Part shown: in pieces, positions 1 through 64,000 of the stretch
How positions within the stretch are numbered: the first letter of the stretch is position 1
Layout of the letters: each line of letters opens with the position of its first letter
Source: Halodesulfurarchaeum sp. HSR-GB
Lineage (GTDB): Archaea > Halobacteriota > Halobacteria > Halobacteriales > Halobacteriaceae
Assembly: GCF_031432215.1 (NCBI RefSeq)
Contig: NZ_JAVKGN010000001.1
Span: 1,789,421-1,853,420 of the forward strand
DNA length: 64,000 nt
Reading direction: 5' to 3'
Translations under genes and position numbers: made by a program
Notes under the pieces: generated by a model
Database searches by the model: none
What the model saw: the letters and a program-made list of their open reading frames with translations, nothing else
What the model was told of the DNA's origin: nothing

Positions 1-1
1 G

Positions 2-622
2 GCGACGAACTTGATTCTCGACGGCGCCCCAAAGATGGGCGAGCGCGTCGCGGTTTTCGGTGCTGGGGCCGTGGGCCTGAGTACGATCGGGATTCTCGCC
101 GGGTTTCCGCTGTCGGAACTGCTCGTCGTCGACCCGCTCTCCTCGCGTCGTGATCGAGCAGAAAAGATGGGGGCTGACACCACCGTCGCCCCGGCCGAAC
201 TCTCGACGAGTCGGTGGAGTGACTTACCGGGTCCCGATGGGGCCGATCTCGTCTACGAGATCTCGGGCAATCCCTCGGCGCTGGACCAGGCCCGGGCACT
301 TGCGGGCTATGACAGTCGCATTATCGTGGGGTCCTGGTACGGGACCAAACCGACCACGCTTGCACTCGGTGGGGAGTTCCATCGGGACCGCATCTCGATC
401 GAATCGAGCCAGGTGAGCACACTGTCACCGACACTTCGCGGCCGGTGGACCTACGACCGCCGCACGGCGGTGGCACTGGACAACCTCGAATCGTTGCCGG
501 TCGAGTCGCTCATAACCCACCACATTCCATTCGAGGAGGCCCCACAGGCGTATCGGCTCCTCGACCAGCACCCGGCTGAAGCCCTCCAGGTCCTGCTCAC
601 ATATCAGGAAGACCACCAATGA
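2..622 (+). CDS. Zinc-type alcohol dehydrogenase superfamily protein, 3' part
   Basis: The gene enters from outside the window. The frame is open from base 2, and the TTG at 11 is probably internal because the protein begins mid-domain. The visible 206 residues are the NAD(P)-binding and C-terminal half of a medium-chain dehydrogenase: a Rossmann motif FGAGAVGLSTIG near the start, then an acidic residue (VVDP) that would contact the cofactor ribose. The catalytic zinc ligands would lie upstream and cannot be checked. Its stop overlaps the next start in an ATGA, so it is translationally coupled to a PTPS-family pterin enzyme and a methyltransferase. That context suggests a role in making a pterin- or purine-derived cofactor; the substrate is unknown. 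Confidence 0.8.
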   Translation, partial: ATNLILDGAPKMGERVAVFGAGAVGLSTIGILAGFPLSELLVVDPLSSRRDRAEKMGADTTVAPAELSTSRWSDLPGPDGADLVYEISGNPSALDQARALAGYDSRIIVGSWYGTKPTTLALGGEFHRDRISIESSQVSTLSPTLRGRWTYDRRTAVALDNLESLPVESLITHHIPFEEAPQAYRLLDQHPAEALQVLLTYQEDHQ

Positions 623-1014
623 CCGACCACACATACGAACTGACCGTCACGCGCTCGTTCGTCGCACAGCATTTCCTCACCGTCCCAGATCCGGGCGCGG
701 AGGGGGACCCACATAGCCACCAGTACACCGTCGAGGTCCAGTTTGGCGGTTCTGAGTTAGGGGAGTACGGCTACCTCGTCGACATCGACGCGGTCGAGGC
801 GATCCTCGATGAGCTGGAGGGTCGCTATCGGGATCAGTTGCTCAACGACCTCCCGGAATTCGAAGGGCGCAACCCGAGCGTCGAGCATTTCGCCCGCCTG
901 TTCGGTGATCGGGTCGAGCAGGCCCTGACGGATCCAAACCCCGATTACCTGCAGGTACGGATGTGGGAGGACGACGTTTCGTGGGCGAGTCATTCCCGAC
1001 ACCTCGAGACATGA
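619..1014 (+). CDS. 6-pyruvoyl-tetrahydropterin synthase family (COG0720) protein, Glu-for-Cys variant
   Basis: 131 aa, the normal length for a PTPS/QueD subunit. The predicted zinc ligands are H18, H32 and H34 (DPHSHQY). In QueD and true PTP synthases the motif is CxxxHGH. Here the Cys position is E28 (E-G-D-P-H-S-H), the replacement used by the PTPS-III group that makes 6-hydroxymethyl-dihydropterin for folate-type cofactors. So this is probably not queuosine/archaeosine QueD, and 6-carboxytetrahydropterin synthase would be a risky label. It overlaps the dehydrogenase before it and the methyltransferase after it by ATGA junctions, so the three act as one operon. The PTPS fold is certain from the motifs; the reaction is inferred. 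Confidence 0.78.
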   Translation: MTDHTYELTVTRSFVAQHFLTVPDPGAEGDPHSHQYTVEVQFGGSELGEYGYLVDIDAVEAILDELEGRYRDQLLNDLPEFEGRNPSVEHFARLFGDRVEQALTDPNPDYLQVRMWEDDVSWASHSRHLET

Positions 1015-1862
1015 ATCACGTGGATCCCCGGTATCTAGAAGCCAAACGCTCACTCGATTCCCGTGCCCGATCGCGTCGTGTCCGTGACCAACTGCTTGCC
1101 GCACTGCCCGAGGATCCGAGCATTATCGAGATCGGTTGTGGCACGGGAACGCTCCTGCCGCAGTTGCTCCAGTGGGGTGTCGATCGTGGCAGGTATCGGG
1201 GTATCGACACGGCCGAACGTCTCATCGCGTTCGCCCGAGACGCTCGAGCGGCCGAATTTCGTCACGAGGGAATTCCAGTTACAGAACAGGAACACGGGTT
1301 CACCGTCGGAGACCTTTCAGTTACCTTCGAGCAGGCCGATGGACTCGAAGTCTTGGAAACCACAGCGGATGTGGACCTCGTCATCGGGCACGCGTTTGGG
1401 GATCTCGTGGCGGTGCCGAAATTAGTCACAAAACTCGAATCGGCGCTTGCACCCGGGGGACTTGCCTACCTCCCGATTACGTTCGACGGCGGGACGATCT
1501 TTCAGCCCGATCATCCCGCAGATCGAGCAGTCGAACAGGCGTACCACGAGGCCATCGACGCCGAGCCCGGACGGGACTCCCGGGCCGGGCGACATCTCGC
1601 CGAGGCGTTTCGCCGGGGAAAGGGAGACCTGCTCGGGATGGCTGGCTCGGACTGGATCCTCAGACCCCACGGCGGGACCTATCCCGTCGACGAAGGGTAC
1701 GTCCTCCGGACAATTCTCGATTTCATCGAATCCGCACTCTCCGAGAGAACATTTAGTGACAGAGCGGACTGGCTCGCCACCCGCCGTGGGCAACTCGCTG
1801 CCCGAGAGCTAACATACGTGGCTCATCAATACGATCTGCTGTATCAAATGCCGCGTTCGTGA
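1011..1862 (+). CDS. Class I SAM-dependent methyltransferase
   Basis: 283 aa. The SAM-binding motif I, IIEIGCGTG, is at residues 38-46, followed by an acidic motif II region (GIDTAERLI). The start is the ATG that overlaps the PTPS stop as ATGA; an upstream GTG at 963 would lie inside the PTPS gene and was rejected. The C-terminal 100 residues have no motif I recognise. The substrate is unknown. As the third gene of a coupled operon with a PTPS-type enzyme it may methylate the product of that pathway, which is inference from context only. Confidence 0.75.
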   Translation: MNHVDPRYLEAKRSLDSRARSRRVRDQLLAALPEDPSIIEIGCGTGTLLPQLLQWGVDRGRYRGIDTAERLIAFARDARAAEFRHEGIPVTEQEHGFTVGDLSVTFEQADGLEVLETTADVDLVIGHAFGDLVAVPKLVTKLESALAPGGLAYLPITFDGGTIFQPDHPADRAVEQAYHEAIDAEPGRDSRAGRHLAEAFRRGKGDLLGMAGSDWILRPHGGTYPVDEGYVLRTILDFIESALSERTFSDRADWLATRRGQLAARELTYVAHQYDLLYQMPRS

Positions 1863-1904
1863 TTGTCGGTTTCACAGCAAAAGCCCCGACACAGCCTTCG
1901 AAAA

Positions 1905-1912
1905 CTTATCAT
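1905..1912 (+). promoter_or_regulatory. TATA box of the AbrB-like gene
   Basis: CTTATCAT is centred about 27 bp before position 1935, a few bases ahead of the ATG at 1938. This supports a leaderless transcript and the short 59-aa gene model over the longer open frame. Confidence 0.5.
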
Positions 1913-1937
1913 CTATTGCGGAATTCAGTACGGACAA

Positions 1938-2117
1938 ATGAGCGACCCTGTCTGTGCCGTGAGCAGCGTGCTGGGGACGAAACTCCCGATTCCGGCCCGA
2001 ATCAGGGCGGCACTCGACCTCGAAGACGGCGACCAGCTGCGCTGGGAGGTCGAGGACGAAAAGACAGTTCGGCTAACAGTCGTGCCGGAGCCGGATGGAA
2101 CAGTCGACCTGGACTGA
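1938..2117 (+). CDS. AbrB/SpoVT-type DNA-binding domain protein
   Basis: 59 aa. The sequence reads as a single swapped-hairpin AbrB domain: VLGTKLPIPARIRAALDL (beta strand, PIPARIR, helix) followed by EDGDQLRWEVED. Such domains dimerise to bind DNA and occur in antitoxins and in stand-alone haloarchaeal regulators. No toxin gene is beside it; the next gene is purM. The open frame extends upstream to 1863, but a TATA box at 1905-1912 places the transcript start at the ATG used here. The target is unknown. Confidence 0.7.
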   Translation: MSDPVCAVSSVLGTKLPIPARIRAALDLEDGDQLRWEVEDEKTVRLTVVPEPDGTVDLD

Positions 2118-2172
2118 GCCAGCTACCGCTCGGACCGTAGCGCTTTTCGCCCCCGGACACCCCGCTCAGAGC

Positions 2173-3153
2173 ATGACCGAGGACGAGGAGATGACCTACG
2201 CCGAGGCGGGCGTCGACATCGAGGAGAGCGAGGCCGCGGTCGGGGCACTCGTGGGGGCGATGACAGACGTCGAGGACACGACCGCCTACGCGGGCCTGAT
2301 CGACATCGGGGATCGCTATCTCGCGATGACCACCGACGGGGTGGGCACGAAACTCCTGGTCGCCGAGGCCCTAGAGGATTATTCGACCATCGGCATCGAC
2401 TGCATCGCAATGAACGTGAACGACCTCGTGGCCGCCGGCGTCACGCCGGTCGCCTTCGTGGATTATCTCGCCGTCGACGAACCCTCCGAGACGATGAGCG
2501 CGGAGATCGGCACCGGACTGGCCGACGGGGCGAGTCGCGGGGGCGTGAGCCTCGTCGGCGGCGAGACAGCAGTCCTCCCGGAGGTCATCTCCGGATTCGA
2601 CCTGGCCGGGGCCGCGGCCGGGCTGGCGACTCCGGATCAGTTGCTCGACGGCGAGGCCCAGGTCGGTGACAAACTCGTGGGCATTCCCTCCAGTGGGGTG
2701 CACTCGAACGGCCTCACGCTGGCCCGTAAAGCCGCCACGGCCGATCACGAATACGACGACCCTCTCCCAGGTGAGGATCGAACCATCGGCGAAGCGCTGC
2801 TGGAGCCCACACGGATCTACACCTACCTGCTGGATTCGATTCACGCCCACGACGTACACGCGGCGGCTCACGTCACCGGCGGTGGCTGGACGAACCTCTT
2901 TCGCATGGGCGAGTTCGGCTACGAGATCACCGATCCCCACCCAGTCCAGCCAGTCTTCGAATTCATCCAGGACGCGGGGAACGTCTCCGAGGAGGAGATG
3001 CACCGGACCTTCAACATGGGCACGGGCTTCGTGGTCGCCATCGATCCGGCCGACGCCGAGGCATTCGTCGCAGAGACTGACGGGCAGATCATCGGCGACG
3101 TGACCGAAGGCTCGACAGTCGAGATTCACGGGTGTCGCTTCGACCCCGAGTAG
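2173..3153 (+). CDS. purM: Phosphoribosylformylglycinamidine cyclo-ligase
   Basis: 326 aa, within the usual size of PurM (AIR synthase), which uses ATP to close the imidazole ring of FGAM in purine synthesis. Family sequence is clear: YAEAGVDIEE at the N-terminus, MTTDGVGTKLL in the ATP/substrate region, DCIAMNVNDLV, SLVGGETAVLPE, and GGGWTNLFRMG in the C-terminal AIRS domain. The ATG at 2173 gives the family's normal N-terminus; a longer frame from 2095 would overlap the previous gene. It is not next to other pur genes in this window. Confidence 0.96.
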   Translation: MTEDEEMTYAEAGVDIEESEAAVGALVGAMTDVEDTTAYAGLIDIGDRYLAMTTDGVGTKLLVAEALEDYSTIGIDCIAMNVNDLVAAGVTPVAFVDYLAVDEPSETMSAEIGTGLADGASRGGVSLVGGETAVLPEVISGFDLAGAAAGLATPDQLLDGEAQVGDKLVGIPSSGVHSNGLTLARKAATADHEYDDPLPGEDRTIGEALLEPTRIYTYLLDSIHAHDVHAAAHVTGGGWTNLFRMGEFGYEITDPHPVQPVFEFIQDAGNVSEEEMHRTFNMGTGFVVAIDPADAEAFVAETDGQIIGDVTEGSTVEIHGCRFDPE

Positions 3154-3154
3154 G

Positions 3155-3694
3155 TTAGCTGACGCGAGCGGCCACGTCGGCCTGGGTGATGATGCCCACC
3201 GTCGTCCCGTCCTCGGTGACCATCACGGCCTTGTAGTACTCCAGCAGACTCCTGATCTCCGAGAGGACGGCATCGGGGGAGATCGTCGGAAAACTCTCGC
3301 TCATGATCTCACGGACCTGTTTCTCGCCGACGGCCTCGCCGGCCTGAATGACGTCGGAATCGCTGATCGATCCGACCGGAACCCCCTCCTCGATGACCGG
3401 CAACTGGGAGTACCCCGCCTCCTGCATCCGCTCGACTGCCAGACTGACCGGATCGCCGGGGCCCACGCTCACCACGGTCTCGTGCATCAGACTCTCGGCC
3501 CGAATCACCTCGCCCGCGGCCGCTTCGAGGGCCTCGACGATGCGCCGGAGCGTCGAGAGCCGCGGGTCGACGTCACCGCCCTCGATCCGGGCGATCAGCG
3601 GCTGGGAAACGTCCGCCCGGTCGGCCAGTTCCCGCTGGGTCAAGCCGAGCGTGGTGCGACGTTCCCGCAGGTCCTGGGGCGTCGGTAGATGCAT
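3155..3694 (-). CDS. Transcriptional regulator with XRE-type HTH and two CBS domains
   Basis: 179 aa. Residues about 7-60 form an XRE/Cro helix-turn-helix (LGLTQRELADRADVSQPLIARIEGG). Residues about 65-178 are a pair of CBS motifs (MHETVVSVGPGDPVSLAVERM and MSESFPTISPDAVLSEIRSL), which usually bind adenosine nucleotides. The protein is probably a soluble nucleotide-sensing regulator. Its neighbour purM converges on it with one base between the stops, so adenylate sensing and purine synthesis could be linked, but this is only positional. Start supported by a TATA-like TTTATCAA (plus-strand 3717-3724) about 25 bp upstream. Confidence 0.85.
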   Translation of the reverse strand: MHLPTPQDLRERRTTLGLTQRELADRADVSQPLIARIEGGDVDPRLSTLRRIVEALEAAAGEVIRAESLMHETVVSVGPGDPVSLAVERMQEAGYSQLPVIEEGVPVGSISDSDVIQAGEAVGEKQVREIMSESFPTISPDAVLSEIRSLLEYYKAVMVTEDGTTVGIITQADVAARVS

Positions 3695-3733
3695 ACCGGG
3701 CTATAACTGGGAGTTATTGATAAAGGTTCGGGG

Positions 3734-4093
3734 TTACTCCTCCTCGTCCTCGGCTTCCTCGATGACCTCGATGACCTTCAGCGGAACGTCCCGCAGGGCC
3801 CCACCGACCTCGCTTTTGGCGATGCGGGAGGCGTGTTCGTCGCTCTCGGCGTTGAAAACGGTCATCTCAAGCTCCAGTCCGACCAGGGCTGTATCGGCGG
3901 CCAAGAAGGCGGCGTCGAGAGGCTCGCCACAGGCGGGACAGCTCGTGAGCCCCGGCTGGACCTCGACGTACTCCAGATCGGCTTCGTTGAGTCGCTTGCC
4001 AGCCTCGCTGACGGCCACACCGATCGCGTCGTCGGAGTTCTCCACGTCTCGCACCAACCATGCCGCTTCCATCGCGACCACGAAATTTGCCAT
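3734..4093 (-). CDS. UPF0212 (DUF555) family protein
   Basis: 119 aa. The match to the archaeal UPF0212/DUF555 family is strong along the whole length: VAMEAAWLVRDVE near the N-terminus, GVAVSEAGKRLNEADLEYVEV, a CPACGEP zinc-ribbon-like knuckle, TALVGLELEM, and HASRIAKSEVGGALRDVPL. The function is unknown. The start MANFVVAMEAAWL matches the family; the frame stays open upstream to 4795 but the extra residues overlap other genes. An inverted repeat lies upstream between a TATA-like box and the expected transcript start. Confidence 0.88.
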   Translation of the reverse strand: MANFVVAMEAAWLVRDVENSDDAIGVAVSEAGKRLNEADLEYVEVQPGLTSCPACGEPLDAAFLAADTALVGLELEMTVFNAESDEHASRIAKSEVGGALRDVPLKVIEVIEEAEDEEE

Positions 4094-4147
4094 GTCAACT
4101 GCATCGAGGCGGAGCAAAAGGTGTTTTGCGGTTTGATTCGGTGGCGC

Positions 4148-4162
4148 ACCTTCACCGAAGGT
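4148..4162. promoter_or_regulatory. Perfect inverted repeat ACCTTC-N3-GAAGGT, possible operator
   Basis: Six-base arms with a three-base spacer. On the minus strand a TATA-like TTACTTAT (about 4166-4177) precedes it, so the repeat sits between box and expected start of the UPF0212 transcript, a usual repressor position in archaea. Further ACCTTC half-sites are at 4182-4187 and 4241-4246, and GAAGG at 4201-4205. The 249-bp gap otherwise holds only the promoter of the next small gene. Confidence 0.4.
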
Positions 4163-4307
4163 TCCGAATAAGTAATGGAATACCTTCGGATGACCCCGGC
4201 GAAGGCCACCCCAGTAATCGGCGATTTGCGAATCTGATTTACCTTCATCCAAGTTCACTTGAACCCGCAGACAGCGTCGGGGTGACGGGCCGGGCGAGGG
4301 GCGAACA

Positions 4308-4315
4308 CTTATATA
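4308..4315 (+). promoter_or_regulatory. TATA box of the 56-aa membrane protein gene
   Basis: CTTATATA lies 28-35 bp before the ATG at 4343, which fits a leaderless transcript and is the best promoter evidence that this very short gene is real. Confidence 0.6.
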
Positions 4316-4342
4316 CACCCGCAGCGGATCGCCGGGTATCCG

Positions 4343-4513
4343 ATGATCCAACGGGTCACCCGGTTCGCGACGTTGACCGCCTACCAATCGTCCCTCGCCG
4401 TGGGAATCGGCCTCATGCCGATCGCCCTGCTGGCGCGGAAACTTGGAGTGACACTCCCGGTCCACCGCCTCGTCGAGCGCACGGAAGCGGCCTACGAAGC
4501 GAAAACGAAGTAA
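4343..4513 (+). CDS. Small hydrophobic protein, 56 aa
   Basis: The frame encodes MIQRVTRFATLTAYQSSLAV at its start, then a hydrophobic run (GIGLMPIALLARKLGV) and a charged C-terminus ending AYEAKTK. One membrane helix is likely at about residues 12-31, with Arg residues on both sides. A strong TATA box is correctly placed for a leaderless message. It is divergent from UPF0212 and upstream of the VOC protein gene. I do not recognise a named family; it looks like a conserved-type short membrane protein that automated callers may miss. Confidence 0.6.
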   Translation: MIQRVTRFATLTAYQSSLAVGIGLMPIALLARKLGVTLPVHRLVERTEAAYEAKTK

Positions 4514-4573
4514 CGAGACCCGACACCGTTCCCGAGCACCGAGGTTTTCACCGTCCAAGCCCTGCGGACAGGT

Positions 4574-5362
4574 ATGAATGGCACACTCGATCACGTGATG
4601 GTTCGCGTGTCGAATCTCGCGGATTCGGTCGACTGGTATCAGACTCACCTCGACTACGAAGAGAAGGGCCGCCACGAGGGCGACGGGTTCACCATCGTGT
4701 ACCTGGGGCCAGCGGACATGCACCCGGAGAGCGCGATGCTCGAACTGACCCACAACGAGGGCGAGACGCCCACGCTGGGTGACGCCTGGGGACACGTCGC
4801 CGTCCGGGTGCCCGAGGGCGAACTCGATTCGGCCTACGAGCAGCTAATGGACGGCGGCGTCTCGGACTACCGCGATCCCGAATCGTGCGGTGGAAAATAC
4901 GCCTTCGTCAAGGACCCGGACGGCCACGAGATCGAACTCGTCGAGCGGGACCACGGCCGGCTGTGGAGTCTCGATCACACCATGCTCCGCGTCGAGGACG
5001 CCGATCAGGCCATCGGGTTCTGGGGCCGGAAATTCGAGTACGAACTGGCCGGTCGGTGGGAGGCAGATACCTTCGCGAACTACTTCCTCGAACCGGCGGG
5101 GGCAGCCCCGGAAGCGATGTCCGTGGAGTTGACCTCCAACTACGACGGTCGAACCTACGATCATGGCGACGCGTGGGGTCATCTGGCGATCCGAGCAGAC
5201 GACCTCCTGGAAGATTGGGAGCAGTTGCTGACTCGCGAGGCACCGGCGTACCGACCGCCCTCGGAGAACGAGAATCGCTATGGGTTCACCAAGACCCCGA
5301 GCGGTCACGAGATCGAACTTCTCGAACGAGATCCCGACGCCGACTCGCTGTTCCCCTTCTAG
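4574..5362 (+). CDS. Duplicated VOC-family (glyoxalase/dioxygenase-like) protein
   Basis: 262 aa made of two vicinal-oxygen-chelate repeats, about residues 1-127 and 128-262. Each carries the same motif order: LDHVMVRV / LDHTMLRV (His ligand), MLELTHN / MSVELTSN (Glu ligand), DAWGHVAVRV / DAWGHLAIRA (His) and GHEIELVE / GHEIELLE (Glu). A complete ligand set in both halves suggests two metal sites within one chain. Lactoylglutathione lyase is the closest general label, but haloarchaea use gamma-glutamylcysteine rather than glutathione, so the thiol adduct may differ. The stop TAG is shared with the convergent histidine kinase in a CTAG. Confidence 0.82.
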   Translation: MNGTLDHVMVRVSNLADSVDWYQTHLDYEEKGRHEGDGFTIVYLGPADMHPESAMLELTHNEGETPTLGDAWGHVAVRVPEGELDSAYEQLMDGGVSDYRDPESCGGKYAFVKDPDGHEIELVERDHGRLWSLDHTMLRVEDADQAIGFWGRKFEYELAGRWEADTFANYFLEPAGAAPEAMSVELTSNYDGRTYDHGDAWGHLAIRADDLLEDWEQLLTREAPAYRPPSENENRYGFTKTPSGHEIELLERDPDADSLFPF

Positions 5363-6507
5363 CGGGGAAGCTGAATGCGAACGAGGGCCCCCTCGGCCTG
5401 ATTTTCGAAGGTCAAATCCCCGCCCAGTTGATCGACGAGCCAGGTCGCCTCCCACAGGCCAAGGCCCATCCCATGTTCGAGTTGTTCTTCCTGAGGACGC
5501 TTGAGCGCCTCCAGTTCCGTCTCCGGGATGCCGGGACCGTCGTCCTCGATTTCGATCCAATACTGGGAGTCGGTCCGGTCGGTGCGAACGGTCACGGACG
5601 GCTGCTCGGCCTCTGCGTGCCGGATGGCGTTGGTCAACAGTTCGTCGAGGGCGATCTGAACGAACTGCGGGTTCGACGATAGTTCGGCGTCGGCGATCGA
5701 CTCGACCTCGATCTGTGCGTGTTCATATCGGGATCGAACGTCCTCGATCGCCTCCCGGATAGTCGATCGAATCGATTGGTCGCCCGTTTGCTCGTGGTCG
5801 GCGTGAATCGCCTCCTCCAGACGACGGGCCCGATCTGCCAGATCCAGTAGATCAAGTCCCGAGGCCTCGATGGTCTGGAGCCGCTCGCGGGCCGCCGTCG
5901 GGAACTCCCGCCAGGCGGTATAGAGGGTGCGCAGTTCCTCGGGGAGCATGGTTGCATCAAACGAGCCGTCGGCCGATCGTTCACGGAGCCGTTGATCGAC
6001 CGCGTCGAGTTCCGACTCCAGTTCGACCATGCGTTCGAGGACGAGATCCACGTTGCCCTGGATGATGTTGAGCCGGTTGCGGATGTTGTGTCGCAGGATC
6101 CGGTTCAGCACGCTGGCCTGTTGCTGGTACTGTACCCGCTCGGAGATATCCCGGACGCTCGCCAGCACCAGGGTCCGGTTGTCGTGTTCGATGGGGGCCA
6201 GACTCACCTGGATCGGGAACGTCGATCCGTCGGCCCGCTGCCCCTGCAGTATCAGTTCAGTCCCCATGGGCCGTCGCTCGGGAGCGTCGAGGTAGGAGTC
6301 ACGAAGCCCAACGTGTTCCTCCTCGTAGCGGTCCGGGACGAGAATCTCGATCGGCTCGCCCAACAACCGGTCGGGCGCGTAGCCAAACATCTCCTCGACC
6401 CGTTCGTTGAGGTCTGTCACCTGGCCGGATCCATCGACCAGCAGCAAGCCGTCGGGGATCTCGTCGATAAACTCGGAGAAAGAGAGGGCAGACTGGAACG
6501 ATTTCAT
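5359..6507 (-). CDS. PAS-domain sensor histidine kinase
   Basis: 382 aa, no membrane segment, so a soluble kinase. A PAS domain covers about residues 11-125 (LLLVDGSGQVTDLNERVEEM...FGYAPDRLLGEP, with the PAC end SVRDISERVQYQQQ). The phosphoacceptor is H140 in RILRHNIRNRLNI. The ATPase domain shows LDELLTNAIRHA (N box), IEIEDDGPGIP (G1) and GMGLGLWEATWLV (G2). No response regulator is adjacent, as is usual for orphan haloarchaeal kinases. The signal is unknown. Confidence 0.92.
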   Translation of the reverse strand: MKSFQSALSFSEFIDEIPDGLLLVDGSGQVTDLNERVEEMFGYAPDRLLGEPIEILVPDRYEEEHVGLRDSYLDAPERRPMGTELILQGQRADGSTFPIQVSLAPIEHDNRTLVLASVRDISERVQYQQQASVLNRILRHNIRNRLNIIQGNVDLVLERMVELESELDAVDQRLRERSADGSFDATMLPEELRTLYTAWREFPTAARERLQTIEASGLDLLDLADRARRLEEAIHADHEQTGDQSIRSTIREAIEDVRSRYEHAQIEVESIADAELSSNPQFVQIALDELLTNAIRHAEAEQPSVTVRTDRTDSQYWIEIEDDGPGIPETELEALKRPQEEQLEHGMGLGLWEATWLVDQLGGDLTFENQAEGALVRIQLPR

Positions 6508-6598
6508 GGGGGGTCATTTGTCCCGGTCGATCATTGTTCTTTGGACGGAGGAATCCGCAAGGGGACAACGGATCCCGGCGGGATCGCCCGAAAGAGTG

Positions 6599-6606
6599 CA
6601 TTTATG
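6599..6606 (+). promoter_or_regulatory. TATA box of psmB
   Basis: CATTTATG is centred 29 bp before the psmB ATG at 6632, consistent with leaderless transcription and with that start. Confidence 0.55.
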
Positions 6607-6631
6607 TGTCGCACGAGGGTACACGGGAGTA

Positions 6632-7366
6632 ATGTTTGACCAGCAGGAGCATGTGACAGCTGGCCCTCGCGGCGAGGTCCCGGATCTGGAGGTCGGAGAT
6701 CCGTACGCACCGGAACTCGGCTCGTTCCCCGAGAGTGACGTCTCCGAAGCCGATCTGGAGAACGTGACGAAGACCGGCACCACCATCGTCGGCGTGACCA
6801 CCCCCGAGGGGGTCGTCATGGGTTCGGACATGCGTGCGAGCCTGGGCGGCCGGATCGTCTCGAACAAAGACGTGCAGAAGGTCGAAGAGATCCAGCAGAA
6901 CGCCGCGCTGTCGATGTCCGGTTCGGTGGGCGGGGCCCAGTCCTACATCCGCTCTTTGCGTGCCGAGGCGAGTCTCTACGAGGCGCGTCGAGGCGAGAAC
7001 ATGTCCATTCACGCCCTGGCGACGATGGCGAGCAACCTCCTTCGTGGCGGTCCCTTCTTCAGAGTCGTCCCGCTGCTGGCCGGGATGGACGAGAAGGGTG
7101 CACACGTCTACAGCCTCGATCCCACGGGGAGTTCCCTCGCCGACGATTATTCGGCCCAGGGCAGCGGCATGCCTTACGCGCTGGGGGTCCTCGAACAGGA
7201 GTACACGGACGACCTCACGATGGACGAGGCCGTCACGGTCGCCGCCCGCGCCATCGATTCGGCCACGGAACGTGACACGGCCAGCGGCAACGGCATCCAC
7301 ATCACGAAAATCAGCCGCGAAGCCGTCGACATCGTCGGCCACAAGGACGTCAACGACCTGCTCTAG
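6632..7366 (+). CDS. psmB: Proteasome subunit beta
   Basis: 244 aa, including an N-terminal propeptide of 49 residues. Autocatalytic cleavage should fall between G49 and T50 in KTGTTIVGV, exposing the Thr nucleophile of the 20S core. Downstream motifs fit the beta family: GVVMGSDMRASLGG, SGSVGGAQSY, YSLDPTGSS and GSGMPYALGVLE. The start at 6632 is set by a TATA box at 6599-6606. No alpha subunit is nearby in this window. Its stop is shared with the convergent gene in a CTAG. Confidence 0.95.
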   Translation: MFDQQEHVTAGPRGEVPDLEVGDPYAPELGSFPESDVSEADLENVTKTGTTIVGVTTPEGVVMGSDMRASLGGRIVSNKDVQKVEEIQQNAALSMSGSVGGAQSYIRSLRAEASLYEARRGENMSIHALATMASNLLRGGPFFRVVPLLAGMDEKGAHVYSLDPTGSSLADDYSAQGSGMPYALGVLEQEYTDDLTMDEAVTVAARAIDSATERDTASGNGIHITKISREAVDIVGHKDVNDLL

Positions 7367-8892
7367 GGACGGGTCGAGCCGTCAGTGTCGAACCAATCGG
7401 AGAAGCTTCCCGAAAGCAGCGTCCGTCGCTGGGTCTGAACGTAGGTCTCCTGCATTTTTCCTACAGCCGTCTCGAGGTCGGCCCCGTCCTGGAGGTGTTC
7501 ACGAACCCGATTTCGCTTCCAGCTGGCCGGCGTGATCTCCTGTCTGACCCGACGACGAAGCGGCCAGAGATATCGAGCGGCCGTCTCGCCCGTGAGCCCG
7601 CGGCGGCGGAGTCCCGCCTGAGCCTGCTCCAGGAGGTCACCGAAGATGGTGTCGATCTCCGTGGCCTCGGTCCCGTCGGCCGTAAGGTAGGTAAGATCAG
7701 CCCGGAGTCCATCCCGCATCGCGGCATAGAAGTTCTCCCGGGCGACGTCCCACGGGAGGTCATAGAGCGGGTGTTCGTACTGGCGCATCTGTTCGAGCAG
7801 CCCCGCAAAGGCTGCCTGAAAGGCCACGCTGTCCCGGACTGTCGGCTGGGCGGGGATCGGCCGGAACTCGATGCGGGCGTTGGCGTCGGTCCGAGAGGCC
7901 CCCTCGAAAACCGGCCGAACCCACCGCCAGAAGGTGCCGTGTTTCATCCGGAAGTGGGCGAATTCGTCGTCGAACCGGCCCGTCTTCTCGACGGCCATCG
8001 GGACGAGCACGTCGTCCTCGGCGATGGCCGTGATGGCGTCTTCGACTGTCCCGATGTCCTCCGGGAACCGAACCTTGCCGTCCCGGCCGGGGACGTTGAG
8101 CACGCTCTCGAAGATGTCGATCCGGTGTTCGTCATAGCCGTCTTCCAGCACGGCATAGGGGTCCACGTCCTCGTAGAGGTCAGGCGGCAGAAACGGCGAG
8201 TTGACCCCCAAAGCCAAAAGCGGCCCGGCAACCCGGACCGCATAGCGGAAGTACTCGGGGAGGTCAGTCGCCCGGGGGACCTGGTAGTGTGGCTGGATGG
8301 AGGTGATGAGACTCTCCGGCATCACCGTCTCGGCTTCGAGGGAGACGTGGGGGACATCGATGGTCATCCCCGGTTCGATCGCCGTATTCGCCATCGCGTG
8401 ATACCGGGCGGTATCCGACATGTTCGTGGCCAGCGTGAGCCCCTCGCGTTCCACCTTCCCCGTGAGGTACTCCCGGGTCGACTCCCCGGCCGGCGGCCTG
8501 GTCCAGATGCCGTCGCTCACCAGGTGTAGGCCCTCGGCGTCCATCGGCCGGGCCGCGGCGTCGATTCGAGAGCGGACACTCGCCTCCTGGGCCTGGAGAC
8601 CGGCGTCGTTCAGCGGGTCGGGGAAGGTCTGCATCTCGGCGTTGTGCAGACCCAGTTCCTTCTCGAAGCCCACGTATTCGAGGAGCCGTCGGGGAATCCG
8701 CGCCAGTGCCCCGTCGTCGTCCACGGCGTAGAACTCGTACTCCAGGCCGACGATCGCCTGGGGATTGTCGAAGGTTCCGGCCTCGACTTCGGCCGTGATG
8801 GTCTTTGCGTCCTCGTGGACCCGATCCTGGAACGTGTCCGGGTCGACGGCGAGCACGTCGCCGACCGCCGTGGCGAGGTCCGGTTCGGACAT
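7363..8892 (-). CDS. Conserved haloarchaeal protein, GCS2/glutamate-cysteine-ligase-like
   Basis: 509 aa. Features resembling the GCS2 carboxylate-amine ligase superfamily are IVGLEYEFYAVDDDG near residue 45 (a GvE-E-F type metal motif), HNAEMQTFPDP, and ARIEFRPIPAQPT in the C-terminal half (GCS2 has a similar R-E-R strand). It is not obviously the main glutamate-cysteine ligase and I cannot name a substrate. It ends in the same CTAG as psmB and stands as a single gene. Alternative: an unrelated ATP-grasp or glutamine-synthetase-like enzyme. Confidence 0.55.
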   Translation of the reverse strand: MSEPDLATAVGDVLAVDPDTFQDRVHEDAKTITAEVEAGTFDNPQAIVGLEYEFYAVDDDGALARIPRRLLEYVGFEKELGLHNAEMQTFPDPLNDAGLQAQEASVRSRIDAAARPMDAEGLHLVSDGIWTRPPAGESTREYLTGKVEREGLTLATNMSDTARYHAMANTAIEPGMTIDVPHVSLEAETVMPESLITSIQPHYQVPRATDLPEYFRYAVRVAGPLLALGVNSPFLPPDLYEDVDPYAVLEDGYDEHRIDIFESVLNVPGRDGKVRFPEDIGTVEDAITAIAEDDVLVPMAVEKTGRFDDEFAHFRMKHGTFWRWVRPVFEGASRTDANARIEFRPIPAQPTVRDSVAFQAAFAGLLEQMRQYEHPLYDLPWDVARENFYAAMRDGLRADLTYLTADGTEATEIDTIFGDLLEQAQAGLRRRGLTGETAARYLWPLRRRVRQEITPASWKRNRVREHLQDGADLETAVGKMQETYVQTQRRTLLSGSFSDWFDTDGSTRP

Positions 8893-8938
8893 GAGTCTCC
8901 CCTTGGAACAAGGGATACATATACCCGACGGCTGCGCT

Positions 8939-9589
8939 TCACCGTCTCTCAGCCGAATCGGCCTCTCGCACCCGCCACAACCACCGACCCACCCACACTA
9001 GCTGGGGGAGATGCCCCCAGGCAATAGAGCGGGGTTTATCGACCGCAACAGTCGGCGTGGGAACTTCCGCCAGTTTCGCCCCACGGGCCTTCGCTTCGAG
9101 GGCGAGCGTGCCACAGGTGCATGCCGTCTCGAGGGCCAATTTCTCGGCCACCGACGTCCGAAGGGCTCGAAAGCCGGTCCCGGTATCCGAGATGTCCACA
9201 GCCAATCCGGCGAGCCGATTCAATAGCCGTTCAGAGGGGCGGGGAATTCGATCCCGGGCCCCGAACACCACGTCCGCTTCGCCCGATCGAATCGGCTCGA
9301 TCAATCGCGGGATATCCGCCGGCCGGTGCTCCCCGTCTGCGTCCATCGTCACGGTCACCGCCCCGCTGGCTGCGCGGAATCCGTCTTTGAGGGCGGCAAT
9401 GTAGCCCTGATTTTCCGTGTGAGAGATGACGGTCGCACCGGCAGCTTTCGCGACGGCCGCCGTATCGTCAGTCGAGGCGTCATCCACGACCAGAACCTCG
9501 TTTGCTTCTGAAAGCGCTTCGACGACCGGCCGGATTCGATCAGCCTCGTTGTAGGCGGGAATGACGACTGAGACGGAGAGATCGCTCAC
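8939..9589 (-). CDS. Family 2 glycosyltransferase (dolichyl-phosphate sugar synthase-like)
   Basis: 216 aa. It opens with the GT2 signature VVIPAYNEADRI, has VLVVDDASTDDT for UDP/GDP-sugar binding, and TMDADGEHRP at residues 81-90 as the metal-binding DxD region. No C-terminal membrane helices are present, so it is a soluble DPM1-like enzyme. The acceptor may be dolichyl phosphate or a surface glycan; the context does not decide. It lies downstream of the topoisomerase VI pair on the same strand with a 61-bp gap. Confidence 0.85.
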   Translation of the reverse strand: MSDLSVSVVIPAYNEADRIRPVVEALSEANEVLVVDDASTDDTAAVAKAAGATVISHTENQGYIAALKDGFRAASGAVTVTMDADGEHRPADIPRLIEPIRSGEADVVFGARDRIPRPSERLLNRLAGLAVDISDTGTGFRALRTSVAEKLALETACTCGTLALEAKARGAKLAEVPTPTVAVDKPRSIAWGHLPQLVWVGRWLWRVREADSAERR

Positions 9590-9650
9590 AGAAGAAATTC
9601 AAGCTCAGACCGGCTTAGAAATTCGGGTCAGAAAAGCGAGAACCAGACAC

Positions 9651-10733
9651 CTAGATGACGCCCATTTCGTCGAGCCGTTCGGGCAGGTAGGTGTCGGTCA
9701 CGAAGTCGAGTCCCCGCGAGGCCAGGGCCTGCTGTTCGGCCTTCTTCTCGATGTCGAGTTGGAGTTCGATCTGCTCGGTCCAGAAATCGGTACTAAAGCG
9801 GGGGTCCTCCAGTTCGCTCTCCAGGGCGTTCACGTCCGAATCCGAGAGCGGGTCGGTCGGCAGGTCGTACTCCACGATATCGACCGGGCGGATGCCCACG
9901 AAGTCGGCCTGTGGCGTCGCGAGGTACTCCGAGAGATGCGCACTCTTGATGGAGCCGTAGGCCACCGACCCGTAGATCCGGTAGGACCACGGGTCACCGT
10001 CAGTGAAGACCGTGACCGGGAGGTCGAGGTCGTCGTGCAACCGTTTGGTGATCCGGCGGGTCGCCCGGGCTGGCTGGCCCTTGAGGTGGACGATGATGGC
10101 GTTGTACTCGTCATCAAAGCCGTTCTCGATCAGGCGGTCCCGCATCCCGCCGGTCTCCACGGCCATCACGAAGTCCGCGTCGTTGTCCAAGAACTCGATG
10201 GTGTCGGGGTTGTTCGGAATCTGATAGCCCCCTTCGCCGACGTCCTCCTGGCAGTGGATCTCACGGTCGCCACGGCGAGTCTGCTCACGGAGCCGGAGCG
10301 GGCCCATCAGGGTCGCTCCCGATTCCTCGGGGCGCATGTGGAAGTCCTCACGTTTCACGCCGGAGACGATCTCCAGGTCCTCGACCAGGGAGTTCGACTG
10401 GTCCTGTGAGTTGAACTGGGCCTCCTCCTCGTCCCAGGACTCGCTGAGGTAGTACAGTTCCCGCAGGGTCGAGGAGCGGTCCTCGTCGAGCTGGTTGGCG
10501 AGGAACTCGATGGTGTAAACCGCCTTGAGGAGCTTCCGTGCCCCGCGGACCGAGTTCGCGCTTCGTGAACTGCTGCGGTCGCCGTAGACCCACACGCCGG
10601 CATCTTCGTCGAAGATGATGTTTGACTTCGACCGGGTCGGCACGTCCATGTGGGGGATTTCGCCCAGTTCGAACTGGTCGTAGAACTGTGCCGCCAGGTC
10701 GATCAACTTCTCGCGGGCCGCTGTCTCACTCAT
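9651..10733 (-). CDS. top6A: DNA topoisomerase VI subunit A
   Basis: 360 aa. This is the DNA-cleaving subunit related to Spo11. The catalytic tyrosine is expected to be Y95, the second Tyr in RELYYLSE. The Toprim domain shows [12 protein letters not shown] (Glu) and VTFTDGDPW-type acidic residues ([10 protein letters not shown]) for magnesium. It overlaps the end of top6B by 4 bp, so the two subunits are made together. The A2B2 enzyme relaxes and decatenates DNA using ATP. Confidence 0.97.
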
Positions 10734-13117
10734 TGTATCACCGTCAATTTGGCCTCCTCGATGCCAGACACCTGCATGTCGAATTCAGCATCGGCTTCGA
10801 TCTCGTATTTCAGGGTCGCTTCGCCGCCGCTCTCGACCGCCGGCTTCCAGGTCAGATAGTACTCGCCGTCCATCTCGACCACCTCACCGGCACTGAGGTT
10901 CTGCGGTTCGCCGGTGACGATCTCGGTGACCTCGAGGTCCGCGGTGGCCGAGTCGTGGTTCTCGACCTGGAGTCGGACCACGTTGCCCTCCCGCTCGCGC
11001 TCGACGAGGACGTTGTTCATGATCCGGGCCAGCGAGTCCGAGACGTCGACCGGCTCGCGCTGGGTGATCGTCGAGACCTTCGCGGCCATCGTGGGGAGGA
11101 TGTCCGCGATAACGTTCTGTTTCTGCCGGCGTTTTCGCATCGACTTTCGCCTGTTGAGATGGGATTTGAGATCCCGGGCGGCCTCCCGAAGGGCCAACTC
11201 GAGTTCGTCCTCGATCTCCGGGACGTTCGCCACGGCGTCCTTGGACTCGCTCGTGAACGGCACGTTCGTGGACGCGACGTGAATCATGATGACGACCGGC
11301 CCCTTGGGGATTCCCGATCCCCCCGGCTGGTCGAGCCCGTAATTGCGCCAGTTGATTCCCTTCACGACGTCGGTCATCGCACAGGCCCCGCGCTGGTAGA
11401 CCAGCGGCACCCGGTTCGCAAACCGCATGAGTTCGGCCGTCTCGCCACCGTCTTCGATATCACCGCCGTAGGCGATCCCGGCCTCGGCGATGAAGGGATC
11501 GCCACCGTGGACCCCCGCATCCCGGGTCGCGGCGGTGTAGAAGTCGGCGTCGAACTCGCTTCGGAGTCCGGCCTCGATCTGGTCTTCCGTGATCGGCGAG
11601 AGACAGTCCGAGGGCGGGGCCATCACGTCGACCGAGCCCATCCCGTCGAGCAGGTTGCTGGCGGCATCCCGATCGTCGGCGAGTGTCCCGGGCGAGGGCA
11701 ACTCCTCGTCCACGGGGGCCATCCCGTCCCAGAGCGCCACGAGAATGTTCTCGCGGGCCGTCTCACCGAAGGTTTCGTCGTCCATCTCCTCGGTGAGATC
11801 CGCGGCGCGGTCGATAGCCGACCGCAACGCGGCCTGGGTGAACCGGTCCCGATCAGCGTCGGCGATCTGGCTCGCGAGACGCTCTGCCAGCGCGTCGATT
11901 GCGGCATCGTCCTTCCGGGTCGTGGTCACCTCGTCGATCGTGCGATAGAGCGCGCCGCGGCGATCGTTGGTGAGTGCCGTCCAGGCCGCTTTTTCGACGT
12001 TCGTCCGAACCGTCTCCCCGAAAGCCCGCCCCGACTCCGCGGCCAGGTCGTCGGCGACCTGATCGACGATTTCGGCGAGTTCGGTCCGGCTCACGGGTCG
12101 GTGCTCCTCGATGGCCCCCGCGAGCTGATCGCCGAATCGCCGTTCGAGGTCCTGGCCCTTGTTCGAGATGGCGTCGACGACAGCCCGGGCCAGGTTGCGG
12201 TCCTCGTGATCCTGTGGCGGGTGCCAGCGGAACTCGCGACCGAACTCCCGGTCACTGAACGCGGCGATGATCGAGTCGGCGGTCTTCTGGCCGACCCGGG
12301 TGAACGCCGTCTGGAGGAAGCCCCGAATCGTCCGGGAGTCGGTACTGTCGAGCATCTTGAGCAGCGTCCCGATCTCGACGCCGTGGGGGTGGGGCCGGAT
12401 CTCCTCGGTTTCGGCCGGCAGGGACGCCCCCTCGGCTCGCTCGGACTTGATGTGGGCATTCGGCTCCCGGAGTTCGATGCGGGCGTGGGGGTTGACGACC
12501 GCAGTGTGGCGGATGTAATCGTGAAGCTGAGAGCGGGCCCGCATGTTCGCCTCCATGTCGAGTTCGATGCGGGTGCCGTGACTGCGATCCCAGGTCGTGG
12601 TGGTCTCGGTCCGGATCTCGGGTTCGTTGCTGTCGGTGTCGATAACCAGCTCGAAGTAGTGGGCCTCATCCTGGCTGGAGGTTCGGCTCGTGACCTTCGC
12701 CGGTTTCCCGGAAGTCAACTGAGAGTACAGTACAGCCGCTGAAATTCCGATTCCTTGCTGGCCCCGACTCTGCTCACGCTTGTGAAACCGGGAGCCATAG
12801 AGCAGTTTGCCGAAGACCTTGGGCAGTTCTTCGGCCGTGATGCCCGGGCCGTTGTCCTCGATGATCAGTCGGTAGTGGTCGTCGACCTCCCGGATTTCGA
12901 CGTAGATGTCCGGGAGATAGCCCGCCTCCTCGGCGGCGTCAAGCGAGTTGTCGACCCCCTCTTTGACGGCGGTCACCAGCGCCCGGGCTTCGCTGTCGAA
13001 GCCCAGCATGTGCTTGTTCTTCTCGAAGAACTCGGCGATCGAGATCGACCGCTGGTCGGCCGCCAGGTCATCGGCGATCGCGCCCCCTCCGGATGGTGTC
13101 GAATCGAAAGCCGTCAT
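10730..13117 (-). CDS. top6B: DNA topoisomerase VI subunit B
   Basis: 795 aa, longer than many archaeal Top6B, as expected in haloarchaea, which carry an acidic insert in the middle. GHKL ATPase motifs: [19 protein letters not shown] (N box, N57), IIEDNGPGI (G1) and [16 protein letters not shown] (G2/ATP lid). The H2TH and transducer regions follow. It is transcribed away from gyrB across a 139-bp gap, so both ATP-driven type II topoisomerase systems have promoters in one intergenic region. Confidence 0.97.
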
Positions 13118-13195
13118 TCGCTTGTTTGGGGTTCCGCGCCCCCACTCAAAAACGTCCCGATACGGGGGACCCGAAAGCGGTAGCCGTGGTGCTTC

Positions 13196-13213
13196 TACGC
13201 GCGCACGCGCATG
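13196..13213. promoter_or_regulatory. 18-bp alternating pyrimidine-purine tract upstream of gyrB
   Basis: Every base step from 13196 to 13213 alternates pyrimidine and purine, mostly CG/CA steps, the sequence type that most readily adopts left-handed Z-DNA under negative supercoiling. It ends 5 bp before the gyrB TATA box. A similar though shorter tract (RY box) is known at the supercoiling-sensitive bop promoter of Halobacterium. Confidence 0.6.
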
Positions 13214-13218
13214 AGGAG

Positions 13219-13227
13219 CTTTTTAAG
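13219..13227 (+). promoter_or_regulatory. TATA box of the gyrBA operon
   Basis: CTTTTTAAG is centred about 34 bp before the gyrB ATG at 13257, giving a leader of only a few bases. Confidence 0.65.
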
Positions 13228-13256
13228 TTAGCACCGACTACCTGGCAGTAGCATTC

Positions 13257-15176
13257 ATGGTAGCGGAATCAAACTACGGAGCCGGGCAGATCCAGGTCCT
13301 CGAGGGGCTCGAGGCCGTCCGCAAGCGACCCGCGATGTACATCGGGTCGACCGACGGTCGCGGGCTCCACCATCTCGTCTACGAGGTCGTGGACAACGCC
13401 ATCGACGAGGCGCTGGCCGGACACTGTTCGCACATCGAGGTCGAGTTACACGACGACGGTTCTGTCAGCGTGCGGGACGACGGCCGGGGCATCCCGGTCG
13501 ACACCCACGAGGAGTACGACCGCCCCGCGGTGGAGGTAATTCTGACGGTGCTGCACGCAGGCGGCAAGTTCGACAAAGAGTCCTACCAGGTCTCCGGCGG
13601 GCTGCACGGCGTCGGCGTGTCGGTCGTCAACGCTCTCTCGGAGTGGCTCACCGTCGAAGTCGACCGGAACGGAAAGCGGTACGAACAGCGCTTCGAGCGA
13701 GGTGAACCCGTCACGGAACTGGAGACGGTCACTGATGTTCCCGAGGACCAGACCGGGACCCGGATCCAGTTCAAACCCGACACGGACATCTTCGAAGTGG
13801 AGAAATTTAGCTTCTCCACGCTTGAATCCCGACTCCGAGAGCTTGCCTTCCTGAACTCCGGTGTCCGGATCTCCCTGATCGACGACCGGGATCCCGACGC
13901 CGACACCGCGACCTTCGAGTACGAGGGCGGCATCAGGGAGTTCGTCGAGTACCTCAACGAGACGAGGACGCCGCTTCACGGGGACGTGATCTATCTGGAG
14001 GACGAGTCCGCGGGCGTCCAGGTCGAAATCGCGATGCAGGCCACCGAGGATCTCCAGTCCTCGACACATGCGTTTGCCAACAATATCAACACCCGCGAGG
14101 GTGGCACCCACCTCACGGGATTCAAGACGGCACTCACCAGGGTCGTGAACGGCTACGCGAAAGACCACGATCTCCTGAAGGCGATCGACGGCGAGAACCT
14201 CAAGGGCGAGGACATCCGGGAGGGCCTGACCGCGGTCATCTCGGTGAAACACCCCGACCCACAGTTCGAGGGTCAGACCAAGACCAAACTGGGCAACAGC
14301 GACGTGCGGGGCGTCGTCGAGTCGGCCCTCCACGACGGACTCAACACCTACTTCGAGGAGCACCCGGACACGGCCGAGGCGATCATCTCGAAGGCCATCG
14401 AAGCGGCGAAAGCCCGGAAAGCCGCCCAGAAGGCCGAAGAGCTGACCCGGCGGAAGAGCGCCCTGGAGAGTACCTCACTCCCTGGCAAACTCGCCGACTG
14501 TCAGACCAAAGAGCCCGAGGACTCGGAGCTTTTCATCGTGGAGGGGGACAGCGCTGGGGGATCGACAAAGCAGGCCCGAGACCGGAAGTTCCAGGCGGTA
14601 CTGCCGATTCGCGGGAAGATCCTCAACGTCGAGAAACACCGCCTCGATCGGATCCTGGAGAACGAGGAGATCCGGGCGATGATCCGGGCGATCGGGACCG
14701 GCATCGGCGAGGAGTTCGACATCGATGAGCTTCGGTACGGCCGCGTGATCCTCGCCACGGACGCCGACGTGGACGGAGCCCACATCAGAACGCTCCTCCT
14801 GACCTTTTTCTACCGGCACATGCGCCCGCTCCTCGAAAACGGCCACGTCTATGCCATCAAGCCGCCGCTCTATCGGATCCGGTATCGCGGGGAGACTTAC
14901 GACGCCATGACCGAGGCCGACCGCGAGCGGATCGTCGAGGAAGAGTGCAACGGAAATCCGACCCAGATCCAGCGGTTCAAGGGTCTGGGCGAGATGAACC
15001 CCGAACAGCTCTGGGAGTCGGCGATGAACCCGGAGAACCGGATTCTCAAGCGGATCACCATCGAGGACGCCGCCGAGGCCGACCGGATGTTCTCGGTGCT
15101 GATGGGCGATGCGGTGGGGCCGCGAAAACAGTTCATCAAGGAACACGCCACGGACGCCGAATGGGTTGATATCTGA
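13257..15176 (+). CDS. gyrB: DNA gyrase subunit B
   Basis: 639 aa, the short bacterial-type GyrB found in haloarchaea. ATPase motifs: [15 protein letters not shown] (N box), [11 protein letters not shown] (G1) and [15 protein letters not shown] (G2). The TOPRIM region has [17 protein letters not shown] and [14 protein letters not shown], and [14 protein letters not shown] is near the end. The N-terminus is the standard [18 protein letters not shown]. The stop TGA overlaps the gyrA ATG by one base. Gyrase introduces negative supercoils; haloarchaea acquired it from bacteria. Confidence 0.98.
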
Positions 15177-17638
15177 TGAGTTCGGAACTGCCAACGCCGG
15201 CCGGGCAGGTCGGCGACGAGATCGAGACCGTGCGGGTCGAAGACGAGATGGAACAGTCCTACATCGATTACGCGATGAGCGTGATCGCCGGGCGCGCGCT
15301 CCCGGACGTGCGGGACGGTCTGAAGCCGGTCCACCGCCGGATCCTCTATGCCATGCACGAGGCCGGCATCACGAGTAACTCCGGCCACCGGAAGTCCTCC
15401 TCGATCGTCGGGGACACGATGGGGAACTTCCACCCCCACGGCGACAGCGCCATCTACGACACGCTCGTGCGAATGGCTCAGGACTTCTCGATGCGCCACC
15501 CGCTGGTCGACGGGCAGGGGAACTTCGGCTCGGTCGACGGCGATCCGGCAGCGGCCATGCGGTACACAGAGAGCCGGATGGCTCCCATCGCCGAGGAACT
15601 GCTTGAGGACATCGAGAAGGACACTGTCGACTTCGAGCCCAACTACGACGACCGCCTGGAGGAGCCCGCCGTTCTCCCCGCTGCCGTCCCGAACCTGCTC
15701 GTCAACGGCTCCTCGGGCATCGCCGTCGGGATGAGCACGAACGTGCCGCCGCACAATCTGAGCGAGGTCATCGACGCGGCGGTCCACCTGCTCGAAAACC
15801 CGGATGCGACGGTCACGGACCTGATGGAGTTCGTTCCGGGCCCGGACTTCCCGACCGGGGCTACCATCGTGGGCAAGAACGCGATCAAGCAGGCCTACGA
15901 GACGGGCCGCGGTCGACTCAGGGTCCGGGCGAACTACGAGATCGAAGAGCGATCAAAGGGCGATCGGATCATCCTCACGGCACTCCCCTACCAGCAGAAC
16001 AAATCAAAGCTGGTCGAGCGGATCGCGGACATGGTCAACGACGGTGACCTGGAGGGCGTGCGAGACCTCCGGGACGAGTCCGACCGCGACGGGATCCGTG
16101 TGGTCATCGAGTTGAAGCGGGGCGCGAACACCGACATCGTCGAGAACCGCCTGCTGGAGAGCGTGCTCGAACGGACCTTCGGCGTCATCAACCTCGCGCT
16201 GGTCGATGGCAACCCCGAGGTACTCACGCTGAAGGAGATGCTCGATCACTACCTCGATCACCGTCGGGAGGTCGTCCGCCGGCGCTCGGAACACGACCTC
16301 GCGGAGGCCGAGGACCGGGCCCACATTCTGGAAGGCCGGCTTCTCGCCCTGGAGCACGCCGAGGACGTGGTCGAGTTGATCCGGAACTCCGCGGACCGGG
16401 ACGCCGCCAAAGCCGCACTGCAGGAGGAGTATGACTTCTCGCAGGCCCAGGCCCAGCACGTCGTGCGTATGCAACTCGGGAGCCTGACCTCCCTTGAGCG
16501 CAGCGAGATCGAGTCGGAGTACGAGGACGTCAAAGCCCGGATCGAGCGGCTCCAGACGATTCTGGAGGACGAATCGGAACTCCGCGAGGTCATCAAATCC
16601 GAACTTCAGGCCCAGAAGGAGACCTACGGCGACGAGCGGCGCACTTCGATCATCGAGGCCGACGGCGAGGTGACCGACGAGGATCTGATCCCCCAGGAGG
16701 ACGTGCTCATCACGCTCTCCGAGGAGGATTACATCAAGCGGGTCCCGATGGACGAGTTCTCGGCCCAGCACCGGGGTGGGAAGGGGATCATCGGAGCCGA
16801 CCTCAAAGAAGGGGATCAGGTCGCGACCGCCTTCCCCGCCCGCACCCACGACACCCTGCTCTGTTTCACCGACGCGGGTCAGGTCTATCGACTCAAGGCC
16901 TATCAGGTGCCGGAGATGTCCCGGACCGCCCGGGGCACCTCGGCGATCAACCTGCTCGAACTCGACGGGGACGAGGACATCACCGCCGTCGTGGCAACCC
17001 GGGACATCGACGAGGACCAGTATCTCACGATGGTCACCCGGGACGGGTACGTCAAACGGACACCCGTCGAGGACTTCGAGAACATCCTCTCGACTGGCAT
17101 CATCGCCACGCGACTCGAAGACGGCGACGAACTGGTGGACGTGGTGATCACCGACGACGAGTCACAGATCGTCATCGGCACGCGAGGGGGCCGAGCAATC
17201 CGCTTCGCGGAGACCGACGTTCGAGCGATGGGGCGAACCGCCCGAGGGGTTCGGGGCATCACCCTCGAGCCGGGAGACGCCGTGGCTGGCGTGACTGCAG
17301 TCCAACCTGACGACGACCGATACCTGCTCACCGTCACCGAGAACGGGTACGGTAAGCGCACCCGACTCTCGGAGTACCGGGCCCAGTCCCGGAACGGAAA
17401 GGGTCTCATGGACATCAAGACCGGCGACCGCAACGGCCCCGTGGCGACCCTGCGGACGGTTTCGGAGGGCGATCACGTCATCGCCATGAGCGAGGCCGGC
17501 CAGATCACCCGGATGCCCGTCGAAGAGATCTCCGCGATCGGGCGCAACACCAAAGGCGTCCTCGTCATGCGAGTCGAACGGACGGACCGCCTGGCCGGCG
17601 TCAGCATCTTCCGCCCGATGACGGAGACCGAAGCGTAA
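15176..17638 (+). CDS. gyrA: DNA gyrase subunit A
   Basis: 820 aa. The winged-helix breakage region has [33 protein letters not shown] and the catalytic tyrosine Y130 in [11 protein letters not shown]. The C-terminal beta-pinwheel, which wraps DNA, begins after about residue 500. It carries the GyrA box as QHRGGKG near residues 531-537, the motif that separates gyrase from topoisomerase IV. Start overlaps the gyrB stop by one base. Confidence 0.98.
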
Positions 17639-17703
17639 GTCGGGGCAGTATGTGACCGAACCCCACACGAGTTCTATTGTTCGTGGGGTCCAACAGCTGA
17701 GTA

Positions 17704-18630
17704 ATGGAGTCACTCTCCCCGCTCGTCGAGTCACACGACCTGATCGCGTTCACTGGCAAGGGCGGCGTCGGAAAGACCACGAGTGCCGCCGCAACCGCAC
17801 TGCACCTGGCCGAACGAGGCGAACGAACCCTGCTGCTCTCGACCGACCGGTCCCCATCGCTGTCGGACATCCTGGGCACTGACGTGGGCGGGGAGGTGAC
17901 CGCCGTCCCAGGCGTCGAAAACCTCGACGCGATCGAGATGGACTTCGACGCCGTCGCCGAGCGCTGGAAGGAGGCCTACGGCGAGGAGGTGTATGCCGTC
18001 GTCTCCTCGTTTATGCCCGTCGATCGCTGGGTAATCGACTACTTCGCCGAGGCACCGGGCATCTCCACGCAATTTGCGCTGAGCTACCTGCTAGAGTTCT
18101 ACGAGGGCGAGACCTACGACCGGATCGTCTGGGACACCGCCCCCGCGGGGGCTACAATCGGGCTGATCGAACTCGAAGAGAAACTCTACGAGCACCTGGG
18201 GACCGCCCCGAAGTTCTACGCCAAACTCCGGGCCGCGATCAGCCGCGACACCAAAGCCGACCCGAGCAAACTTCTCGATGAGTGGCGTGAGTTGGCCCAG
18301 GACTGTCTGGCCATGGTGCGTAGCGACCGGACGACGTTCCTCGTCGTGACAAATCCCGAAAAACTGGCGGTCAACGAAACCCAGCGCATCACGGCGGAAC
18401 TCGAAGATCGGGGCATTGCAGTTGGTGGGATCGTCGCGAACGGCCTCCTCTCAGAATCGCTCTGTGACTGCTCGTTCCATCAGGACCGGGTCGCAATGCA
18501 GCGAGAACACCTCGCAGAACTGGAATCAGTCTACGGCCAGGACCCGGGGCTGGTGTCGGTCCCACAGTTCTCGACCGAAGTGGCCGGCGTCGACTCACTT
18601 CGCGAGGTCGGGACCCACCTGTTCACCTGA
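17704..18630 (+). CDS. ArsA/GET3-family ATPase
   Basis: 308 aa, the length of a single-domain ArsA/Get3. The deviant Walker A motif FTGKGGVGKTTSAAATA is at residues 16-32. Downstream are the family aspartates LLLSTDRSPSLSDIL and the DTAPAGATIGLIELEEKL loop. Late in the protein NGLLSESLCDCSF and FHQDRVAMQREHL resemble the A-loop region. The Cys pair of arsenite-pumping ArsA is not obvious and no ars genes are nearby, so a Get3-like tail-anchored-protein or general chaperone role is at least as likely. Confidence 0.85.
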   Translation: MESLSPLVESHDLIAFTGKGGVGKTTSAAATALHLAERGERTLLLSTDRSPSLSDILGTDVGGEVTAVPGVENLDAIEMDFDAVAERWKEAYGEEVYAVVSSFMPVDRWVIDYFAEAPGISTQFALSYLLEFYEGETYDRIVWDTAPAGATIGLIELEEKLYEHLGTAPKFYAKLRAAISRDTKADPSKLLDEWRELAQDCLAMVRSDRTTFLVVTNPEKLAVNETQRITAELEDRGIAVGGIVANGLLSESLCDCSFHQDRVAMQREHLAELESVYGQDPGLVSVPQFSTEVAGVDSLREVGTHLFT

Positions 18631-18636
18631 ACTGGG

Positions 18637-19563
18637 TCAGTCCAGATACGGCTCACAGACTCGTTCGATTCCCGCCTCGAAGGAAATGGACGGCTCCCAG
18701 CCGGTCGCCTCCTGCATGCGAGTCGCGTCAGCCAGCGTGTCGTGGACGTAGATGTCCTCGGGGATCGGGTTCTCGACGTATTCCGGGGCGACGTCGGTCC
18801 CGAGCGCGTCGTTGAGCATCTCGACGACCGTGTCAAAGGAGTGCTGGGTTTCGGTCCCCACGTTGAAGATGCCCGAGAGGTCGTTTTCCGCGGCGCTGAT
18901 CGTCGCGTCCACCACGTCTTCGACGTGGGTGAAATCCCGAGTCTGAGTGCCATCACCGTAGATCTTCGGCGAATTGCCGTTCGCGATGTCGTCGGCGAAC
19001 TGCGCGATGATGTTCGCGAACTCGCCTTTATGAGCCTCCGCGCCGCCGGCCATGCCCTGGTAGACCGAGAAGTATCGCAGTCCGGCCATCGTCACGTCGT
19101 CGTAGTAGTTGTCGTAGTACTCGGCGTAGCGTTCGCGGGCGAGTTTCGACGCCTCGTAGCCGGTTCGGGCCTCGACGGACATCGATTCGGGGGAGGGTTC
19201 GGTCCGGTCGCCGTAGATCGAGGAGGTGGTCGCGTAGACCACCGTCTCGCCGCCGTCCTGGACGAACTGTTCGACGGTGTTCACGAACCCCTCGACGTTG
19301 ACCCGCGCGCCTCGCTGCGGGTCGTCCTCGTGCATCTGCATCGAGGAGAGGGCCGCCAGATGGAAGAGCACGTCAACGTCGGTCGGGAGGTCGTCTTCCA
19401 GCACGCTCCGCTCGCGGAAATCAACCCGATCGGTAAGGTTCTCCGCAGTCCCGAGGAAGAGATCGTCGACGACGATCACTTCGTTGTCCACGGCCAGCGT
19501 GTTGGCCAGATTCGACCCGATGAAGCCGGCCCCGCCGGTGACGAGCACGCGTTGTCCCTGCAT
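18637..19563 (-). CDS. NAD-dependent sugar-nucleotide epimerase/dehydratase
   Basis: 308 aa extended short-chain dehydrogenase. The NAD motif is VTGGAGFIGSNLANTL at residues 8-23, VVDDLFLGT gives the adenine-ribose acidic residue, YATTSSIYGDRT holds the catalytic Ser/Thr, and YEASKLARERYAEYY is the YxxxK pair. The C-terminal substrate domain has VYQGMAGGAEAHKGEFANI and GDGTQTRDFTHVEDVV, typical of UDP-glucose/UDP-GalNAc 4-epimerases. It stands alone, so the exact sugar is not known; surface glycan synthesis is likely. Confidence 0.88.
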   Translation of the reverse strand: MQGQRVLVTGGAGFIGSNLANTLAVDNEVIVVDDLFLGTAENLTDRVDFRERSVLEDDLPTDVDVLFHLAALSSMQMHEDDPQRGARVNVEGFVNTVEQFVQDGGETVVYATTSSIYGDRTEPSPESMSVEARTGYEASKLARERYAEYYDNYYDDVTMAGLRYFSVYQGMAGGAEAHKGEFANIIAQFADDIANGNSPKIYGDGTQTRDFTHVEDVVDATISAAENDLSGIFNVGTETQHSFDTVVEMLNDALGTDVAPEYVENPIPEDIYVHDTLADATRMQEATGWEPSISFEAGIERVCEPYLD

Positions 19564-19626
19564 ACCCGGAGCAAGTCGTGTCCCCCGATTAAGACTCCCG
19601 GTTTCGGCGGGTCGACCCAGGCCATG

Positions 19627-19635
19627 GGTTTTATG
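19627..19635 (+). promoter_or_regulatory. TATA box of the winged-helix regulator gene
   Basis: GTTTTATGA is centred 30 bp before the ATG at 19661, supporting that start and a leaderless message. Confidence 0.5.
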
Positions 19636-19660
19636 AAACGAACCGGTCTATCACGATTTA

Positions 19661-20194
19661 ATGTCCTCTATCGAACTGACCGCGAGCCAGAAGACGATTC
19701 TCCGGGCGCTCGTCGATCGTTACAGGCAGGAAGAGACGGCGATCAAGGGGGAGACCATCGCCGAGGAGGTCGATCGCAATCCGGGGACGATCCGAAATCA
19801 GATGCAGAGCCTGAAGGCCTTGCAGTTAGTCGAGGGGGTCCCGGGCCCGAAAGGCGGCTATCGACCCACGACGAACGCCTTCGAGGCCCTGGAAATCGAA
19901 CAGATCGACTCGCCGGCCGCAGTGCCCGTGCGTCGGAACGGCGACCCGGTCGAGGACGTGAACGTGCAGAACATCGACCTGACGACGGTTTTCAATCCGG
20001 ATCTCTGCCGGGCCGAGATCGAGGTTCGGGGCTCGATCAAGGACTTCCACGAGGGCGACAGTGTCGCCGTGGGCCCGACCCCGATCTCGAAGCTCCGGGT
20101 CGACGGAACCGTGGACGCCAAAGACGAGGCCAAAAACGTGGTCATCCTCAAGATCGAGGACATGATCGCACCGGCCGAGGACCCGGCTCACTGA
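19661..20194 (+). CDS. Winged-helix transcriptional regulator
   Basis: 177 aa. Residues about 5-70 are a winged helix: LTASQKTILRALVDRYRQ, then KGETIAEEVDRNPGTIRNQM (recognition helix) and a Gly-rich wing GVPGPKGGYRPTTNAFEAL, similar in style to Rrf2 or TrmB-type domains. The C-terminal 90 residues are beta-rich (AEIEVRGSIKDF, DSVAVGPTPISKLRVDGTV) with no Cys cluster, so it is unlikely to bind Fe-S. The target is unknown; the two downstream genes on the same strand (SRPBCC, FAD protein) are candidates. Confidence 0.72.
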   Translation: MSSIELTASQKTILRALVDRYRQEETAIKGETIAEEVDRNPGTIRNQMQSLKALQLVEGVPGPKGGYRPTTNAFEALEIEQIDSPAAVPVRRNGDPVEDVNVQNIDLTTVFNPDLCRAEIEVRGSIKDFHEGDSVAVGPTPISKLRVDGTVDAKDEAKNVVILKIEDMIAPAEDPAH

Positions 20195-20246
20195 CTCCCG
20201 GTCAGTTGGGGTCGATACTTTTGCGGATACAGCCTGTACAACTTTC

Positions 20247-20720
20247 ATGGCAATCTTCACCCGCCGGAGTACCGTCGATGCGCCCCTCGAAACAGTGTGG
20301 GCGTTTCACTCCACGATCGACGGCCTGCTCGAACTCACCCCGGCAGTGGCCAACCTCCAGGTCGAAGCGATTCGTGTTCCGGACAGGGGCGACGTGCTAC
20401 GTGAGGGATCAGAGATCGACCTCTCGGTGGGTCCCATTCCGGGTGGGCCACGCCAACATTTTACGTCGGTCATTACCCAGCGCGAGGAACTGGCAGCCGA
20501 AGCGTACTTCGTGGACGAAATGAAGGCGGGACCGATGGCGACCTGGCGGCACACCCATCGGTTCCGCAGAGTGGGGGATCGGACCCAACTCATCGACCAC
20601 GTCGAGTACGAAACTGGCTACGGCGACCTGGTAGATCGAGCCCTCAAGCCCGGATTCGCCCTGGCATTTGCCTACCGCCACCGGAAAACCCGCGAGAAAC
20701 TCGGCGGGGGCGAAACTTAA
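20247..20720 (+). CDS. SRPBCC-family (START-like) protein
   Basis: 157 aa with the polyketide-cyclase/START fold pattern: the opening strand FTRRSTVDAPLETVWAFHST, a middle hydrophobic cavity region (REGSEIDLSVGPIPGG), GPMATWRHTHRFRRVG and a long C-terminal helix (LALAFAYRHRKTREKLGG). These proteins bind lipids or aromatic ligands, and a specific substrate cannot be inferred. A TATA-like ACTTTTGC is about 28 bp upstream. It is followed after 27 bp by the small FAD protein. Confidence 0.75.
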   Translation: MAIFTRRSTVDAPLETVWAFHSTIDGLLELTPAVANLQVEAIRVPDRGDVLREGSEIDLSVGPIPGGPRQHFTSVITQREELAAEAYFVDEMKAGPMATWRHTHRFRRVGDRTQLIDHVEYETGYGDLVDRALKPGFALAFAYRHRKTREKLGGGET

Positions 20721-20747
20721 CTGCGAACTGCCCCTGGTTGTAGTTGC

Positions 20748-21302
20748 ATGACAGACGTTATCGTCGCCGGCGGCGGCCCCGCCGGCCTCGGCGCCGCACT
20801 CTACACCGCGAAAAACGGCCTCGAAACCGCAGTCTTCGACACCGACGGGACCTGGATGCACAAGGCCCACCTCTTCAACTACCTCGGGATCGAGAGTGTG
20901 GATGGCACCGAGTTCATGGACCGGTCACGCGAACAGGTCGAGGGCTTCGGCGCCGACCTCCGCGAGGAGGAGGTGATCGCAGCCGAAGAAACCGACGACG
21001 GGTTCGCCGTCGAAACCGACGCTGGCGAGTACGAAGCCGACTATCTGGTGCTCGCAACCGGCACGGACCGAAGCCTCGCGAAGGAACTGGGCTGTGAGTT
21101 GACCGACAGAGCGGTCGTCGACGTCGACGTGACCATGGAGACGAGCGTCGAGAACGTCTACGCGACAGGGGCGATGGGCCGAGTCGAGGAGTGGCAGGCC
21201 CAGATCGCGGCCGGTGACGGAGTGGCCGCTGCGCTGAACATCCTCTCGACCGAGGAAGGCGAGAAGTTCCACGACTTCGACACGCCCGAAGACGCGGCCT
21301 GA
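20748..21302 (+). CDS. Small FAD-dependent pyridine-nucleotide-disulfide-oxidoreductase-like protein
   Basis: 184 aa, about 60 percent of a thioredoxin reductase. It has the FAD motif VIVAGGGPAGLGAALYTAK at the N-terminus and the second FAD contact NVYATGAMGRVEEWQAQIA at the C-terminus. The NADPH domain and the redox CxxC between them are missing and are replaced by a short link (TDGTWMHKAHLFNYLGIE, then ADYLVLATGTDRSLA). Both ends of the FAD domain are intact, so this looks like a compact natural form, not a broken gene. The electron donor and acceptor are unknown. Confidence 0.8.
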   Translation: MTDVIVAGGGPAGLGAALYTAKNGLETAVFDTDGTWMHKAHLFNYLGIESVDGTEFMDRSREQVEGFGADLREEEVIAAEETDDGFAVETDAGEYEADYLVLATGTDRSLAKELGCELTDRAVVDVDVTMETSVENVYATGAMGRVEEWQAQIAAGDGVAAALNILSTEEGEKFHDFDTPEDAA

Positions 21303-21303
21303 G

Positions 21304-21726
21304 TTAGAGACTCGGATAGGACTGGGTCCGGTCGATGTCGGTCACTTCCTCGACCAGGTCACTCTGATGGCGAACCAGATCCGTCGTCGTGACGATCCCG
21401 AGTAGCTCCTCGTCCTCGGTCACGACGACCTTCTTGATGCCGTAGTTCTGCATTTTCTCCACGGCGTCCTGTGGGCGCTTCTCGGGACCGATCGTCACCA
21501 GATTCGGGCTCATCGCCCGGGAGACGGGAATGTCTCCGAAGGGACGTTCGGTTCCGCTGCCAGCAGCCAGAACGTCCGTTTCGGTGATGATGCCCACCGG
21601 CCGTTCACCGTCCGTAACGAGCACGCTTCCAACCCGGTTTCCGAGCATTTCGCCCACGGCCGCTTCGAGGGTCGCTCCGAGTGGCACCGTCACCAGGTCC
21701 GTCGTCATGAGATCCCTGACAGACAT
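21304..21726 (-). CDS. Tandem CBS-domain protein
   Basis: 140 aa consisting only of two CBS motifs: LMTTDLVTVPLGATLEAAVGEM with GSVLVTDGERPVGIITETDVL, and AMSPNLVTIGPEKRPQDAVEKM with KKVVVTEDEELLGIVTTTDLV. Such stand-alone modules bind adenosine nucleotides or SAM as homodimers. No partner enzyme is fused. It converges on the FAD protein gene with one base between the two stop codons. Confidence 0.87.
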   Translation of the reverse strand: MSVRDLMTTDLVTVPLGATLEAAVGEMLGNRVGSVLVTDGERPVGIITETDVLAAGSGTERPFGDIPVSRAMSPNLVTIGPEKRPQDAVEKMQNYGIKKVVVTEDEELLGIVTTTDLVRHQSDLVEEVTDIDRTQSYPSL

Positions 21727-21776
21727 ACCTTCCCCTACGCAGTCAGGGGATTCAAAACTTGTGCCATCTTCCCACG

Positions 21777-22403
21777 TTAATTACCCGCACGGATCAGCTC
21801 GATCGCTCCGGACAGGGAGGATACGGTCCCGCCCGGGCGGTCCAGGTGAACGAAATCCATCCCAGTCCGCTGCGCGAAAAGCGCATCCGAGGACGTATCG
21901 CCGACGTAGACGTACTCGTCCGGGCCAACCCGATCGACGAGGTCCTCGTAGAACGCGGGATCGGGCTTCATCCGTTCGATCGTTTCCAGATCGTCTCCCC
22001 GGCCGATCCAGTGGGTCACCACGGCGTCGAGATCGGCTACCGCCACGAACGTCTCGACGATCGGCTCCGGCGAGTTACTGATAATCGAGACCGGGTACTC
22101 CTGGGCTAAATTTCGGACCTGCTCGATGTCCGGAAACGGGACGATTTGCCCGGTCTTCAACGCTCGCTCTTTCTCGCGGACGTAGTTGCGGTGCCGGACC
22201 GGCCAGAGCTCCTCGGGCGGGACGCCAAGATCGTTGGCAGCCTGCTCGAAATTCCGAAGATTCGGAGGATAAAGTCGCTCTCGTCGCTCCGGCGTCGGCT
22301 CGATGTCGAAGGCTCGCAGGGTCTCGTCGAGGGCGCGGTCGAGCCACCCCAGTTCAGCCTGTGAGTCGAGCAAGACGCCATCCATATCGAAGACGACGTG
22401 CAT
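21777..22403 (-). CDS. HAD-superfamily hydrolase (phosphatase-like)
   Basis: 208 aa. HAD motif I is FDMDGVLLDSQAEL at the N-terminus (nucleophile Asp5, general acid Asp7), motif II is SIISNSPEP, motif III is the Lys in RMKPDPAFYEDL, and motif IV is YVGDTSSDALFA. The cap is the helical C1 type, so phosphoglycolate phosphatase or beta-phosphoglucomutase-like enzymes are the nearest classes. The substrate is unknown. Confidence 0.87.
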   Translation of the reverse strand: MHVVFDMDGVLLDSQAELGWLDRALDETLRAFDIEPTPERRERLYPPNLRNFEQAANDLGVPPEELWPVRHRNYVREKERALKTGQIVPFPDIEQVRNLAQEYPVSIISNSPEPIVETFVAVADLDAVVTHWIGRGDDLETIERMKPDPAFYEDLVDRVGPDEYVYVGDTSSDALFAQRTGMDFVHLDRPGGTVSSLSGAIELIRAGN

Positions 22404-22444
22404 ACGCCGGGTAGGAGTCCCGGCAGGTTGAGTGCACCGGTCGA

Positions 22445-23440
22445 CTAGTAGCCCTCACCCGCTTGTACCGGGCCGGCAAAGGCACTGTAAAGGACCGCGA
22501 AGTAAAGCAGTACGAGCGGGAGGAAGATGGCCAGGACCACAGTCATCATCTTCAGTTGCAGGGTCGAGACGGCGGCTTCGAACACCGTTAGCCCAGTCAC
22601 CGGATAGATGACCGGGAAGAGGAGGACGGCGACGAGGGCCACCAGCCCGAAGAGCTGTATTCCGGCCGCAAAGAAGGCAGGCCGGTACTGACCCACTCGG
22701 AGCAACCAGATGTATGCGACCCCCAGAATCGCCGTGATCGCAACCAGCCCGAGCACCACTGGGTGGGTCACTTTCGTCGCCATGCCCTCGACAGCCACGT
22801 AGAGATAGCCGACCGTCGCCACCGCCAGCACGAGGTAGGCGGCCTGGGCGAGTACCCCGTACCGGGTCACGGTCTCATCGAGGCCGGCCGCCGTCTTCAT
22901 GCCCAGGAAGCCGGCCCCCTGAGCAGTCGAGATAGCGACCAGCGCGAGACCGACCACGATACCCGGGACCGAAATGATCCCGGATGCACCCACGAGCCAG
23001 TTCGCGGCGAACATTCCCAGGAAGAACGGGGCGAGCGTGCTCCCGAGAATGAACGTGCTACTCCAGAGCCGTCGCCAGCCAGCGTCCTCGCGTTGCTCCA
23101 GGAACTCGGGGGAGACCCCCCGGATGATGAGCGCACCGAGGATGGCGAACATCAGCAGGTAGTAGCCGCTGAACAGGCCGCCGTAGACGTCCGGGAAGAC
23201 GGCAAAGAGCGCCCCACCGAAGACGACGAGCCAGACTTCGGCTCCGTCCCAGAGTGGGGCCAGCGCGGTCAAGATCGTCTCTTTGGTCTCGTGGTCGTCC
23301 ACCAGCCCGTAGAGGACGCCCATGCCGAAGTTCGTCCCGTCGAGCCAGAGAAACATGGCAAGTGTCAGGAACAGGGCCACGAACCAGAGCTCGATTAGTG
23401 GAATCCCGAACCAGCTCGGGCCAGCTTGCAGGGGCATCAT
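22445..23440 (-). CDS. cydB: Cytochrome bd oxidase subunit II
   Basis: 331 aa with eight or nine predicted membrane helices. Family sequence is clear at the N-terminus (LWFVALFLTLAMFLWLDGTN, GMGVLYGLV, LAPLWDGAEVWLVVFGGALF), which matches the CydB quinol-oxidase signature. It overlaps cydA by an ATGA, so the subunits are made in equal amounts. Cytochrome bd is a high-affinity quinol oxidase used at low oxygen. Confidence 0.95.
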   Translation of the reverse strand: MMPLQAGPSWFGIPLIELWFVALFLTLAMFLWLDGTNFGMGVLYGLVDDHETKETILTALAPLWDGAEVWLVVFGGALFAVFPDVYGGLFSGYYLLMFAILGALIIRGVSPEFLEQREDAGWRRLWSSTFILGSTLAPFFLGMFAANWLVGASGIISVPGIVVGLALVAISTAQGAGFLGMKTAAGLDETVTRYGVLAQAAYLVLAVATVGYLYVAVEGMATKVTHPVVLGLVAITAILGVAYIWLLRVGQYRPAFFAAGIQLFGLVALVAVLLFPVIYPVTGLTVFEAAVSTLQLKMMTVVLAIFLPLVLLYFAVLYSAFAGPVQAGEGY

Positions 23441-24819
23441 TCAGCGACCACCTCCTCGGTCGATTCTTTCGGCCCACGGATCACCAGCCGGCGGACGAGA
23501 TACGCCCAGATGGCCAGGAGGGCCGTGTAGGCCCCCACGAAGCCAAGCAGCGTCAGGAGTGCCTCGCCACCAGTCAAGTTCTGTGAGACACCCTCGGCGA
23601 CCGTGAGGACTTCCTGAATAGCCCAGGGTTGGCGGCCCACCTCGGTTACCATCCACCCGAATTCGATCGCCAACAGGCCAAGCGGGATGGACAGCATGAG
23701 CGCGCCGCTCAGATACTTGTCTTTGAGAAGCCGTCCCTGGTACCACCGGAACCCGGCCCAGAGCGAGAGGAGGATGAACCACATCCCCAGCCCGACCATC
23801 GCGCGGAAGGACCAGAAGACGACGGCGACCGGCGGCTCACCCTCGACGCCCTGCAGGCTCTCCATGTCGTCCAAGCCTTGGATGGTGGCGCCAGGATCAC
23901 CCCCGCTCGCGAGGAAGGACGCACCACCGGGGATTCCGATCGCAAAGAGATCCCGGGCACTCGGGTCAGTGAAGCCCTCGAGGCTGGTCGGAATCGCAAA
24001 GAGGTATTCCGGCACGTTCGAGTCGGTCTCGTAGACCGCCTCCATCGCCGCGAACTTCTGGGGCTGGGTCTCGTAGACGTGCCGGCCGTAGGAGTCGCCC
24101 TGAATCGCCATGAACGGCGCCGTCAGGAGCATCGCGACGATGGCGAGTTTCAGACTCGTCTTCCAGAACCGACGCCGAGTTTCGGTCGTCGTGAGCTTGT
24201 ACATCGCGATCCCGGCCATGAAGAGCGCTGCGGCCAGCACGGCCGAGGCCTGCATGTGCGTGAACATGAAGAAGAACCGCGGATTGAGATAGGCCGCGAT
24301 CGGATCGACGATCACCGCCACCTCCTGGCCGGCACGCATCCCCATTTCGTAGCCACGTGGGAGGTGCATCCAGGAGTTCGCGATGAGAATCCAGACTGCA
24401 GAGAGCCAGGAGCCAAGCGCAACCAGGAACGCGGAAAGGAAGTAGAGCCGGTCGCTCACCCGTTCACGGCCAAAGAGCAGTATACCAAGGAACGTCGATT
24501 CGAGCATGAAGGCCATCAGACCCTCGGTCGCCAGCGGCCCGCCGAAGATGCCACCGACGGCGGAGGCATAGGCCGCAAAGTTCGTCCCGAACTCGAATTC
24601 GAGAACGATGCCAGTCACGGTGCCGATGACGAAGGTCAGGGCGAAGATCTTCACCCAGAACCGTCGCAACGACACCCACGGTTCGCCCGCCCCGCGGATC
24701 TCTTTCCAGGTGAAATACACCAGGAAGGGGGCCAAACCCATCGAGATGGCGGGGAAGATGATGTGTATGGCCGTCGTCCACGCGAACTGGAGACGGCTCA
24801 GGATTACGGGGTCTAACAT
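23437..24819 (-). CDS. cydA: Cytochrome bd oxidase subunit I
   Basis: 460 aa. The expected haem ligands are visible: H19 in TAIHIIFPAISM, a His in FMFTHMQASAV and a Met in GWMVTEVGRQPWAI. The Glu of the MAFMLESTFLGILLF helix is also present. The Q-loop is short. It is the first gene of cydAB. Its upstream gap is long and AT-rich and leads into tRNA-derived repeats. The presence of a bd oxidase suggests life at changing or low oxygen. Confidence 0.96.
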   Translation of the reverse strand: MLDPVILSRLQFAWTTAIHIIFPAISMGLAPFLVYFTWKEIRGAGEPWVSLRRFWVKIFALTFVIGTVTGIVLEFEFGTNFAAYASAVGGIFGGPLATEGLMAFMLESTFLGILLFGRERVSDRLYFLSAFLVALGSWLSAVWILIANSWMHLPRGYEMGMRAGQEVAVIVDPIAAYLNPRFFFMFTHMQASAVLAAALFMAGIAMYKLTTTETRRRFWKTSLKLAIVAMLLTAPFMAIQGDSYGRHVYETQPQKFAAMEAVYETDSNVPEYLFAIPTSLEGFTDPSARDLFAIGIPGGASFLASGGDPGATIQGLDDMESLQGVEGEPPVAVVFWSFRAMVGLGMWFILLSLWAGFRWYQGRLLKDKYLSGALMLSIPLGLLAIEFGWMVTEVGRQPWAIQEVLTVAEGVSQNLTGGEALLTLLGFVGAYTALLAIWAYLVRRLVIRGPKESTEEVVAE

Positions 24820-25111
24820 GTGTTTTTGAGGTTGCCTACGTATCGAGTCGTTCTCTCGTCACCCACATATTGTCTTCGCAAGGGGTCATGAGTTGCCGGA
24901 CTATCCATCGACACCTTGCAGTTCACCCACTATAATTTCCGTGGATGATTCCAACCGGCAGAAAAGAAACACCCTCTGTTCGGCCGGCCGCTACGGCACC
25001 GGCCCCTGAAATCAAATACCCACGTAAACCACGTTCTGAACAAAATATCCCCCAAATAATGGGTCACTTACCGAAAATATAGCCGTCAACCCGTAATTTG
25101 GTTGCCCGAGT
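24820..25111. other. Gene-free AT-rich gap upstream of cydA
   Basis: No gene or RNA gene was found. The part nearest cydA should contain its promoter; CAATATG on the minus strand near 24866-24874 is a weak candidate. From about 24930 to 25100 the sequence is clearly richer in A+T than the flanking genes (for example 25040-25080). It ends where the tRNA-Arg 3'-end duplications begin, so it may be the remnant of an inserted element. Confidence 0.4.
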
Positions 25112-25345
25112 GCGACGGGAGTCCCGCGAGGCGGGCGGCGAAGCCGCCAGCTGGGCGAACGGCGTCGCCGTGAGCCAGCGAGAGGGACTACGTCGCGGCC
25201 GCGATGTGTTTCGAAGAAACCGGAGCGGGCGCGACGGGATTCGAACCACCTGAAGACTCGCGTTGCTCGTCTTCCGTAATTCGAATCCCGCGTGCCGGTT
25301 CGCTCGTTTTACTCGCTGCACGGGCGCGACGGGAGTCCCGCGAGG
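25112..25345. repeat. Tandem partial copies of the tRNA-Arg 3' end
   Basis: A 20-bp sequence at 25112-25131 recurs exactly at 25326-25345. A 68-bp block at 25180-25247 recurs at 25349-25416 with two mismatches, and the second copy runs into the real tRNA-Arg gene. Each copy contains the last 20 or so bases of the tRNA (GCGACGGGATTCGAAC on the plus strand). The copies differ by about 45 bp of extra GC-rich hairpin sequence in the first. Open frames across this region are translations of the repeat and not genes. Confidence 0.85.
25235..25290. repeat. T-arm hairpin element at the tRNA-Arg locus
   Basis: Perfect 11-bp arms CGGGATTCGAA (25235-25245) and its complement (25280-25290) enclose an inner 6-bp stem GAAGAC (25252-25257) / GTCTTC (25269-25274) with an 11-base loop. 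The left arm is the T-arm of the adjacent tRNA; the right arm is an inverted copy of it. The same design appears at the tRNA-Gly locus at 27638-27700. Confidence 0.8.
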
Positions 25346-25394
25346 AACGAGAGGGACTACGTCGCGACCGCGACGTGTTTCGAAGAAACCGGAG

Positions 25395-25467
25395 CGGGCG
25401 CGACGGGATTCGAACCCGCGATCTAGAGGTTAGGAACCTCTCGCCGTATCCTCTTGGCCACGCGCCC
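25395..25467 (-). tRNA. tRNA-Arg (CCT)
   Basis: 73 nt. Acceptor stem GGGCGCG/CGCGCCC, D stem GCC/GGC, anticodon stem AGAGG/CCTCT with loop TTCCTAA giving anticodon CCT (reads AGG), 5-base variable loop, and T-arm GCGGG-TTCGAAT-CCCGT. Discriminator base G; CCA is not encoded. On the 3' side the gene is followed by duplicated copies of its own 3' end. Confidence 0.93.
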
Positions 25468-25500
25468 CGAAAACCGGTTCGGGCGGGCGGGGAAAAACGG

Positions 25501-25764
25501 TTACTCTTCGGTCCGCTCTGACTCGGTCTCGGACTCGCTCTCCGCGACGGCGCGGTCGGACTCCTCGGGCCCTTCTTTGATCTCTTCGAGTTCCTGTTCG
25601 ATCTCCTCGCGACCGCGCTGGAATTCACCCATGGCCTGCCCCGTCGACCGGGCCAGCTTGGGGATCTTGTTCGCCCCGAACAGGAGGACGGCGATCAACA
25701 GAATGATGGCCAGCTCCATCCCGCCTGCTGGGAGCCCGAATGCGGGTAACACCTCGATTGTCAT
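25501..25764 (-). CDS. tatA: Sec-independent translocase TatA
   Basis: 87 aa. One membrane helix (MELAIILLIAVLLFGANKIP, residues 16-35) is followed by the amphipathic helix KLARSTGQAMGEFQRGREE with the conserved FGANKIPKLARS hinge, and then an acidic tail. The start with 15 extra residues before the helix is supported by a TATA box CCTATAATC (plus-strand 25784-25792) about 27 bp upstream. TatA forms the pore of the Tat pathway, which haloarchaea use for most secreted proteins, such as the BMP lipoprotein in this window. No tatC is adjacent. Confidence 0.93.
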   Translation of the reverse strand: MTIEVLPAFGLPAGGMELAIILLIAVLLFGANKIPKLARSTGQAMGEFQRGREEIEQELEEIKEGPEESDRAVAESESETESERTEE

Positions 25765-25861
25765 TACAAAGTTGTAACTCAGTAGCGATTATAGGCTTTA
25801 TGCTCCGACCCGGTACTCCCAGTCACTGGGAACTATCTATCGGGCCGGCGTCGGGGCCTGT

Positions 25862-26659
25862 ATGAGCAACGGCACGCTCCCCTACGATCCCGAAGCCGAT
25901 CACTCGTTCCCGGACGAGCGACTCAACGAGATCCTGGGGGACGTCCTCGACGATCCCGAGGTCCAGGCGTACCTCGAAGCACAGAACGTCAACCCGGTTA
26001 CCCGGAAGGGCTACAACGACCACGGGGAGAAACACATCGAGATCGTCCGGAACCGGGCCCTCCAGCTCTACGAGCTACTCAAGCGAGCCACCGTCCCGTT
26101 CAACGGGGCGACTGACCAGGGTCTCCAGGAGGCCGACGAACCCGTCATCGTCGCGCTCGCCGCAACGCTCCACGACATCGGGCACGTCGTCCACCGGGAC
26201 GATCACACCTACTACTCGATCATCATCGCTGCGGACCTCCTCGATCGACTCCTCGAGCCGTATTACGACATCGGCGAGCGAGTCCGAATGAAAGGCGAGA
26301 TCCTCCATGCGATCCTCTGTCACCACTCGGCAGAGGAGCCCCTGACGACCGAGGCGGGAGTGATCCGGGTCGCAGACGCCCTGGACATGGAGCGCGGTCG
26401 CTCACGCATCCCCTACGAACGGGGTGGGCGCGGGATCAACACCATCTCCAGCCAGGCCATCGACCGGGTCGAACTCCTGGAGGGAGACACCAAGCCGGTG
26501 CTCGTCGAGATCACGATGCGAAACGCGGCCGGCGTCTACCAGGTCGACGGGCTGCTCAAGAACAAACTCGAAGGATCGGGACTGGAAGAACTGGTCAGGA
26601 TCGTCGCGGTGAACACCACTGGCGGCGACGATCGCCTCGTCGAACGGATCGAGCTCTAG
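25862..26659 (+). CDS. HD-domain phosphohydrolase
   Basis: 265 aa. HD motifs: YNDHGEKHIEIVRNRALQLY (first His), LAATLHDIGHVVHRDDH (HD pair), ILCHHSAEEP and RVADALDMERGR (last Asp). The order H...HD...H...D is complete, so it should be an active metal-dependent phosphohydrolase, perhaps acting on nucleotides. A TATA-like ACTATCTA at about 25830 fits the start. Its stop is directly followed by the stop of the convergent gene. Confidence 0.87.
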   Translation: MSNGTLPYDPEADHSFPDERLNEILGDVLDDPEVQAYLEAQNVNPVTRKGYNDHGEKHIEIVRNRALQLYELLKRATVPFNGATDQGLQEADEPVIVALAATLHDIGHVVHRDDHTYYSIIIAADLLDRLLEPYYDIGERVRMKGEILHAILCHHSAEEPLTTEAGVIRVADALDMERGRSRIPYERGGRGINTISSQAIDRVELLEGDTKPVLVEITMRNAAGVYQVDGLLKNKLEGSGLEELVRIVAVNTTGGDDRLVERIEL

Positions 26660-27409
26660 TCAGTCCAAAAACGCCGACAGCGAGGACTCGGTCCGGGGCC
26701 GTGTCTCGGAGATCCGCAGCGCGTACACTCCCTGCAAGTCGGTCGACCTGGCCCAGTCCCGGAGTTGTCCCTCCCGTTCGGGATCGAGTGCCAGAGCCTG
26801 TTGATCCTCGCCCACTCGACTGACGCCCACAAAGCCTTCGGCCAGTTCCTCGACGAACCGCCCCAACGAGCGCCCGTAGAGGTATTGCTCGATCGACTGA
26901 CTACTGATCGGTTCGGAGAGTGCCAGCAGACTCTGGGCTGGAATCGCTCGGGTCCCCGCATCGTCCACGACCAGCAGAAAGGCCGCCGACGTCCGCTCGG
27001 TGAGGGACGCCATCCGATCCCGTATCGGACCCGGCTCACTAGCGGCGCTCTCGGCCGGAATCTGTGAGGTATGGACGACCGTCGCGAGAACCACGTTCGT
27101 TGCCTCGTAGCTGGGGAGGTCGACGTGCACGGAGAAGCCGAGATCGAGCCCGATCGGGTCCGTCCCCGGTGACGAATCGTCGGTCACGCGAACCCCTCGT
27201 GCCTCGAACTCGGCTCGGTCGAGACTGAGGCCCGCGGTCTCACGAGCCATCTGACGCAGGAGTTCCTCGCTGACCCGGACCCCCACTCGAGCCGCCGAAT
27301 CGCTCAGGCCGCCTCGGTGGGCCGAGGTTACGTCCGCTGCGTCTGCCACCTCTCGGCCGGCGGTTTCGACGGCCGATCCAAGCGCGTTTACGAACCGATA
27401 CGCCCGCAT
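26660..27409 (-). CDS. Conserved haloarchaeal protein of unknown function
   Basis: 249 aa, acidic, no membrane segment or signal peptide. I recognise no catalytic motif. It begins with MRAYRFVNALGSAVETAGRE and has a mixed alpha/beta C-terminal half (AAFLLVVDDAGTRAIP, LYGRSLGRFVEELAEGFVGV). Base composition matches its neighbours and the coding frame is intact, so it is very probably real. It converges on the HD gene and lies next to the tRNA-Gly repeat region. Confidence 0.65.
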   Translation of the reverse strand: MRAYRFVNALGSAVETAGREVADAADVTSAHRGGLSDSAARVGVRVSEELLRQMARETAGLSLDRAEFEARGVRVTDDSSPGTDPIGLDLGFSVHVDLPSYEATNVVLATVVHTSQIPAESAASEPGPIRDRMASLTERTSAAFLLVVDDAGTRAIPAQSLLALSEPISSQSIEQYLYGRSLGRFVEELAEGFVGVSRVGEDQQALALDPEREGQLRDWARSTDLQGVYALRISETRPRTESSLSAFLD

Positions 27410-27552
27410 GTCACGCTGTCGAACGGGGACGGCCTTGAAGGATGCGGTCGGGCGGACGGATTTGGGGTCTGCAGGGAAGAATATGGCAGACCCGTGCTGC
27501 AGCGGTTGGAGTCACACCCAATTCAACAGCCGCTTGCGGTCTTTTCCCCAAG

Positions 27553-27589
27553 TTTTTGCGAGGGGCTGCGCAGCAGCCCCTCGGAAAAA
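27553..27589. repeat. 37-nt palindrome with T/A flanks
   Basis: A perfect 10-bp stem GAGGGGCTGC (27560-27569) / GCAGCCCCTC (27573-27582) with a 3-base loop is extended by TTTTT on the left and AAAAA on the right, giving 16 pairs and one mismatch over 17 positions. It has no T-run on the 3' side of either strand in the usual terminator place. It lies 50 bp before the tRNA-Gly hairpin element in a 320-bp gene-free gap. Confidence 0.7.
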
Positions 27590-27637
27590 GTGGCTCGCCT
27601 TCGAGGGACTCAGACCGTTCGTCCCTCGCTATGCGCC

Positions 27638-27700
27638 GGCCGGGATTCGAACCCGATGGCGAGACTCACGGTGTTCGTCTCGCGTGATTCGAATCCGGCC
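27638..27700. repeat. T-arm hairpin element at the tRNA-Gly locus
   Basis: The left arm GGCC-G-GGATTCGAA (27638-27651, one bulged G) pairs with TTCGAATCCGGCC (27688-27700). An inner stem CGAGAC (27660-27665) / GTCTCG (27677-27682) closes an 11-base loop. The left arm belongs to a 22-bp copy of the tRNA-Gly 3' end at 27633-27654, and the right arm is its inverse. The design matches 25235-25290 at tRNA-Arg, with different stem bases that still pair. Confidence 0.8.
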
Positions 27701-27728
27701 TGCTCGTTCGCTCGTAAAACTCGCTCAC

Positions 27729-27799
27729 TGCGCCGGCCGGGATTCGAACCCGGGCCATGAGCTTGGAAGGCTCAGGTCCTACCGCTAGACCACCGGCGC
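27729..27799 (-). tRNA. tRNA-Gly (TCC)
   Basis: 71 nt. Acceptor GCGCCGG/CCGGCGC, anticodon stem TGAGC/GCTCA with loop CTTCCAA giving anticodon TCC (reads GGA/GGG), T-arm CCGGG-TTCGAAT-CCCGG, discriminator A, no encoded CCA. A truncated second copy of its 3' end sits about 97 bp further downstream in the tRNA's own direction. Confidence 0.93.
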
Positions 27800-27836
27800 G
27801 CAGTCGGGTCTATGGAGCCCCGGAATAAGGACGTTT

Positions 27837-28475
27837 TCATCTGGATCCCCCGACCCGGGCATAGCAATTCCCCTTCGAAACCCACTCACGCTCCAATTCG
27901 AGGTCACTGGCCCAGACATCCGCCACGAACTCCTCGCGGTCGTAGATGTGATAGTATCGAGGCACGGTCTCGCCGTCGGGCAGCGTCCAGTCGATAGTCG
28001 TATCGAAGCCCGTCTCCCGGTCGAAACGATCGTGGGCCGTACACCAGCTGCTGACCAGGCCGACACCGCCCGGTCGAAGCACCCGTGCCAACTCGTCCAA
28101 GCTCTCGATGCGGGCGTCCTGCTCCCGCAGATGATGGATCGCCGCGATGTAGACGGCCACGTCGACCGTCGAGTGCCTGAGTGGCACAGTCGTCGCCGTC
28201 CCCTGGAGAAACGTTGCCTCGATCCCCGACTCGGTGACACGCGACCGGGCTTCTTCGAGGAGCGAGCGGCTCAAATCCAATCCGATCGGGGTCTCGACCA
28301 CCGACGCCATGGCCTCCGTATGGCGACCGTTGCCACAGCCCACATCCAAACCCACAGTCCCCGAGACGGTGTCGAGAAAGTCCGTTACGTCGGTCCAGGG
28401 GTACTGGCGAGTCTGTGAGAAGTGTAACCCGATTCGGTCGTAGACCTCCCGGATCGGCGGGGATTCGTCGGTCAT
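27837..28475 (-). CDS. Trm9-like class I SAM methyltransferase
   Basis: 212 aa. The N-terminus REVYDRIGLHFSQTRQYPW closely follows the eukaryotic Trm9/ABH8 pattern (Y..IA.HFS.TR..PWP). Next come motif I VGLDVGCGNGRHTEAM, GLDLSRSLLEEA, the IAAIHHL motif and LRPGGVGLVSSW. Trm9 methylates carboxymethyl-uridine at the tRNA wobble base with partner Trm112; here the substrate is inferred only. Its ATG overlaps the stop of the pilus membrane protein gene as ATGA, so the two are translationally coupled, an unexpected pairing. Confidence 0.75.
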   Translation of the reverse strand: MTDESPPIREVYDRIGLHFSQTRQYPWTDVTDFLDTVSGTVGLDVGCGNGRHTEAMASVVETPIGLDLSRSLLEEARSRVTESGIEATFLQGTATTVPLRHSTVDVAVYIAAIHHLREQDARIESLDELARVLRPGGVGLVSSWCTAHDRFDRETGFDTTIDWTLPDGETVPRYYHIYDREEFVADVWASDLELEREWVSKGNCYARVGGSR

Positions 28476-30538
28476 GCGAACACCAGGAAAACCACGTAGG
28501 CGATGGCGAGCATCGCCGTCGCGTGTTTGGCACCCGCCGCGAGGCGGCCGTCGCTCATCTGCCCGGCCACGAAGCCGGAGACGTAGCCCTGGATGATCCC
28601 GGCGTGGAAGAAGACCAGCCCGTAGGCCTCTTTTTTCGCGGGCGTCAACTCACCCAGACTGCCACCGAAGCCGACGCCACCGGCCGCGCCACCGGTCTCA
28701 AGTCCCGTCGGGATGCTGGGGATGAACACCTGATCCAGGGCGAGGACGATCCCCAGGAAGACGAAAAAGGCCACGTAGATAACGACCACGTAGGTCAACA
28801 GTTCGTTGTGCCGATCACGTTCCAGTCTGCGGGCCGACTTCGCCTCGTCGGCGGCGATTCGCAAGACCGGACCGATGTCGTTCGTCGCGCCCATCGCGTT
28901 CGTGGTGAGGGTTACGACCCTGGTGATCGCCGGGGTCTGTACCCGCGCCTGGAAGCGACGAAGGGCCCGCTCCATGGGCGCGCCGGTCTGTACGTCGGCC
29001 CAGGTTCGTTGCATCTCCGTCGACAGCGCGCCCAGATCGGACCGGGCGACTCGACCGAAACTCTCGACCAGCGACATCCCCGCCTCGTTCGTCGCCGCGA
29101 GCCGATCGAGGAAGTCCGGGATCGCGGCCTCGATCCGTTTGACCCGCCGGTGACCGATCTCGTAGGTAATCGCGTAGGTACCAGTCACGAACAGCGTGGC
29201 CCGGATCAACGGATCATCGAGCGCACTCGGCGTGAGCGTTCCGGTCGAGAGCGCCGGCCACCAGCCGCCGATGACCCAGAGGAGAGCGATCGGGACGGTC
29301 ACCCAGAGAATCGCCGCGGGACGCTCGGTCAAGAGACGGCGGGGATTCATGAGCGAGCGGAGGATCGGTCTGATCTGTCGGGCGATCGAGAGGCGATCGC
29401 GGTTTTTCGTCTCGGTCTCGTCGGCCGGGGCCGTCGCGGACTCCACCGGCACGTCCGGGAACTGCAGTTCAGTGGCCCCACTGGTGTCATCCGCGTCCGC
29501 ATCCACGAGGTCCTCCGTGATGGTATCCAGATAGACGATAAAGCCGATATTCGCCAGTCCGAGGACGAGATAAACGAGCGCGTGGAGGAAGGTCAGTGTC
29601 CCACCCAGAAGCAGGCCGACCACGACCAGAATGGTGATGAGAAAGAGCATGCCGGCGACGAACACGGTCACGTACGCCTCGGCGAGCACTCCCAGAAGTT
29701 CGATGAACCGTTCCTGCTGGGCGGACTCCTCCTCGCGGAAGTACTCGTACTGCTCCTGAAGAAACCCCGTTAGCGAGCCACCGCTTCGGAGTACACTCGC
29801 CAGGTTCTCGGCGAACTCCGAGAGTTCGTCACTCGGCGTCCGCTTGTTGGTCCGCTCGACACCCGTGATGAGGTCCGCACCGAGGAGATCAATATCCTTG
29901 ACCGTCACCGCGAACTCCCGGGCAGTCTCGCCGTAGACCGTGGCATGATTGCTCAAGGTCCGGAGGACCTGGGTGAACGGCATCCCACTCCGGGAGAGGG
30001 CAAAGAGGAAGGCGACGTTCCGCTTCAGCGTCGAGTCGATCCGCCGGGCACGCTCACCGGCCTCGTACTGGGGGAGATACCACCGAAGCCGGTAGGTACC
30101 AAAAGCTCCGATCACCCCGAGAGTCGCACTGCTTCCCAGGAGGAGCCCGAAAAGCCCGACAATCCCCATTTCGGCAGGCGGGGTCTGAAGCAGGCCGGAC
30201 AGCCAGGGGAGCAGAGAGGGGAGTCCGAGAGCGACGAGGGCCTCCCGTGTCCCAAGGAACCCATAGACCCCAGCGACGCTCCCGAGCAGTGCCGCGATGG
30301 TCGCGTAGAGGAACGTCTTGGCCGCGTAGGCCCGATAGGTCGCGGGCCGGTGGGCAGCAGCGAGGAGCCCAACCTGCCGGGTGTTCGCGGCCCGACGCTC
30401 CCCAACGTACTCACCGAAGGTTGCCAGGGCGACTCGCGTGACCACCCGGTCGAGACGGGACGAAACCGGGACCAGCGCGAGCCCCACCAGCAGAACCGCG
30501 ATCAGTCCCAGGGGAAGCAGTTCCAGCACCGAGATCAC
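28472..30538 (-). CDS. Type II/IV pilus-like membrane platform protein (T2SS F family)
   Basis: 688 aa, a double T2SSF protein of the archaeal FlaJ/TadC kind. Helix clusters occur at the N-terminus, near residues 80-145 and 290-350, and at the C-terminus. Two cytoplasmic T2SSF bundles contain the typical FLFALSRSGMPFTQVLRTL and FLDRLAATNEAGMSLVESFG motifs. It overlaps the ATPase gene by 4 bp. Together they would drive assembly of an adhesion pilus. No pilin with a class III signal peptide is next to them. Confidence 0.88.
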   Translation of the reverse strand: MISVLELLPLGLIAVLLVGLALVPVSSRLDRVVTRVALATFGEYVGERRAANTRQVGLLAAAHRPATYRAYAAKTFLYATIAALLGSVAGVYGFLGTREALVALGLPSLLPWLSGLLQTPPAEMGIVGLFGLLLGSSATLGVIGAFGTYRLRWYLPQYEAGERARRIDSTLKRNVAFLFALSRSGMPFTQVLRTLSNHATVYGETAREFAVTVKDIDLLGADLITGVERTNKRTPSDELSEFAENLASVLRSGGSLTGFLQEQYEYFREEESAQQERFIELLGVLAEAYVTVFVAGMLFLITILVVVGLLLGGTLTFLHALVYLVLGLANIGFIVYLDTITEDLVDADADDTSGATELQFPDVPVESATAPADETETKNRDRLSIARQIRPILRSLMNPRRLLTERPAAILWVTVPIALLWVIGGWWPALSTGTLTPSALDDPLIRATLFVTGTYAITYEIGHRRVKRIEAAIPDFLDRLAATNEAGMSLVESFGRVARSDLGALSTEMQRTWADVQTGAPMERALRRFQARVQTPAITRVVTLTTNAMGATNDIGPVLRIAADEAKSARRLERDRHNELLTYVVVIYVAFFVFLGIVLALDQVFIPSIPTGLETGGAAGGVGFGGSLGELTPAKKEAYGLVFFHAGIIQGYVSGFVAGQMSDGRLAAGAKHATAMLAIAYVVFLVFA

Positions 30539-32202
30539 CCCTGCGTGCTGTCAGTGGCGTGGCCGTCTGCCAATTCGGTGTCGCCGACCGACGTCTCGAG
30601 TTGTGCCTCGATCCGGTCCATCACGGTGTCCCGATCGGCGTAGTAATCGTTGATCACGGCAGTGAAGCGACGGTAGTCCCGAACGTCCTGTTCCAGCAGA
30701 TACTGGAGGACTCGCTTTCGATTCCGGAACTCCAGCAACAGTTCCGAGCGCGACCAGCCCCGATCCTGGCGGATCTCCTCGAGAACGATACTGTCGAACT
30801 GGTTGAAGGAGTCGGTCTCGGGGTCGTACTCGAAGGCCATCGAGTAGTCCAGATCGCCGGTCCGCTGGTCGATGCCCTCGATCTCCGCGATGGTGTTGGT
30901 CCGCCGGACCCGCTGTTCGCCCACGTAGGTCAGAGTCTGGACGGACAGGACATCCAAGGACTGGATCATCGCCCGGGGGACGTTGATCGGTTCGTTCTCC
31001 AGGCGATTGATCACCGTCTGGACGCTGTCCGCGTGCATCGTCGAGAAGGTGGTATGACCGGTGTTCATCGCCTGGAAGAGGGTCATCGCCTCCCGCCCCC
31101 GGACCTCGCCGACGACGATGTACTCGGGACGGTGGCGCAGCGAACTGCGCAACAGGTCGTACATCGAGATGTCCTCGCCCTCGCCCAGGCTCTCCCGGGT
31201 CACGGAGGAGAGCCAGTTATCGTGATGCAGCGTGAGTTCCCGGGTGTCCTCGATCGTCACCACCTTCGCGTTCGGCGGGACGAACATCGAGACCGCGTTC
31301 ATCGAGGTGGTCTTCCCGGAGGCAGTGCCGCCGGCGAAGATCAGGGACTTGTTGCTCTCGATGGCCAGCCAGAGGTAGGCCATCTGGTCCAGGCTGAAGG
31401 TGTCATACTCGATCAGCGTGGCTGGCGTGAACGGCTCCTCGGCGTACTTGCGGATCGTAAACGCCGACCCGCGAGGTGTGACTTCCCGACCGAGCGCGAG
31501 TTCCCCGCGGCTGCCATCCGCAAGCGTGGCATTGGTGATGGGGTCGCCGATCGAGATGTGCTGGCCGGAGTTCTGGGCCAGTCGGACGACGAAGTCGTCC
31601 AGTTCCGCCTCGCCGAACGAGCGGTTGGTCTGAATATCGGTGTAGGTATCGTGATAGACGAAAAGCGGCAGGTCATAGCCGTCACAGGAAATGTCCTCGA
31701 TGTGGGGGTCCTTCATGAGGGGGTCGAGCTTGTCAAAGCCCTCGAAGGACCGGTAGAGGTAGTAAAACAGGCGGTAGATCGTGTTCGTGTCCACCTCGAC
31801 GCCGTACTGCCCGAGGAGTTCGAGGAGGTGTTCGGTGATGACTGCCTCGGCGTCTTCCGGATCGTACTCCGCGCGGAAGATCAGCGACTCGCGGCTGTCC
31901 GTGAAGACCTGTTCGAGAAGTTCGTGTTCGAACTCGGTGAGGGTCGGCTCCACGACGAGATACCGATACTCGTTTTCTGCCGCGTTATGGGCGATCACCA
32001 CGAACGCGAAGGGCGCGTTCACCCAGTAGCGGTCGACTTCCTCGAAGTCCTCGAGCCCAGCGAATTGAACGAGCGGCCCGTCTCGAGCCGGATCGTAGGG
32101 GTCGACATCGAGTGCCGAGCCGCGGAGGACCGCCGCGATCTGCGAGAGTCGATAGCGAATCGACCCGACGGCAGTGTCCGACTGGGCTGTGTTCCGGGAC
32201 AT
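30535..32202 (-). CDS. Type II/IV secretion-type ATPase (PilB/TadA-like)
   Basis: 555 aa. The N-terminal 250 residues are an archaeal adaptor region. The motor domain has Walker A FAGGTASGKTTSMNA, the Asp box VTIEDTRELTLHHDNW, Walker B YIVVGEVRGREAMTLFQAM and the His box TGHTTFSTMHADSV. It should hexamerise at the membrane and power pilus assembly through the next gene. Start supported by a TATA-like ATTTAAGC (plus-strand about 32234-32240). It is divergent from the DUF5793 gene. Confidence 0.92.
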   Translation of the reverse strand: MSRNTAQSDTAVGSIRYRLSQIAAVLRGSALDVDPYDPARDGPLVQFAGLEDFEEVDRYWVNAPFAFVVIAHNAAENEYRYLVVEPTLTEFEHELLEQVFTDSRESLIFRAEYDPEDAEAVITEHLLELLGQYGVEVDTNTIYRLFYYLYRSFEGFDKLDPLMKDPHIEDISCDGYDLPLFVYHDTYTDIQTNRSFGEAELDDFVVRLAQNSGQHISIGDPITNATLADGSRGELALGREVTPRGSAFTIRKYAEEPFTPATLIEYDTFSLDQMAYLWLAIESNKSLIFAGGTASGKTTSMNAVSMFVPPNAKVVTIEDTRELTLHHDNWLSSVTRESLGEGEDISMYDLLRSSLRHRPEYIVVGEVRGREAMTLFQAMNTGHTTFSTMHADSVQTVINRLENEPINVPRAMIQSLDVLSVQTLTYVGEQRVRRTNTIAEIEGIDQRTGDLDYSMAFEYDPETDSFNQFDSIVLEEIRQDRGWSRSELLLEFRNRKRVLQYLLEQDVRDYRRFTAVINDYYADRDTVMDRIEAQLETSVGDTELADGHATDSTQG

Positions 32203-32302
32203 CGATCTGTACGACCACTCTCGAAGGGGGTCTGCTTAAATCCCCACACACCCACCTCGACCGCCGTCACGTTCTTTTCGGAGGAACCCGAACTATCAAC
32301 TG

Positions 32303-32773
32303 ATGGAACGGGAGGACTTCACGCTGGAGACCCGCTATGTCGAGACCGATTCGGGAGGTGAGACCCAGCCCCTCCCGACACTCCGACTCCGGTATGACGG
32401 GCCACAGGCGGAGCTCAAGTCGGCTCTGGAAGGGGCTGACGGATCGATTCTCCAGGCCACGGACATCGACGTGAGCGTCCGGCTACAGGGTGAGATAGAC
32501 GAGCGGAACCCGGACGGCGTGGTCGCGGTCAGCGACCGACTAACAGGCGATTTCGTGTGTGAGTTCAACGCCCAGGGGCGGGAGGTCTTCGAGTTCCTCG
32601 CGGCGGCCAAGCGACGGGCCGAGAGTGTCGAGGGGACGCCCAAATACCGCATTCAACTGTGTGCGGGCGAGACACCCGTCCAGACCTACGAAACCGACAC
32701 GTTCCTCGTGTACACGAGCGACGGAACCCTCAGGGAATCGGAGAGTCTCATCCCGGCAGGTGTTGAATTGTAG
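32303..32773 (+). CDS. DUF5793-type haloarchaeal protein
   Basis: 156 aa. The pattern matches a haloarchaea-only family: MEREDFTLE at the start, PTLRLRYDGP, DIDVSVRLQGEI, DRLTGDFVCEFNA, the FLVYTSDGTLRES strand and the ending SLIPAGVEL. Function is unknown; it is soluble and beta-rich. It is divergent from the pilus ATPase operon and upstream of the phosphohexomutase. Confidence 0.78.
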   Translation: MEREDFTLETRYVETDSGGETQPLPTLRLRYDGPQAELKSALEGADGSILQATDIDVSVRLQGEIDERNPDGVVAVSDRLTGDFVCEFNAQGREVFEFLAAAKRRAESVEGTPKYRIQLCAGETPVQTYETDTFLVYTSDGTLRESESLIPAGVEL

Positions 32774-32789
32774 CACACCGGTTTCGACA

Positions 32790-32797
32790 CTATATAC
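32790..32797 (+). promoter_or_regulatory. TATA box of the phosphohexomutase gene
   Basis: CTATATAC is centred 28 bp before the ATG at 32822, so the transcript should begin at or just before that codon. The ATG at 32816 is only about 22 bp away and less likely. Confidence 0.6.
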
Positions 32798-32821
32798 TGT
32801 CCTCGACGGCAAGCGATGCCC

Positions 32822-34213
32822 ATGGACCTCTTCGGAACGGCGGGCATTCGGGGCCGAGTCGCCGACGAAGTGACACCGGAGCTCGCGCTTCAGGTCGGAC
32901 AGGCCGTCGGAAAACCGGACCGGAAGTTCGTGGTGGGCCGTGACGGGCGTGTGACCGGCGAGACGCTGGTCGCGGCACTCCGCGCGGGCTTACAGAGCGC
33001 TGGGGCGAGTGTGCGCACGGTCGGCATCGTGCCGACACCCACCCTCGCGTTCGCCTCGCAGGGCCGGTATGGGATCCAGGTGACTGCCTCGCACAACCCG
33101 CCGGCGGACAACGGAATCAAGCTGTTCGAGGACGGGACCGAGTTCGATCGCCAGGCCGAGCAGGCGGTCTCGGATCGGGTGGCCGATGGCTCTGAGCAGG
33201 CCCCCTGGGACCAGTGGGGCGGGACCGAGCGGGTCGACGCCCTCGACGCGTACCAGGAGACAGTCACCGAGTACGTCCGTGGACAGAGACTCCCCGAATC
33301 CCATCCGGTCGACGCTGGAGCCGAGATGGATTCGGAAACGCCGCTTGCGGGGACGACCATCGCCGTGGACTGTGGCAACGGAATGGGAGCACTCGGAACG
33401 CCACAGCTCCTCGAAGTCCTCGGTGCGAACGTCGTCACGATCAACGGCACCGTCGACGGCCACTTCCCCGGCCGGCCGAGCAAACCCACTCCGGAGACGT
33501 TGAGCGAGTTTCGGGACTTCGTTGCCGGCCACCGTTCGGAATTCGGGATCGCTCACGACGGCGACGCCGACCGGGTGGTCCTGGTCGACGGCGACGGCGA
33601 AGTCGTCCACGAGGACACGGTCGTCGCCATCTTGGCGGAGTACTACGTCCGGACGAGCGGGGTTGCGGACCCAATCGTCGTCACGACGCCGAACGCATCA
33701 GGGCGCATCGACCAGCGGGTCGAAGCCGCCGGGGGGACAATAGAGCGAGTGCGACTCGGTGCGCTCCACGAGGGTATCGCCGCGGCGTCGGGCACGGTCG
33801 TGTTCGCGGCCGAGCCCTGGAAGCACATCCATCCCCGACTTGGCCGGTGGATCGACGGCATCGCGAGTGCCGGCCTGCTCTCGGTGCTGATCACCGAAGC
33901 CGGTGGCCTCGAAGCGCTTCGCGAGCCGGTGGCAGAACGCCCTTATCGAAAGGTGAGTGTGCCCTGTGCAGAAGACGCGAAGGAGCCGGCGATGGAACAA
34001 CTCGAAACCACGCTGCCGGAGGCCTTCCCGGCGGCGACGGTCTCGACGGAATACGGCGTGCGACTCGCCTTCGAGGACGGGTCCTGGACGCTGGTCAGGC
34101 CGAGTGGAACCGAACCCTACATTCGACTGTACGCCGAGAGCGACGAGGTCGATGACCTCGTGACGGCAGTCCGGTCCACGATTGAAACGGCCATATCGAA
34201 CGTGTCCGAGTGA
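32822..34213 (+). CDS. Alpha-D-phosphohexomutase family enzyme (phosphomannomutase/GlmM-like)
   Basis: 463 aa with all four family domains. The phosphoserine loop is VTASHNPPADNGIKLF, the metal loop is HDGDADRVVLVDGDG and the C-terminal phosphate loop is VRPSGTEPYIRLY. The sugar-recognition loop is unusual: AAEPWKHIHPRLGRW replaces the GE(M/N/K)SG of PMM/PGM and GlmM. That leaves the substrate open (hexosamine, hexose or pentose phosphate). It sits just before a nucleoside importer, so phosphopentomutase is a real possibility. ATG 32822 was chosen from the TATA box; 32816 is an alternative. Confidence 0.85.
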   Translation: MDLFGTAGIRGRVADEVTPELALQVGQAVGKPDRKFVVGRDGRVTGETLVAALRAGLQSAGASVRTVGIVPTPTLAFASQGRYGIQVTASHNPPADNGIKLFEDGTEFDRQAEQAVSDRVADGSEQAPWDQWGGTERVDALDAYQETVTEYVRGQRLPESHPVDAGAEMDSETPLAGTTIAVDCGNGMGALGTPQLLEVLGANVVTINGTVDGHFPGRPSKPTPETLSEFRDFVAGHRSEFGIAHDGDADRVVLVDGDGEVVHEDTVVAILAEYYVRTSGVADPIVVTTPNASGRIDQRVEAAGGTIERVRLGALHEGIAAASGTVVFAAEPWKHIHPRLGRWIDGIASAGLLSVLITEAGGLEALREPVAERPYRKVSVPCAEDAKEPAMEQLETTLPEAFPAATVSTEYGVRLAFEDGSWTLVRPSGTEPYIRLYAESDEVDDLVTAVRSTIETAISNVSE

Positions 34214-34254
34214 CACAGGCCCCACAGACAGGGATCTGAACGAGTATTCGACGC

Positions 34255-34263
34255 CTTTATTTT
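34255..34263 (+). promoter_or_regulatory. TATA box of the nucleoside ABC importer operon
   Basis: CTTTATTTT is centred 28 bp upstream of the ATG at 34287, marking a leaderless start for the lipoprotein gene and so for the whole operon. Confidence 0.55.
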
Positions 34264-34286
34264 CGCCGCCGCTTCGGGTATGTGAT

Positions 34287-35390
34287 ATGGGTACCTTCGA
34301 TCGGCGGACGTTTCTCAAGGTGGCCGGTGGCATCGGTGCAACATCCCTGACTGCGCTCGCCGGGTGTTCCGGCGGGGGCGAGACTGACGGGACGACGACT
34401 GACGGAGACGGTGGCTCCGGTGACGACGTCACCAACGTCGGGATGGTATACGCCACGGGTGGCCTGGGCGACGGGTCGTTCAACGACCAGGCCCAGTCCG
34501 GCATCATGGATGCCACCGAGGACTTCAACGTGGAGTACAACGAGTCCCAGCCGGAGAACACCACCGACTTCTCCTCACATCAGGAGCAGTTCGCCCAGTC
34601 GACCGACCCGAACTACGATCTGGTCGCCTCGATCGGCTATCTCCAGGCTGATTCGCTGGCCGACACGGCCGCGAACTACCCCGACCAGCAGTTCATGATC
34701 GTCGACGAGACCGTCGACGCAGACAACGTCGCCTCCTATGTCTTCCGGGAGCACGAGGGTTCCTACCTGGTCGGTCAGCTGGCCGGCCTGCTGACTACCC
34801 GTGAGTTCAGCGCCGGGGGCGGCGAAACCAAGCCCGACGAGAAGGTCGTCGGCTTCGTGGGCGGTGTCGAGGGCGGCCTCATCGGCAAGTTCGAGGCTGG
34901 CTTCACCGCCGGTGTCAAGTCGATCGACAGCGAGATCGAGGTCAAATCCGGGTACGCGGGCTCCTTCACGGACCCCTCGACCGGCACCGAGATCGCGGAC
35001 GACATGTACAGCGGCGGCGCGGACATCGTCTATCACGCCGCCGGAAACACCGGGACGGGCGTGTTTGAGTCCGCCCAGAGCAACGGCCGCTTTGCGATCG
35101 GCGTCGACCGTGACCAGTCGATCACGAAGGACGGCTACGCGGACGTGATCCTCGCGAGCATGGTCAAGCGGGTTGACACGGCCGTCTACACCGCCGTCGA
35201 GTCGGTCGTCAACGACGCCTTCGAAGCCGGCACGAACACCCTGGGCCTGGACGACGACGGTGTCGCCACGGTCTACGGCGACCAGATCGGCTCCGAGATC
35301 CCCCAGGAGATCAAAGACCAGGTCAGTTCGAGCCGAGAAGAGATCATGGCCGGGGACATCGAGGTCCCGACCGATCCCGAGAACGTCTGA
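34287..35390 (+). CDS. BMP-family substrate-binding lipoprotein of an ABC importer
   Basis: 367 aa. It begins with a Tat signal (DRRTFLKVAGG) ending in the lipobox LAGC at about residues 24-27, so it is exported folded and lipid-anchored. The mature protein is a BMP/PnrA-type binding protein: VGMVYATGGLGDGSFNDQA, VGFVGGVEGGLIGKFEAGF, IVYHAAGNTGTGVFE and GVDRDQS. This family binds purine and pyrimidine nucleosides. It is first in a four-gene operon with a double ATPase and two permeases. Confidence 0.93.
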   Translation: MGTFDRRTFLKVAGGIGATSLTALAGCSGGGETDGTTTDGDGGSGDDVTNVGMVYATGGLGDGSFNDQAQSGIMDATEDFNVEYNESQPENTTDFSSHQEQFAQSTDPNYDLVASIGYLQADSLADTAANYPDQQFMIVDETVDADNVASYVFREHEGSYLVGQLAGLLTTREFSAGGGETKPDEKVVGFVGGVEGGLIGKFEAGFTAGVKSIDSEIEVKSGYAGSFTDPSTGTEIADDMYSGGADIVYHAAGNTGTGVFESAQSNGRFAIGVDRDQSITKDGYADVILASMVKRVDTAVYTAVESVVNDAFEAGTNTLGLDDDGVATVYGDQIGSEIPQEIKDQVSSSREEIMAGDIEVPTDPENV

Positions 35391-35402
35391 GCAAGGCAGA
35401 CA

Positions 35403-36965
35403 ATGGAGCCAGCCGTCCGGTTGTCGGGGATCACCAAGCGGTTTCCCGGGGTCCTCGCGAACGACGACGTCGACCTCTCGGTCGAACGCGGGTCGGTACA
35501 CGCCCTCCTCGGCGAGAACGGGGCCGGCAAGACGACGCTGATGAACATCCTCTACGGTCTCTACGAGCCCACCGACGGGATTGTCACCGTGGGCGGGGAA
35601 GAGCGGGACTTCGACTCGCCCCGCGAGGCCATCGACGCGGGCGTCGGGATGATTCATCAGCACTTCATGCTCGTCGACCCGATGACGGTGACCGAGAATA
35701 TCGTGCTGGGCAACGAACCCCGGAAGTGGGGCGGACTCCTCGTCGATCGGGACCAGGCTCGCCAGGAGGTCCGTGAGCTGAGCGACCGGTACGGCTTCGA
35801 CGTCGATCCCGACGCGACGATCGAGGAGATCAGCGTGGGGGTCAGACAACGTGTCGAGATCCTCAAGGCCCTCTACCGGGGTGCGGAAGTGCTGATCATG
35901 GACGAACCGACGGCGGTCCTGACCCCACAGGAGGTCGAGGACCTCTTTGCGGTCTTCGAGGAGTTGACCGAGCAGGGCAAGACGATCATCTTCATCACGC
36001 ACAAGCTCGGCGAGGCCATGGAGGCCGCCGACGAGATCACGGTCCTGCGAGACGGGCAGAACGTCGGAACCGTCGAGGCCGACAATGCGGACCGCGAATC
36101 CCTGGCCAGAATGATGGTCGGACGGGAAGTCCTCATGGAGGTCGAAAAGCAGGCTGCGAACCCAGGCCCACCGGTCCTGGAGGTGTCAAACCTCGATGTC
36201 GAGAACGACCGGGGCGTCCCCGCCGTGCAGGACCTCTCCCTCGCCGTTCGCGAGGGCGAGATCCTCGGTATTGCCGGCGTGGATGGGAATGGCCAGGCCG
36301 AACTGGTCGAGGCGATCAGCGGGCTCCGGACGGCGGAATCCGGAACCATCCAGCTTTCGGGTGCGGACATCACCGACGACAGCCGGCTCGAACGCATCGA
36401 CGCCGGGATGGCCTACATTCCCGAGGACCGCCAGGAACGGGGCCTCGTGATGGACTTTCAGCTCGTCGAGAACGGGATTCTGGGGAGCCAGCACTCCGGC
36501 CGCTTCGGCCCCGGGCCCCGCCTCAACTGGAACACTGCCAGGAGCCACGCCGAAGACATCGTCGAGGAGTTCGACGTGCGTCCGGGACAGACGGACGTAA
36601 CAGCAGTGTCACTCTCCGGCGGGAACCAGCAGAAGTTCATCGTGGGCCGGGAGTTCAAGCGCGACCCACGGCTGATGCTCGCGACCCACCCGACCCGGGG
36701 CGTGGACGTGGGCTCGACCGAATACATCCACGACCGACTCATCGACCTGCGAGCGGACGGGACGGGCGTGCTTCTGGTCTCCTCGAAACTGGACGAGGTA
36801 CAGGCGCTCTCGGATCGGCTCGCAGTGATGTACGAGGGAGAACTCGTCGCCGTGGTCGATCCGGATGCCGTCACCGACGAGGAACTGGGGCTGCTCATGG
36901 CCGGCGAACGACCCACTGACTTCGAGGCCGCCGATCGATCGGTGGACGTGGAGGGGAGTGTATGA
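35403..36965 (+). CDS. Nucleoside ABC transporter, double ATPase subunit
   Basis: 520 aa with two nucleotide-binding domains. The first has Walker A GENGAGKTTLMNILYG, a degenerate signature SVGVRQRVEILKAL and Walker B VLIMDEPTAVL. The second has a degenerate Walker A (GVDGNGQAELVEAI) but a full signature SLSGGNQQKFIVGRE. This asymmetric arrangement is normal for RbsA/YufO-like importers. It overlaps the next gene by an ATGA. Confidence 0.94.
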   Translation: MEPAVRLSGITKRFPGVLANDDVDLSVERGSVHALLGENGAGKTTLMNILYGLYEPTDGIVTVGGEERDFDSPREAIDAGVGMIHQHFMLVDPMTVTENIVLGNEPRKWGGLLVDRDQARQEVRELSDRYGFDVDPDATIEEISVGVRQRVEILKALYRGAEVLIMDEPTAVLTPQEVEDLFAVFEELTEQGKTIIFITHKLGEAMEAADEITVLRDGQNVGTVEADNADRESLARMMVGREVLMEVEKQAANPGPPVLEVSNLDVENDRGVPAVQDLSLAVREGEILGIAGVDGNGQAELVEAISGLRTAESGTIQLSGADITDDSRLERIDAGMAYIPEDRQERGLVMDFQLVENGILGSQHSGRFGPGPRLNWNTARSHAEDIVEEFDVRPGQTDVTAVSLSGGNQQKFIVGREFKRDPRLMLATHPTRGVDVGSTEYIHDRLIDLRADGTGVLLVSSKLDEVQALSDRLAVMYEGELVAVVDPDAVTDEELGLLMAGERPTDFEAADRSVDVEGSV

Positions 36966-38215
36966 CCCTCCGCGATCGCGTCTACGATCTTCTTGATCGC
37001 CTGACCCGAGCCTCGGGATTCGAGCGGGTGCTCATCAGCCTGGCGGCACTCACACTGTCGATGATCGTCGGCACCGGACTGATCCTCTTTGCCGGGCTCC
37101 TCGCGGAGTGTTCGAGCCCGGCGATGCGCCTGTTCGGACTGAGTTTCTGTTATGATCCGCTTGCGGTCTTCGACAAGCTCTTTTTGGGTGCGTTCGGCGA
37201 TCCGATCAACCCGGCGTTCAAGCCGCTCCAGGGCGAGTTCGCTTCGATTATCCGCCCCGGCTTTGACCCGCTGAACGGGCAACTGGCGACGACCCTCTCC
37301 GAGACGACGATCCTCATCTTCGCGGGAGTGGCAGTCGCCATCGCGTTCCGGGCCGGCATCTTCAACATTGGAGCCCAGGGGCAACTCGTTGCGGGTGCGC
37401 TGGCGACGGCACTGGCGCTCCTGCCGATCGCACCCCACGTGACGGGGGCGGTCGGCACGCTCCTGCTCCTGATCGTGGGACTTCTCGTCGGCGCACTCGC
37501 TGGCGGGGCCTTCGCGGCGATTCCGGGGGCGTTGCTGGCCTACTTCGAGGCCAACGAGGTCATCACGACGATCATGTTGAACTTCGTCGCCACCTCGACG
37601 GCGCTGTACCTCGTTGCAAACCACTTCAAGGACCCCGAAAGTTTCGCGAACCAGACCGTCGCGCTTCCGGACCACGCCCTTTTCCCGAGTGTGATCTTCG
37701 AGGCCCGAGACGACTTTTCGATTCTGGCGTTGCTCTTCGGCATCGCGATGCTCCTCGGGATCTGGTATCTGCTCAATCACACCGCGATCGGCTATGACAT
37801 CCGCACGAGCGGGATTCAGCCCGACGCAGCGGAGTACGGCGGGGTCAACGCCGAGCGGACGATCCTCACGGGGATGACCCTCTCGGGCGCGCTGGCCGGG
37901 ATCGGTGGGGCCGTCTACGTCCTGATGATGCTCGGGAACTTCCAGGTGGGGGTCCCGGACTACGGGTTCGACGGCATCACCGTCTCGATTCTCGCCGGGA
38001 ACAACCCACTGGGGGTTGGCTTTGCTGGCCTGCTCTTTGGCGTGCTCAAGAGCGGGTCGGTGGTCGTCGACGTCGGGACGGACGTCCCGCCCCAACTCGT
38101 CGGGGTGTTGCGGGGGTTGATCATCCTCTTCGTCGCCATGCCGGAGTTCTTCCGCATGATCGGCAAGCGCGTGGTGCCAGCCGATCGACACGACCCACGG
38201 GGTGAGCAAGAATGA
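36962..38215 (+). CDS. Nucleoside ABC transporter permease 1
   Basis: 417 aa with about ten membrane helices. The BPD_transp_2 family region is clear: FAGVAVAIAFRAGIFNIGAQ, LPGALLAYF-type helix (IPGALLAYFEANEVITTIML), and SGIQPDAAEYGGVNAERTIL for ATPase contact. An N-terminal segment of about 100 residues carries an extra helix and a large outside loop. It overlaps both neighbours by 4 bp and pairs with the second permease. Confidence 0.92.
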   Translation: MTLRDRVYDLLDRLTRASGFERVLISLAALTLSMIVGTGLILFAGLLAECSSPAMRLFGLSFCYDPLAVFDKLFLGAFGDPINPAFKPLQGEFASIIRPGFDPLNGQLATTLSETTILIFAGVAVAIAFRAGIFNIGAQGQLVAGALATALALLPIAPHVTGAVGTLLLLIVGLLVGALAGGAFAAIPGALLAYFEANEVITTIMLNFVATSTALYLVANHFKDPESFANQTVALPDHALFPSVIFEARDDFSILALLFGIAMLLGIWYLLNHTAIGYDIRTSGIQPDAAEYGGVNAERTILTGMTLSGALAGIGGAVYVLMMLGNFQVGVPDYGFDGITVSILAGNNPLGVGFAGLLFGVLKSGSVVVDVGTDVPPQLVGVLRGLIILFVAMPEFFRMIGKRVVPADRHDPRGEQE

Positions 38216-39285
38216 CTGCGTTGACCATCTCGACGCTCATGGATCGGATTCGATCGCTCGGCGTCCGCGGGAGCGTCGCAGTCGTGACGTTGTTCCTGCT
38301 CGCGGTGATCGGAATCATCGGGGTGTTCCACCCCGAGTCGAACCTCGGACAGCTATTCGACATCCTCACGTCGGCGGACACGCTCTCCTCGGCGCTGCGG
38401 CTCTCCGTCCCGATTGCCTTCGCTGCACTCGGTGGCATCTTTGCGGAGAAAAGTGGAGTCATCAACATCGGCCTGGAGGGGCTGCTCATCATCGCCGCCT
38501 TCTTCGGGGTGTATGCCACCGAGGTCACCGGGAGCGTCTGGATCGGCATGGGCGCGGGCGTCCTCTCCTCAACGCTTCTCGCGGCCCTTTTCGGCGTGGT
38601 CTGTATCGAATTCCGGGCCGACCAGATCATCGCGGGGCTGGCCGTCTGGCTCATCGCGCTGGGACTGGCGCCGTTCCTCTCACAGGTGATCTACAACGGG
38701 CCGAACACGGTGAGCGTGAAATCCCTGGAGACGATCACGATTCCCTACCTGTCGGAGATTCCCTTCTTCGGGGCACTCTTCGACGCCTCGCCGGTCGTCT
38801 ACCTGATGTTCGTCGCGGTCGCGGCCTCCTGGTACACGCTCAACCGGACGTCCTTCGGCCGGTGGGTCATCGCGAGCGGGGAAAACCCCAAGGCCCTCGA
38901 TACCGCCGGCGTGAGCGTCCGTCGGGTTCGCTATGCCGCCGTGCTGCTCTCGGGCGTGCTCAGCGGCATCGGCGGGGCGGCACTCTCCCTGTCGCTGGGC
39001 CAGTTCATCGGCAACGGCGCGACGATGGTCAACGGCAAGGGCTTCATCGCCATCGTGGCCTACCTGTTCGGCAACTACAACCCGGTCGGAGCGATGCTGT
39101 CGACGCTGCTCTTTGCCGGCCTCGAAGCCGTGCAGATCGCCCTGCAGGTCGGCAACGTCTTCGCGATCCCACAGTCCCTGGTCCGCACGATCCCGTATCT
39201 CACGGTCGTCATCGTGCTGGCGCTGGTCGGGAATACAAGGGTGCCCGAAGCCGCCGGGGACTACTACGAGTCCGGCGAAGAGTAG
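38212..39285 (+). CDS. Nucleoside ABC transporter permease 2
   Basis: 357 aa, eight or so membrane helices. Motifs: SVPIAFAALGGIFAEKSGVI, NIGLEGLLIIAAFFGVY, FRADQIIAGLAVWLIALGLA and SGENPKALDTAGVSVRRVRY (coupling loop). It is the last gene of the importer operon and runs 22 bp into the tail of the convergent histidine-kinase remnant. Confidence 0.92.
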   Translation: MTALTISTLMDRIRSLGVRGSVAVVTLFLLAVIGIIGVFHPESNLGQLFDILTSADTLSSALRLSVPIAFAALGGIFAEKSGVINIGLEGLLIIAAFFGVYATEVTGSVWIGMGAGVLSSTLLAALFGVVCIEFRADQIIAGLAVWLIALGLAPFLSQVIYNGPNTVSVKSLETITIPYLSEIPFFGALFDASPVVYLMFVAVAASWYTLNRTSFGRWVIASGENPKALDTAGVSVRRVRYAAVLLSGVLSGIGGAALSLSLGQFIGNGATMVNGKGFIAIVAYLFGNYNPVGAMLSTLLFAGLEAVQIALQVGNVFAIPQSLVRTIPYLTVVIVLALVGNTRVPEAAGDYYESGEE

Positions 39286-39971
39286 TTGGCGGGGTTGGGG
39301 ACCGATTCAACGACTCCCTTCTCACCGGCCAGGAGTAGTTCGACGGCAAAGACGGAACCCGCTGGATCGTTGTCCTCGACCCGGACCGCACCGCCGTACC
39401 GAGTGACCAGGTGCTGGACCAGAAAGAGGCCAAGCCCCGTCCCGGCACTGTCGAGTCCTTTTTCCCCTTTTCCAAAAATTTCGTCTTTCTGTTCGTCGGC
39501 TATCCCCGGGCCGTTGTCCGCAATCCTGACGACGACCCGCTTCGCATGCGGCTCCACAGACACCGTGATTTCCGGGATGTCCTTGTCGTTGTGCTGGACC
39601 GCATTCGTGAGGAGATTGCGGAACACCGAGTGTAGCATCTGGTTGGCCTGGACCTGGAGAGATGGCAGCGAGCCGTCGACGGTCACCTTTGCGTCCGGAA
39701 ACTCGGAGTCGGCCCTGTCGAGTTCGCGCTCGAGTGTGGCTCGGAGGTCGACCTGATTCGGTTGCGATGTCTTCTCCTGTGAGAGCATCACATCGGCCAT
39801 ATCTCGTGCGGTCTTGGTCAGCTCAATCGCGTGATTGGCACTCTCCTGTAACGTGTCGAGATGCTCCGCCCCCTCCTCGTCGACGTAGTCGGTCAAAAGA
39901 TCGCTATACGCAGTCACAACCACCAATTGCAACACGACCGGCCCGGTACCATTTTTCCCACGGATCCCCAC
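39264..39971 (-). pseudogene. 5'-truncated histidine kinase remnant
   Basis: The reading frame encodes the end of a kinase: a dimerisation helix (TAYSDLLTDYVDEEGAEHLD, ELTKTARDMADVM) and an intact ATPase domain with VFRNLLTNAVQHN (N box), VRIADNGPGIADEQ (G1) and AGTGLGLFLVQHLV (G2). Homology starts at about 39925, just after the place where the H-box (RH..RN..N) should be. The phosphoacceptor His and any sensor domain are missing, and the cdd gene begins 10 bp beyond the frame. It cannot work as a normal kinase; a regulatory ATPase role is possible but unlikely. Confidence 0.72.
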
Positions 39972-39980
39972 ACCCGAGAC

Positions 39981-40373
39981 ATGGACGAGTTATTGAACGC
40001 GGCCCGCGAGGCCGTCTCGAAGGCCTACGTTCCCTACTCCGAGTACGCAGTCGGCGCAGCCATCGAGACCACCGCGGGCGCGATCTACACCGGCGCGAAC
40101 CTCGAAGTATCGAACTACTCGAACAGCCTGCACGCGGAGGAGGTGGCCCTCTCGCGGGCGCTCATGGACGGCCACGAGGAGTTCGAGCGAATCGCCGTGA
40201 GCGCCGAGGCGGCCGACGGGCCGACTCCCTGTGGCATGTGTCGACAGACCCTCTCGGAGTTCGCTGGCCCGGACTTCGTCGTAGTCGTCGACGCCCAGGA
40301 CGGGCCCGAAACCTACCGACTGGGCGAACTCCTCCCCCACGCCTTTTCCGGAGCAAATCTCGGCGTCGAATAG
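39981..40373 (+). CDS. cdd: Cytidine deaminase
   Basis: 130 aa, the size of the homotetrameric short form. The active site is LHAEEVAL (zinc ligand and catalytic Glu) and PCGMCRQTL (two Cys ligands), with YVPYSEYAVGAA at the N-terminus and TGANLEVSNYSNSLHAEE. The first ligand is His rather than the Cys usual in short CDAs. It deaminates cytidine and deoxycytidine to uridine, feeding the uridine phosphorylase immediately downstream. A weak AT-rich box at 39950-39958 fits a leaderless start. Confidence 0.93.
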   Translation: MDELLNAAREAVSKAYVPYSEYAVGAAIETTAGAIYTGANLEVSNYSNSLHAEEVALSRALMDGHEEFERIAVSAEAADGPTPCGMCRQTLSEFAGPDFVVVVDAQDGPETYRLGELLPHAFSGANLGVE

Positions 40374-40412
40374 CGGCCGAAAGATTTTGGCCACCGTCCG
40401 TCATGGGGGAGT

Positions 40413-41237
40413 ATGGACGGCGACAGCGAGGACCCCAGTGACGAGACCCAGTATCACCTCGGCGTAAAGCCAGCAGACCTGGCCGAGGCCGTGCTCCTGC
40501 CGGGGAACCCCGATCGCATCGAGACGATCACGCGGTTCTGGGACCGAGCCGAGCAGCGGGCGCGACACCGTGAGTATCGAACGGTCACCGGTGAGTACGA
40601 CGGGACGCCGATCTCGGTCACCTCCACGGGAATCGGGAGTCCATCGGCGGCAATAGCCGTCGAGGAACTGGCCCGGGCCGGTGCAGATACCTTGATCCGC
40701 GTGGGATCGACCGGCGCGATTCAGCCCGATATGGAGATCGGTGACCTGGTCATTACAACTGGGGGCGTCCGCCAGGAGGGGACGAGTTCGGAGTACGTGC
40801 GGGAGGATTACCCCGCCGTGGCCGACCGGGAGGTCACGAGCGCGCTCGTGGCCGCCGCCGAACGGCTCGGCTATGACTATCACCTCGGGCTCACGATGAG
40901 CGCCGATAGCTTCTACGCGGGCCAGGGTCGTCCCGGGTTCGAGGGCTTTCGAGCCGCCGGGAGCGAAGATCTGGTCGAGGAACTGCGGGAGGCCAACGTG
41001 AAGAACATCGAGATGGAGGCGAGTGCGATCCTCACCCTCTCGAATCTCTACGATCTCCGGGCCGGCGCGATCTGTTCGGTGTACGCCAATCGAGCCACCG
41101 GCGAGTTCCGCACGGAGGGTGACAACCGGGCCGCGGAGGTCGCCTCGCTCGCAGTTCACCTGCTGGCCGAGATGGACCGGGTGAAGGAAGCCGCCGGCGT
41201 GGAGCACTGGCACCCGGGACTCACACTGGCCGACTGA
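40413..41237 (+). CDS. udp: Uridine phosphorylase
   Basis: 274 aa NP-I family phosphorylase. Motifs: YHLGVKPADLAEAVLLPGNP with the phosphate-binding Gly, GIGSPSAAIAVEELARAG, LIRVGSTGAIQPD and MEMEAS-type recognition in NIEMEASAILTL. It splits uridine with phosphate into uracil and ribose-1-phosphate. With the BMP importer and cdd it forms a pyrimidine nucleoside uptake and breakdown route. It has its own TATA-like box (AGATTTTGG, 40382-40390). Confidence 0.92.
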   Translation: MDGDSEDPSDETQYHLGVKPADLAEAVLLPGNPDRIETITRFWDRAEQRARHREYRTVTGEYDGTPISVTSTGIGSPSAAIAVEELARAGADTLIRVGSTGAIQPDMEIGDLVITTGGVRQEGTSSEYVREDYPAVADREVTSALVAAAERLGYDYHLGLTMSADSFYAGQGRPGFEGFRAAGSEDLVEELREANVKNIEMEASAILTLSNLYDLRAGAICSVYANRATGEFRTEGDNRAAEVASLAVHLLAEMDRVKEAAGVEHWHPGLTLAD

Positions 41238-41279
41238 GCGGACGGCGGAATTTTATACCGCCCGTCCCTCCGGTCGAGT

Positions 41280-42416
41280 ATGCCCTCGAAGCGAGCGTTG
41301 GAGACGACCCCTTTTGCGGCCATGGAAGTCTTAGAGAAGGCCGGAAAGCTCGATGACGTCGTTCACCTGGAGGTGGGCGAACCCGACTTCGAACCTCCGG
41401 CCGTCGCCAGGGAAGTCGCGAGCGAGTCGGCAGCACATGGAGAGGTGAGCTACACCAACGCCCGCGGCAAAGAATCACTCCGCGAGGCGATCAGTGACTA
41501 CTACGAGCGGCAGTACGGCGTCGACGTGCCACTGAACCGGATCTTCGTCACGCCCGGCTCGTCGCCAGCGCTCCTGGCCGTGATGCTCGATGTCGTCGAT
41601 CCCGGCTCGGAGGTCGTCCTCACCGACCCGCATTATGCGCCCTATCCGAACTTCGTCCGACAGGCCGAGGGGACAACGACGACCGTCGAACTGGACCCGG
41701 AGACCGGATTCGAGCCCCGCATCGCCGATTTCGAGGCCGCGGTGGGCCCGGAGTCGGCGGGCCTGCTCATCAACTCGCCGGCAAATCCGACCGGGGCCGT
41801 CCTCTCGCCGGAGTCGGTCGAGGCGCTGGTCGACCTCGCCGACCGGACCGGGACCCGCTTGATCTCCGACGAGATCTATCACGGCCTGGATTTCGACGCC
41901 GAGGCCCACTCGGTGCTTGAGTACACCGACGACGCGTTTGTCCTCGACGGCGTCTCCAAGCGCTATGGGATGACCGGCTGGCGGCTGGGCTGGATCATCG
42001 CGCCGCCAGACGAGGAGGAAGCCATCAATCGACTGGTCCAGAACTTCCTGATCTGTGCGCCGAACCACGTCCAGGACGCCGCCGAGGCGGCCATCCGCGA
42101 GGGGGCCGGTCTGGACTCGATTCGGGACACCTACCGAGAGCGCCGGGATCTCCTGCTCGAAGCCGCCCGGGATTGGGGGTTGGATATGGGGTATACGCCC
42201 GCCGGCGCGTACTACCTCCTGCTCGATGTGAGTTCACTGCCGGGTGATGCCTTCGAGGTGGCCGACCGTATACTCGAAGCGACCGGCGTCGCCATGACGC
42301 CGGGCCCGGACTTCGGGACTCAGGCCGAAAACACGTTGCGAGCCTCCTTCGCCACGAGCACGGCGGACATCAAGGAGGCTATCGAGCGGCTGGACGCCTA
42401 CTTCGAGTCGGCCTGA
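41280..42416 (+). CDS. Class I pyridoxal-phosphate aminotransferase
   Basis: 378 aa fold-type I enzyme. LEVGEPDFEPPAVAREV at the N-terminus, INSPANPTGAV (Asn contacts), ISDEIYHGLDF (Asp to pyridine N, Tyr), and the Schiff-base Lys in DGVSKRYGMTGWRLGW; the final Arg is in LRASFATS. The class covers aspartate, aromatic and alanine aminotransferases, and the sequence alone does not choose. A TATA box ATTTTATAC at 41250-41258 supports a leaderless start. The convergent Lrp regulator may sense an amino acid of the same pathway. Confidence 0.9.
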   Translation: MPSKRALETTPFAAMEVLEKAGKLDDVVHLEVGEPDFEPPAVAREVASESAAHGEVSYTNARGKESLREAISDYYERQYGVDVPLNRIFVTPGSSPALLAVMLDVVDPGSEVVLTDPHYAPYPNFVRQAEGTTTTVELDPETGFEPRIADFEAAVGPESAGLLINSPANPTGAVLSPESVEALVDLADRTGTRLISDEIYHGLDFDAEAHSVLEYTDDAFVLDGVSKRYGMTGWRLGWIIAPPDEEEAINRLVQNFLICAPNHVQDAAEAAIREGAGLDSIRDTYRERRDLLLEAARDWGLDMGYTPAGAYYLLLDVSSLPGDAFEVADRILEATGVAMTPGPDFGTQAENTLRASFATSTADIKEAIERLDAYFESA

Positions 42417-42451
42417 ATCGCCTCCGGGAATGACCGCTGCAGGGCGGCCCT

Positions 42452-42880
42452 TCACTTGATTCGTTCTTGCAAAAAGGTCGGGTGGGCCTCCTCGACGCCC
42501 TCGATCGTGAGCATCGACTCCTGGATGAACCGGGCCAGTCGGTCGCCGTCCTCGGCTCGGACCTCCGCCAGGAGCATGTGGTCGCCACTCGACGTGTAGA
42601 GGGTCCGGACCGCATCGAACTCCTTGAGCGACTGGAGCGCGTCGACGTAGCACTCGCTTTTCACGTCCAGGCCGACCCAGGCGATGGAGGTCGAGGCGAG
42701 TTTCTTGGGATCGACGTCAGCCGAGTAGCCAACGATGACGCCCTCCTCCTCGAGTTGCGTGATATACTTTCGGACCGTCGGCTTGGAGACCCCCACCCGG
42801 TCGGCGATCTCGCCGTACGAGGCCTGGGCGTCTTCTTCGAGGACCGCGAGGATGCGATCCGCAGTCGACTCGTCGTTCAC
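42452..42880 (-). CDS. Lrp/AsnC-family transcriptional regulator
   Basis: 142 aa. The N-terminal HTH is ILAVLEEDAQASYGEIADRVGVSKPTVRKYITQLEEEGVI (residues about 9-50 in one domain). The C-terminal RAM/AsnC ligand domain is a ferredoxin-like fold (AWVGLDVKSECYVDALQSL, MLLAEVRAEDGDRLARFI). It lies between the aminotransferase and the 2-oxoacid oxidoreductase genes and is a candidate regulator of either, judged by position only. Confidence 0.92.
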   Translation of the reverse strand: MNDESTADRILAVLEEDAQASYGEIADRVGVSKPTVRKYITQLEEEGVIVGYSADVDPKKLASTSIAWVGLDVKSECYVDALQSLKEFDAVRTLYTSSGDHMLLAEVRAEDGDRLARFIQESMLTIEGVEEAHPTFLQERIK

Positions 42881-42944
42881 GAAGATTCCTTTGGGTTCGG
42901 CGAAAAAATACCTTCCGAATCTGAAAGCAAACTCGCGGTTCCGA

Positions 42945-43880
42945 TCAGGTGTGGCGGTCGAGCCGATCGTAGGACCGTTCCCACTCCTTCTCCTCGTCGA
43001 AGTACTGCCCGACGACCGGGGATTCGGGCATCTCGTCGCGAGCCTGTTTCTCCTCCTGGTAGGTCCGGCGGTCCTTCTCGACGTAGTACCGCCCCGTGAG
43101 GACCTTCCCGTCGTAGAGTGCCTGTTCGGTCTCGTGCATCATCTCGGCGGCCTCACGCCGGTCGGTCACGTCGAAGTCATACTCGTCGGACTCCTGCACG
43201 TCGATGTACGGGACGTACTGTGCGCCGTCCTTGTTCCAGGTCGGACACTGCGTGAGGAAATCCACATGGGCGAACCCGTCGTGTTCGATAGCCTCGACCA
43301 GGATCTCCTGGGCCTGCTTCGGGTTCGTCGCCGCCGTGCGGGCGATAAAGGAGGCGCCAGCGGAGAGCGCAAGGGACATCGGTCGGACCGGGTCCTTCGC
43401 GACGCCCCTGAGCTGGGTCTTTGATTTGTGACCCTTGGGGCTGGTGGGGGAGGACTGGCCCTTCGTGAGCCCGAAGACCTCGTTGTTGAACACGATGTAA
43501 GTCATGTCGTGGTTCTCCCGGGCGGTGTGGGTGAAGTGGTTCCCACCGATACCGTAGCCGTCACCGTCACCGCCGGCAGCCACGACTTCGAGATCCTCGT
43601 TGACCATCTTCGCGGCCCGCCCCAGTGGCAGGGTCCGCCCGTGAATGGCATGAAAGCCATACGAGTCGAAGTAACTGTTCAGCTTTCCCGAGCAGCCGAT
43701 CCCAGTGACCAGCAGCACCTCTTCGGGGTCCCGGCCCAGATCGGACATCGCACCTTTCAGCGCTTTCAGCACCGAGTAGTCACCACACCCGGGACACCAA
43801 GTCGCCTGGGGCTCGATCTCGGGGGTGTAGTCGTCGCTCGTGACCTCCTCGCCGGAGTCGATGGCGTCGAACTGGTTCAT
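42945..43880 (-). CDS. korB: 2-oxoacid:ferredoxin oxidoreductase beta subunit
   Basis: 311 aa. Thiamine diphosphate binding is shown by WCPGCGDYSVLKAL, GIGCSGKLNSYFDSYGFHAI, HGRTLPLGRAAKMVN and GGDGDGYGIGGNHF followed by YIVFNNEVFGLTKGQ. It makes the catalytic half of the enzyme that oxidises 2-oxoglutarate or pyruvate with CoA and ferredoxin. Haloarchaea have both kinds and I cannot separate them with certainty, so the symbol is tentative. ATG overlaps the alpha-subunit stop. Confidence 0.88.
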   Translation of the reverse strand: MNQFDAIDSGEEVTSDDYTPEIEPQATWCPGCGDYSVLKALKGAMSDLGRDPEEVLLVTGIGCSGKLNSYFDSYGFHAIHGRTLPLGRAAKMVNEDLEVVAAGGDGDGYGIGGNHFTHTARENHDMTYIVFNNEVFGLTKGQSSPTSPKGHKSKTQLRGVAKDPVRPMSLALSAGASFIARTAATNPKQAQEILVEAIEHDGFAHVDFLTQCPTWNKDGAQYVPYIDVQESDEYDFDVTDRREAAEMMHETEQALYDGKVLTGRYYVEKDRRTYQEEKQARDEMPESPVVGQYFDEEKEWERSYDRLDRHT

Positions 43881-45775
43881 GATCGGTCACCTGCCGGGGG
43901 ACGAAGGGTGGTTTCAGACGAGGTGTCCCCGCCCTCGCCGGACTGTTTGATCTCGACGGCCTCGATGATCTCGGCCGGTTCGAAGGGATCGCCGTTGTAC
44001 TTCAGGAGACTGGAGAGCACGTCGCCGTAGTCCCCGAACTCCTTCTGGAGCAGCCCTTTGAACTGCCCCGTCGCGTTCATCTCGACCACGAGGGCCTCCT
44101 CGACGCCCGCGAGGAAGTCCGCGATCTCCTCGGTACGGAGCGGGGCCATCTGACTCACCGAGAGGGCCTTGATCGAGTGGCCCGACTCGGTCAGTCGTCG
44201 AACGGCCTCCTCGACGACTCCCTTCTGTGAGCCCCAGGTCAGCAGCGCGAAATCGGCGTCCTCGTCGCCGACGACCGTGTCGGGTGAGGCCTGCTCGGCG
44301 AGGGCATCTCGGACGACCTCGACCTTGCTCACGCGGCGGTTCATCTGCTTGATGCGGTTTGCCGTGTCCTCCGCGATCTGGCCGTCCGGCCAGTGCTCGT
44401 TGCCCGTCGCGAGGAATCGTCCGTTTCGCATCCCGGGGAGCGAGCGCGGGTTCACGTCCGTGTCGCCCTCGGTGCGGAACCGTTCGTACCGGCCACCCAC
44501 GTCGTGTGGGAGGTCCTCGAGTTCCGCCTCGGTGGCAACCGAGCCCAGATCGGGGTTGGCTTCGCGGTCGAAGAAGCTCCGCGGAAGGTTGCGGAACTCG
44601 CCCGTGAGCATGTCGTCGTAGAGGACGATCGCCGGCAGTTGATACTTGTAGGCCAGTTCGAAGGCGAGCCTGGTTTGCTCGTAGGACTCCCTGACGTTAC
44701 CCGGGGCGAAGACGACCCGACTCGAATCGCCCTGGCTGGTCGAGAGGACGAACTCCAGGTCGGACTGCTCGGTCTTGGTCGGCATCCCCGTCGAGGGGCC
44801 GGCCCGCTGGGCCTCGACCATCACGAGTGGCGTCTCGGTCATCTCCGCGAGCCCGATCGACTCGGACATCAGGGAGAAGCCGCCACCGGAGGACCCGGTG
44901 AGGGCCTTGGCCCCGGCGTGGCTCGCACCGATTGCCATCATGGAGGCCGCGATCTCGTCCTCGACCTGTTCGGCGACGCCGCCCAGATCTTCGATCTCAC
45001 GTTTCAGAATGGTGAATACGTCCGTCCACGGGGTCATCGGGTAGCCCGAGACGAACCGACAGCCCTCGTCGATCGCCCCATACGAGATCCCGTGACTGGC
45101 CGAGAGCAGGACCTGCTCTTCGTCGTGGTCGTGTTTCGGGATCCGGAGGTCGTGGGTGGCCTCGAATTCCGCGTTGGTGTGCTCGTAGGCGTCCGAAAGC
45201 ACGGCGAGGTTGGCGTCGAGGATGTCCCCACCCATCGCCTCGCTCATCAGCTCCTGGATGGGATCGAGGGGCATATCCAGCAGGGCTGCTGTCGCCCCCA
45301 CACCGGCGGTGTTTCGCATGACGTCCCGACCGTGTTCCCGGGCGATGGCACGGAGGTCGATCGGGTAGAGATGCCAATCGTTTTCCCTGGCCTGGGTCTC
45401 CAGGTCACCGACGTCTTCATCCTCGAGAACGCCCGTGTCGTAGATGATGAGCCCGCCCTCGTTGAGTTCGTCGAGGTTCTCGAAGAGAGGTTTGGTCTTC
45501 TCGTCGCCGTAGACAGCACCCTCCGAGGGGTTCCGGGCGAAGCTATCACCCAGTGCCAGGAGGACGTTGAAGCCGTCCCCACGGGACGTAACTGGCTCCT
45601 CGCTGGCTCGTACTTCGACGTACGTGTGTCCGCCGCGGATGCGGGACGGGTAGTGACGATGCGTGTAGACGTGTAACCCGTAACGCATCAGCGCCTTGGT
45701 GAAGTTCTGGCTCGTCGAGTCGATTCCGTCCCCGGAACCGCCCGCGATTCGCCAGATGAGTTCGTCCTGAGTCAT
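43877..45775 (-). CDS. korA: 2-oxoacid:ferredoxin oxidoreductase alpha subunit (gamma-alpha fusion)
   Basis: 632 aa. The N-terminal gamma domain has IWRIAGGSGDGIDSTSQNFT and RHYPSRIRGGHTYVEVR. The alpha domain has GCRFVSGYPMTPWTDVFTIL, VEDEIAASMMAIGASHAGAK, SGGGFSLMSESIGLAEMTE and GPSTGMPTKTEQSDL. The C-terminal part binds CoA. The start MTQDELIW is the family norm; an in-frame ATG at 45793 would add six residues. The symbol is tentative (kor versus por). Confidence 0.9.
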   Translation of the reverse strand: MTQDELIWRIAGGSGDGIDSTSQNFTKALMRYGLHVYTHRHYPSRIRGGHTYVEVRASEEPVTSRGDGFNVLLALGDSFARNPSEGAVYGDEKTKPLFENLDELNEGGLIIYDTGVLEDEDVGDLETQARENDWHLYPIDLRAIAREHGRDVMRNTAGVGATAALLDMPLDPIQELMSEAMGGDILDANLAVLSDAYEHTNAEFEATHDLRIPKHDHDEEQVLLSASHGISYGAIDEGCRFVSGYPMTPWTDVFTILKREIEDLGGVAEQVEDEIAASMMAIGASHAGAKALTGSSGGGFSLMSESIGLAEMTETPLVMVEAQRAGPSTGMPTKTEQSDLEFVLSTSQGDSSRVVFAPGNVRESYEQTRLAFELAYKYQLPAIVLYDDMLTGEFRNLPRSFFDREANPDLGSVATEAELEDLPHDVGGRYERFRTEGDTDVNPRSLPGMRNGRFLATGNEHWPDGQIAEDTANRIKQMNRRVSKVEVVRDALAEQASPDTVVGDEDADFALLTWGSQKGVVEEAVRRLTESGHSIKALSVSQMAPLRTEEIADFLAGVEEALVVEMNATGQFKGLLQKEFGDYGDVLSSLLKYNGDPFEPAEIIEAVEIKQSGEGGDTSSETTLRPPAGDRS

Positions 45776-45946
45776 AGTAAGGCCTCGGTCCATCTTGGAC
45801 CGTTAATTCGGGGGTAGGGGGAGCGGCAACTAAACCGTTTGCCTTCAGTCAGCACTCATTAATCATGAAGAAAGGCCCGCGAGACGGCCGTTGCTGATTT
45901 GCAGGCAACGCGTCACGGCCCTCAAAAAGTGGGGCCCGGTGACCGA

Positions 45947-47023
45947 TCACTGGGAGTGCTTCTGCCGGTTCAGAATCCCAACCATGTCCGCCGTGGTCGA
46001 GACCATGTCCTGGAACGCCTGGACAGTCTCGCCATCCTCGGCCATCACGATCGGTGCGCCTTCGTCCCCGCCGGACCGGATCGCCGGGTCGAGCGGAATC
46101 GCGCCGAGGAACGGCATGTCCTTCTCCTCGGCGAAGCGCTCGCCGCCGCCGGAGCCGAAGATGTCGTGTTCGCTGCCACAGTCGGGGCAGACGAAGGTGC
46201 TCATGTTCTCGACGATGCCCAGAACCGGCGTCTCGTGCTCCGCGAACATCTGGAGGCCACGGCGGGCGTCTTCGAGAGCGACTTCCTGTGGCGTGGTCAC
46301 AATGACCGAGCCCGTGATGGGAATCGACTGGAGCAGCGTAAGCTGCGTGTCACCCGTTCCGGGCGGCAGGTCGATCACGAGATAATCCAGGTCGCCCCAT
46401 TCGACGTCGTCCACGAGCTGGGTGAGCGTGTTGTGAACCATCGCGCCACGCCAGATGACCGGATCGTCCTCACCCAGCATCAGCCCGATACTCATGACGC
46501 CCATGCCGTACGCCTCCGGCGGGACGATCTTCTCGTCGCTCGTGGCCTTCGGCGCGCCCTCGACACCCAGCATCCGTGGCACGTTGGGCCCGTACATGTC
46601 GGCGTCGAAGATGGCCACCTCGGCACCCCGGTCGGCCAGGCCGGCCGCGAGGTTCACCGAGATCGTACTCTTGCCAACCCCACCCTTCCCGGAGGCGACT
46701 GCGATCACGTTCGAAACGCCGGGAAGCGGTTCCGTCTCCGTCTCGGTGTCCGGGCCAATGTTCTCGACGCCGAGACCGTCATCATCGTCATCGTCGGTCG
46801 CCGTTTCGATGCTGACGGTCGCGCCTTCGGCCTCCAGGGCCTCCCGGACGCTGGCGCGAATCGACTCTTCGGTCGGCGAGCCGACAGCTTCGAGTGCCAA
46901 CTCGACGGTAACGGTATCGCCATCCACGTCGATGTTCGTCACGAGATTCTCAGAAACGATGTCAGTACCAAGATCGGGGTCCTCGATCCCCGAGAGGATT
47001 TCCCGGACGTCGGCTTCCTGCAT
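45947..47023 (-). CDS. Mrp/NBP35-family Fe-S cluster carrier ATPase
   Basis: 358 aa. An N-terminal MIP18/DUF59 domain (EADVREILSGIEDPDLGTDI, residues 1-85) is joined by an acidic linker to a P-loop domain with VASGKGGVGKSTISVNLAAG (deviant Walker A), FDADMYGPNVPRMLG, DLPPGTGDTQLTLLQSIP and the FVCPDCGSEHDIFG CxxC that holds the bridging cluster. It delivers Fe-S clusters to apoproteins. The start was set by a TATA-like CTTATTCA (plus-strand about 47045-47052); an ATG at 47068 would lie upstream of the transcript. Confidence 0.92.
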   Translation of the reverse strand: MQEADVREILSGIEDPDLGTDIVSENLVTNIDVDGDTVTVELALEAVGSPTEESIRASVREALEAEGATVSIETATDDDDDDGLGVENIGPDTETETEPLPGVSNVIAVASGKGGVGKSTISVNLAAGLADRGAEVAIFDADMYGPNVPRMLGVEGAPKATSDEKIVPPEAYGMGVMSIGLMLGEDDPVIWRGAMVHNTLTQLVDDVEWGDLDYLVIDLPPGTGDTQLTLLQSIPITGSVIVTTPQEVALEDARRGLQMFAEHETPVLGIVENMSTFVCPDCGSEHDIFGSGGGERFAEEKDMPFLGAIPLDPAIRSGGDEGAPIVMAEDGETVQAFQDMVSTTADMVGILNRQKHSQ

Positions 47024-47278
47024 GGCCTGATGTAACCGCGAACCGTGAATAAGGGTTGTGTTTGGCAAGGCCTAGAGCCAGGATAGAGTACGCGAACCCG
47101 GTCGCCGATACAATACTATTTCCAACAGGTTATCCACTCCTGGCTAGTGCCCTCCCGACAGTCATCGAGGCCCAGTCTCCGGCGTCCGAGCCGAAGGAGT
47201 GAGTGACGAACCCATTTTCGGTTACGTGAGCCCGCTCATACCCCTGGAGTTAAGGCCTTACGGATACGATTACCGGCT

Positions 47279-48295
47279 ATGCTCGAGGACGATTTCGGTC
47301 GGGAAGTTACCGACGTTCGGGTCTCCCTGACCGATCGTTGCAATTTCGACTGTGTCTACTGTCACAACGAGGGGCTGGGAGACACGCGAGGACCGATGGA
47401 CCCCCAGGGCGAGGAGATGAGTGCCGACGAGGTGATCCGGTTTCTGGAGGTCGTCCGGGAGTACGGCGTGGAGAAGGTGAAATTCACCGGCGGGGAGCCG
47501 ATGCTCCGGGAGGACCTAGAGGAGATCATCCGCCGGGTTCCGGACGGAATGGAGGCCTCGCTGACGACCAACGGAAGTTTCCTCCCTGATCGGGCAGCGG
47601 ACCTCAAGGCGGCGGGGCTCGAACGAGTCAACGTCTCCCAGGACGCCCTGGACGCGGAAGCGTTCAAGCAGATCACGAAAAGTGGGGCCTACGAGCGGGT
47701 CCTCGAAGGTGTCCGGGCGGCCGTCGAGGCCGGACTCACCCCGGTCAAACTCAACATGGTGGTCTTCGAGCGGACGGCCCCACACGTCGAGGACATGGTC
47801 GACTTCGTGGCCGAGAACGATGGCCTGCGCCTCCAGCTCATCGAGTTCATGCCCGAACTGGTCGAAAAGCCCGAGTGGGCCATCGACATCGACCGGGTTC
47901 ACGACTGGCTCGAAGCGCGGGCCGACCGCGTCGAAACCCGGGAGATGCACCACCGCAACCGGTACTTCGTGAACGGCGGCATGGTCGAGATCGTCGATCC
48001 CGTGGAGAACCGGGAGTTCTGTGAAAATTGTCATCGCGTACGCGTGACTCCGGATGGCCGGCTCAAGGGCTGTCTCAACCGTACTGACGACCTCCGGTCG
48101 ATGGGCGAGATGACCCGGGAGGAGATCGCGGCAACCTTCGAGGCGACGGTCAAAAATCGAGTGCCCTACTACGGCGCGTACATGGTCCAGAACGAGGACG
48201 GCGAGTGGGTTGAAAACGAGGCCTATGCGGTACCCGAATCGGAAGACGCCGGATCGGCGATCCCGGCACCCGCAACGGTCGGCAACGACGACTAG
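47279..48295 (+). CDS. moaA: GTP 3',8-cyclase (molybdenum cofactor biosynthesis)
   Basis: 338 aa radical SAM enzyme. The N-terminal cluster is bound by [15 protein letters not shown] (CxxxCxxC) and the C-terminal one by [20 protein letters not shown]. Intermediate signatures [13 protein letters not shown] and [19 protein letters not shown] match MoaA. The protein ends VGNDD and lacks the C-terminal GG tail that is needed in bacterial MoaA. It is transcribed alone; a TATA-like CCTTACGG lies about 25 bp upstream. Confidence 0.93.
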
Positions 48296-48414
48296 TTTCC
48301 TGCCCCGCGGGCCGACGTTCCGAGGGACTTAAGTGACAGAGGGGGATAGAACCCATCGCAGGTACTGTAGGGGTGTATGCCCCGAGTCCGGAAGGGCGAC
48401 AATACCGAACGCGC

Positions 48415-48497
48415 GTCGTGGTAGCCTAGCCTGGTCAAGGCGCAGGGTTGCTAACTCTGTGGCGTAAGCCTCCGGGGTTCAAATCCCCGCCACGACG
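48415..48497 (+). tRNA. tRNA-Ser (GCT)
   Basis: 83 nt class II tRNA. Acceptor GTCGTGG/CCACGAC, anticodon stem CAGGG/CTCTG with loop TTGCTAA giving GCT (reads AGC/AGT), long variable arm around GGCGTAAGCC, T-arm CGGGG-TTCAAAT-CCCCG, discriminator G, no encoded CCA. It ends 16 bp before the S13 gene, too close for a separate promoter, so it heads the ribosomal protein transcript and must be cut out of it. Confidence 0.95.
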
Positions 48498-48513
48498 CTT
48501 TCGATATCCAACT

Positions 48514-49017
48514 ATGAGCACGGAAGACACAGAGGAAGCGGACGAGGAGATTCGATACTTCGTCCGCATCGGACAGACCGACCTCGACGGGACGAAGTCC
48601 GTCGAGCGCGCCCTCACCGAGATGAGTGGCATCGGACGACGGGCGGCCCGAGTCATCGCCGACGTGGCCGACGTCGACCGGCAGGCCACGATTGGGGCCC
48701 TCGACGACGACGTGATCGAACAGATCGTCGAGGCAGTCGAGGACTTCGACACACACGTCCCCGACTGGCTCACCAACCGTCAGAAGGACTTCTACACCGG
48801 CGAAAGTGCCCACCTTACGGGTTCGGACGTGGCGCTCACCCGCGATGAGGACATCAATCGGATGCGGATGATCCGGTCCTATCGCGGCGTGCGTCACGAG
48901 CGAGGCCAGAAGGTACGCGGTCAGCGGACCAAGTCCACTGGCCGGACCGAGGGCACGATCGGCGTGAACGTCGAGGAGATTCGCGAAGAACAGGCAGAAG
49001 AGGAGGCAGGTGAATAA
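48514..49017 (+). CDS. rps13: 30S ribosomal protein S13
   Basis: 167 aa; archaeal/eukaryotic S13 (S18 type) with an acidic haloarchaeal N-terminal extension. Helix-two-turn-helix region [20 protein letters not shown] and the basic C-terminal [28 protein letters not shown] (in two parts) contact 16S rRNA and tRNA. The start is the first ATG after tRNA-Ser. It overlaps S4 by one base (TAATG). Confidence 0.96.
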
Positions 49018-49529
49018 TGGCACTTCCAGGAGAGAACACCAAATTCTACGAGACGCCGAATCACCCATACCAGGGTGAGCGCATCGCCGAGGAGGGAGAC
49101 CTCGTCGGCCGGTACGGCCTCAAGAACAAGGAGGAACTCTGGCGAGCCCAGTCCGAGCTGCGCAAGTACCGCCGCGAGGCGCGACGCCTGCTCGGTCGGG
49201 TCGACGAGGAGTCCGGCGAGGAGTTCATCGAACGACTCCAGCGCTACGGCGTCCTCGACGCCGACGAGGGCCTCGACGACGTGCTGTCACTCGACGTGAC
49301 GGACGTCCTCGAACGCCGACTCCAGACGGTGGCCTACCGCAAGGGCCTGGCGAACACGGTGGCCCAGGCACGGCAGTTCGTCAACCACGGACACGTCACC
49401 ATCGACGGCCGGCGGGTCACCACACCCTCCTACACCGTCGAAGTGGCCGAGGAAGACGCGGTTGCCTTCGACGAGAACAGCGCGCTCGCGGACGAACTAC
49501 ACCCCGAACGCGCATCCGCACAGGAGTGA
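49017..49529 (+). CDS. rps4: 30S ribosomal protein S4
   Basis: 170 aa, archaeal S4 (S9e). The N-terminus [20 protein letters not shown] and the S4 RNA-binding domain ([38 protein letters not shown]) are typical. It is a primary binder of the 16S 5' domain. It overlaps S13 by one base, and the tail of its gene carries the ribosome-binding site of S11. Confidence 0.96.
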
Positions 49530-49530
49530 T
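49523..49530 (+). promoter_or_regulatory. Ribosome-binding site of S11
   Basis: GGAGTGAT spans the S4 stop codon and is complementary to the 16S 3' end except for one missing base. It lies 5 bases before the S11 ATG at 49536, as expected for an internal, leadered gene. Confidence 0.5.
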
Positions 49531-49535
49531 CATAT

Positions 49536-49922
49536 ATGGCAAATGAGGATTCCACGTGGGGTATCGCACACATCCACGCCTCGTTCAACAACACGATCAT
49601 GACCATCACCGACCAGACCGGGGCCGAGACCCTGGCGAAGTCGAGTGGTGGCGCGGTCGTCAAGCAGAACCGGGACGAGGCCTCCCCCTACGCGGCCATG
49701 CAGATGGCCGAGAAGATCGCCGAGACGGTGATGGAACAGGGAGTAGAAGGCGTCCACGTCCGCGTACGTGGACCGGGTGGCAATCAACAGCAGAACCCCG
49801 GCCCCGGGGCACAGGCCGCGATTCGAGCGCTCGCACGGGCGGGCCTCGAAATCGGCCGGATCGAGGACGTGACCCCGATCCCGCACGACGGCACCCGGGC
49901 ACCGAAGAACTCTGGATTCTAA
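49536..49922 (+). CDS. rps11: 30S ribosomal protein S11
   Basis: 128 aa. [20 protein letters not shown] and the glycine-rich [20 protein letters not shown] loop, ending [15 protein letters not shown], are characteristic of archaeal S11 (S14e), which lines the mRNA exit on the platform. One base separates it from rpoD. Confidence 0.97.
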
Positions 49923-49923
49923 C

Positions 49924-50670
49924 ATGGCAGACACCTTCGAGGTCGAGTTCATCGAATCCGGCGATCGGGAAGCCAGGTTCCTCGTCAGGGGAATCACCCC
50001 GGACCTGGCAAACGGCATCCGCCGCGCGATGCTGGCCGACGTGCCGACCCTCTCGATCGATACGGTTCGGTTCGTCGAGAACTCCAGTGTGATGTTCGAC
50101 GAACAGCTCGCACTTCGGCTGGGCCTGGTCCCGCTGACCACCCCCGAAGGCGAGTTCGAGGCGGATGATGTCGTCACGCTGGCCCTCGACGTCGAGGGTC
50201 CCGGAACGGCGTACTCGGGCGATCTGGTCTCCAAGGATCCGATGGTCGAACCCGCCGAAGACGGGATTCCGATCATCGAACTCAAAGAGGACCAGCGACT
50301 CGAGATCGAAGCCGATGCCGTGCTGGGCAGCGGTCGCGATCACGCCAAACACCAGGGTGGCATCGCCGTGGGCTATCGCCACCTCCAGGAAGTGGAGGTT
50401 CTCGGCGAGGCCGACGAGTACGGCGCGGACGAGACACAGATCGTCCGCGGCGTCATCGAGGAAGACGGCGAGTTGATCCCGACCGAGGAGTTCGACAACG
50501 ACCTCCGGAACCGGTATCCAGAGCAGGAGGTCGCGGTTCGTGACGTACCGAACGCCTTCGTGTTCCACGTCGAGACCGACGGCTCGATGCCGGTCACGGA
50601 GCTCGTTTCCCGGGCTGTCGGCTCGCTGTACGACCGAGCCGAGGAACTCGAAACAGCCGTCTCACTGTAG
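49924..50670 (+). CDS. rpoD: DNA-directed RNA polymerase subunit D
   Basis: 248 aa, equivalent of bacterial alpha and eukaryotic Rpb3. The dimerisation domain shows [20 protein letters not shown] and [15 protein letters not shown]. No cysteine is present anywhere, so the Fe-S cluster domain found in D subunits of many archaea is absent. It belongs to the conserved S13-S4-S11-D string. Confidence 0.97.
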
Positions 50671-50798
50671 AGCCATGAATACGCCGCCCCAATCCACCGC
50701 GACGATCGCCCCGACCCCAGGAGCGACTGCGTCGTGGCGCCCGATCGAAACGGGTTTGAAGGGGCGGCCCCAACCAGGTATCGCGAGCGAAACCGCGT

Positions 50799-50883
50799 GC
50801 AGGGGTAGCCGAGTCAGGCCAAAGGCGCAGCGTTCAGGGCGCTGTCCCGTAGGGGTTCGCAGGTTCAAATCCTGCTCCCTGCA
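50799..50883 (+). tRNA. tRNA-Leu (CAG)
   Basis: 85 nt class II tRNA. Acceptor GCAGGGG/TCCCTGC (one G-T pair), anticodon stem CAGCG/CGCTG with loop TTCAGGG giving anticodon CAG (reads CTG), long variable arm, T-arm CGCAGG-TTCAAAT-CCTGC region, discriminator A, no CCA. It sits between rpoD and the L18e gene. The 128-bp gap before it may hold a weak promoter (GTTTGAA near 50755). Confidence 0.94.
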
Positions 50884-50907
50884 CTCACCACACTTTTCCA
50901 CACCGTA

Positions 50908-51261
50908 ATGAGCAAGACAAGTCCCAGACTCAGCAGCCTCATCGCCGAATGCAAGTCCGCGGCCCGGGAGACGGGCGCGGACATCTGGCGGGACGTGGCC
51001 GGCCGGCTCGAGAAGCCGCGCCGCTCTCACGCCGAGGTCAATCTGAGTCGTATCGAACGGTACGCGACGGAGGACGAGACAATCGTCGTCCCGGGCAAGG
51101 TGCTCGGGTCCGGCGCGCTGCGGAAGTCGGTCACGGTTGCGGCCGTCGACTTCTCCAGCTCCGCCCGAACGAAAATCGAACACGCGGACGGCGAAGTACT
51201 CCACCTCGAACAGGCACTCGAAGAAAACCCAGAGGGCAGTAACGTGCGGGTGATCGCATGA
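50908..51261 (+). CDS. rpl18e: 50S ribosomal protein L18e
   Basis: 117 aa. Sequence pattern [39 protein letters not shown] and [20 protein letters not shown] is that of archaeal L18e (eukaryotic L18), a relative of L15. It lies directly after tRNA-Leu and overlaps L13 by an ATGA, the order known from Haloarcula. Confidence 0.96.
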
Positions 51262-51695
51262 GTCTCGCGGAATTCGACGCCGATCTGGTCGTCGACGCCC
51301 GCGATTGCGTGATGGGCCGCGTGGCGACACAGGTCGCCGAACGCGCTCTCGCCGGCGATCGCATCGCAGTCGTCAACGCTGAAGAGGCAGTCATCACGGG
51401 CCGGCGCGAGGACATCCTCGAGAAGTACCGGACCCGCGCCCAACTGGGCTCCGACCGGGGCCCAGCCTACCCGCGACGACCGGACCGGATCTTCAAGCGA
51501 ACCATCCGTGGGATGGTCCCCTACAAGAAGGATCGGGGCCGAACAGCGCTGTCGAACGTCCGGGTCTACGTGGGCAACCCCCACGACAAGGACGCGTCGG
51601 TCCTCGATGACACCTCGATCGACCGACTTTCGACCACCCGCTTTATCACCCTCGGAACGGTGGCAGAACACCTCGGAGCGAACGTCACATGGTAA
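51258..51695 (+). CDS. rpl13: 50S ribosomal protein L13
   Basis: 145 aa. [35 protein letters not shown] and [20 protein letters not shown] are L13 signatures. It overlaps the L18e stop by 4 bp and S9 by 7 bp. Confidence 0.96.
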
Positions 51696-52087
51696 CAAAC
51701 ACGAGCGGAAAGAAGAAGACGGCCATCGCGCGGGCGACCGTCAGCGATGGGGAGGGTCGTGTGCGAATCAACTCGACGCCCATCGAACTGGTAGAACCGG
51801 AGATGTCGCGGCTGAAGATGCTCGAACCGTTCCGCATCGCGGATGCGGAACTTCGCGAGCAGGTCGACATCGACGTGACCGTGGAGGGCGGCGGCTTCGC
51901 CGGCCAGGCAGATGCGGTCCGGACCGCCATCTCGCGTGGCCTCGTGGAGTTCTTCGGCGACGCCGAACTCCGCGACGCGTTCATGGAGTTCGACCGCACC
52001 CTGCTGGTCAACGACGTGCGCCAGCCCGAACCCAAGAAGTGGGGCGGCCCCGGTGCCCGGGCGCGCTACCAGAAGTCCTACCGGTGA
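51689..52087 (+). CDS. rps9: 30S ribosomal protein S9
   Basis: 132 aa. [20 protein letters not shown] at the N-terminus and the C-terminal tail [20 protein letters not shown] ending in YR, which reaches toward the P-site tRNA, identify S9 (S16e). Overlaps the L13 gene by 7 bp. Confidence 0.96.
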
Positions 52088-52094
52088 TTCACCC

Positions 52095-52295
52095 ATGATG
52101 GTCCCAGTCCGCTGTTTCACGTGCGGCAACACGGTGGGCGAGTACTGGGAGGAGTACGAGGCCCGAGCCTCCACGTTGGACGGCGACGAGGACCCGGAGC
52201 AGGTACTTGATGACCTGGGCGTCGAACGCCACTGCTGTCGGCGGATGCTCGTCTCCCACGAGGATCTGGTCGACGTCGTCTCCCCGTACCAGTAA
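52095..52295 (+). CDS. rpoN: DNA-directed RNA polymerase subunit N
   Basis: 66 aa, Rpb10 homologue. A zinc bundle is formed by [14 protein letters not shown] near the N-terminus and the CC pair in [16 protein letters not shown]. Two adjacent ATGs (52095, 52098) exist; the first gives the family's MMVPVRCF. One base separates it from rpoK. Confidence 0.95.
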
Positions 52296-52296
52296 C

Positions 52297-52479
52297 ATGT
52301 CCACGCAACAACGCTACAACCGCTACGAGAAGGCCCGGATCCTCGGCGCACGGGCGCTGCAGATCTCCTATGGCGCCCCGGTGCTGATCGACACCGATCA
52401 GACCGAGCCGATCCTCATCGCCGCCGAGGAGTACGACCAGTCGGCCCTTCCGTTTACGGTCCGGCGGGAGCACACATGA
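52297..52479 (+). CDS. rpoK: DNA-directed RNA polymerase subunit K
   Basis: 60 aa, Rpb6/omega homologue. [20 protein letters not shown] followed by [20 protein letters not shown] is the conserved core that clamps the largest subunit. The N-terminus is short. Its stop overlaps the enolase ATG. Confidence 0.95.
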
Positions 52480-53675
52480 CGCTGATCGAATCAGTTCGGC
52501 TCCGGCCGATCCTGGACTCCCGTGGCAACAAGACCGTCGAGGCCGATATCGAGACCGCCTCAGGCGGATTCGGTCGCGCGGCCGCCCCGAGCGGCGCGTC
52601 GACCGGCGAACACGAGGCCGTCGAGCGACCGGTCGATGAGGCCATCGCCGCGGCCCGGGAGCACGCGATTCCGCGTCTCGAAGGGGCCGCCTACGTCGGC
52701 GACCAGCGGGAGATCGACCAGATCCTGCATGCGGCCGACGGCACCGAGGACTTCTCGGAGATCGGTGCCAACAGTGCCGTCGCCATTAGCATGGCCGCCG
52801 CGAAGGCTGCGGCGGACGTGCTTGGCGCGCCGCTGTACCAGCATCTCGGCGGCGCATTCCGGGGGCGATCCTTCCCGACGCCGCTTGGCAACGTCATCGG
52901 CGGCGGCGAACACGCCGCCGAGGCGACCGCGATCCAGGAGTTCCTGGCCGCCCCGATCGGGGCACCGAGTATACGCGATGCGGTCTTCGCGAACGCTGCC
53001 GTGCACCAAAGGGCCGGCGAACTACTTCGGGATCGTGGGTACGCCCCCGCGAAGGGCGACGAAGGGGCCTGGGCCCCGTCGATCACGGAGGAGGTTGCCT
53101 TCGAAATTATGGCCGAGGCGACCGACAGCGTCGCGGATTCGTTCGGCTTCGAGATCGGTTTCGGCCTGGACGTGGCCGCCGCGGAACTCTACGAGGACGG
53201 CGCGTATCAGTACGGCACAGACAGCAAATCCACCGCCGAACAGATCGAGTACGTCGCGGAGATGGTCCGGGAGTACGATCTGGTCTACGTCGAGGATCCC
53301 CTCGACGAGAACGACTTCGATGGCTTTGCCGAGTTGACCGACCAGGTCGGCGATCGAACCCTGATCTGTGGCGATGACCTCTTCGTGACCAACACGACGC
53401 GACTCGCCGAGGGTATCGAACGCGGCGCGGCCAACAGCATCCTGATCAAGCCAAACCAGATCGGGACCCTCAGCGACACCGTGGACGCGGTCGAACTGGC
53501 CCAGCGGTCGGGCTACGATCCCGTGATTTCCCACCGTTCGGGCGAGACCGAGGACACCACCATCGCACACCTCGCCGTCGCGACCGACGCCCCGTTCATC
53601 AAGACGGGGACGGTCGGCGGCGAGCGAACTGCAAAACTCAACGAACTCATTCGAATCGGCGACGGTACATCATGA
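52476..53675 (+). CDS. eno: Enolase
   Basis: 399 aa. Substrate loop [15 protein letters not shown], metal ligands in [27 protein letters not shown] and [11 protein letters not shown], catalytic Lys in [14 protein letters not shown] and [18 protein letters not shown]. It converts 2-phosphoglycerate to phosphoenolpyruvate. Its place between RNA polymerase and S2 genes is the conserved haloarchaeal order. ATGA overlaps on both sides. Confidence 0.97.
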
Positions 53676-54367
53676 GCGAACGCGAGACACCTGACGAGAC
53701 GACCCTCGAGGCCCCCGAGGAGCCCACCGACACAGCGGAGGCCGACGAGGAGGCACAGACCGAGGACGTCATGGCGGCGTCGGACCCCGACCTGCTGATC
53801 CCCGTCGAGGAGTACCTCGGCGCGGGGGTGCACATCGGCACCCAGCAGAAGACCAAGGACATGGAGCGGTTCATCCACCGGGTCCGGACCGACGGGCTGT
53901 ACGTCCTTGACGTGAGCAAGACCGACCAGCGGATCCGCACCGCCGCGGACTTCCTGGACAACTACAACCCCGAGCAGATCCTCGTGACCTCCTCGCGACA
54001 GTACGGCCGCTATCCGGCCGAGAAGTTCGCGGAGGCGGTCGGCGCACGGGCCCGTACCGGGCGCTTCATCCCGGGGACGCTGACGAACCCGCAGTACGAC
54101 GGGTACATCGAGCCCGACGTCGTGGTCGTGACCGACCCCATCGGCGACGCACAGGCCGTCAAGGAGGCCATCACGGTCGGGATTCCGGTCATCGCGATGT
54201 GTGACTCGAACAACGCGACCAGCAACGTCGACCTGGTCATCCCGACGAACAACAAGGGTCGTCGGGCCCTCTCGGTCGTCTACTGGTTGCTCGGCAACGA
54301 AGTGCTCGACCGCCGCGGCGCGGAGCCGGCCTACGCCCTCGAGGACTTCGAAGAGAGCGAGATCTGA
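53672..54367 (+). CDS. rps2: 30S ribosomal protein S2
   Basis: 231 aa. An acidic N-terminal extension of about 35 residues precedes [20 protein letters not shown], then [40 protein letters not shown] and [20 protein letters not shown], all typical of archaeal S2 (SA). It is the last ribosomal gene of this operon. Confidence 0.96.
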
Positions 54368-54381
54368 CTGGGTACTCAAGC

Positions 54382-54390
54382 GTTTTTTAG
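54382..54390 (+). promoter_or_regulatory. TATA box of the mevalonate kinase operon
   Basis: GTTTTTTAG is centred 26 bp before the ATG at 54412, separating this unit from the S2 gene, which ends 45 bp upstream. Confidence 0.5.
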
Positions 54391-54411
54391 CCCCCGGGAC
54401 CGAGAAGCAGT

Positions 54412-55398
54412 ATGGCCACATCCAGCGCCCCGGGCAAGGTATACCTCTTCGGGGAGCATGCAGTCGTCTACGGCGAGCCGGCGGTTCCCTGTGCGATCGA
54501 ACGACGAGCGACAGTGACCGTCGACGAGCGTGCCGACGAGCGACTTCGCGTTCGCGCCCAGGATCTGAGCCTCGAGGGGTTCACCGTCGAGTACGACGGC
54601 TCGACGGAGGGCACCCCGGAAGTGGACGTGACCGAGGACCTCGTGGCGGCCGCGATGGGCTACGTCGACGAGGCCATCGCCCAGGCACGGGACGCCGCGG
54701 ACGCCCCGAACGCGGGGTTCGACGTCCACGTCGAGAGTTCGATCCCGCTGGGGGCCGGCCTGGGCTCCTCGGCGGCCGTCGTCGTCGCGACCATCGACGC
54801 CGCCACGCGAGCACTCGGTGTCGAACTCGACCGCGAGGAGATCGCCGACCGGGCCTACCAGGTCGAGCATACCGTCCAGGACGGCCAGGCCTCCAGGGCA
54901 GACACCTTTTGCTCCACGATGGGCGGCGCCGTGCTCGTGGAGGGGGACAACTGCGAACGGATCACCGCGCCAGACCTCCCCTTCGTGGTCGGCTACGACG
55001 GCGGTGCAGGAGACACGGGCGCGCTCGTCTCGGGCGTGCGCTCGCTTCGCGAGACCTACCCCTTCGCGGCCGACACCGTCGAGTCGATCGGCGATTTGGT
55101 CGAGCAGGGCATCGACGCCCTCGAAGCCGAGGACACGGCTGAACTGGGCCGGCTCATGAACTTCAACCACGGCCTCCTCGCCGCACTCGGGGTCTCCGCC
55201 CGCTCCCTCGACGCGATGGTCTGGGCCGCACGGGACGCCGGCGCGGCGGGTGCAAAACTCACCGGGGCCGGCGGGGGCGGGTGTATCGTCGCTCTCGACG
55301 AGACAGACGCGACCGAGACGGCCCTGAAGTACTCCCCGGCCTGTGCTGAAGCCTTCCGGGCCGAACTCGACACCAAGGGAGTGTGCCGCGAACAATGA
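54412..55398 (+). CDS. mvk: Mevalonate kinase
   Basis: 328 aa GHMP kinase. SAPGKVYLFGEHAVVYGEPA at the N-terminus, the ATP loop PLGAGLGSSAAVVVA at about residues 111-125, DTFCSTMGGAV and the C-terminal KLTGAGGGGCIVAL. It phosphorylates mevalonate for archaeal lipid synthesis. The next gene, isopentenyl phosphate kinase, overlaps by ATGA. Confidence 0.95.
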   Translation: MATSSAPGKVYLFGEHAVVYGEPAVPCAIERRATVTVDERADERLRVRAQDLSLEGFTVEYDGSTEGTPEVDVTEDLVAAAMGYVDEAIAQARDAADAPNAGFDVHVESSIPLGAGLGSSAAVVVATIDAATRALGVELDREEIADRAYQVEHTVQDGQASRADTFCSTMGGAVLVEGDNCERITAPDLPFVVGYDGGAGDTGALVSGVRSLRETYPFAADTVESIGDLVEQGIDALEAEDTAELGRLMNFNHGLLAALGVSARSLDAMVWAARDAGAAGAKLTGAGGGGCIVALDETDATETALKYSPACAEAFRAELDTKGVCREQ

Positions 55399-56156
55399 GC
55401 GAGCACGCCGGACCAGTCGTCCTCAAACTCGGCGGGAGTGTCATCACACAAAAAGAGCAGCCCGAGACGGTGGCTGAGTCGAAACTCGACGCGGTGGCCG
55501 CGACGATCGGCGAGGCGGCAGTCGATTCGCTGGTGATCGTCCACGGGGGTGGTTCCTTCGGCCATCCAGCAGCAGCACGGGCTGGAGTCTCACTGGAAGC
55601 TGGAACCCGAGACACAACTGCGATCAGCGAAATTCACGCCGCGATGGGCCGACTCAACGAAGCGGTGCTCGACGCACTCCACGAGGCGGGGGTCCCCGCC
55701 GTTCCGGTTCGCCCCTTCTCGGCAGGCTACCGGGATGAGTCGGGTGCAGTCGTGCAGCCGACGGAAGCTATCGAGACGATGCTCGGGGAGGGCTTCGTGC
55801 CGGTCCTCCATGGGGACGTGTTCACCACCGTCGGAGCCGGGGCGACAATCGTCAGCGGCGACGAACTCGTGGTCAGCCTCGCAGAGGGGCTCGCTGCCCA
55901 GTCGGTTGGCCTCTGTACCACCGTTCCGGGAGTGCTGGACGAGGACGAGGAAGTGATTCCGGAGATAGAGCGGTTCGAAACCGTCGAAGGAGTGCTCTCC
56001 GGGAGCGACACCACCGACGTGACTGGCGGGATGGCCGGCAAGGTCCGGGCCTTGCTCGACCTGAACACCCCTGCTCGGATCTTTGACCCCGATGGACTGG
56101 CCGCCTTCCTCGACTCGGGGGCTCCAGGCACGCGAATCGACGGCGCGTCGACGTAA
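55395..56156 (+). CDS. ipk: Isopentenyl phosphate kinase
   Basis: 253 aa amino-acid-kinase fold. LKLGGSVITQKEQPETV at the N-terminus, IVHGGGSFGHPAAARAGV with the His typical of IPK, LHGDVFTTVGAGATIVSGDE and TDVTGGMAGKVRALL. It makes isopentenyl diphosphate in the alternative archaeal mevalonate pathway. Start is the ATG overlapping the mvk stop; an upstream ATG at 55383 is in mvk. Confidence 0.94.
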   Translation: MSEHAGPVVLKLGGSVITQKEQPETVAESKLDAVAATIGEAAVDSLVIVHGGGSFGHPAAARAGVSLEAGTRDTTAISEIHAAMGRLNEAVLDALHEAGVPAVPVRPFSAGYRDESGAVVQPTEAIETMLGEGFVPVLHGDVFTTVGAGATIVSGDELVVSLAEGLAAQSVGLCTTVPGVLDEDEEVIPEIERFETVEGVLSGSDTTDVTGGMAGKVRALLDLNTPARIFDPDGLAAFLDSGAPGTRIDGAST

Positions 56157-56173
56157 CCCGTCAGGATCAGGTG

Positions 56174-56181
56174 CTTTATAG
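56174..56181 (+). promoter_or_regulatory. TATA box upstream of the RNase J leader
   Basis: CTTTATAG predicts a transcript start near 56205. This leaves a leader of about 120 bases before the RNase J ATG, unusual in a genome of mostly leaderless messages. Confidence 0.5.
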
Positions 56182-56228
56182 GACATGGGAGTATTAGTCC
56201 ACGTAACTGACGCGTTCGGGTGCAACCC

Positions 56229-56273
56229 GTCGCCCCGTCACGGCTGCAAGACGCCGGATTGGACGGTGGCGAC
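56229..56273 (+). ncRNA. Structured leader or small RNA before the RNase J gene
   Basis: GTCGCCCCGTC (56229-56239) pairs with GACGGTGGCGAC (56262-56273) in 11 base pairs with one bulged T. Inside it CGGC (56241-56244) pairs with GCCG (56253-56256). A smaller hairpin CGGGT-GCA-ACCCG starts at 56217. No convincing reading frame covers it: a 36-codon frame at 56186-56296 starts before the predicted transcript start. It could be an mRNA leader or a separate RNA; no known RNA family was recognised. Confidence 0.4.
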
Positions 56274-56326
56274 CCGACGTGTGTTTCAGTACTGAGCGGG
56301 CCCATTCGGGCTTTCAGTGATCCACA

Positions 56327-57673
56327 ATGGAAATCGAAATTGCGACAATCGGCGGTTACGAGGAAGTCGGACGGCAGATGACGGCAGTGCGGGCCGGCGA
56401 CGACGTGGTGATCTTCGACATGGGGCTGAACCTGTCGAAGGTCCTCATCCACGACAACGTCGAGACCGAGCGGATGCACAGCCTGGACCTCATCGACATG
56501 GGGGCCATTCCGGACGACCGAGTCATGTCCGAACTCGAGGGCGACGTGAAGGCCATCGTGCCGACACACGGCCACCTCGATCACATCGGTGCGATCTCCA
56601 AACTCGCCCACCGCTACGACGCACCGATCGTGGCGTCCCCCTACACCATCGAACTGGTCAAAGGCCAGATCGAGGGCGAGGAGAAGTTCGGGGTCGACAA
56701 CGAACTGGTGAAGATGTCGGGCGGCGAGTCCATGGAGATCGGAAACGGTCTCGAACTGGAGTTCGTCCACGTCACCCACTCGATCATCGACGCGATCAAC
56801 CCCGTCCTCCACACGCCCGAGGGCGCGATCGTCTACGGCCTGGACAAGCGCCTGGACCACAACCCGGTCCTCGAGGACCCGATCGACATGCAGCGGTTCC
56901 GCGAGATCGGCCGCGAGGGCGAGGGCGTCCTGGCGTACATCGAGGACACCACGAACGCACAGAAGAAGGGCCGGACCCCGAGTGAATCCGTCGCCCGCGC
57001 CCAGCTCAAGGACGCGTTGCAGTCCATGGAGGACTACGACGGCGGCATCGTCGCCACGACCTTCTCCAGTCACATCTCCCGGGTGAGCAGCCTCGTCGAG
57101 TTCGCCAAGGAGATCGGCCGTCAGCCGATCCTCCTCGGGCGCTCGATGGAGCACTACTCCGGCGCGGCCGAACGGATGGGCTATGTCGACTTCCCCGACG
57201 ACCTGGGGATGTTCGGCCACCGCAAGTCCGTCGACCGGGCGTTCAAGCGCATCATGAACGAGGGCAAGGATCGGTTCCTGCCGGTCGTCACCGGCCACCA
57301 GGGCGAGCCACGCGCGATGCTCACCCGCATGGCCCGCGGCGAGACTCCCTACGAACTCGAATCGGGCGACAAGGTCGTCTTCTCCGCCCGTGTCATCCCC
57401 GAGCCGACGAACGTGGGCCAGCGCTACCAGGCCGAGAAGCTCCTGGGGATGCAGGGCGCCCGCATCTACGACGAGATTCACGTCTCGGGCCACCTCAACC
57501 AGGAAGGCCACTACCAGATGCTCCAGGCGCTCAACCCCAAACACGTCATTCCGGCCCACCAGGAGATGGAGGGCTACGCGCCCTACGTGAACCTGGCCGA
57601 GAGCGAGGGCTACAAGGTCGGGCGGGACCTGCACATCACCCGGAACGGCAACCGGATCCAGCTCGTCGAGTAA
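56327..57673 (+). CDS. rnj: Ribonuclease J
   Basis: 448 aa metallo-beta-lactamase/beta-CASP nuclease. Metal motif [15 protein letters not shown] at about residues 81-96, later [13 protein letters not shown], the beta-CASP part [14 protein letters not shown] and [19 protein letters not shown], and a C-terminal His in [12 protein letters not shown]. Archaeal RNase J degrades RNA 5' to 3'. It has a long structured leader and is followed after one base by the polyprenyl synthase. Confidence 0.94.
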
Positions 57674-57674
57674 G

Positions 57675-58727
57675 ATGAATCCCGAGGCCCGGGCCCAGAC
57701 GGTCGAGGACGCGATCGAACGCCGTCGGGAGATCGTCAACGCCAACATCGACGAGTACCTCCCGATGGGCGATCCGGAACGGCTCTACCAGGCCTCCCGG
57801 CACGTCCTCCTGGCCGGCGGCAAACGCCTGCGTCCGACGATCCTCCTGGTCGCCGGCGAGGCCCTGACCGAGACCGACCCGGGCACGGTTGATTACCGGG
57901 AGTTCCCGACACTCGTCGAGAGCGAGGACCGGATCGACCTGCTCGCCGCGGCGGTCAGCGTCGAGGTCATCCAGTCGTTCACGCTCATCCACGATGACAT
58001 CATGGACGACGACCGGATGCGCCGAGGCGAACCGGCAGTCCACGTCGCGTTCGGTTCGGATACGGCCATCCTGGCGGGCGACACACTGTACTCGAAGGCC
58101 TTCGAGATCATGCTCGATACGGGTGCCCCCGCCGACCGGGCACTCGAAGCGGTCGACACGCTGGCCGCGACCTGTACCCGGATCTGTGAGGGCCAATCCC
58201 TCGACATCGGATTCGAGGAACGCGAGACGGTCACGAGCGAGGAGTACCTGGACATGATCGACCGAAAGACGGCTGTGCTCTATGCAGCCGCCGCCTCGAT
58301 CCCAAGTGTACTTCTCGGCGCGGACCCGGCAGTCACGGACGCGCTGACCGAGTACGGCCGCTCGATCGGCCGGGCCTTCCAGATTCAGGACGACGTGCTC
58401 GATCTGACGACCCCGAGTGACGTCCTCGGCAAACAGCGGGGCAGTGACCTCATCGAGGGGAAACGTACCCTGATCACCCAGCACGCCCGCGAGCAGGGCG
58501 TGGACGTTGATGGCCTGATCGACGCCAGCGACCCCGAAGCGGTCACGGATCGGGAGATCGACGCCGCCGTCGAGACACTCCAAGCCGCGGGTTCGATCGA
58601 TTACGCCCGAAACATGGCTGCCGACCTGGTTGCAGAGGGGATCGAAGAACTCGACGTGTTGCCCGAGACCGAAGCCCGGACGCGTCTCGCGCAGATCGGC
58701 AACTACCTGATCGAGCGGTCCTACTAG
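57675..58727 (+). CDS. idsA: Polyprenyl (geranylgeranyl) diphosphate synthase
   Basis: 350 aa. The two aspartate-rich motifs are present: LIHDDIMDDDRMRRGEPAVH and FQIQDDVLDLTTP, with LLAGGKRLRPTILLVAGEA upstream. It condenses isopentenyl diphosphate with allylic primers to make the C20 or C25 chains of archaeal lipids. It starts one base after the RNase J stop, placing lipid synthesis and RNA decay on one message. Confidence 0.94.
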   Translation: MNPEARAQTVEDAIERRREIVNANIDEYLPMGDPERLYQASRHVLLAGGKRLRPTILLVAGEALTETDPGTVDYREFPTLVESEDRIDLLAAAVSVEVIQSFTLIHDDIMDDDRMRRGEPAVHVAFGSDTAILAGDTLYSKAFEIMLDTGAPADRALEAVDTLAATCTRICEGQSLDIGFEERETVTSEEYLDMIDRKTAVLYAAAASIPSVLLGADPAVTDALTEYGRSIGRAFQIQDDVLDLTTPSDVLGKQRGSDLIEGKRTLITQHAREQGVDVDGLIDASDPEAVTDREIDAAVETLQAAGSIDYARNMAADLVAEGIEELDVLPETEARTRLAQIGNYLIERSY

Positions 58728-58772
58728 GGCAAATCCCAATCACTTTGAGCGACCGTCGAGTTCCTCCGCGTA

Positions 58773-60527
58773 ATGGACGACGAGCTTCGTGCCCGAATCG
58801 AACGGGAAATCGAGAAACACGCCCTCCACAACGCACTGAAACACGAGAGCGCAGCCCAGGTCGGCGCGATCATGGGCCCGCTCATGGGAGAGAACCCGGA
58901 CTTCCGGGAGTACGGCGACGAGATTCCGGCTATCGCGGGTCCGATCCTCGATTCGGTCAACGGCCTCGACCAGGCCGCGAAACGCGACCGCCTCGAAGCC
59001 CTCGATCCGGCGGCGATCGCCGAACTCGAGGCCGAGGACGAAACCGACGAACACGCACTCCCGGACCTACCCAACGCCACGGACGGCGAGGTCCGGATGC
59101 GGGTCGCGCCGAACCCCAACGGCCCCTGGCATCTGGGGCATGCCCGCATGCCCGCCGTGATCGGCTCGTACAAGGAGCGCTACGACGGGAGTTTCATCTG
59201 CCGCTTTGACGACACCGACCCGGAGACCAAGCGACCGGACCTCTCGGCCTACGACCAGATCCTGGCCGACATCGAGTTCCTGGGGTTCGAGCCGGATCAA
59301 GTCCTCCGGGCCAGCGACCGGCTCGAAATCTACTACGACCACGCCCGAACGCTCATCGACGCCGGCGGCGCGTACACCTGCTCCTGCGGCGGCGAGGAGT
59401 TCTCGGAACTGAAAAACGCTGGCGAAGCCTGCCCACACCGCGGGAAGGATCCCGAGACGGTCCACGAGGAGTTCGAGGCGATGGTCGATGGCGAGTACGA
59501 CTCCGGTGAGATGGTTCTCCGGGTGAAAACCGACATCACGCACAAGAATCCCGCCTTGCGTGACTGGGTCGCCTTCCGGATGATCGACACGCCACACCCC
59601 CGCGAGGCCGCGAGCGAATACCGCTGCTGGCCGATGCTCGACTTCCAGTCCGGCATCGACGACCACCTCACCGAAGTTACCCACATCATCCGGGGGATCG
59701 ACCTCCAGGATTCGGCCAAACGCCAGCAGTTCGTCTATGACTACTTCGGCTGGGAGTACCCAGAAGTCGTCCACTGGGGACACGTCCAGATCGACGAGTA
59801 CGACGTGTCGATGAGCACCTCGACGATCAAGGAACGGATCGACGCCGGTGACCTCGACGGCTGGGACGACCCCCGCGCCCCGACGATCCAGAGTGTCAAA
59901 CGCCGCGGGATCCGGGGGGAGGCCATCGTCTCGGCCATGGTCGATCTGGGGACCTCGACGAGCAACGTCGACCTCTCGATGAGCACCGTGTACGCCCGAA
60001 ATCGGGAGTTGATCGACGACGAGACCGACCGACGGTTTTTCGTCCGCGAGTCGGTCGATGCGTACCCCGACGGCGACCCGGAGCCGGTCTCGGCGGTCAC
60101 ACTCCCGATCGAGGGGGGTCCGGACACGGCCAAACCGCCACTGCACCCAGACCACGAGGATCGAGGCACCAGGGAGATCCCCGTGGGAGACGCAGTCCGG
60201 TTGGAAGAGTCAGATCGCCCCGCCGAGGGCGACCGCGTCTGGCTGAAGGGGTTCGGCGCGGTCCGCAACGAGGGGGACCGACTGGTCGCGACCCGCGACG
60301 GGCTCGAAGTCGTCACCGACGGGGACGTGCCCGTCGTCCACTGGGTGCCGGCAGCCGAGTCCGTGCCCGTCCGGATGCAGACGATGGAGGGGGTCGTCCG
60401 CGGGTGGGCCGAACCCGGCCTCCGCGAGTACGAGTCCGACGATCTGGTCCAGTTCGAACGAGTCGGCTTCGCCCGCATCGACGGCCGGGAGGGCGAGGAG
60501 ACGGTTACCTACTTCACACACCCCTAG
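58773..60527 (+). CDS. gltX: Glutamyl-tRNA synthetase
   Basis: 584 aa, archaeal-type class I enzyme. An N-terminal helical extension of about 100 residues precedes the HIGH motif as PNPNGPWHLGHARMPAV (about residues 112-128). RFDDTDPETKRP binds substrate, CSCGGEEFSELK is a zinc-type segment, and VSMSTSTIKERI is the KMSKS equivalent. Like other archaeal GluRS it probably charges both tRNA-Glu and tRNA-Gln. Its stop is shared with tmcA in a CTAG. Confidence 0.96.
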   Translation: MDDELRARIEREIEKHALHNALKHESAAQVGAIMGPLMGENPDFREYGDEIPAIAGPILDSVNGLDQAAKRDRLEALDPAAIAELEAEDETDEHALPDLPNATDGEVRMRVAPNPNGPWHLGHARMPAVIGSYKERYDGSFICRFDDTDPETKRPDLSAYDQILADIEFLGFEPDQVLRASDRLEIYYDHARTLIDAGGAYTCSCGGEEFSELKNAGEACPHRGKDPETVHEEFEAMVDGEYDSGEMVLRVKTDITHKNPALRDWVAFRMIDTPHPREAASEYRCWPMLDFQSGIDDHLTEVTHIIRGIDLQDSAKRQQFVYDYFGWEYPEVVHWGHVQIDEYDVSMSTSTIKERIDAGDLDGWDDPRAPTIQSVKRRGIRGEAIVSAMVDLGTSTSNVDLSMSTVYARNRELIDDETDRRFFVRESVDAYPDGDPEPVSAVTLPIEGGPDTAKPPLHPDHEDRGTREIPVGDAVRLEESDRPAEGDRVWLKGFGAVRNEGDRLVATRDGLEVVTDGDVPVVHWVPAAESVPVRMQTMEGVVRGWAEPGLREYESDDLVQFERVGFARIDGREGEETVTYFTHP

Positions 60528-62767
60528 TTCTCGTAGCGTCGCCGTTCGGACTGAGCCACATCGCTTCCGTACTCACACACGAGCGGCTGTAACGCTCGGC
60601 CGAGTGCCCGCATAGCGGCAGCCCGCGAGACGTACCCCAGGTCGGTCGCCACCCGGTCCCAGGAACGACCCTGCAACAATCCCTCGACGAGCAGTCGCTC
60701 CGTGGTGTCCGTGAGGTCGACCTCGCCGTCGATCAGCGCGTGAGCGACAAGTTGCCGGAACGGCCCCGGGTCCACGCTGTAGAATCCGGGCCCGAAGGCA
60801 GCGCCGGCGATGACCCGCCACTGGTGTGGCGTTATCGAGAGCGGGGGCGGCTGAGCCGTCGCGTCCAGGGTCGCTCGGATCACGTCCGGATCGACCGCGG
60901 AGAGTGCGTCACGGAGGACCCCCCGGATGCGGCCGGCGAACCAGTAGCCCTGTGCCGCTGCGATCTCGTGTCCGACTGGCGACGTGCCGCGGATCACCAG
61001 CAGGGAGTGTTCGCCACTCCGCTCGTTTCGACCCGTCGAGAGGTGGATCGCACGATACCCATTCTCCCGCCAGAACCTGACGAGTTCCGGGGTCGCGCCG
61101 AATCCGGAGCCGAGCCAGTCGACGACTGGGGCGAACTCCGCATCCAGTTCGTCCAGGAGATGGCTTCCGAGCCCCCGTCCCCTGACGGCGTGGTGGGTCG
61201 CGATCCGAACCACCCGAATCCCCACCGGTCCGCCAGCGTCCTCGTCTCTGAGCTGACTCATCAACACGTCCGGGAGCATGTTCCCACGAATCCGCTCGCC
61301 GTGTGAGACCTGTTCTCGGGTCGCTTTCGGGAGCCCACCTTCCCGGGCCACGAGCGCCACCGACACGACGTGTCCGTCCCGGAGCAGCGCCCGAACGGCC
61401 AGGTTCGAGCCATCGAGCAGTCGCGCCAGGTCGTCCGGCTCGGTCCGGTAATGAGCGGAGACGAGCAGGCCGAATACCTCCCGGAGGAGTTGTTCGTCGG
61501 AAAGAAGGGTCTCCGAGTCGAGCGAGCGGTACGCGACAGAGTCGGGTGATGCCCCGTCGACAACCGACCCCGGGACTGGGCTGGCCCCGAGCAGTAGCGC
61601 CCGGGTGGCCCAGGCCTCGATCGGATCGCCGGCGGCGTATCGAATCGGTTCGACGAGCGAGACCTCCCGCAGGTCGTGGCGGGCCTGCTCGAGGCTGTCC
61701 CGGAACCGAACCGCAAATCCACGACCCGAGCCCTCGTAGCCGTGGACGGTCGTCGTGAACACGAGCCGATCGACCGCGAGGGTCGATTCGAGGATCGAAA
61801 CGGGAAGTGCGGCCGCCTCCTCGACGAAAAGGACGTCTGCGGTCTCCAGGTGCTCCGACAGCGAGGTTGGGGAGACGAACCGAATACACCCCCCTGAAGT
61901 CGTCTCGAAGGTTCGATCGCCGGCGTTCGATGGTGCGGATTCCGGATCGAGAACCGGCAGGAGGTCCTCGACACGGTCGAAAAAGGCCTCGGCCGCACGC
62001 TCGGTGGGTCCCGTGACGAGGATCCGTTCGCCCTCGGCAGCGAACCAGGCCGCCAGCAGACCGGCGACGCTCGATTTGCCCCGTCCTCGATCGGCCTCCA
62101 GTACGGCCGCTCGCGGCCCGGATCGAAGCGCGGCGAGTTCGGCGATGGCATCGACCTGGTCCTGTGTCAAACAGGCGTCCACGATCGCCTGGGGCACGGC
62201 CTCGGCCCCGGGTGGTCGCTGAATCGGCTCGGGTGGCAAGCGCGGTGCTGAATTCGTGAGTCCATCCTGCAGAACCGTCTCCGTATCCAGGTCGACGATG
62301 CCGATTCCGGGGTGCACACGCAGCGTCTGCACGAGTCGCGAGCGAAAGTGACCGGTCACGTCCTGGAGCGAATCCGGTGGGACAGCCAGCGTCTCGTCGA
62401 ATTCGTCTCGCCGTGTCGCCCAGTCATCGAGTGGCGGCGTCAGCAGGAGAAGGAGGCCGCCGCCGTCGACGGCACCGACCACGGTTCCAAGAACGTTGGG
62501 TCGACAAGCCGTCCGACAGTCGAGGACCACCGCGTCCCGGGTCGTCCCGAGCAGCGAATCCGCCTGGTTGAAAGGCAAGTGCTCACAGGGAAGGTCCGAT
62601 TCCGGTCCGACGACGGAAGTCTCGGCCATCGAGACGGCTGCGGCCTCCAGGGCCTGTCTGGCCGCCGCCAGTGGCTCCGAATCCGGCCCGCCCGCGAGCA
62701 CGAGGAGGCGTCGCTCGTCAAAGCGTGCGGCCTCCCCTGCCAGCCCACCGGCCACGCCCCAGTCCAT
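60524..62767 (-). CDS. tmcA: tRNA(Met) cytidine acetyltransferase
   Basis: 747 aa. An N-terminal DUF1726-like region (FDERRLLVLAGGPDSEPLA) is followed by a helicase-type P-loop LEADRGRGKSSVAGLLAAWF with Walker B VLFVEEAAALPVSIL. A GNAT domain follows with RIATHHAVRGRGLGSHLLDEL, and then a C-terminal tRNA-binding tail. It makes N4-acetylcytidine, classically at C34 of elongator tRNA-Met. The start MDWGVAGGLAG fits the family; an ATG at 62806 lies nearer the TATA box and would add 13 residues. Confidence 0.9.
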   Translation of the reverse strand: MDWGVAGGLAGEAARFDERRLLVLAGGPDSEPLAAARQALEAAAVSMAETSVVGPESDLPCEHLPFNQADSLLGTTRDAVVLDCRTACRPNVLGTVVGAVDGGGLLLLLTPPLDDWATRRDEFDETLAVPPDSLQDVTGHFRSRLVQTLRVHPGIGIVDLDTETVLQDGLTNSAPRLPPEPIQRPPGAEAVPQAIVDACLTQDQVDAIAELAALRSGPRAAVLEADRGRGKSSVAGLLAAWFAAEGERILVTGPTERAAEAFFDRVEDLLPVLDPESAPSNAGDRTFETTSGGCIRFVSPTSLSEHLETADVLFVEEAAALPVSILESTLAVDRLVFTTTVHGYEGSGRGFAVRFRDSLEQARHDLREVSLVEPIRYAAGDPIEAWATRALLLGASPVPGSVVDGASPDSVAYRSLDSETLLSDEQLLREVFGLLVSAHYRTEPDDLARLLDGSNLAVRALLRDGHVVSVALVAREGGLPKATREQVSHGERIRGNMLPDVLMSQLRDEDAGGPVGIRVVRIATHHAVRGRGLGSHLLDELDAEFAPVVDWLGSGFGATPELVRFWRENGYRAIHLSTGRNERSGEHSLLVIRGTSPVGHEIAAAQGYWFAGRIRGVLRDALSAVDPDVIRATLDATAQPPPLSITPHQWRVIAGAAFGPGFYSVDPGPFRQLVAHALIDGEVDLTDTTERLLVEGLLQGRSWDRVATDLGYVSRAAAMRALGRALQPLVCEYGSDVAQSERRRYEN

Positions 62768-62831
62768 GGGAGAGTGCTGCACGCCCCGCGGCAAGGGCGT
62801 TTCCATCCAGGGGCTTCCCGGCTTTGGACAC

Positions 62832-62841
62832 GCTTTTAAGC
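62832..62841. promoter_or_regulatory. Shared TATA-like sequence between tmcA and the L7Ae operon
   Basis: GCTTTTAAGC reads as TTTTAA on the plus strand and TTAAAA on the minus strand, so it could serve both directions. On the minus strand it predicts a start near 62810, just ahead of the ATG at 62806. On the plus strand it predicts a start near 62865 and an L7Ae leader of about 84 bases. Confidence 0.4.
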
Positions 62842-62937
62842 ACGGGGTGCTCACCTTGCAGTACACCTCACAGGGGACGATGATGCTTCCAGCCTCAGGA
62901 ACGATCGGCGGGGGAGCGAAAGCCCCTCTGTGGGAGC

Positions 62938-62943
62938 GGTGAT
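62938..62943 (+). promoter_or_regulatory. Ribosome-binding site of L7Ae
   Basis: GGTGAT matches the 16S anti-Shine-Dalgarno and lies 5 bases before the ATG at 62949. Most genes here that begin a transcript have no such site, so this message has a real leader. A hairpin GGGG (62911-62914) / CCCC (62923-62926) lies just upstream. Confidence 0.55.
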
Positions 62944-62948
62944 ACACT

Positions 62949-63311
62949 ATGCCAGTATACGTAGACTACGACGTACCAGGTGACCTTCAGGACCGAGCCC
63001 TCGAGGCTCTCGAGGTCGCCCGCGACACCGGACGCATCAAGAAAGGGACAAACGAGACGACCAAGGCTGTCGAGCGCGGGAACGCCGGCCTCGTCTTCGT
63101 GGCCGAGGACGTCTCCCCCGAGGAGATCGTCATGCACCTCCCCGAACTCGCCGAGGAGAAGGGCATCGCCTGTGTCTTCGTGGACACCCAGGACGACATC
63201 GGGCACGCCTGTGGTCTCGAAGTCGGAAGCGCGGCCGCCGCCATCGTTGATGCCGGCGAGGCCGACGCCGACGTCGAGGACATCGCAACCAAGGTCGAGG
63301 ACCTGCAATAG
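62949..63311 (+). CDS. rpl7ae: 50S ribosomal protein L7Ae
   Basis: 120 aa. [20 protein letters not shown] is the K-turn-binding signature, followed by [20 protein letters not shown] and the [15 protein letters not shown] region. Besides the ribosome, archaeal L7Ae is part of box C/D and H/ACA RNPs and RNase P. It starts a compact operon with S28e, L24e and Ndk. Confidence 0.96.
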
Positions 63312-63313
63312 CG

Positions 63314-63538
63314 ATGAGCGCCGAGGAATCGACAGAAGGCTCGACACCCGCCGAGGTCATCGAGATCGTCGGGAAGACCGGCATGCACGGTGAGGCCATG
63401 CAGGTCAAGTGTCGAATCAAGGAAGGGTCCAACCAGGGCCGCATCATCACGCGGAACGCCCTCGGCCCCGTTCGGGTCGGGGACGTGTTGCAGCTCCGCG
63501 AGACGGCCCGCGAAGCCGACTCGATTGGGGGTCAATAA
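63314..63538 (+). CDS. rps28e: 30S ribosomal protein S28e
   Basis: 74 aa. [40 protein letters not shown] and the ending [14 protein letters not shown] define S28e; the N-terminus has a short acidic haloarchaeal extension. Its stop TAA overlaps the L24e ATG by one base. Confidence 0.96.
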
Positions 63539-63717
63539 TGCCACAGACACGCACCTGTGATTACTGCGGCGACGAGATCGACCAGGGGACGGGCACGATG
63601 TACGTCAAGGTCAGCGGCGAGACGATGTACTTCTGCTCCTCGAAGTGTGAGAAGAACGCCGGTCTGGGTCGTGAACCCCGCGACCTCGAGTGGGCCGGCC
63701 AGGGCGAAGGCGAATGA
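63538..63717 (+). CDS. rpl24e: 50S ribosomal protein L24e
   Basis: 59 aa. A zinc ribbon is formed by [15 protein letters not shown] and FCSSKCEKN (two CxxC-type pairs, the second CSSKC). Length and sequence are those of archaeal L24e. The start overlaps the S28e stop, and its own stop overlaps the ndk ATG. Confidence 0.95.
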
Positions 63718-64000
63718 CCGAGCGCACGTTCGTAATGGTCAAGCCCGACGGCGTCCAGCGGGGCCTCATCGGCGAGATCATCGCCCGATTCGAGGACCGT
63801 GGGCTCAAGCTCGTCGGCGCGAAGCTCATGCGGATCGATCAGGCACTCGCCGAAGAGCACTACGCCGAACACACGGACAAGCCGTTCTTCGAGGACCTGA
63901 CCGACTTCATCACGTCGGGCCCAGTCCTCGCAATGGTCTGGGAAGGCCAGGACGCGATCGCCCAGGTTCGCACGATGATGGGCGCGACCGATCCCGCCGA
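63714..64000 (+). CDS. ndk: Nucleoside diphosphate kinase, 5' part
   Basis: The window ends after 95 codons. The N-terminus [20 protein letters not shown] with the KPDGV motif, [18 protein letters not shown] and [18 protein letters not shown] match Ndk; the catalytic His would lie beyond the window. It balances nucleoside triphosphates and is the last visible gene of the L7Ae operon. Confidence 0.95.

Follow-up and report, generated by a model that had tools for sequence, protein, structure and literature searches.

In Halobacterium, the bop promoter carries an RY box, reportedly about 11 bp long and placed close to the TATA box or downstream of it, and Yang, Kim, Molinari and DasSarma are said to have proposed in 1996 that this box adopts a non-B structure under negative supercoiling and is stimulatory. 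In the same year, Kim and DasSarma reportedly observed that short CG tracts form Z-DNA in halobacterial plasmids, where they are stabilised by length and supercoiling. In bacteria, the gyrA and gyrB genes of E. coli and mycobacteria show relaxation-stimulated transcription, the feedback being built into the promoter (Menzel and Gellert; PMC4770202). In the archaea, papers on gyrase (PMC9348778 and PMC8643681 among them) state that its regulation is little understood, and the only data they cite on it, from novobiocin, are indirect. Novobiocin induces a plasmid-borne halophile gyrB up to 20-fold (PMC9348778, PMC8643681) and raises the gyrase genes in Halobacterium (PMC3184054), where induction of topA and topoisomerase VI by the drug has also been published. 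A conserved, gene-specific, Z-prone element at a gyrase gene would represent the cis-acting half of the loop by which archaea sense and hold their supercoiling.

In this work, we have analysed the gyrB promoter of Halodesulfurarchaeum sp. HSR-GB within a window of 64,000 nucleotides (the whole stretch of DNA under study), together with the gyrB promoters of its relatives. The literature that was searched, an open set without the 1991 gyrB paper by Holmes and Dyall-Smith, contains no mention of the tract described here.

Results

The locus comprises the following features:

10730 to 13117, minus strand: top6B, topoisomerase VI subunit B, the divergent neighbour (open reading frame of the window; annotation of L301)
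13196 to 13213, plus strand: alternating pyrimidine-purine, Z-prone tract TACGCGCGCACGCGCATG (best Z segment 13198 to 13213)
13214 to 13219, plus strand: spacer or BRE slot, AGGAGC (read directly from the sequence)
13220 to 13227, plus strand: gyrB TATA box TTTTTAAG (TTTAT/TTTTTA conserved at the matching place in relatives)
13238 to 13240, plus strand: predicted -10 promoter element, CTA (CTA recurs there in relatives; 'WW' element of PMC4983044)
13257 to 15176, plus strand: gyrB, DNA gyrase subunit B, 639 aa (open reading frame of the window; relatives)
15176 to 17638, plus strand: gyrA, DNA gyrase subunit A, overlapping the gyrB stop (gyrA lies directly 3' of gyrB in L301)

The top6B ATG (13117, minus strand) and the gyrB ATG (13257, plus strand) are separated by a gap of 139 bp, and the same head-to-head arrangement of top6B and gyrB-gyrA is present in other haloarchaea, such as Natronorubrum bangense (L301). 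The gyrB transcript would start near 13250, about 7 nt 5' of the ATG. As the sequence-only reading had claimed, an unbroken 18-bp pyrimidine-purine alternation, built from TA, CG, CA and TG steps with CG predominant, precedes the gyrB TATA box; its distance from that box, given there as 5 bp, is 6 bp if the T-run is taken to begin with its first T. The haloarchaeal promoter consensus consists of a BRE (CGAAA), a TATA box (TTWT) and a -10 WW element (PMC4983044). In the gyrB promoter the canonical CGAAA is missing: the BRE slot reads CGNGR in most relatives and AGGAG in this genome, so that the tract extends into the TFB site.

Both the bop RY box and the gyrB tract are alternating purine-pyrimidine tracts within haloarchaeal promoters, and to this extent the analogy with bop made in the earlier reading holds. 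In sign the two would differ, since non-B DNA and supercoiling stimulate bop and gyrase homeostasis needs the opposite. The gyrB tract also differs in being CG-rich, in its order-wide conservation, in its position upstream of BRE and TATA (the bop box reportedly lies at or downstream of TATA) and in that, as we propose, it should repress when supercoiled. The Z-DNA sites attributed to Kim and DasSarma came from a survey of the Halobacterium genome, whereas the gyrB tract belongs to the promoter of one gene and is conserved there. The bacterial gyrase promoters resemble that of haloarchaeal gyrB in that the gyrase genes are induced on loss of negative supercoiling, but they sense it in and around the -10 region and, unlike haloarchaeal gyrB, without a conserved Z-prone tract.

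TACGCGCGCACGCGCATG is the sole alternating run of at least 13 bp in the window, and one of only three (YR)x9 sites in the 2.25-Mb genome; no alternating run of 17 or more was found in 400 kb of haloarchaeal background from 20 genomes. Being a pyrimidine-purine run rich in CG and CA, with a low predicted B-Z transition energy, it has the sequence character of Z-DNA. We calculated Z thresholds with a simple two-state model of a 5-kb domain, which takes its B-Z energies from Table 1 of PMC3024258 and counts one Z run at once. In this model the tract ranks first in the window for predicted Z formation, with a threshold of sigma -0.0407 against -0.0465 for the second site, values that rest on low-salt energies and that molar intracellular KCl may shift. 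Within the 5-kb domain the modelled probability of the Z form is 0.006 at sigma -0.030, 0.45 at -0.038 and 0.96 at -0.045, and other sites compete little with the predicted switch.

The gyrB genes of the order, with their upstream regions oriented, yielded 153 distinct promoters, which represent 62 genera and 16 families. In 148 of them an alternating tract rich in CG and CA lies at the matching place, ending about 42 bp 5' of the ATG. Alternating runs of at least 10 occur in 144/153 gyrB promoters versus 2.1% of random 48-mers, runs of at least 14 in 86/153 versus 0.085%, and runs of at least 16 in 56/153 versus 0.015%. The predicted threshold has a median of sigma -0.0417 in these promoters (10th to 90th percentile, -0.0438 to -0.0394), and a median of -0.0548, with a best value of -0.0450, in 460 random haloarchaeal 90-mers. 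The unbroken tract is not universal, as the best Z segment is interrupted in 37 of 58 genera, often by a single break in the upstream half; broken tracts are longer than unbroken ones (20 versus 16 bp), so that their thresholds are similar. The tract was absent from five haloarchaeal gyrB promoters: L250, L253 (f10), L255 (f12), L256 and L257 (f2). Families f2, f10 and f12 are low in GC, with a local GC of 0.38-0.58 in the five sequences; in the tract-bearing promoters local GC spans 0.50-0.71 and is uncorrelated with the threshold. The tract-less promoters of these families are useful natural controls.

The earlier reading had given weight to the gap shared with topoisomerase VI. Such sharing does occur here, but it is unneeded, because the tract stays beside gyrB where top6B sits elsewhere in the genome. 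In Natrinema thermotolerans, for instance, gyrB lies downstream of psmAB rather than beside top6B and keeps its tract (threshold -0.0432). The record that carries these gyrBA and psmAB genes, CP031304.1 (L302), is named 'plasmid unnamed6' of strain A29 and is 987 kb long; its gene content makes it probable that the record is a piece of a chromosome or a chromid.

The element is also specific for gyrB. A scan of 195 genomes for the pattern of motif plus TATA, CGCGYRYRCGNGN{1,4}TTTAW, gave 128 matches in 124 of them, compared with about 9 over the same genomes for a reversed-pattern control; in genomes with a known gyrB promoter, gyrB accounts for 85 of 90 matches. An operator with a regulon would place one motif before several genes, and since this combination of motif and TATA hardly occurs outside gyrB, a regulon-wide operator was rejected. 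Among 81 TATA-type promoters, which a simple rule picked out of 464 kb, gyrB alone exceeds sigma -0.045. Haloarchaeal topA promoters have no such tract and show an ordinary CGAAA-TTTA pattern (the topA threshold in this genome is -0.0601); as the tract, moreover, follows gyrB rather than top6B, a common topoisomerase signal was rejected. Nor is the tract a property of every gyrB, since no alternating run of at least 14 was found in 71 non-haloarchaeal gyrB upstream regions, from bacteria and other archaea.

Two matches outside gyrB, in L267 and L275 (each at about 1500), look incidental; the one in L275 lies 54 bp 5' of a 165-aa open reading frame of unknown function. Plasmid NZ_CP129994.1 of Salinibaculum sp. 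KK48 (L303, 3001-4986) carries a divergent orphan gyrB (68% identity), which is unaccompanied by gyrA, lacks the Z-prone tract and is flanked by dcd and a sensor histidine kinase.

What is kept within the tract was examined by aligning the element on its core, which gives roughly C-n-C-g-C-n-C-g-CGCGYRYRCG-N-G-R followed by TATA. The alternation holds in 97-100% of genera at core columns 2-7, although at columns 4-7 either base of a class occurs. In the upstream half the pyrimidine columns are in phase in 86-96% of genera and the purine columns in 62-83%. Between independent nearest pairs, divergence is 7.4% in the tract versus 50% in the upstream flank. Transitions and C<->G changes stand at 29:2 in the core, 42:16 in the upstream half and 332:239 in the flank, an excess of transitions relative to the flank with Fisher p = 4e-5 for the core and 0.036 for the upstream half, both approximate because promoter rows share phylogeny. 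Changes in the tract are thus mostly transitions, which preserve the alternation, and it is alternation, not GC content, that is favoured. When all transversions are counted, within genera, the upstream half (20:34) does not differ significantly from the flank (231:460). These data bear out the expectation of the earlier reading that the alternation would be kept in relatives while the bases vary.

At the positions that differ, none of 300 draws of random alternative bases held the Z threshold as well as the real bases did, and no such effect was seen in a control stretch just 5' of the tract. When halves were exchanged between genera, the thresholds became more scattered, but so, to an equal degree, did GC content and duplex stability; this shows that the tract is kept as a unit and is no proof of Z-DNA, and we have dropped it as an argument for a tuned threshold. 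A cruciform was also considered and rejected, since short palindromes are present in some tracts (CGCACGCGTGCG in genus g4) and absent from most.

Discussion

Our results show a conserved element at a fixed place in almost all haloarchaeal gyrB promoters, and we consider it fairly probable that this cis-element has been selected to flip to Z-DNA and thereby to repress gyrB at high negative supercoiling. The sign is dictated by the induction of gyrB by novobiocin, which requires repression under high negative supercoiling. We propose that the tract would leave the B-form once negative supercoiling reaches a set level. When supercoiling is high, the tract would become left-handed, and the B-Z junction beside BRE and TATA would impede the docking of TFB and TBP, keeping gyrB low; alternatively, the Z tract could soak up the torsion required for promoter opening. 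When supercoiling drops, for example under novobiocin, the tract would return to B-DNA, TFB and TBP would bind, and gyrBA would be transcribed. The published induction of haloarchaeal gyrB, which comes from other species, fits this kind of homeostatic control and might be explained by the proposed switch. The sequence-only reading of the tract as a supercoiling sensor is therefore partly supported by our analysis.

A stronger form of the proposal is that gyrase synthesis is under a protein-free supercoiling switch: a tract tuned by selection to flip near sigma -0.04 and abutting BRE and TATA would shut gyrB off once the chromosome is sufficiently supercoiled, and changes in sequence and length that offset each other would preserve it throughout the order. 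We put this forward tentatively, and lean slightly against it. Two features run counter to the Z-DNA reading: Z-DNA would not demand the degree of base specificity seen in the 3' core CGCGYRYRCG, and the purine columns of the upstream half fall out of phase in 17-38% of genera. The Z-tract model also leaves the novobiocin induction of topA and topoisomerase VI unexplained, as topA promoters lack the tract.

The main rival to the Z-DNA reading is a dedicated DNA-binding protein, a gyrB regulator that reads CGCGYRYRCG beside the BRE, the alternation being a by-product of a CG-rich, self-complementary site. The very strong conservation of the 10-bp core (CG at columns 2-3 in 97-100% of genera, G at column 11 in 94%), its self-complementarity as CGYRYRCG and its position next to the TATA box are what an operator would show, and protein control of gyrase would likewise yield novobiocin induction. 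Against this, the motif has just one target per genome, so that the supposed regulator would serve a single gene, and the four central positions take either pyrimidine or either purine but almost never the other class. In addition, alternation and threshold are kept in sequence-divergent lineages (f11, CACGCGCACGCGCACGCG; f13, ACGCGCGTGCACGCGCACGC; and f3), and the spacing between tract and TATA differs in parity among promoters. We therefore regard a dedicated regulator as unlikely, though deserving serious attention.

Less probable still, and in our opinion rather improbable, is a structural element that acts in the B-form, either a flexible or stiff run of CG steps or an extended BRE recognised by a specific TFB, setting basal strength with no sensing of supercoiling. 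Such an element would suit a tract that adjoins a BRE slot reading CGNGR rather than CGAAA, and whose GC content and duplex stability are likewise uniform. It accords poorly with the preference for alternation over GC-keeping changes, with the other haloarchaeal promoters, topA included, that manage without a tract, and with the reaction of gyrB to gyrase inhibition (PMC9348778). Chance or the base composition of GC-rich genomes can be set aside with near certainty on the random, promoter and GC controls: CG steps are abundant in haloarchaeal DNA (rho 1.26), but runs of 14 are at least 100-fold rarer in controls, divergence is 7% in the tract against 50% in the flank, and the range of local GC among tract-bearing promoters brings no correlation with threshold (r = 0.08).

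If the tract does act through Z-DNA, it would be a rare example of selection on a non-B DNA structure that can be read from comparative sequence, and the proposed switch could be tested directly in haloarchaea that are amenable to genetics.

A second conserved box, GTGAAAGTGAAA (TTTCACTTTCAC on the opposite strand), lies within 500 bp 5' of gyrB in 29 of the 153 regions, from 7 families (L084, L087-L092, L106, L110, L135, L143, L169, L177, L204, L229 and L244 among them). Its counterpart in the window is a degenerate CCGAAAGCGG at about 13168-13180. Where top6B adjoins gyrB, the box lies upstream of the top6B start, and it is possibly a top6B operator.

Follow-up and report, generated by a model that had tools for sequence, protein, structure and literature searches.

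Hairpin units behind haloarchaeal tRNA genes, built with tRNA 3' end copies and inverted T-arms

Tandem units that stand behind a tRNA gene are known from E. coli, i.e., the 178-bp repeats of tyrT (rtT RNA), each of which carries 19 nt of the tRNA 3' end. Among archaeal integrases the cuts of IntSSV1 flank the 7-nt loop of a tRNA, and by extrapolation IntpT26-2 and IntpTN3 would likewise cut at tRNA loops (PMC8371274). The attC sites of integrons recombine as folded single strands, with a central spacer that is unpaired and a terminal structure that is variable (PMC8946536). Here we describe hairpins behind two haloarchaeal tRNA genes, Arg-CCT and Gly-TCC, that are members of a haloarchaea-wide family of hairpin units found behind tRNA genes. 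That family is apparently previously undescribed, as literature searches, covering open-access text, returned no earlier description of such units.

A unit is ordered as follows: the tRNA 3' end, a spacer, an inverted T-arm, an inner hairpin, and then the tRNA 3' end once more (T54-A73). Because the T54-A73 part flanks the unit on either side, the tRNA gene itself stays intact. Units measure roughly 100-170 bp, are non-coding with no genes inside, lack terminal inverted repeats, occur singly or in tandem, and in almost all cases have the orientation of their tRNA.

The host gene of the first array, tRNA-Arg (CCT), lies on the minus strand at 25394-25467 (ARAGORN; Rfam RF00005), as do, on that same strand, all of the features that follow. 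A partial copy of its 3' end, starting at T60, i.e., at the right end of the T-loop, occupies 25321-25335, and because this T60-start unit stands between the two, the Arg hairpin is found about 100 nt from its tRNA. The hairpin's own unit consists of a spacer, TGCAGCGAGTAAAACGAGCGAACCGGCA (25293-25320), an inverted T-arm arm, CGCGGGATTCGAA (25280-25292), an inner hairpin that is a variant of type A (GGAAGAC..GTCTTC; 25246-25279, matched by model R1 at contig positions 1814666-1814700), and a direct copy of T54-G73 of the tRNA (25226-25245), identical over 19/19 to 20/20 nt. Read on the plus strand, the inner stem is GAAGAC-11 nt-GTCTTC at 25253-25275, with outer arms made of the T-arm sequence and its inverse. 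A 69-nt stretch of family D2 (25179-25247) is repeated with 97% identity at 25348-25416; this repeat is the tRNA 3' end along with the downstream stretch that is common to the tRNA and its copy.

The second array belongs to tRNA-Gly (TCC), likewise on the minus strand (27729-27799; ARAGORN; Rfam), which its unit adjoins directly, by way of the spacer GTGAGCGAGTTTTACGAGCGAACGAGCA (27701-27728). There follow the inverted arm GGCCGGATTCGA (27689-27700), an inner hairpin of type A (ATCACGCGAGAC..GTCTCGCCATCGGG; 27652-27688, matched by R1 at contig positions 1817072-1817108, E 1e-13), and a direct copy of T54-A73 that is identical at 20/20 nt (27632-27651), all on the minus strand. Its inner stem, on the plus strand, reads CGAGAC-11 nt-GTCTCG (27661-27683), and the outer arms again are T-arm sequence and inverse. 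The positions originally assigned to the tRNA-Arg and tRNA-Gly genes are instead those of the hairpins, and what had been described as a tail after each hairpin, GTTCGCTCGTWWWACTCGCT, is in fact the spacer between tRNA and hairpin. The two remaining tRNA genes of the window (the 64,000-nt stretch analysed), tRNA-Ser-GCT and tRNA-Leu-CAG, carry none.

RNA folds on the tRNA strand give z scores of -4.3 (Arg) and -3.9 (Gly), and DNA folds -5.5 and -4.0, with 0/200 shuffles folding as well. Two hairpins of one design thus are present as the original prediction had them (shuffle z about -4). They are real, that is, but they are not confined to two loci, since 22 of the 44 tRNA genes of the host genome have their own 3' end copied no more than 650 nt downstream, with 0.07 expected from foreign tRNA ends. 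These own-end copies, together with the shuffled folds, rule out chance or a coincidence between two loci. A congener has such copies at 16/41 tRNAs, where the expectation from foreign tRNA ends is 0.08.

Models of the inner hairpin only, i.e., with the T-arm left out, find matches in 46/59 and 43/59 haloarchaeal genomes, and the top loci of these two models stand just behind tRNAs, of many isotypes, in 24/30 and 27/30 cases, unlike the genome-wide placement of MITEs. The same hairpin modules occur at 13 isotypes across the class; outside the order, one stricter search found no match. The expectation that hits should cluster at tRNA 3' ends accordingly is borne out for the full design; weaker matches of the inner hairpin alone (36.5 bits or less) do in some cases lie away from tRNAs. 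Within a genome, inner modules and spacers are common to different tRNA isotypes. In plasmids there was one match, inside a tRNA array, and none for type A; that one plasmid copy is near a TROVE (Ro60-like) gene. In viral contigs the patterns of both hairpin types were without match, one short pattern having seven matches, none at tRNAs, and in phages no hairpin matched, the whole Met array, used as query, returning phage tRNA genes only. A viral origin of the units was set aside, the hairpin patterns having no tRNA-linked match in viral contigs or phages.

Across alignments of both hairpin types the inner stems covary, as had been proposed from the two loci: paired cells amount to 95.7% and 92.6%, double changes number 20 and 23, and 0/500 shuffles pair as well in either alignment. 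The internal-loop motifs CCCT/TCCGG and ATCAC/CATCGGG recur over genera and tRNA isotypes. Two stems, an unpaired spacer and a variable terminal loop, an attC-like combination, are present in folds and alignments. The tip is of GNA type in 42/69 units, a motif not enriched in the window (1 found versus 1.3 expected). Among the Rfam 15 covariance models none matches the hairpins, the matches being to tRNA only, plus a weak one to mascRNA over the tRNA gene itself.

The outer arms follow the local tRNA, as predicted, closely in the direct arm and with more latitude in the inverted one. Of the latter, the T-loop and T-stem portion does so, whereas the acceptor part barely tracks the tRNA (a score of 4.74 versus 4.44, out of 8). 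MITEs have invariant terminal inverted repeats, and short target-site duplications at any place in the genome; the units do not, their arms instead varying with the host tRNA; we know of no miniature element that takes on host tRNA sequence in its arms. Template switching, along with recombination, could explain this matching of arms, or the element may copy the T-arm actively; in the reading put forward below, the matching would be kept by selection.

Of the 157 near-tRNA copies counted in the fetched tRNA regions, 155 lie no more than 800 nt downstream, and the remaining 2 are upstream. Among the 155 the distribution of 5' limits is bimodal, with 119 at positions 49-53 and 22 at 60-61. Since tRNAs and units alike conserve G52 and G53, the edge of the first class is G53|T54. 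Copies start, that is, at G53|T54 or at T60|C61, one on either side of the 7-nt T-loop; breaks that flank a 7-nt loop with inverted arms around it are likewise a trait of the attachment sites of tRNA-targeting tyrosine integrases. Two plasmid-type tRNA arrays, each read against the intact counterparts in the other, show inserts that split genes at the same points, i.e., at 53/54 (Cys, Ser) or 60/61 (Pro, Tyr), without duplication of the tRNA end; by eye, no bulge-helix-bulge introns were seen in these split genes.

Comparison of related species, which had been suggested as a means of finding the element's ends, indeed reveals exact empty sites, with whole units gained or lost. At Glu-CTC the empty site of genome G001 reads tRNA..GGAGCA|TGCGAGACACGAACG, and the filled site of the host genome, G000, reads tRNA..GGAGCA|unit|TTCAAATCCCTGTCGGAGCA|TGCGAGACACGAACG. 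The insert thus is flanked by a direct duplication of the tRNA 3' end, with the tRNA restored, as is found at integrase attachment sites. Further whole-unit differences, between two species of one genus, are seen at Gly-TCC, where the unit described above is missing at the same tRNA of the congeneric species, and at Asp-GTC, Met-CAT and Arg-CCG. With whole units differing in this way between species of one genus, the original idea of an attachment-site relic is a poor fit.

We tentatively read the units, at somewhat short of an even chance, as one-orientation insertions at the tRNA T-loop that function much as cassette sites do for a tyrosine recombinase. Breakpoints and design fit strand exchange of that type, for which the folded hairpin would be the partner. 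The core site would be the T-arm of the tRNA gene, i.e., two 5-bp stem arms and a 7-nt loop, with strands exchanged at the ends of that loop, G53|T54 or T60|C61. The hairpin of the unit may fold in single-stranded DNA or form a cruciform, in which case its inverted and direct arms would rebuild a double-stranded T-arm to serve as exchange partner. Tandem arrays could then arise from repeated insertion beside the tRNA or from recombination between copies. A fuller version, possible though on the whole improbable, is of a haloarchaeal cassette system in which the T-loop would be attI-like and the T-arm hairpin attC-like, and in which a candidate tyrosine recombinase would move gene-free units, by single-strand exchange at either T-loop end, behind most tRNA genes.

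Several observations count against this reading. No recombinase gene stands beside the arrays: the host genome has four PF00589 matches, none of them in the window, which agrees with the earlier remark that no integrase is near the hairpins. Tyrosine recombinases are present in all 43 good genomes, none of them tied to the arrays, and presence or absence therefore singles out no particular integrase. The integron integrase (TIGR02249) is above cut-off in 0/59 genomes. The R box of attC has the consensus GTTRRRY. Because the T-arm reads GTTC, that box (GTTRRRY / RYYYAAC) is absent from the units, whose arm is GTTC[AG]A.. with C as fourth base in nearly all copies. The mixing of modules and spacers across isotypes within a genome also counts against the reading, as a strictly tRNA-specific circle would not produce it.

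Gain or loss of units can also occur by homologous recombination between copies, and an enzyme-free origin as a whole would see the units as tandem palindromic repeats, subject to homologous recombination and replication slippage between tRNA-end copies, with template switching matching the arms and the inner stems. Tandem arrays are indeed locally homogenised, whole-unit differences are bounded by repeats, arrays of different tRNAs share long partial matches, and hairpin arms are known to arise and to be repaired through template switching (PMC8794818). We nonetheless consider this explanation unlikely, though deserving of some weight, given that copy starts are sharply bimodal at the two T-loop ends, that the plasmid insertions fall at these same points without duplication, that single units occupy exact empty sites, and that units keep one orientation and, across genera, the unpaired motifs of their inner hairpins.

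Decidedly unlikely is a staggered-cut integrase or transposase (casposase, Cas1-like or MITE type) that inserted a spacer-hairpin, with the 20-nt tRNA end as target-site duplication and with CRISPR-like growth. Casposons target tRNA genes, and are published integrases with target-site duplications; the Glu pair, too, can be read as duplication of 20-22 nt of the tRNA 3' end. The insert, however, holds an inverted T-arm that tracks the local tRNA, which is not expected of a transposing element, and terminal inverted repeats are absent and plasmid inserts lack duplication. Equally doubtful are attachment-site relics of large elements, i.e., proviruses or plasmids integrated at tRNA 3' ends, where haloarchaeal elements do integrate (PMC8371274; PMC3119063). 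The same modules nevertheless recur over those 13 isotypes, the hairpin is not at tRNAs of viral contigs or phages, and in one genome (G029) the array, some 8 kb away from the intact tRNA-Gly gene, is accompanied by a fragment of that tRNA, about 45 nt long and likely the far end of a larger insertion, and therefore ordinary integration seems to use another breakpoint. Least probable, indeed very unlikely, is an RNA-level role, with the trailing hairpin mimicking the T-arm/acceptor end in the precursor and guiding or competing in 3' processing, or yielding a small tRNA-like RNA: the covarying stems, conserved internal loops, placement and orientation behind tRNAs and TROVE-neighbouring plasmid copy would suit it, but half of the genome's tRNAs do without, orthologous tRNAs gain or lose units, TTTT within 20 nt at 19/44 tRNAs is likely a terminator before the unit, and Rfam offers the hairpins no match.

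A class-wide repeat family at half of tRNA genes apparently went unnoticed until now. Its T-loop-end breakpoints suggest the chemistry proposed for integrases that target tRNAs, and its units make a clean system in which to test folded-DNA recombination in archaea and to tell selection and template switching apart as causes of covariation. Duplications of tRNA 3' ends in haloarchaea, furthermore, are not by themselves marks of proviruses.

Relative to known systems, the E. coli tyrT repeats are alike in being tandem units behind a tRNA, each with a tRNA 3' end, but they involve a single tRNA, have no inverted T-arm hairpin, and form no cross-isotype family. The palindrome of Methanopyrus kandleri (PMC5217627) similarly lies behind about half of tRNA genes, but is short, about 10 bp from the tRNA, without a tRNA-end copy, and reported as species-specific. 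MITEs, PATEs and small mobile repeats of Haloquadratum (PMC3119063) also are short, non-coding, palindromic and multi-copy in haloarchaea, though with fixed ends that are independent of target, with no tie to tRNAs and no duplicated tRNA end. Archaeal tyrosine integrases (SSV, pT26-2 and SNJ2 families) share the duplicated tRNA 3' end, the restored tRNA and the cuts at loop ends (PMC8371274); their elements, however, are kilobase-long and integrase-bearing, versus hairpins of about 100-170 bp that carry an inverted T-arm, occur in tandem and stand at half of tRNAs. Integron attC arrays, lastly, resemble the units in having a folded hairpin site with outer arms, unpaired centre, inner stem and variable tip, and in growing in tandem from a fixed target in a single orientation, whereas the haloarchaeal units are gene-free, are not accompanied by an integron integrase above cut-off in any of 59 genomes, and have as arms the tRNA T-arm rather than R/L boxes and as target a tRNA gene.

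The hairpins that the original prediction placed at a tRNA-Arg and a tRNA-Gly are indeed present in the window, and as both genes, tRNA-Arg (CCT) at 25394-25467 and tRNA-Gly (TCC) at 27729-27799, are on the minus strand, both hairpins lie downstream of tRNA 3' ends. Folds of the tRNA strand are far stabler than those of shuffled sequence, whether computed as RNA (z of -4.3 and -3.9 for Arg and Gly, respectively) or as DNA (-5.5 and -4.0). Each hairpin is closed by a perfect 20-nt copy of the 3' end of its local tRNA, i.e., from T54 to the discriminator base. The Gly unit begins directly at the tRNA end, and at Arg another unit is found between tRNA and hairpin. An Rfam search of this region returned tRNAs only, with no match to the hairpins. 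A second recurrent palindromic element is seen at 27530-27590 of the window and in many other tRNA arrays of the host genome (e.g., loci L036, L046 and L063). That element, CCCACTTTTTCCGAGGGGCTGC..GCAGCCCCTCGCAAAAACTTGGGGAAAAAGACCGC, closes arrays at Gly and Leu tRNAs, and a similar palindrome, CACCTTTTTCGTCGTCGGGTGCG..GAAAAATC, closes arrays at Ala, Phe and Pro tRNAs; possibly these are terminators.

The host genome is haloarchaeal, of 2.25 Mb, with 44 tRNA matches. When the sequence downstream of each tRNA was read, about half of the tRNAs were found to display the same design, often in tandem, that is, tRNA 3' end, spacer, inverted T-arm, inner hairpin and copy of the tRNA 3' end, repeating. 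Requiring 13 of the last 14 nt of the tRNA within 650 nt, and taking the ends of other tRNAs as control, a copy of the tRNA's own end is present in 22 of 44 host tRNAs (0.07 expected) and in 16 of 41 tRNAs of a congener, G001 (0.08 expected). Over the fetched loci such copies number 155 within 800 nt downstream versus 2 upstream. The same spacers and inner hairpins occur at different isotypes within one genome, for example with 136 bp in common between Leu-GAG and Val-CAC arrays and 123 bp between Lys-TTT and Ser-TGA arrays, both at 85%. Within an array behind a tRNA-Ala (L040, 902-995) ARAGORN calls a tRNA-Ser (CGA), probably a false call built from hairpin plus tRNA-Ala end copy; false calls of this kind are a likely cause of annotation errors in haloarchaea.

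Covariance models were built from the inner hairpin alone, as the tRNA was to be kept out of the query: R1 for type A, ATCACGCGAGAC..GTCTCGCCATCGGG, and R2 for type B, CCCT-stem..stem-TCCGG. Matches are found in 46 (R1, E up to 0.05) and 43 (R2, E up to 0.001) of 59 haloarchaeal relatives; of 148 genomes drawn from the phylum, R2 matched 18, all of the same order and none outside it. Among the 30 best loci per model, one per genome, matches cluster at tRNA 3' ends, as had been predicted, with 24 (R1) and 27 (R2) lying 0-600 nt behind a tRNA, 23 and 27 on its strand, and 8 and 13 isotypes represented. Of the three R2 exceptions, two lie behind a tRNA that is truncated or was not recognised (L140, L143). 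All six R1 exceptions score at most 36.5 bits and have the look of dispersed palindromes, with 11 of 11 loci above 40 bits at tRNAs. Away from tRNAs, haloarchaea carry dispersed palindromes built as GGAAGAC-GA-RC-GNA-GY-GA-GTCTTCC (G023, with 29 R1 matches; L104, L111, L119), their tips combining tandem GA mismatches with GNA triloops, which together make very stable DNA mini-hairpins. One type B hairpin, searched as an exact pattern, turns up at 15 named loci, in Halobellus, Halohasta, Salinigranum, Halapricum, Haloarcula, Halorientalis, Halonotius and others, behind Ser, His, Gly, Leu, Lys, Arg and Val tRNAs and also beside an Asp-type end, with arms that are those of the local tRNA.

Whether arms match the local tRNA was tested on 93 units picked by inner hairpin. 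For the direct arm, agreement is at 13.7 of 16 positions with the unit's own tRNA versus 8.7 after swapping tRNAs (highest of 500 swaps, 9.4), and for the inverted arm at 7.9 of 10 versus 7.0 (highest 7.2). Scored with gaps, the inverted arm reaches 11.2 for its own tRNA and 8.2 for others; in 36 of 68 units the own tRNA beats 95% of other tRNAs. The direct copy thus is exact, and the inverted copy is looser, following the tRNA in its T-loop and T-stem part only; its acceptor part barely tracks the tRNA.

Units also come and go. Between host and congener, orthologous tRNAs differ by whole units, with flanks otherwise about 94-96% identical. Comparison with and without the element, as originally proposed, yields at Glu-CTC one unit in the host and an exact empty site in the congener; units in one species only are seen also at Gly-TCC, Met-CAT, Asp-GTC and Arg-CCG. 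Where the tRNA copies begin on their 5' side, two peaks are seen: 119 of 155 start at positions 49-53 and 22 at 60-61. Both tRNAs and the hairpin end conserve G52 and G53, which puts the first edge at G53|T54, and the two edges are those of the 7-nt T-loop. Two tRNA arrays, on Haloarcula halophila plasmid NZ_CP119561.1 (3858-6993; L167) and in G028 (whole locus; L118), lend independent support, as hairpins inserted in the T-loop there split several tRNA genes: judged against the intact counterpart in the other array, the break is at 53/54 in tRNA-Cys, where the insert is a type B hairpin, and in tRNA-Ser, and at 60/61 in tRNA-Pro and tRNA-Tyr. Further splits are in the D-loop of tRNA-Gln (L118) and the anticodon loop of tRNA-Ala (L167); neighbours of the plasmid array are a TROVE (Ro60-like) gene, a type B DNA polymerase and an orc1/cdc6 gene. 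In another relative, G029:C1 113184-121445 (L018, L143) holds a tRNA-Gly, an integrase-like gene at 114012 and, at ~121.4 kb, a partial tRNA-Gly of roughly 45 nt with a T-arm unit behind; this looks like an 8-kb integrated element that displaced a pre-existing array.

The T-arm is organised like the core site of a tyrosine recombinase, with a 7-nt spacer, short inverted arms and breakpoints at both ends. IntSSV1 cuts have been placed at the ends of a tRNA loop, with loop ends suggested for other archaeal integrases (PMC8371274), and the unit hairpin, in its arms, unpaired middle, inner stem and variable tip, is built like attC, a site that recombines as folded single-stranded DNA (PMC8946536). 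Our preferred reading is therefore that strands are exchanged between the tRNA T-arm and a folded unit, whose two arms would on folding restore a double-stranded T-arm. No recombinase linked to the arrays was found in the host genome or upon comparing tyrosine recombinases of relatives, no integron integrase rose above cut-off in the 59 genomes, no attC R box was seen in unit arms, and a pattern search of viruses and phages found no such hairpin site. The strongest rival explanation requires no enzyme, only recombination between copies together with template switching, a process known to make and mend hairpin arms (PMC8794818). The covariation of inner stems noted originally is borne out, with paired cells making up 95.7% (A) and 92.6% (B), both-side changes in 20 and 23 cells, no shuffle of 500 as good and slid structures far worse, though these figures are biased towards structure as the alignments were drawn from units that fold; given template switching, covariation here is no proof of a functional RNA.

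In the open-access literature no description of such units was found, only related but different things; an account may exist in a subscription journal. The tyrT repeats of E. coli carry a tRNA 3' end too, but are not known to have a host-matching inverted T-arm. Others are the MITEs, PATEs and small repeats of Haloquadratum (PMC3119063), a short palindrome behind tRNAs in Methanopyrus (PMC5217627) and archaeal integrons, described with Halobacteria unmentioned (PMC9668308). Unlike each of these, the units here possess an inverted T-arm that matches the host tRNA.
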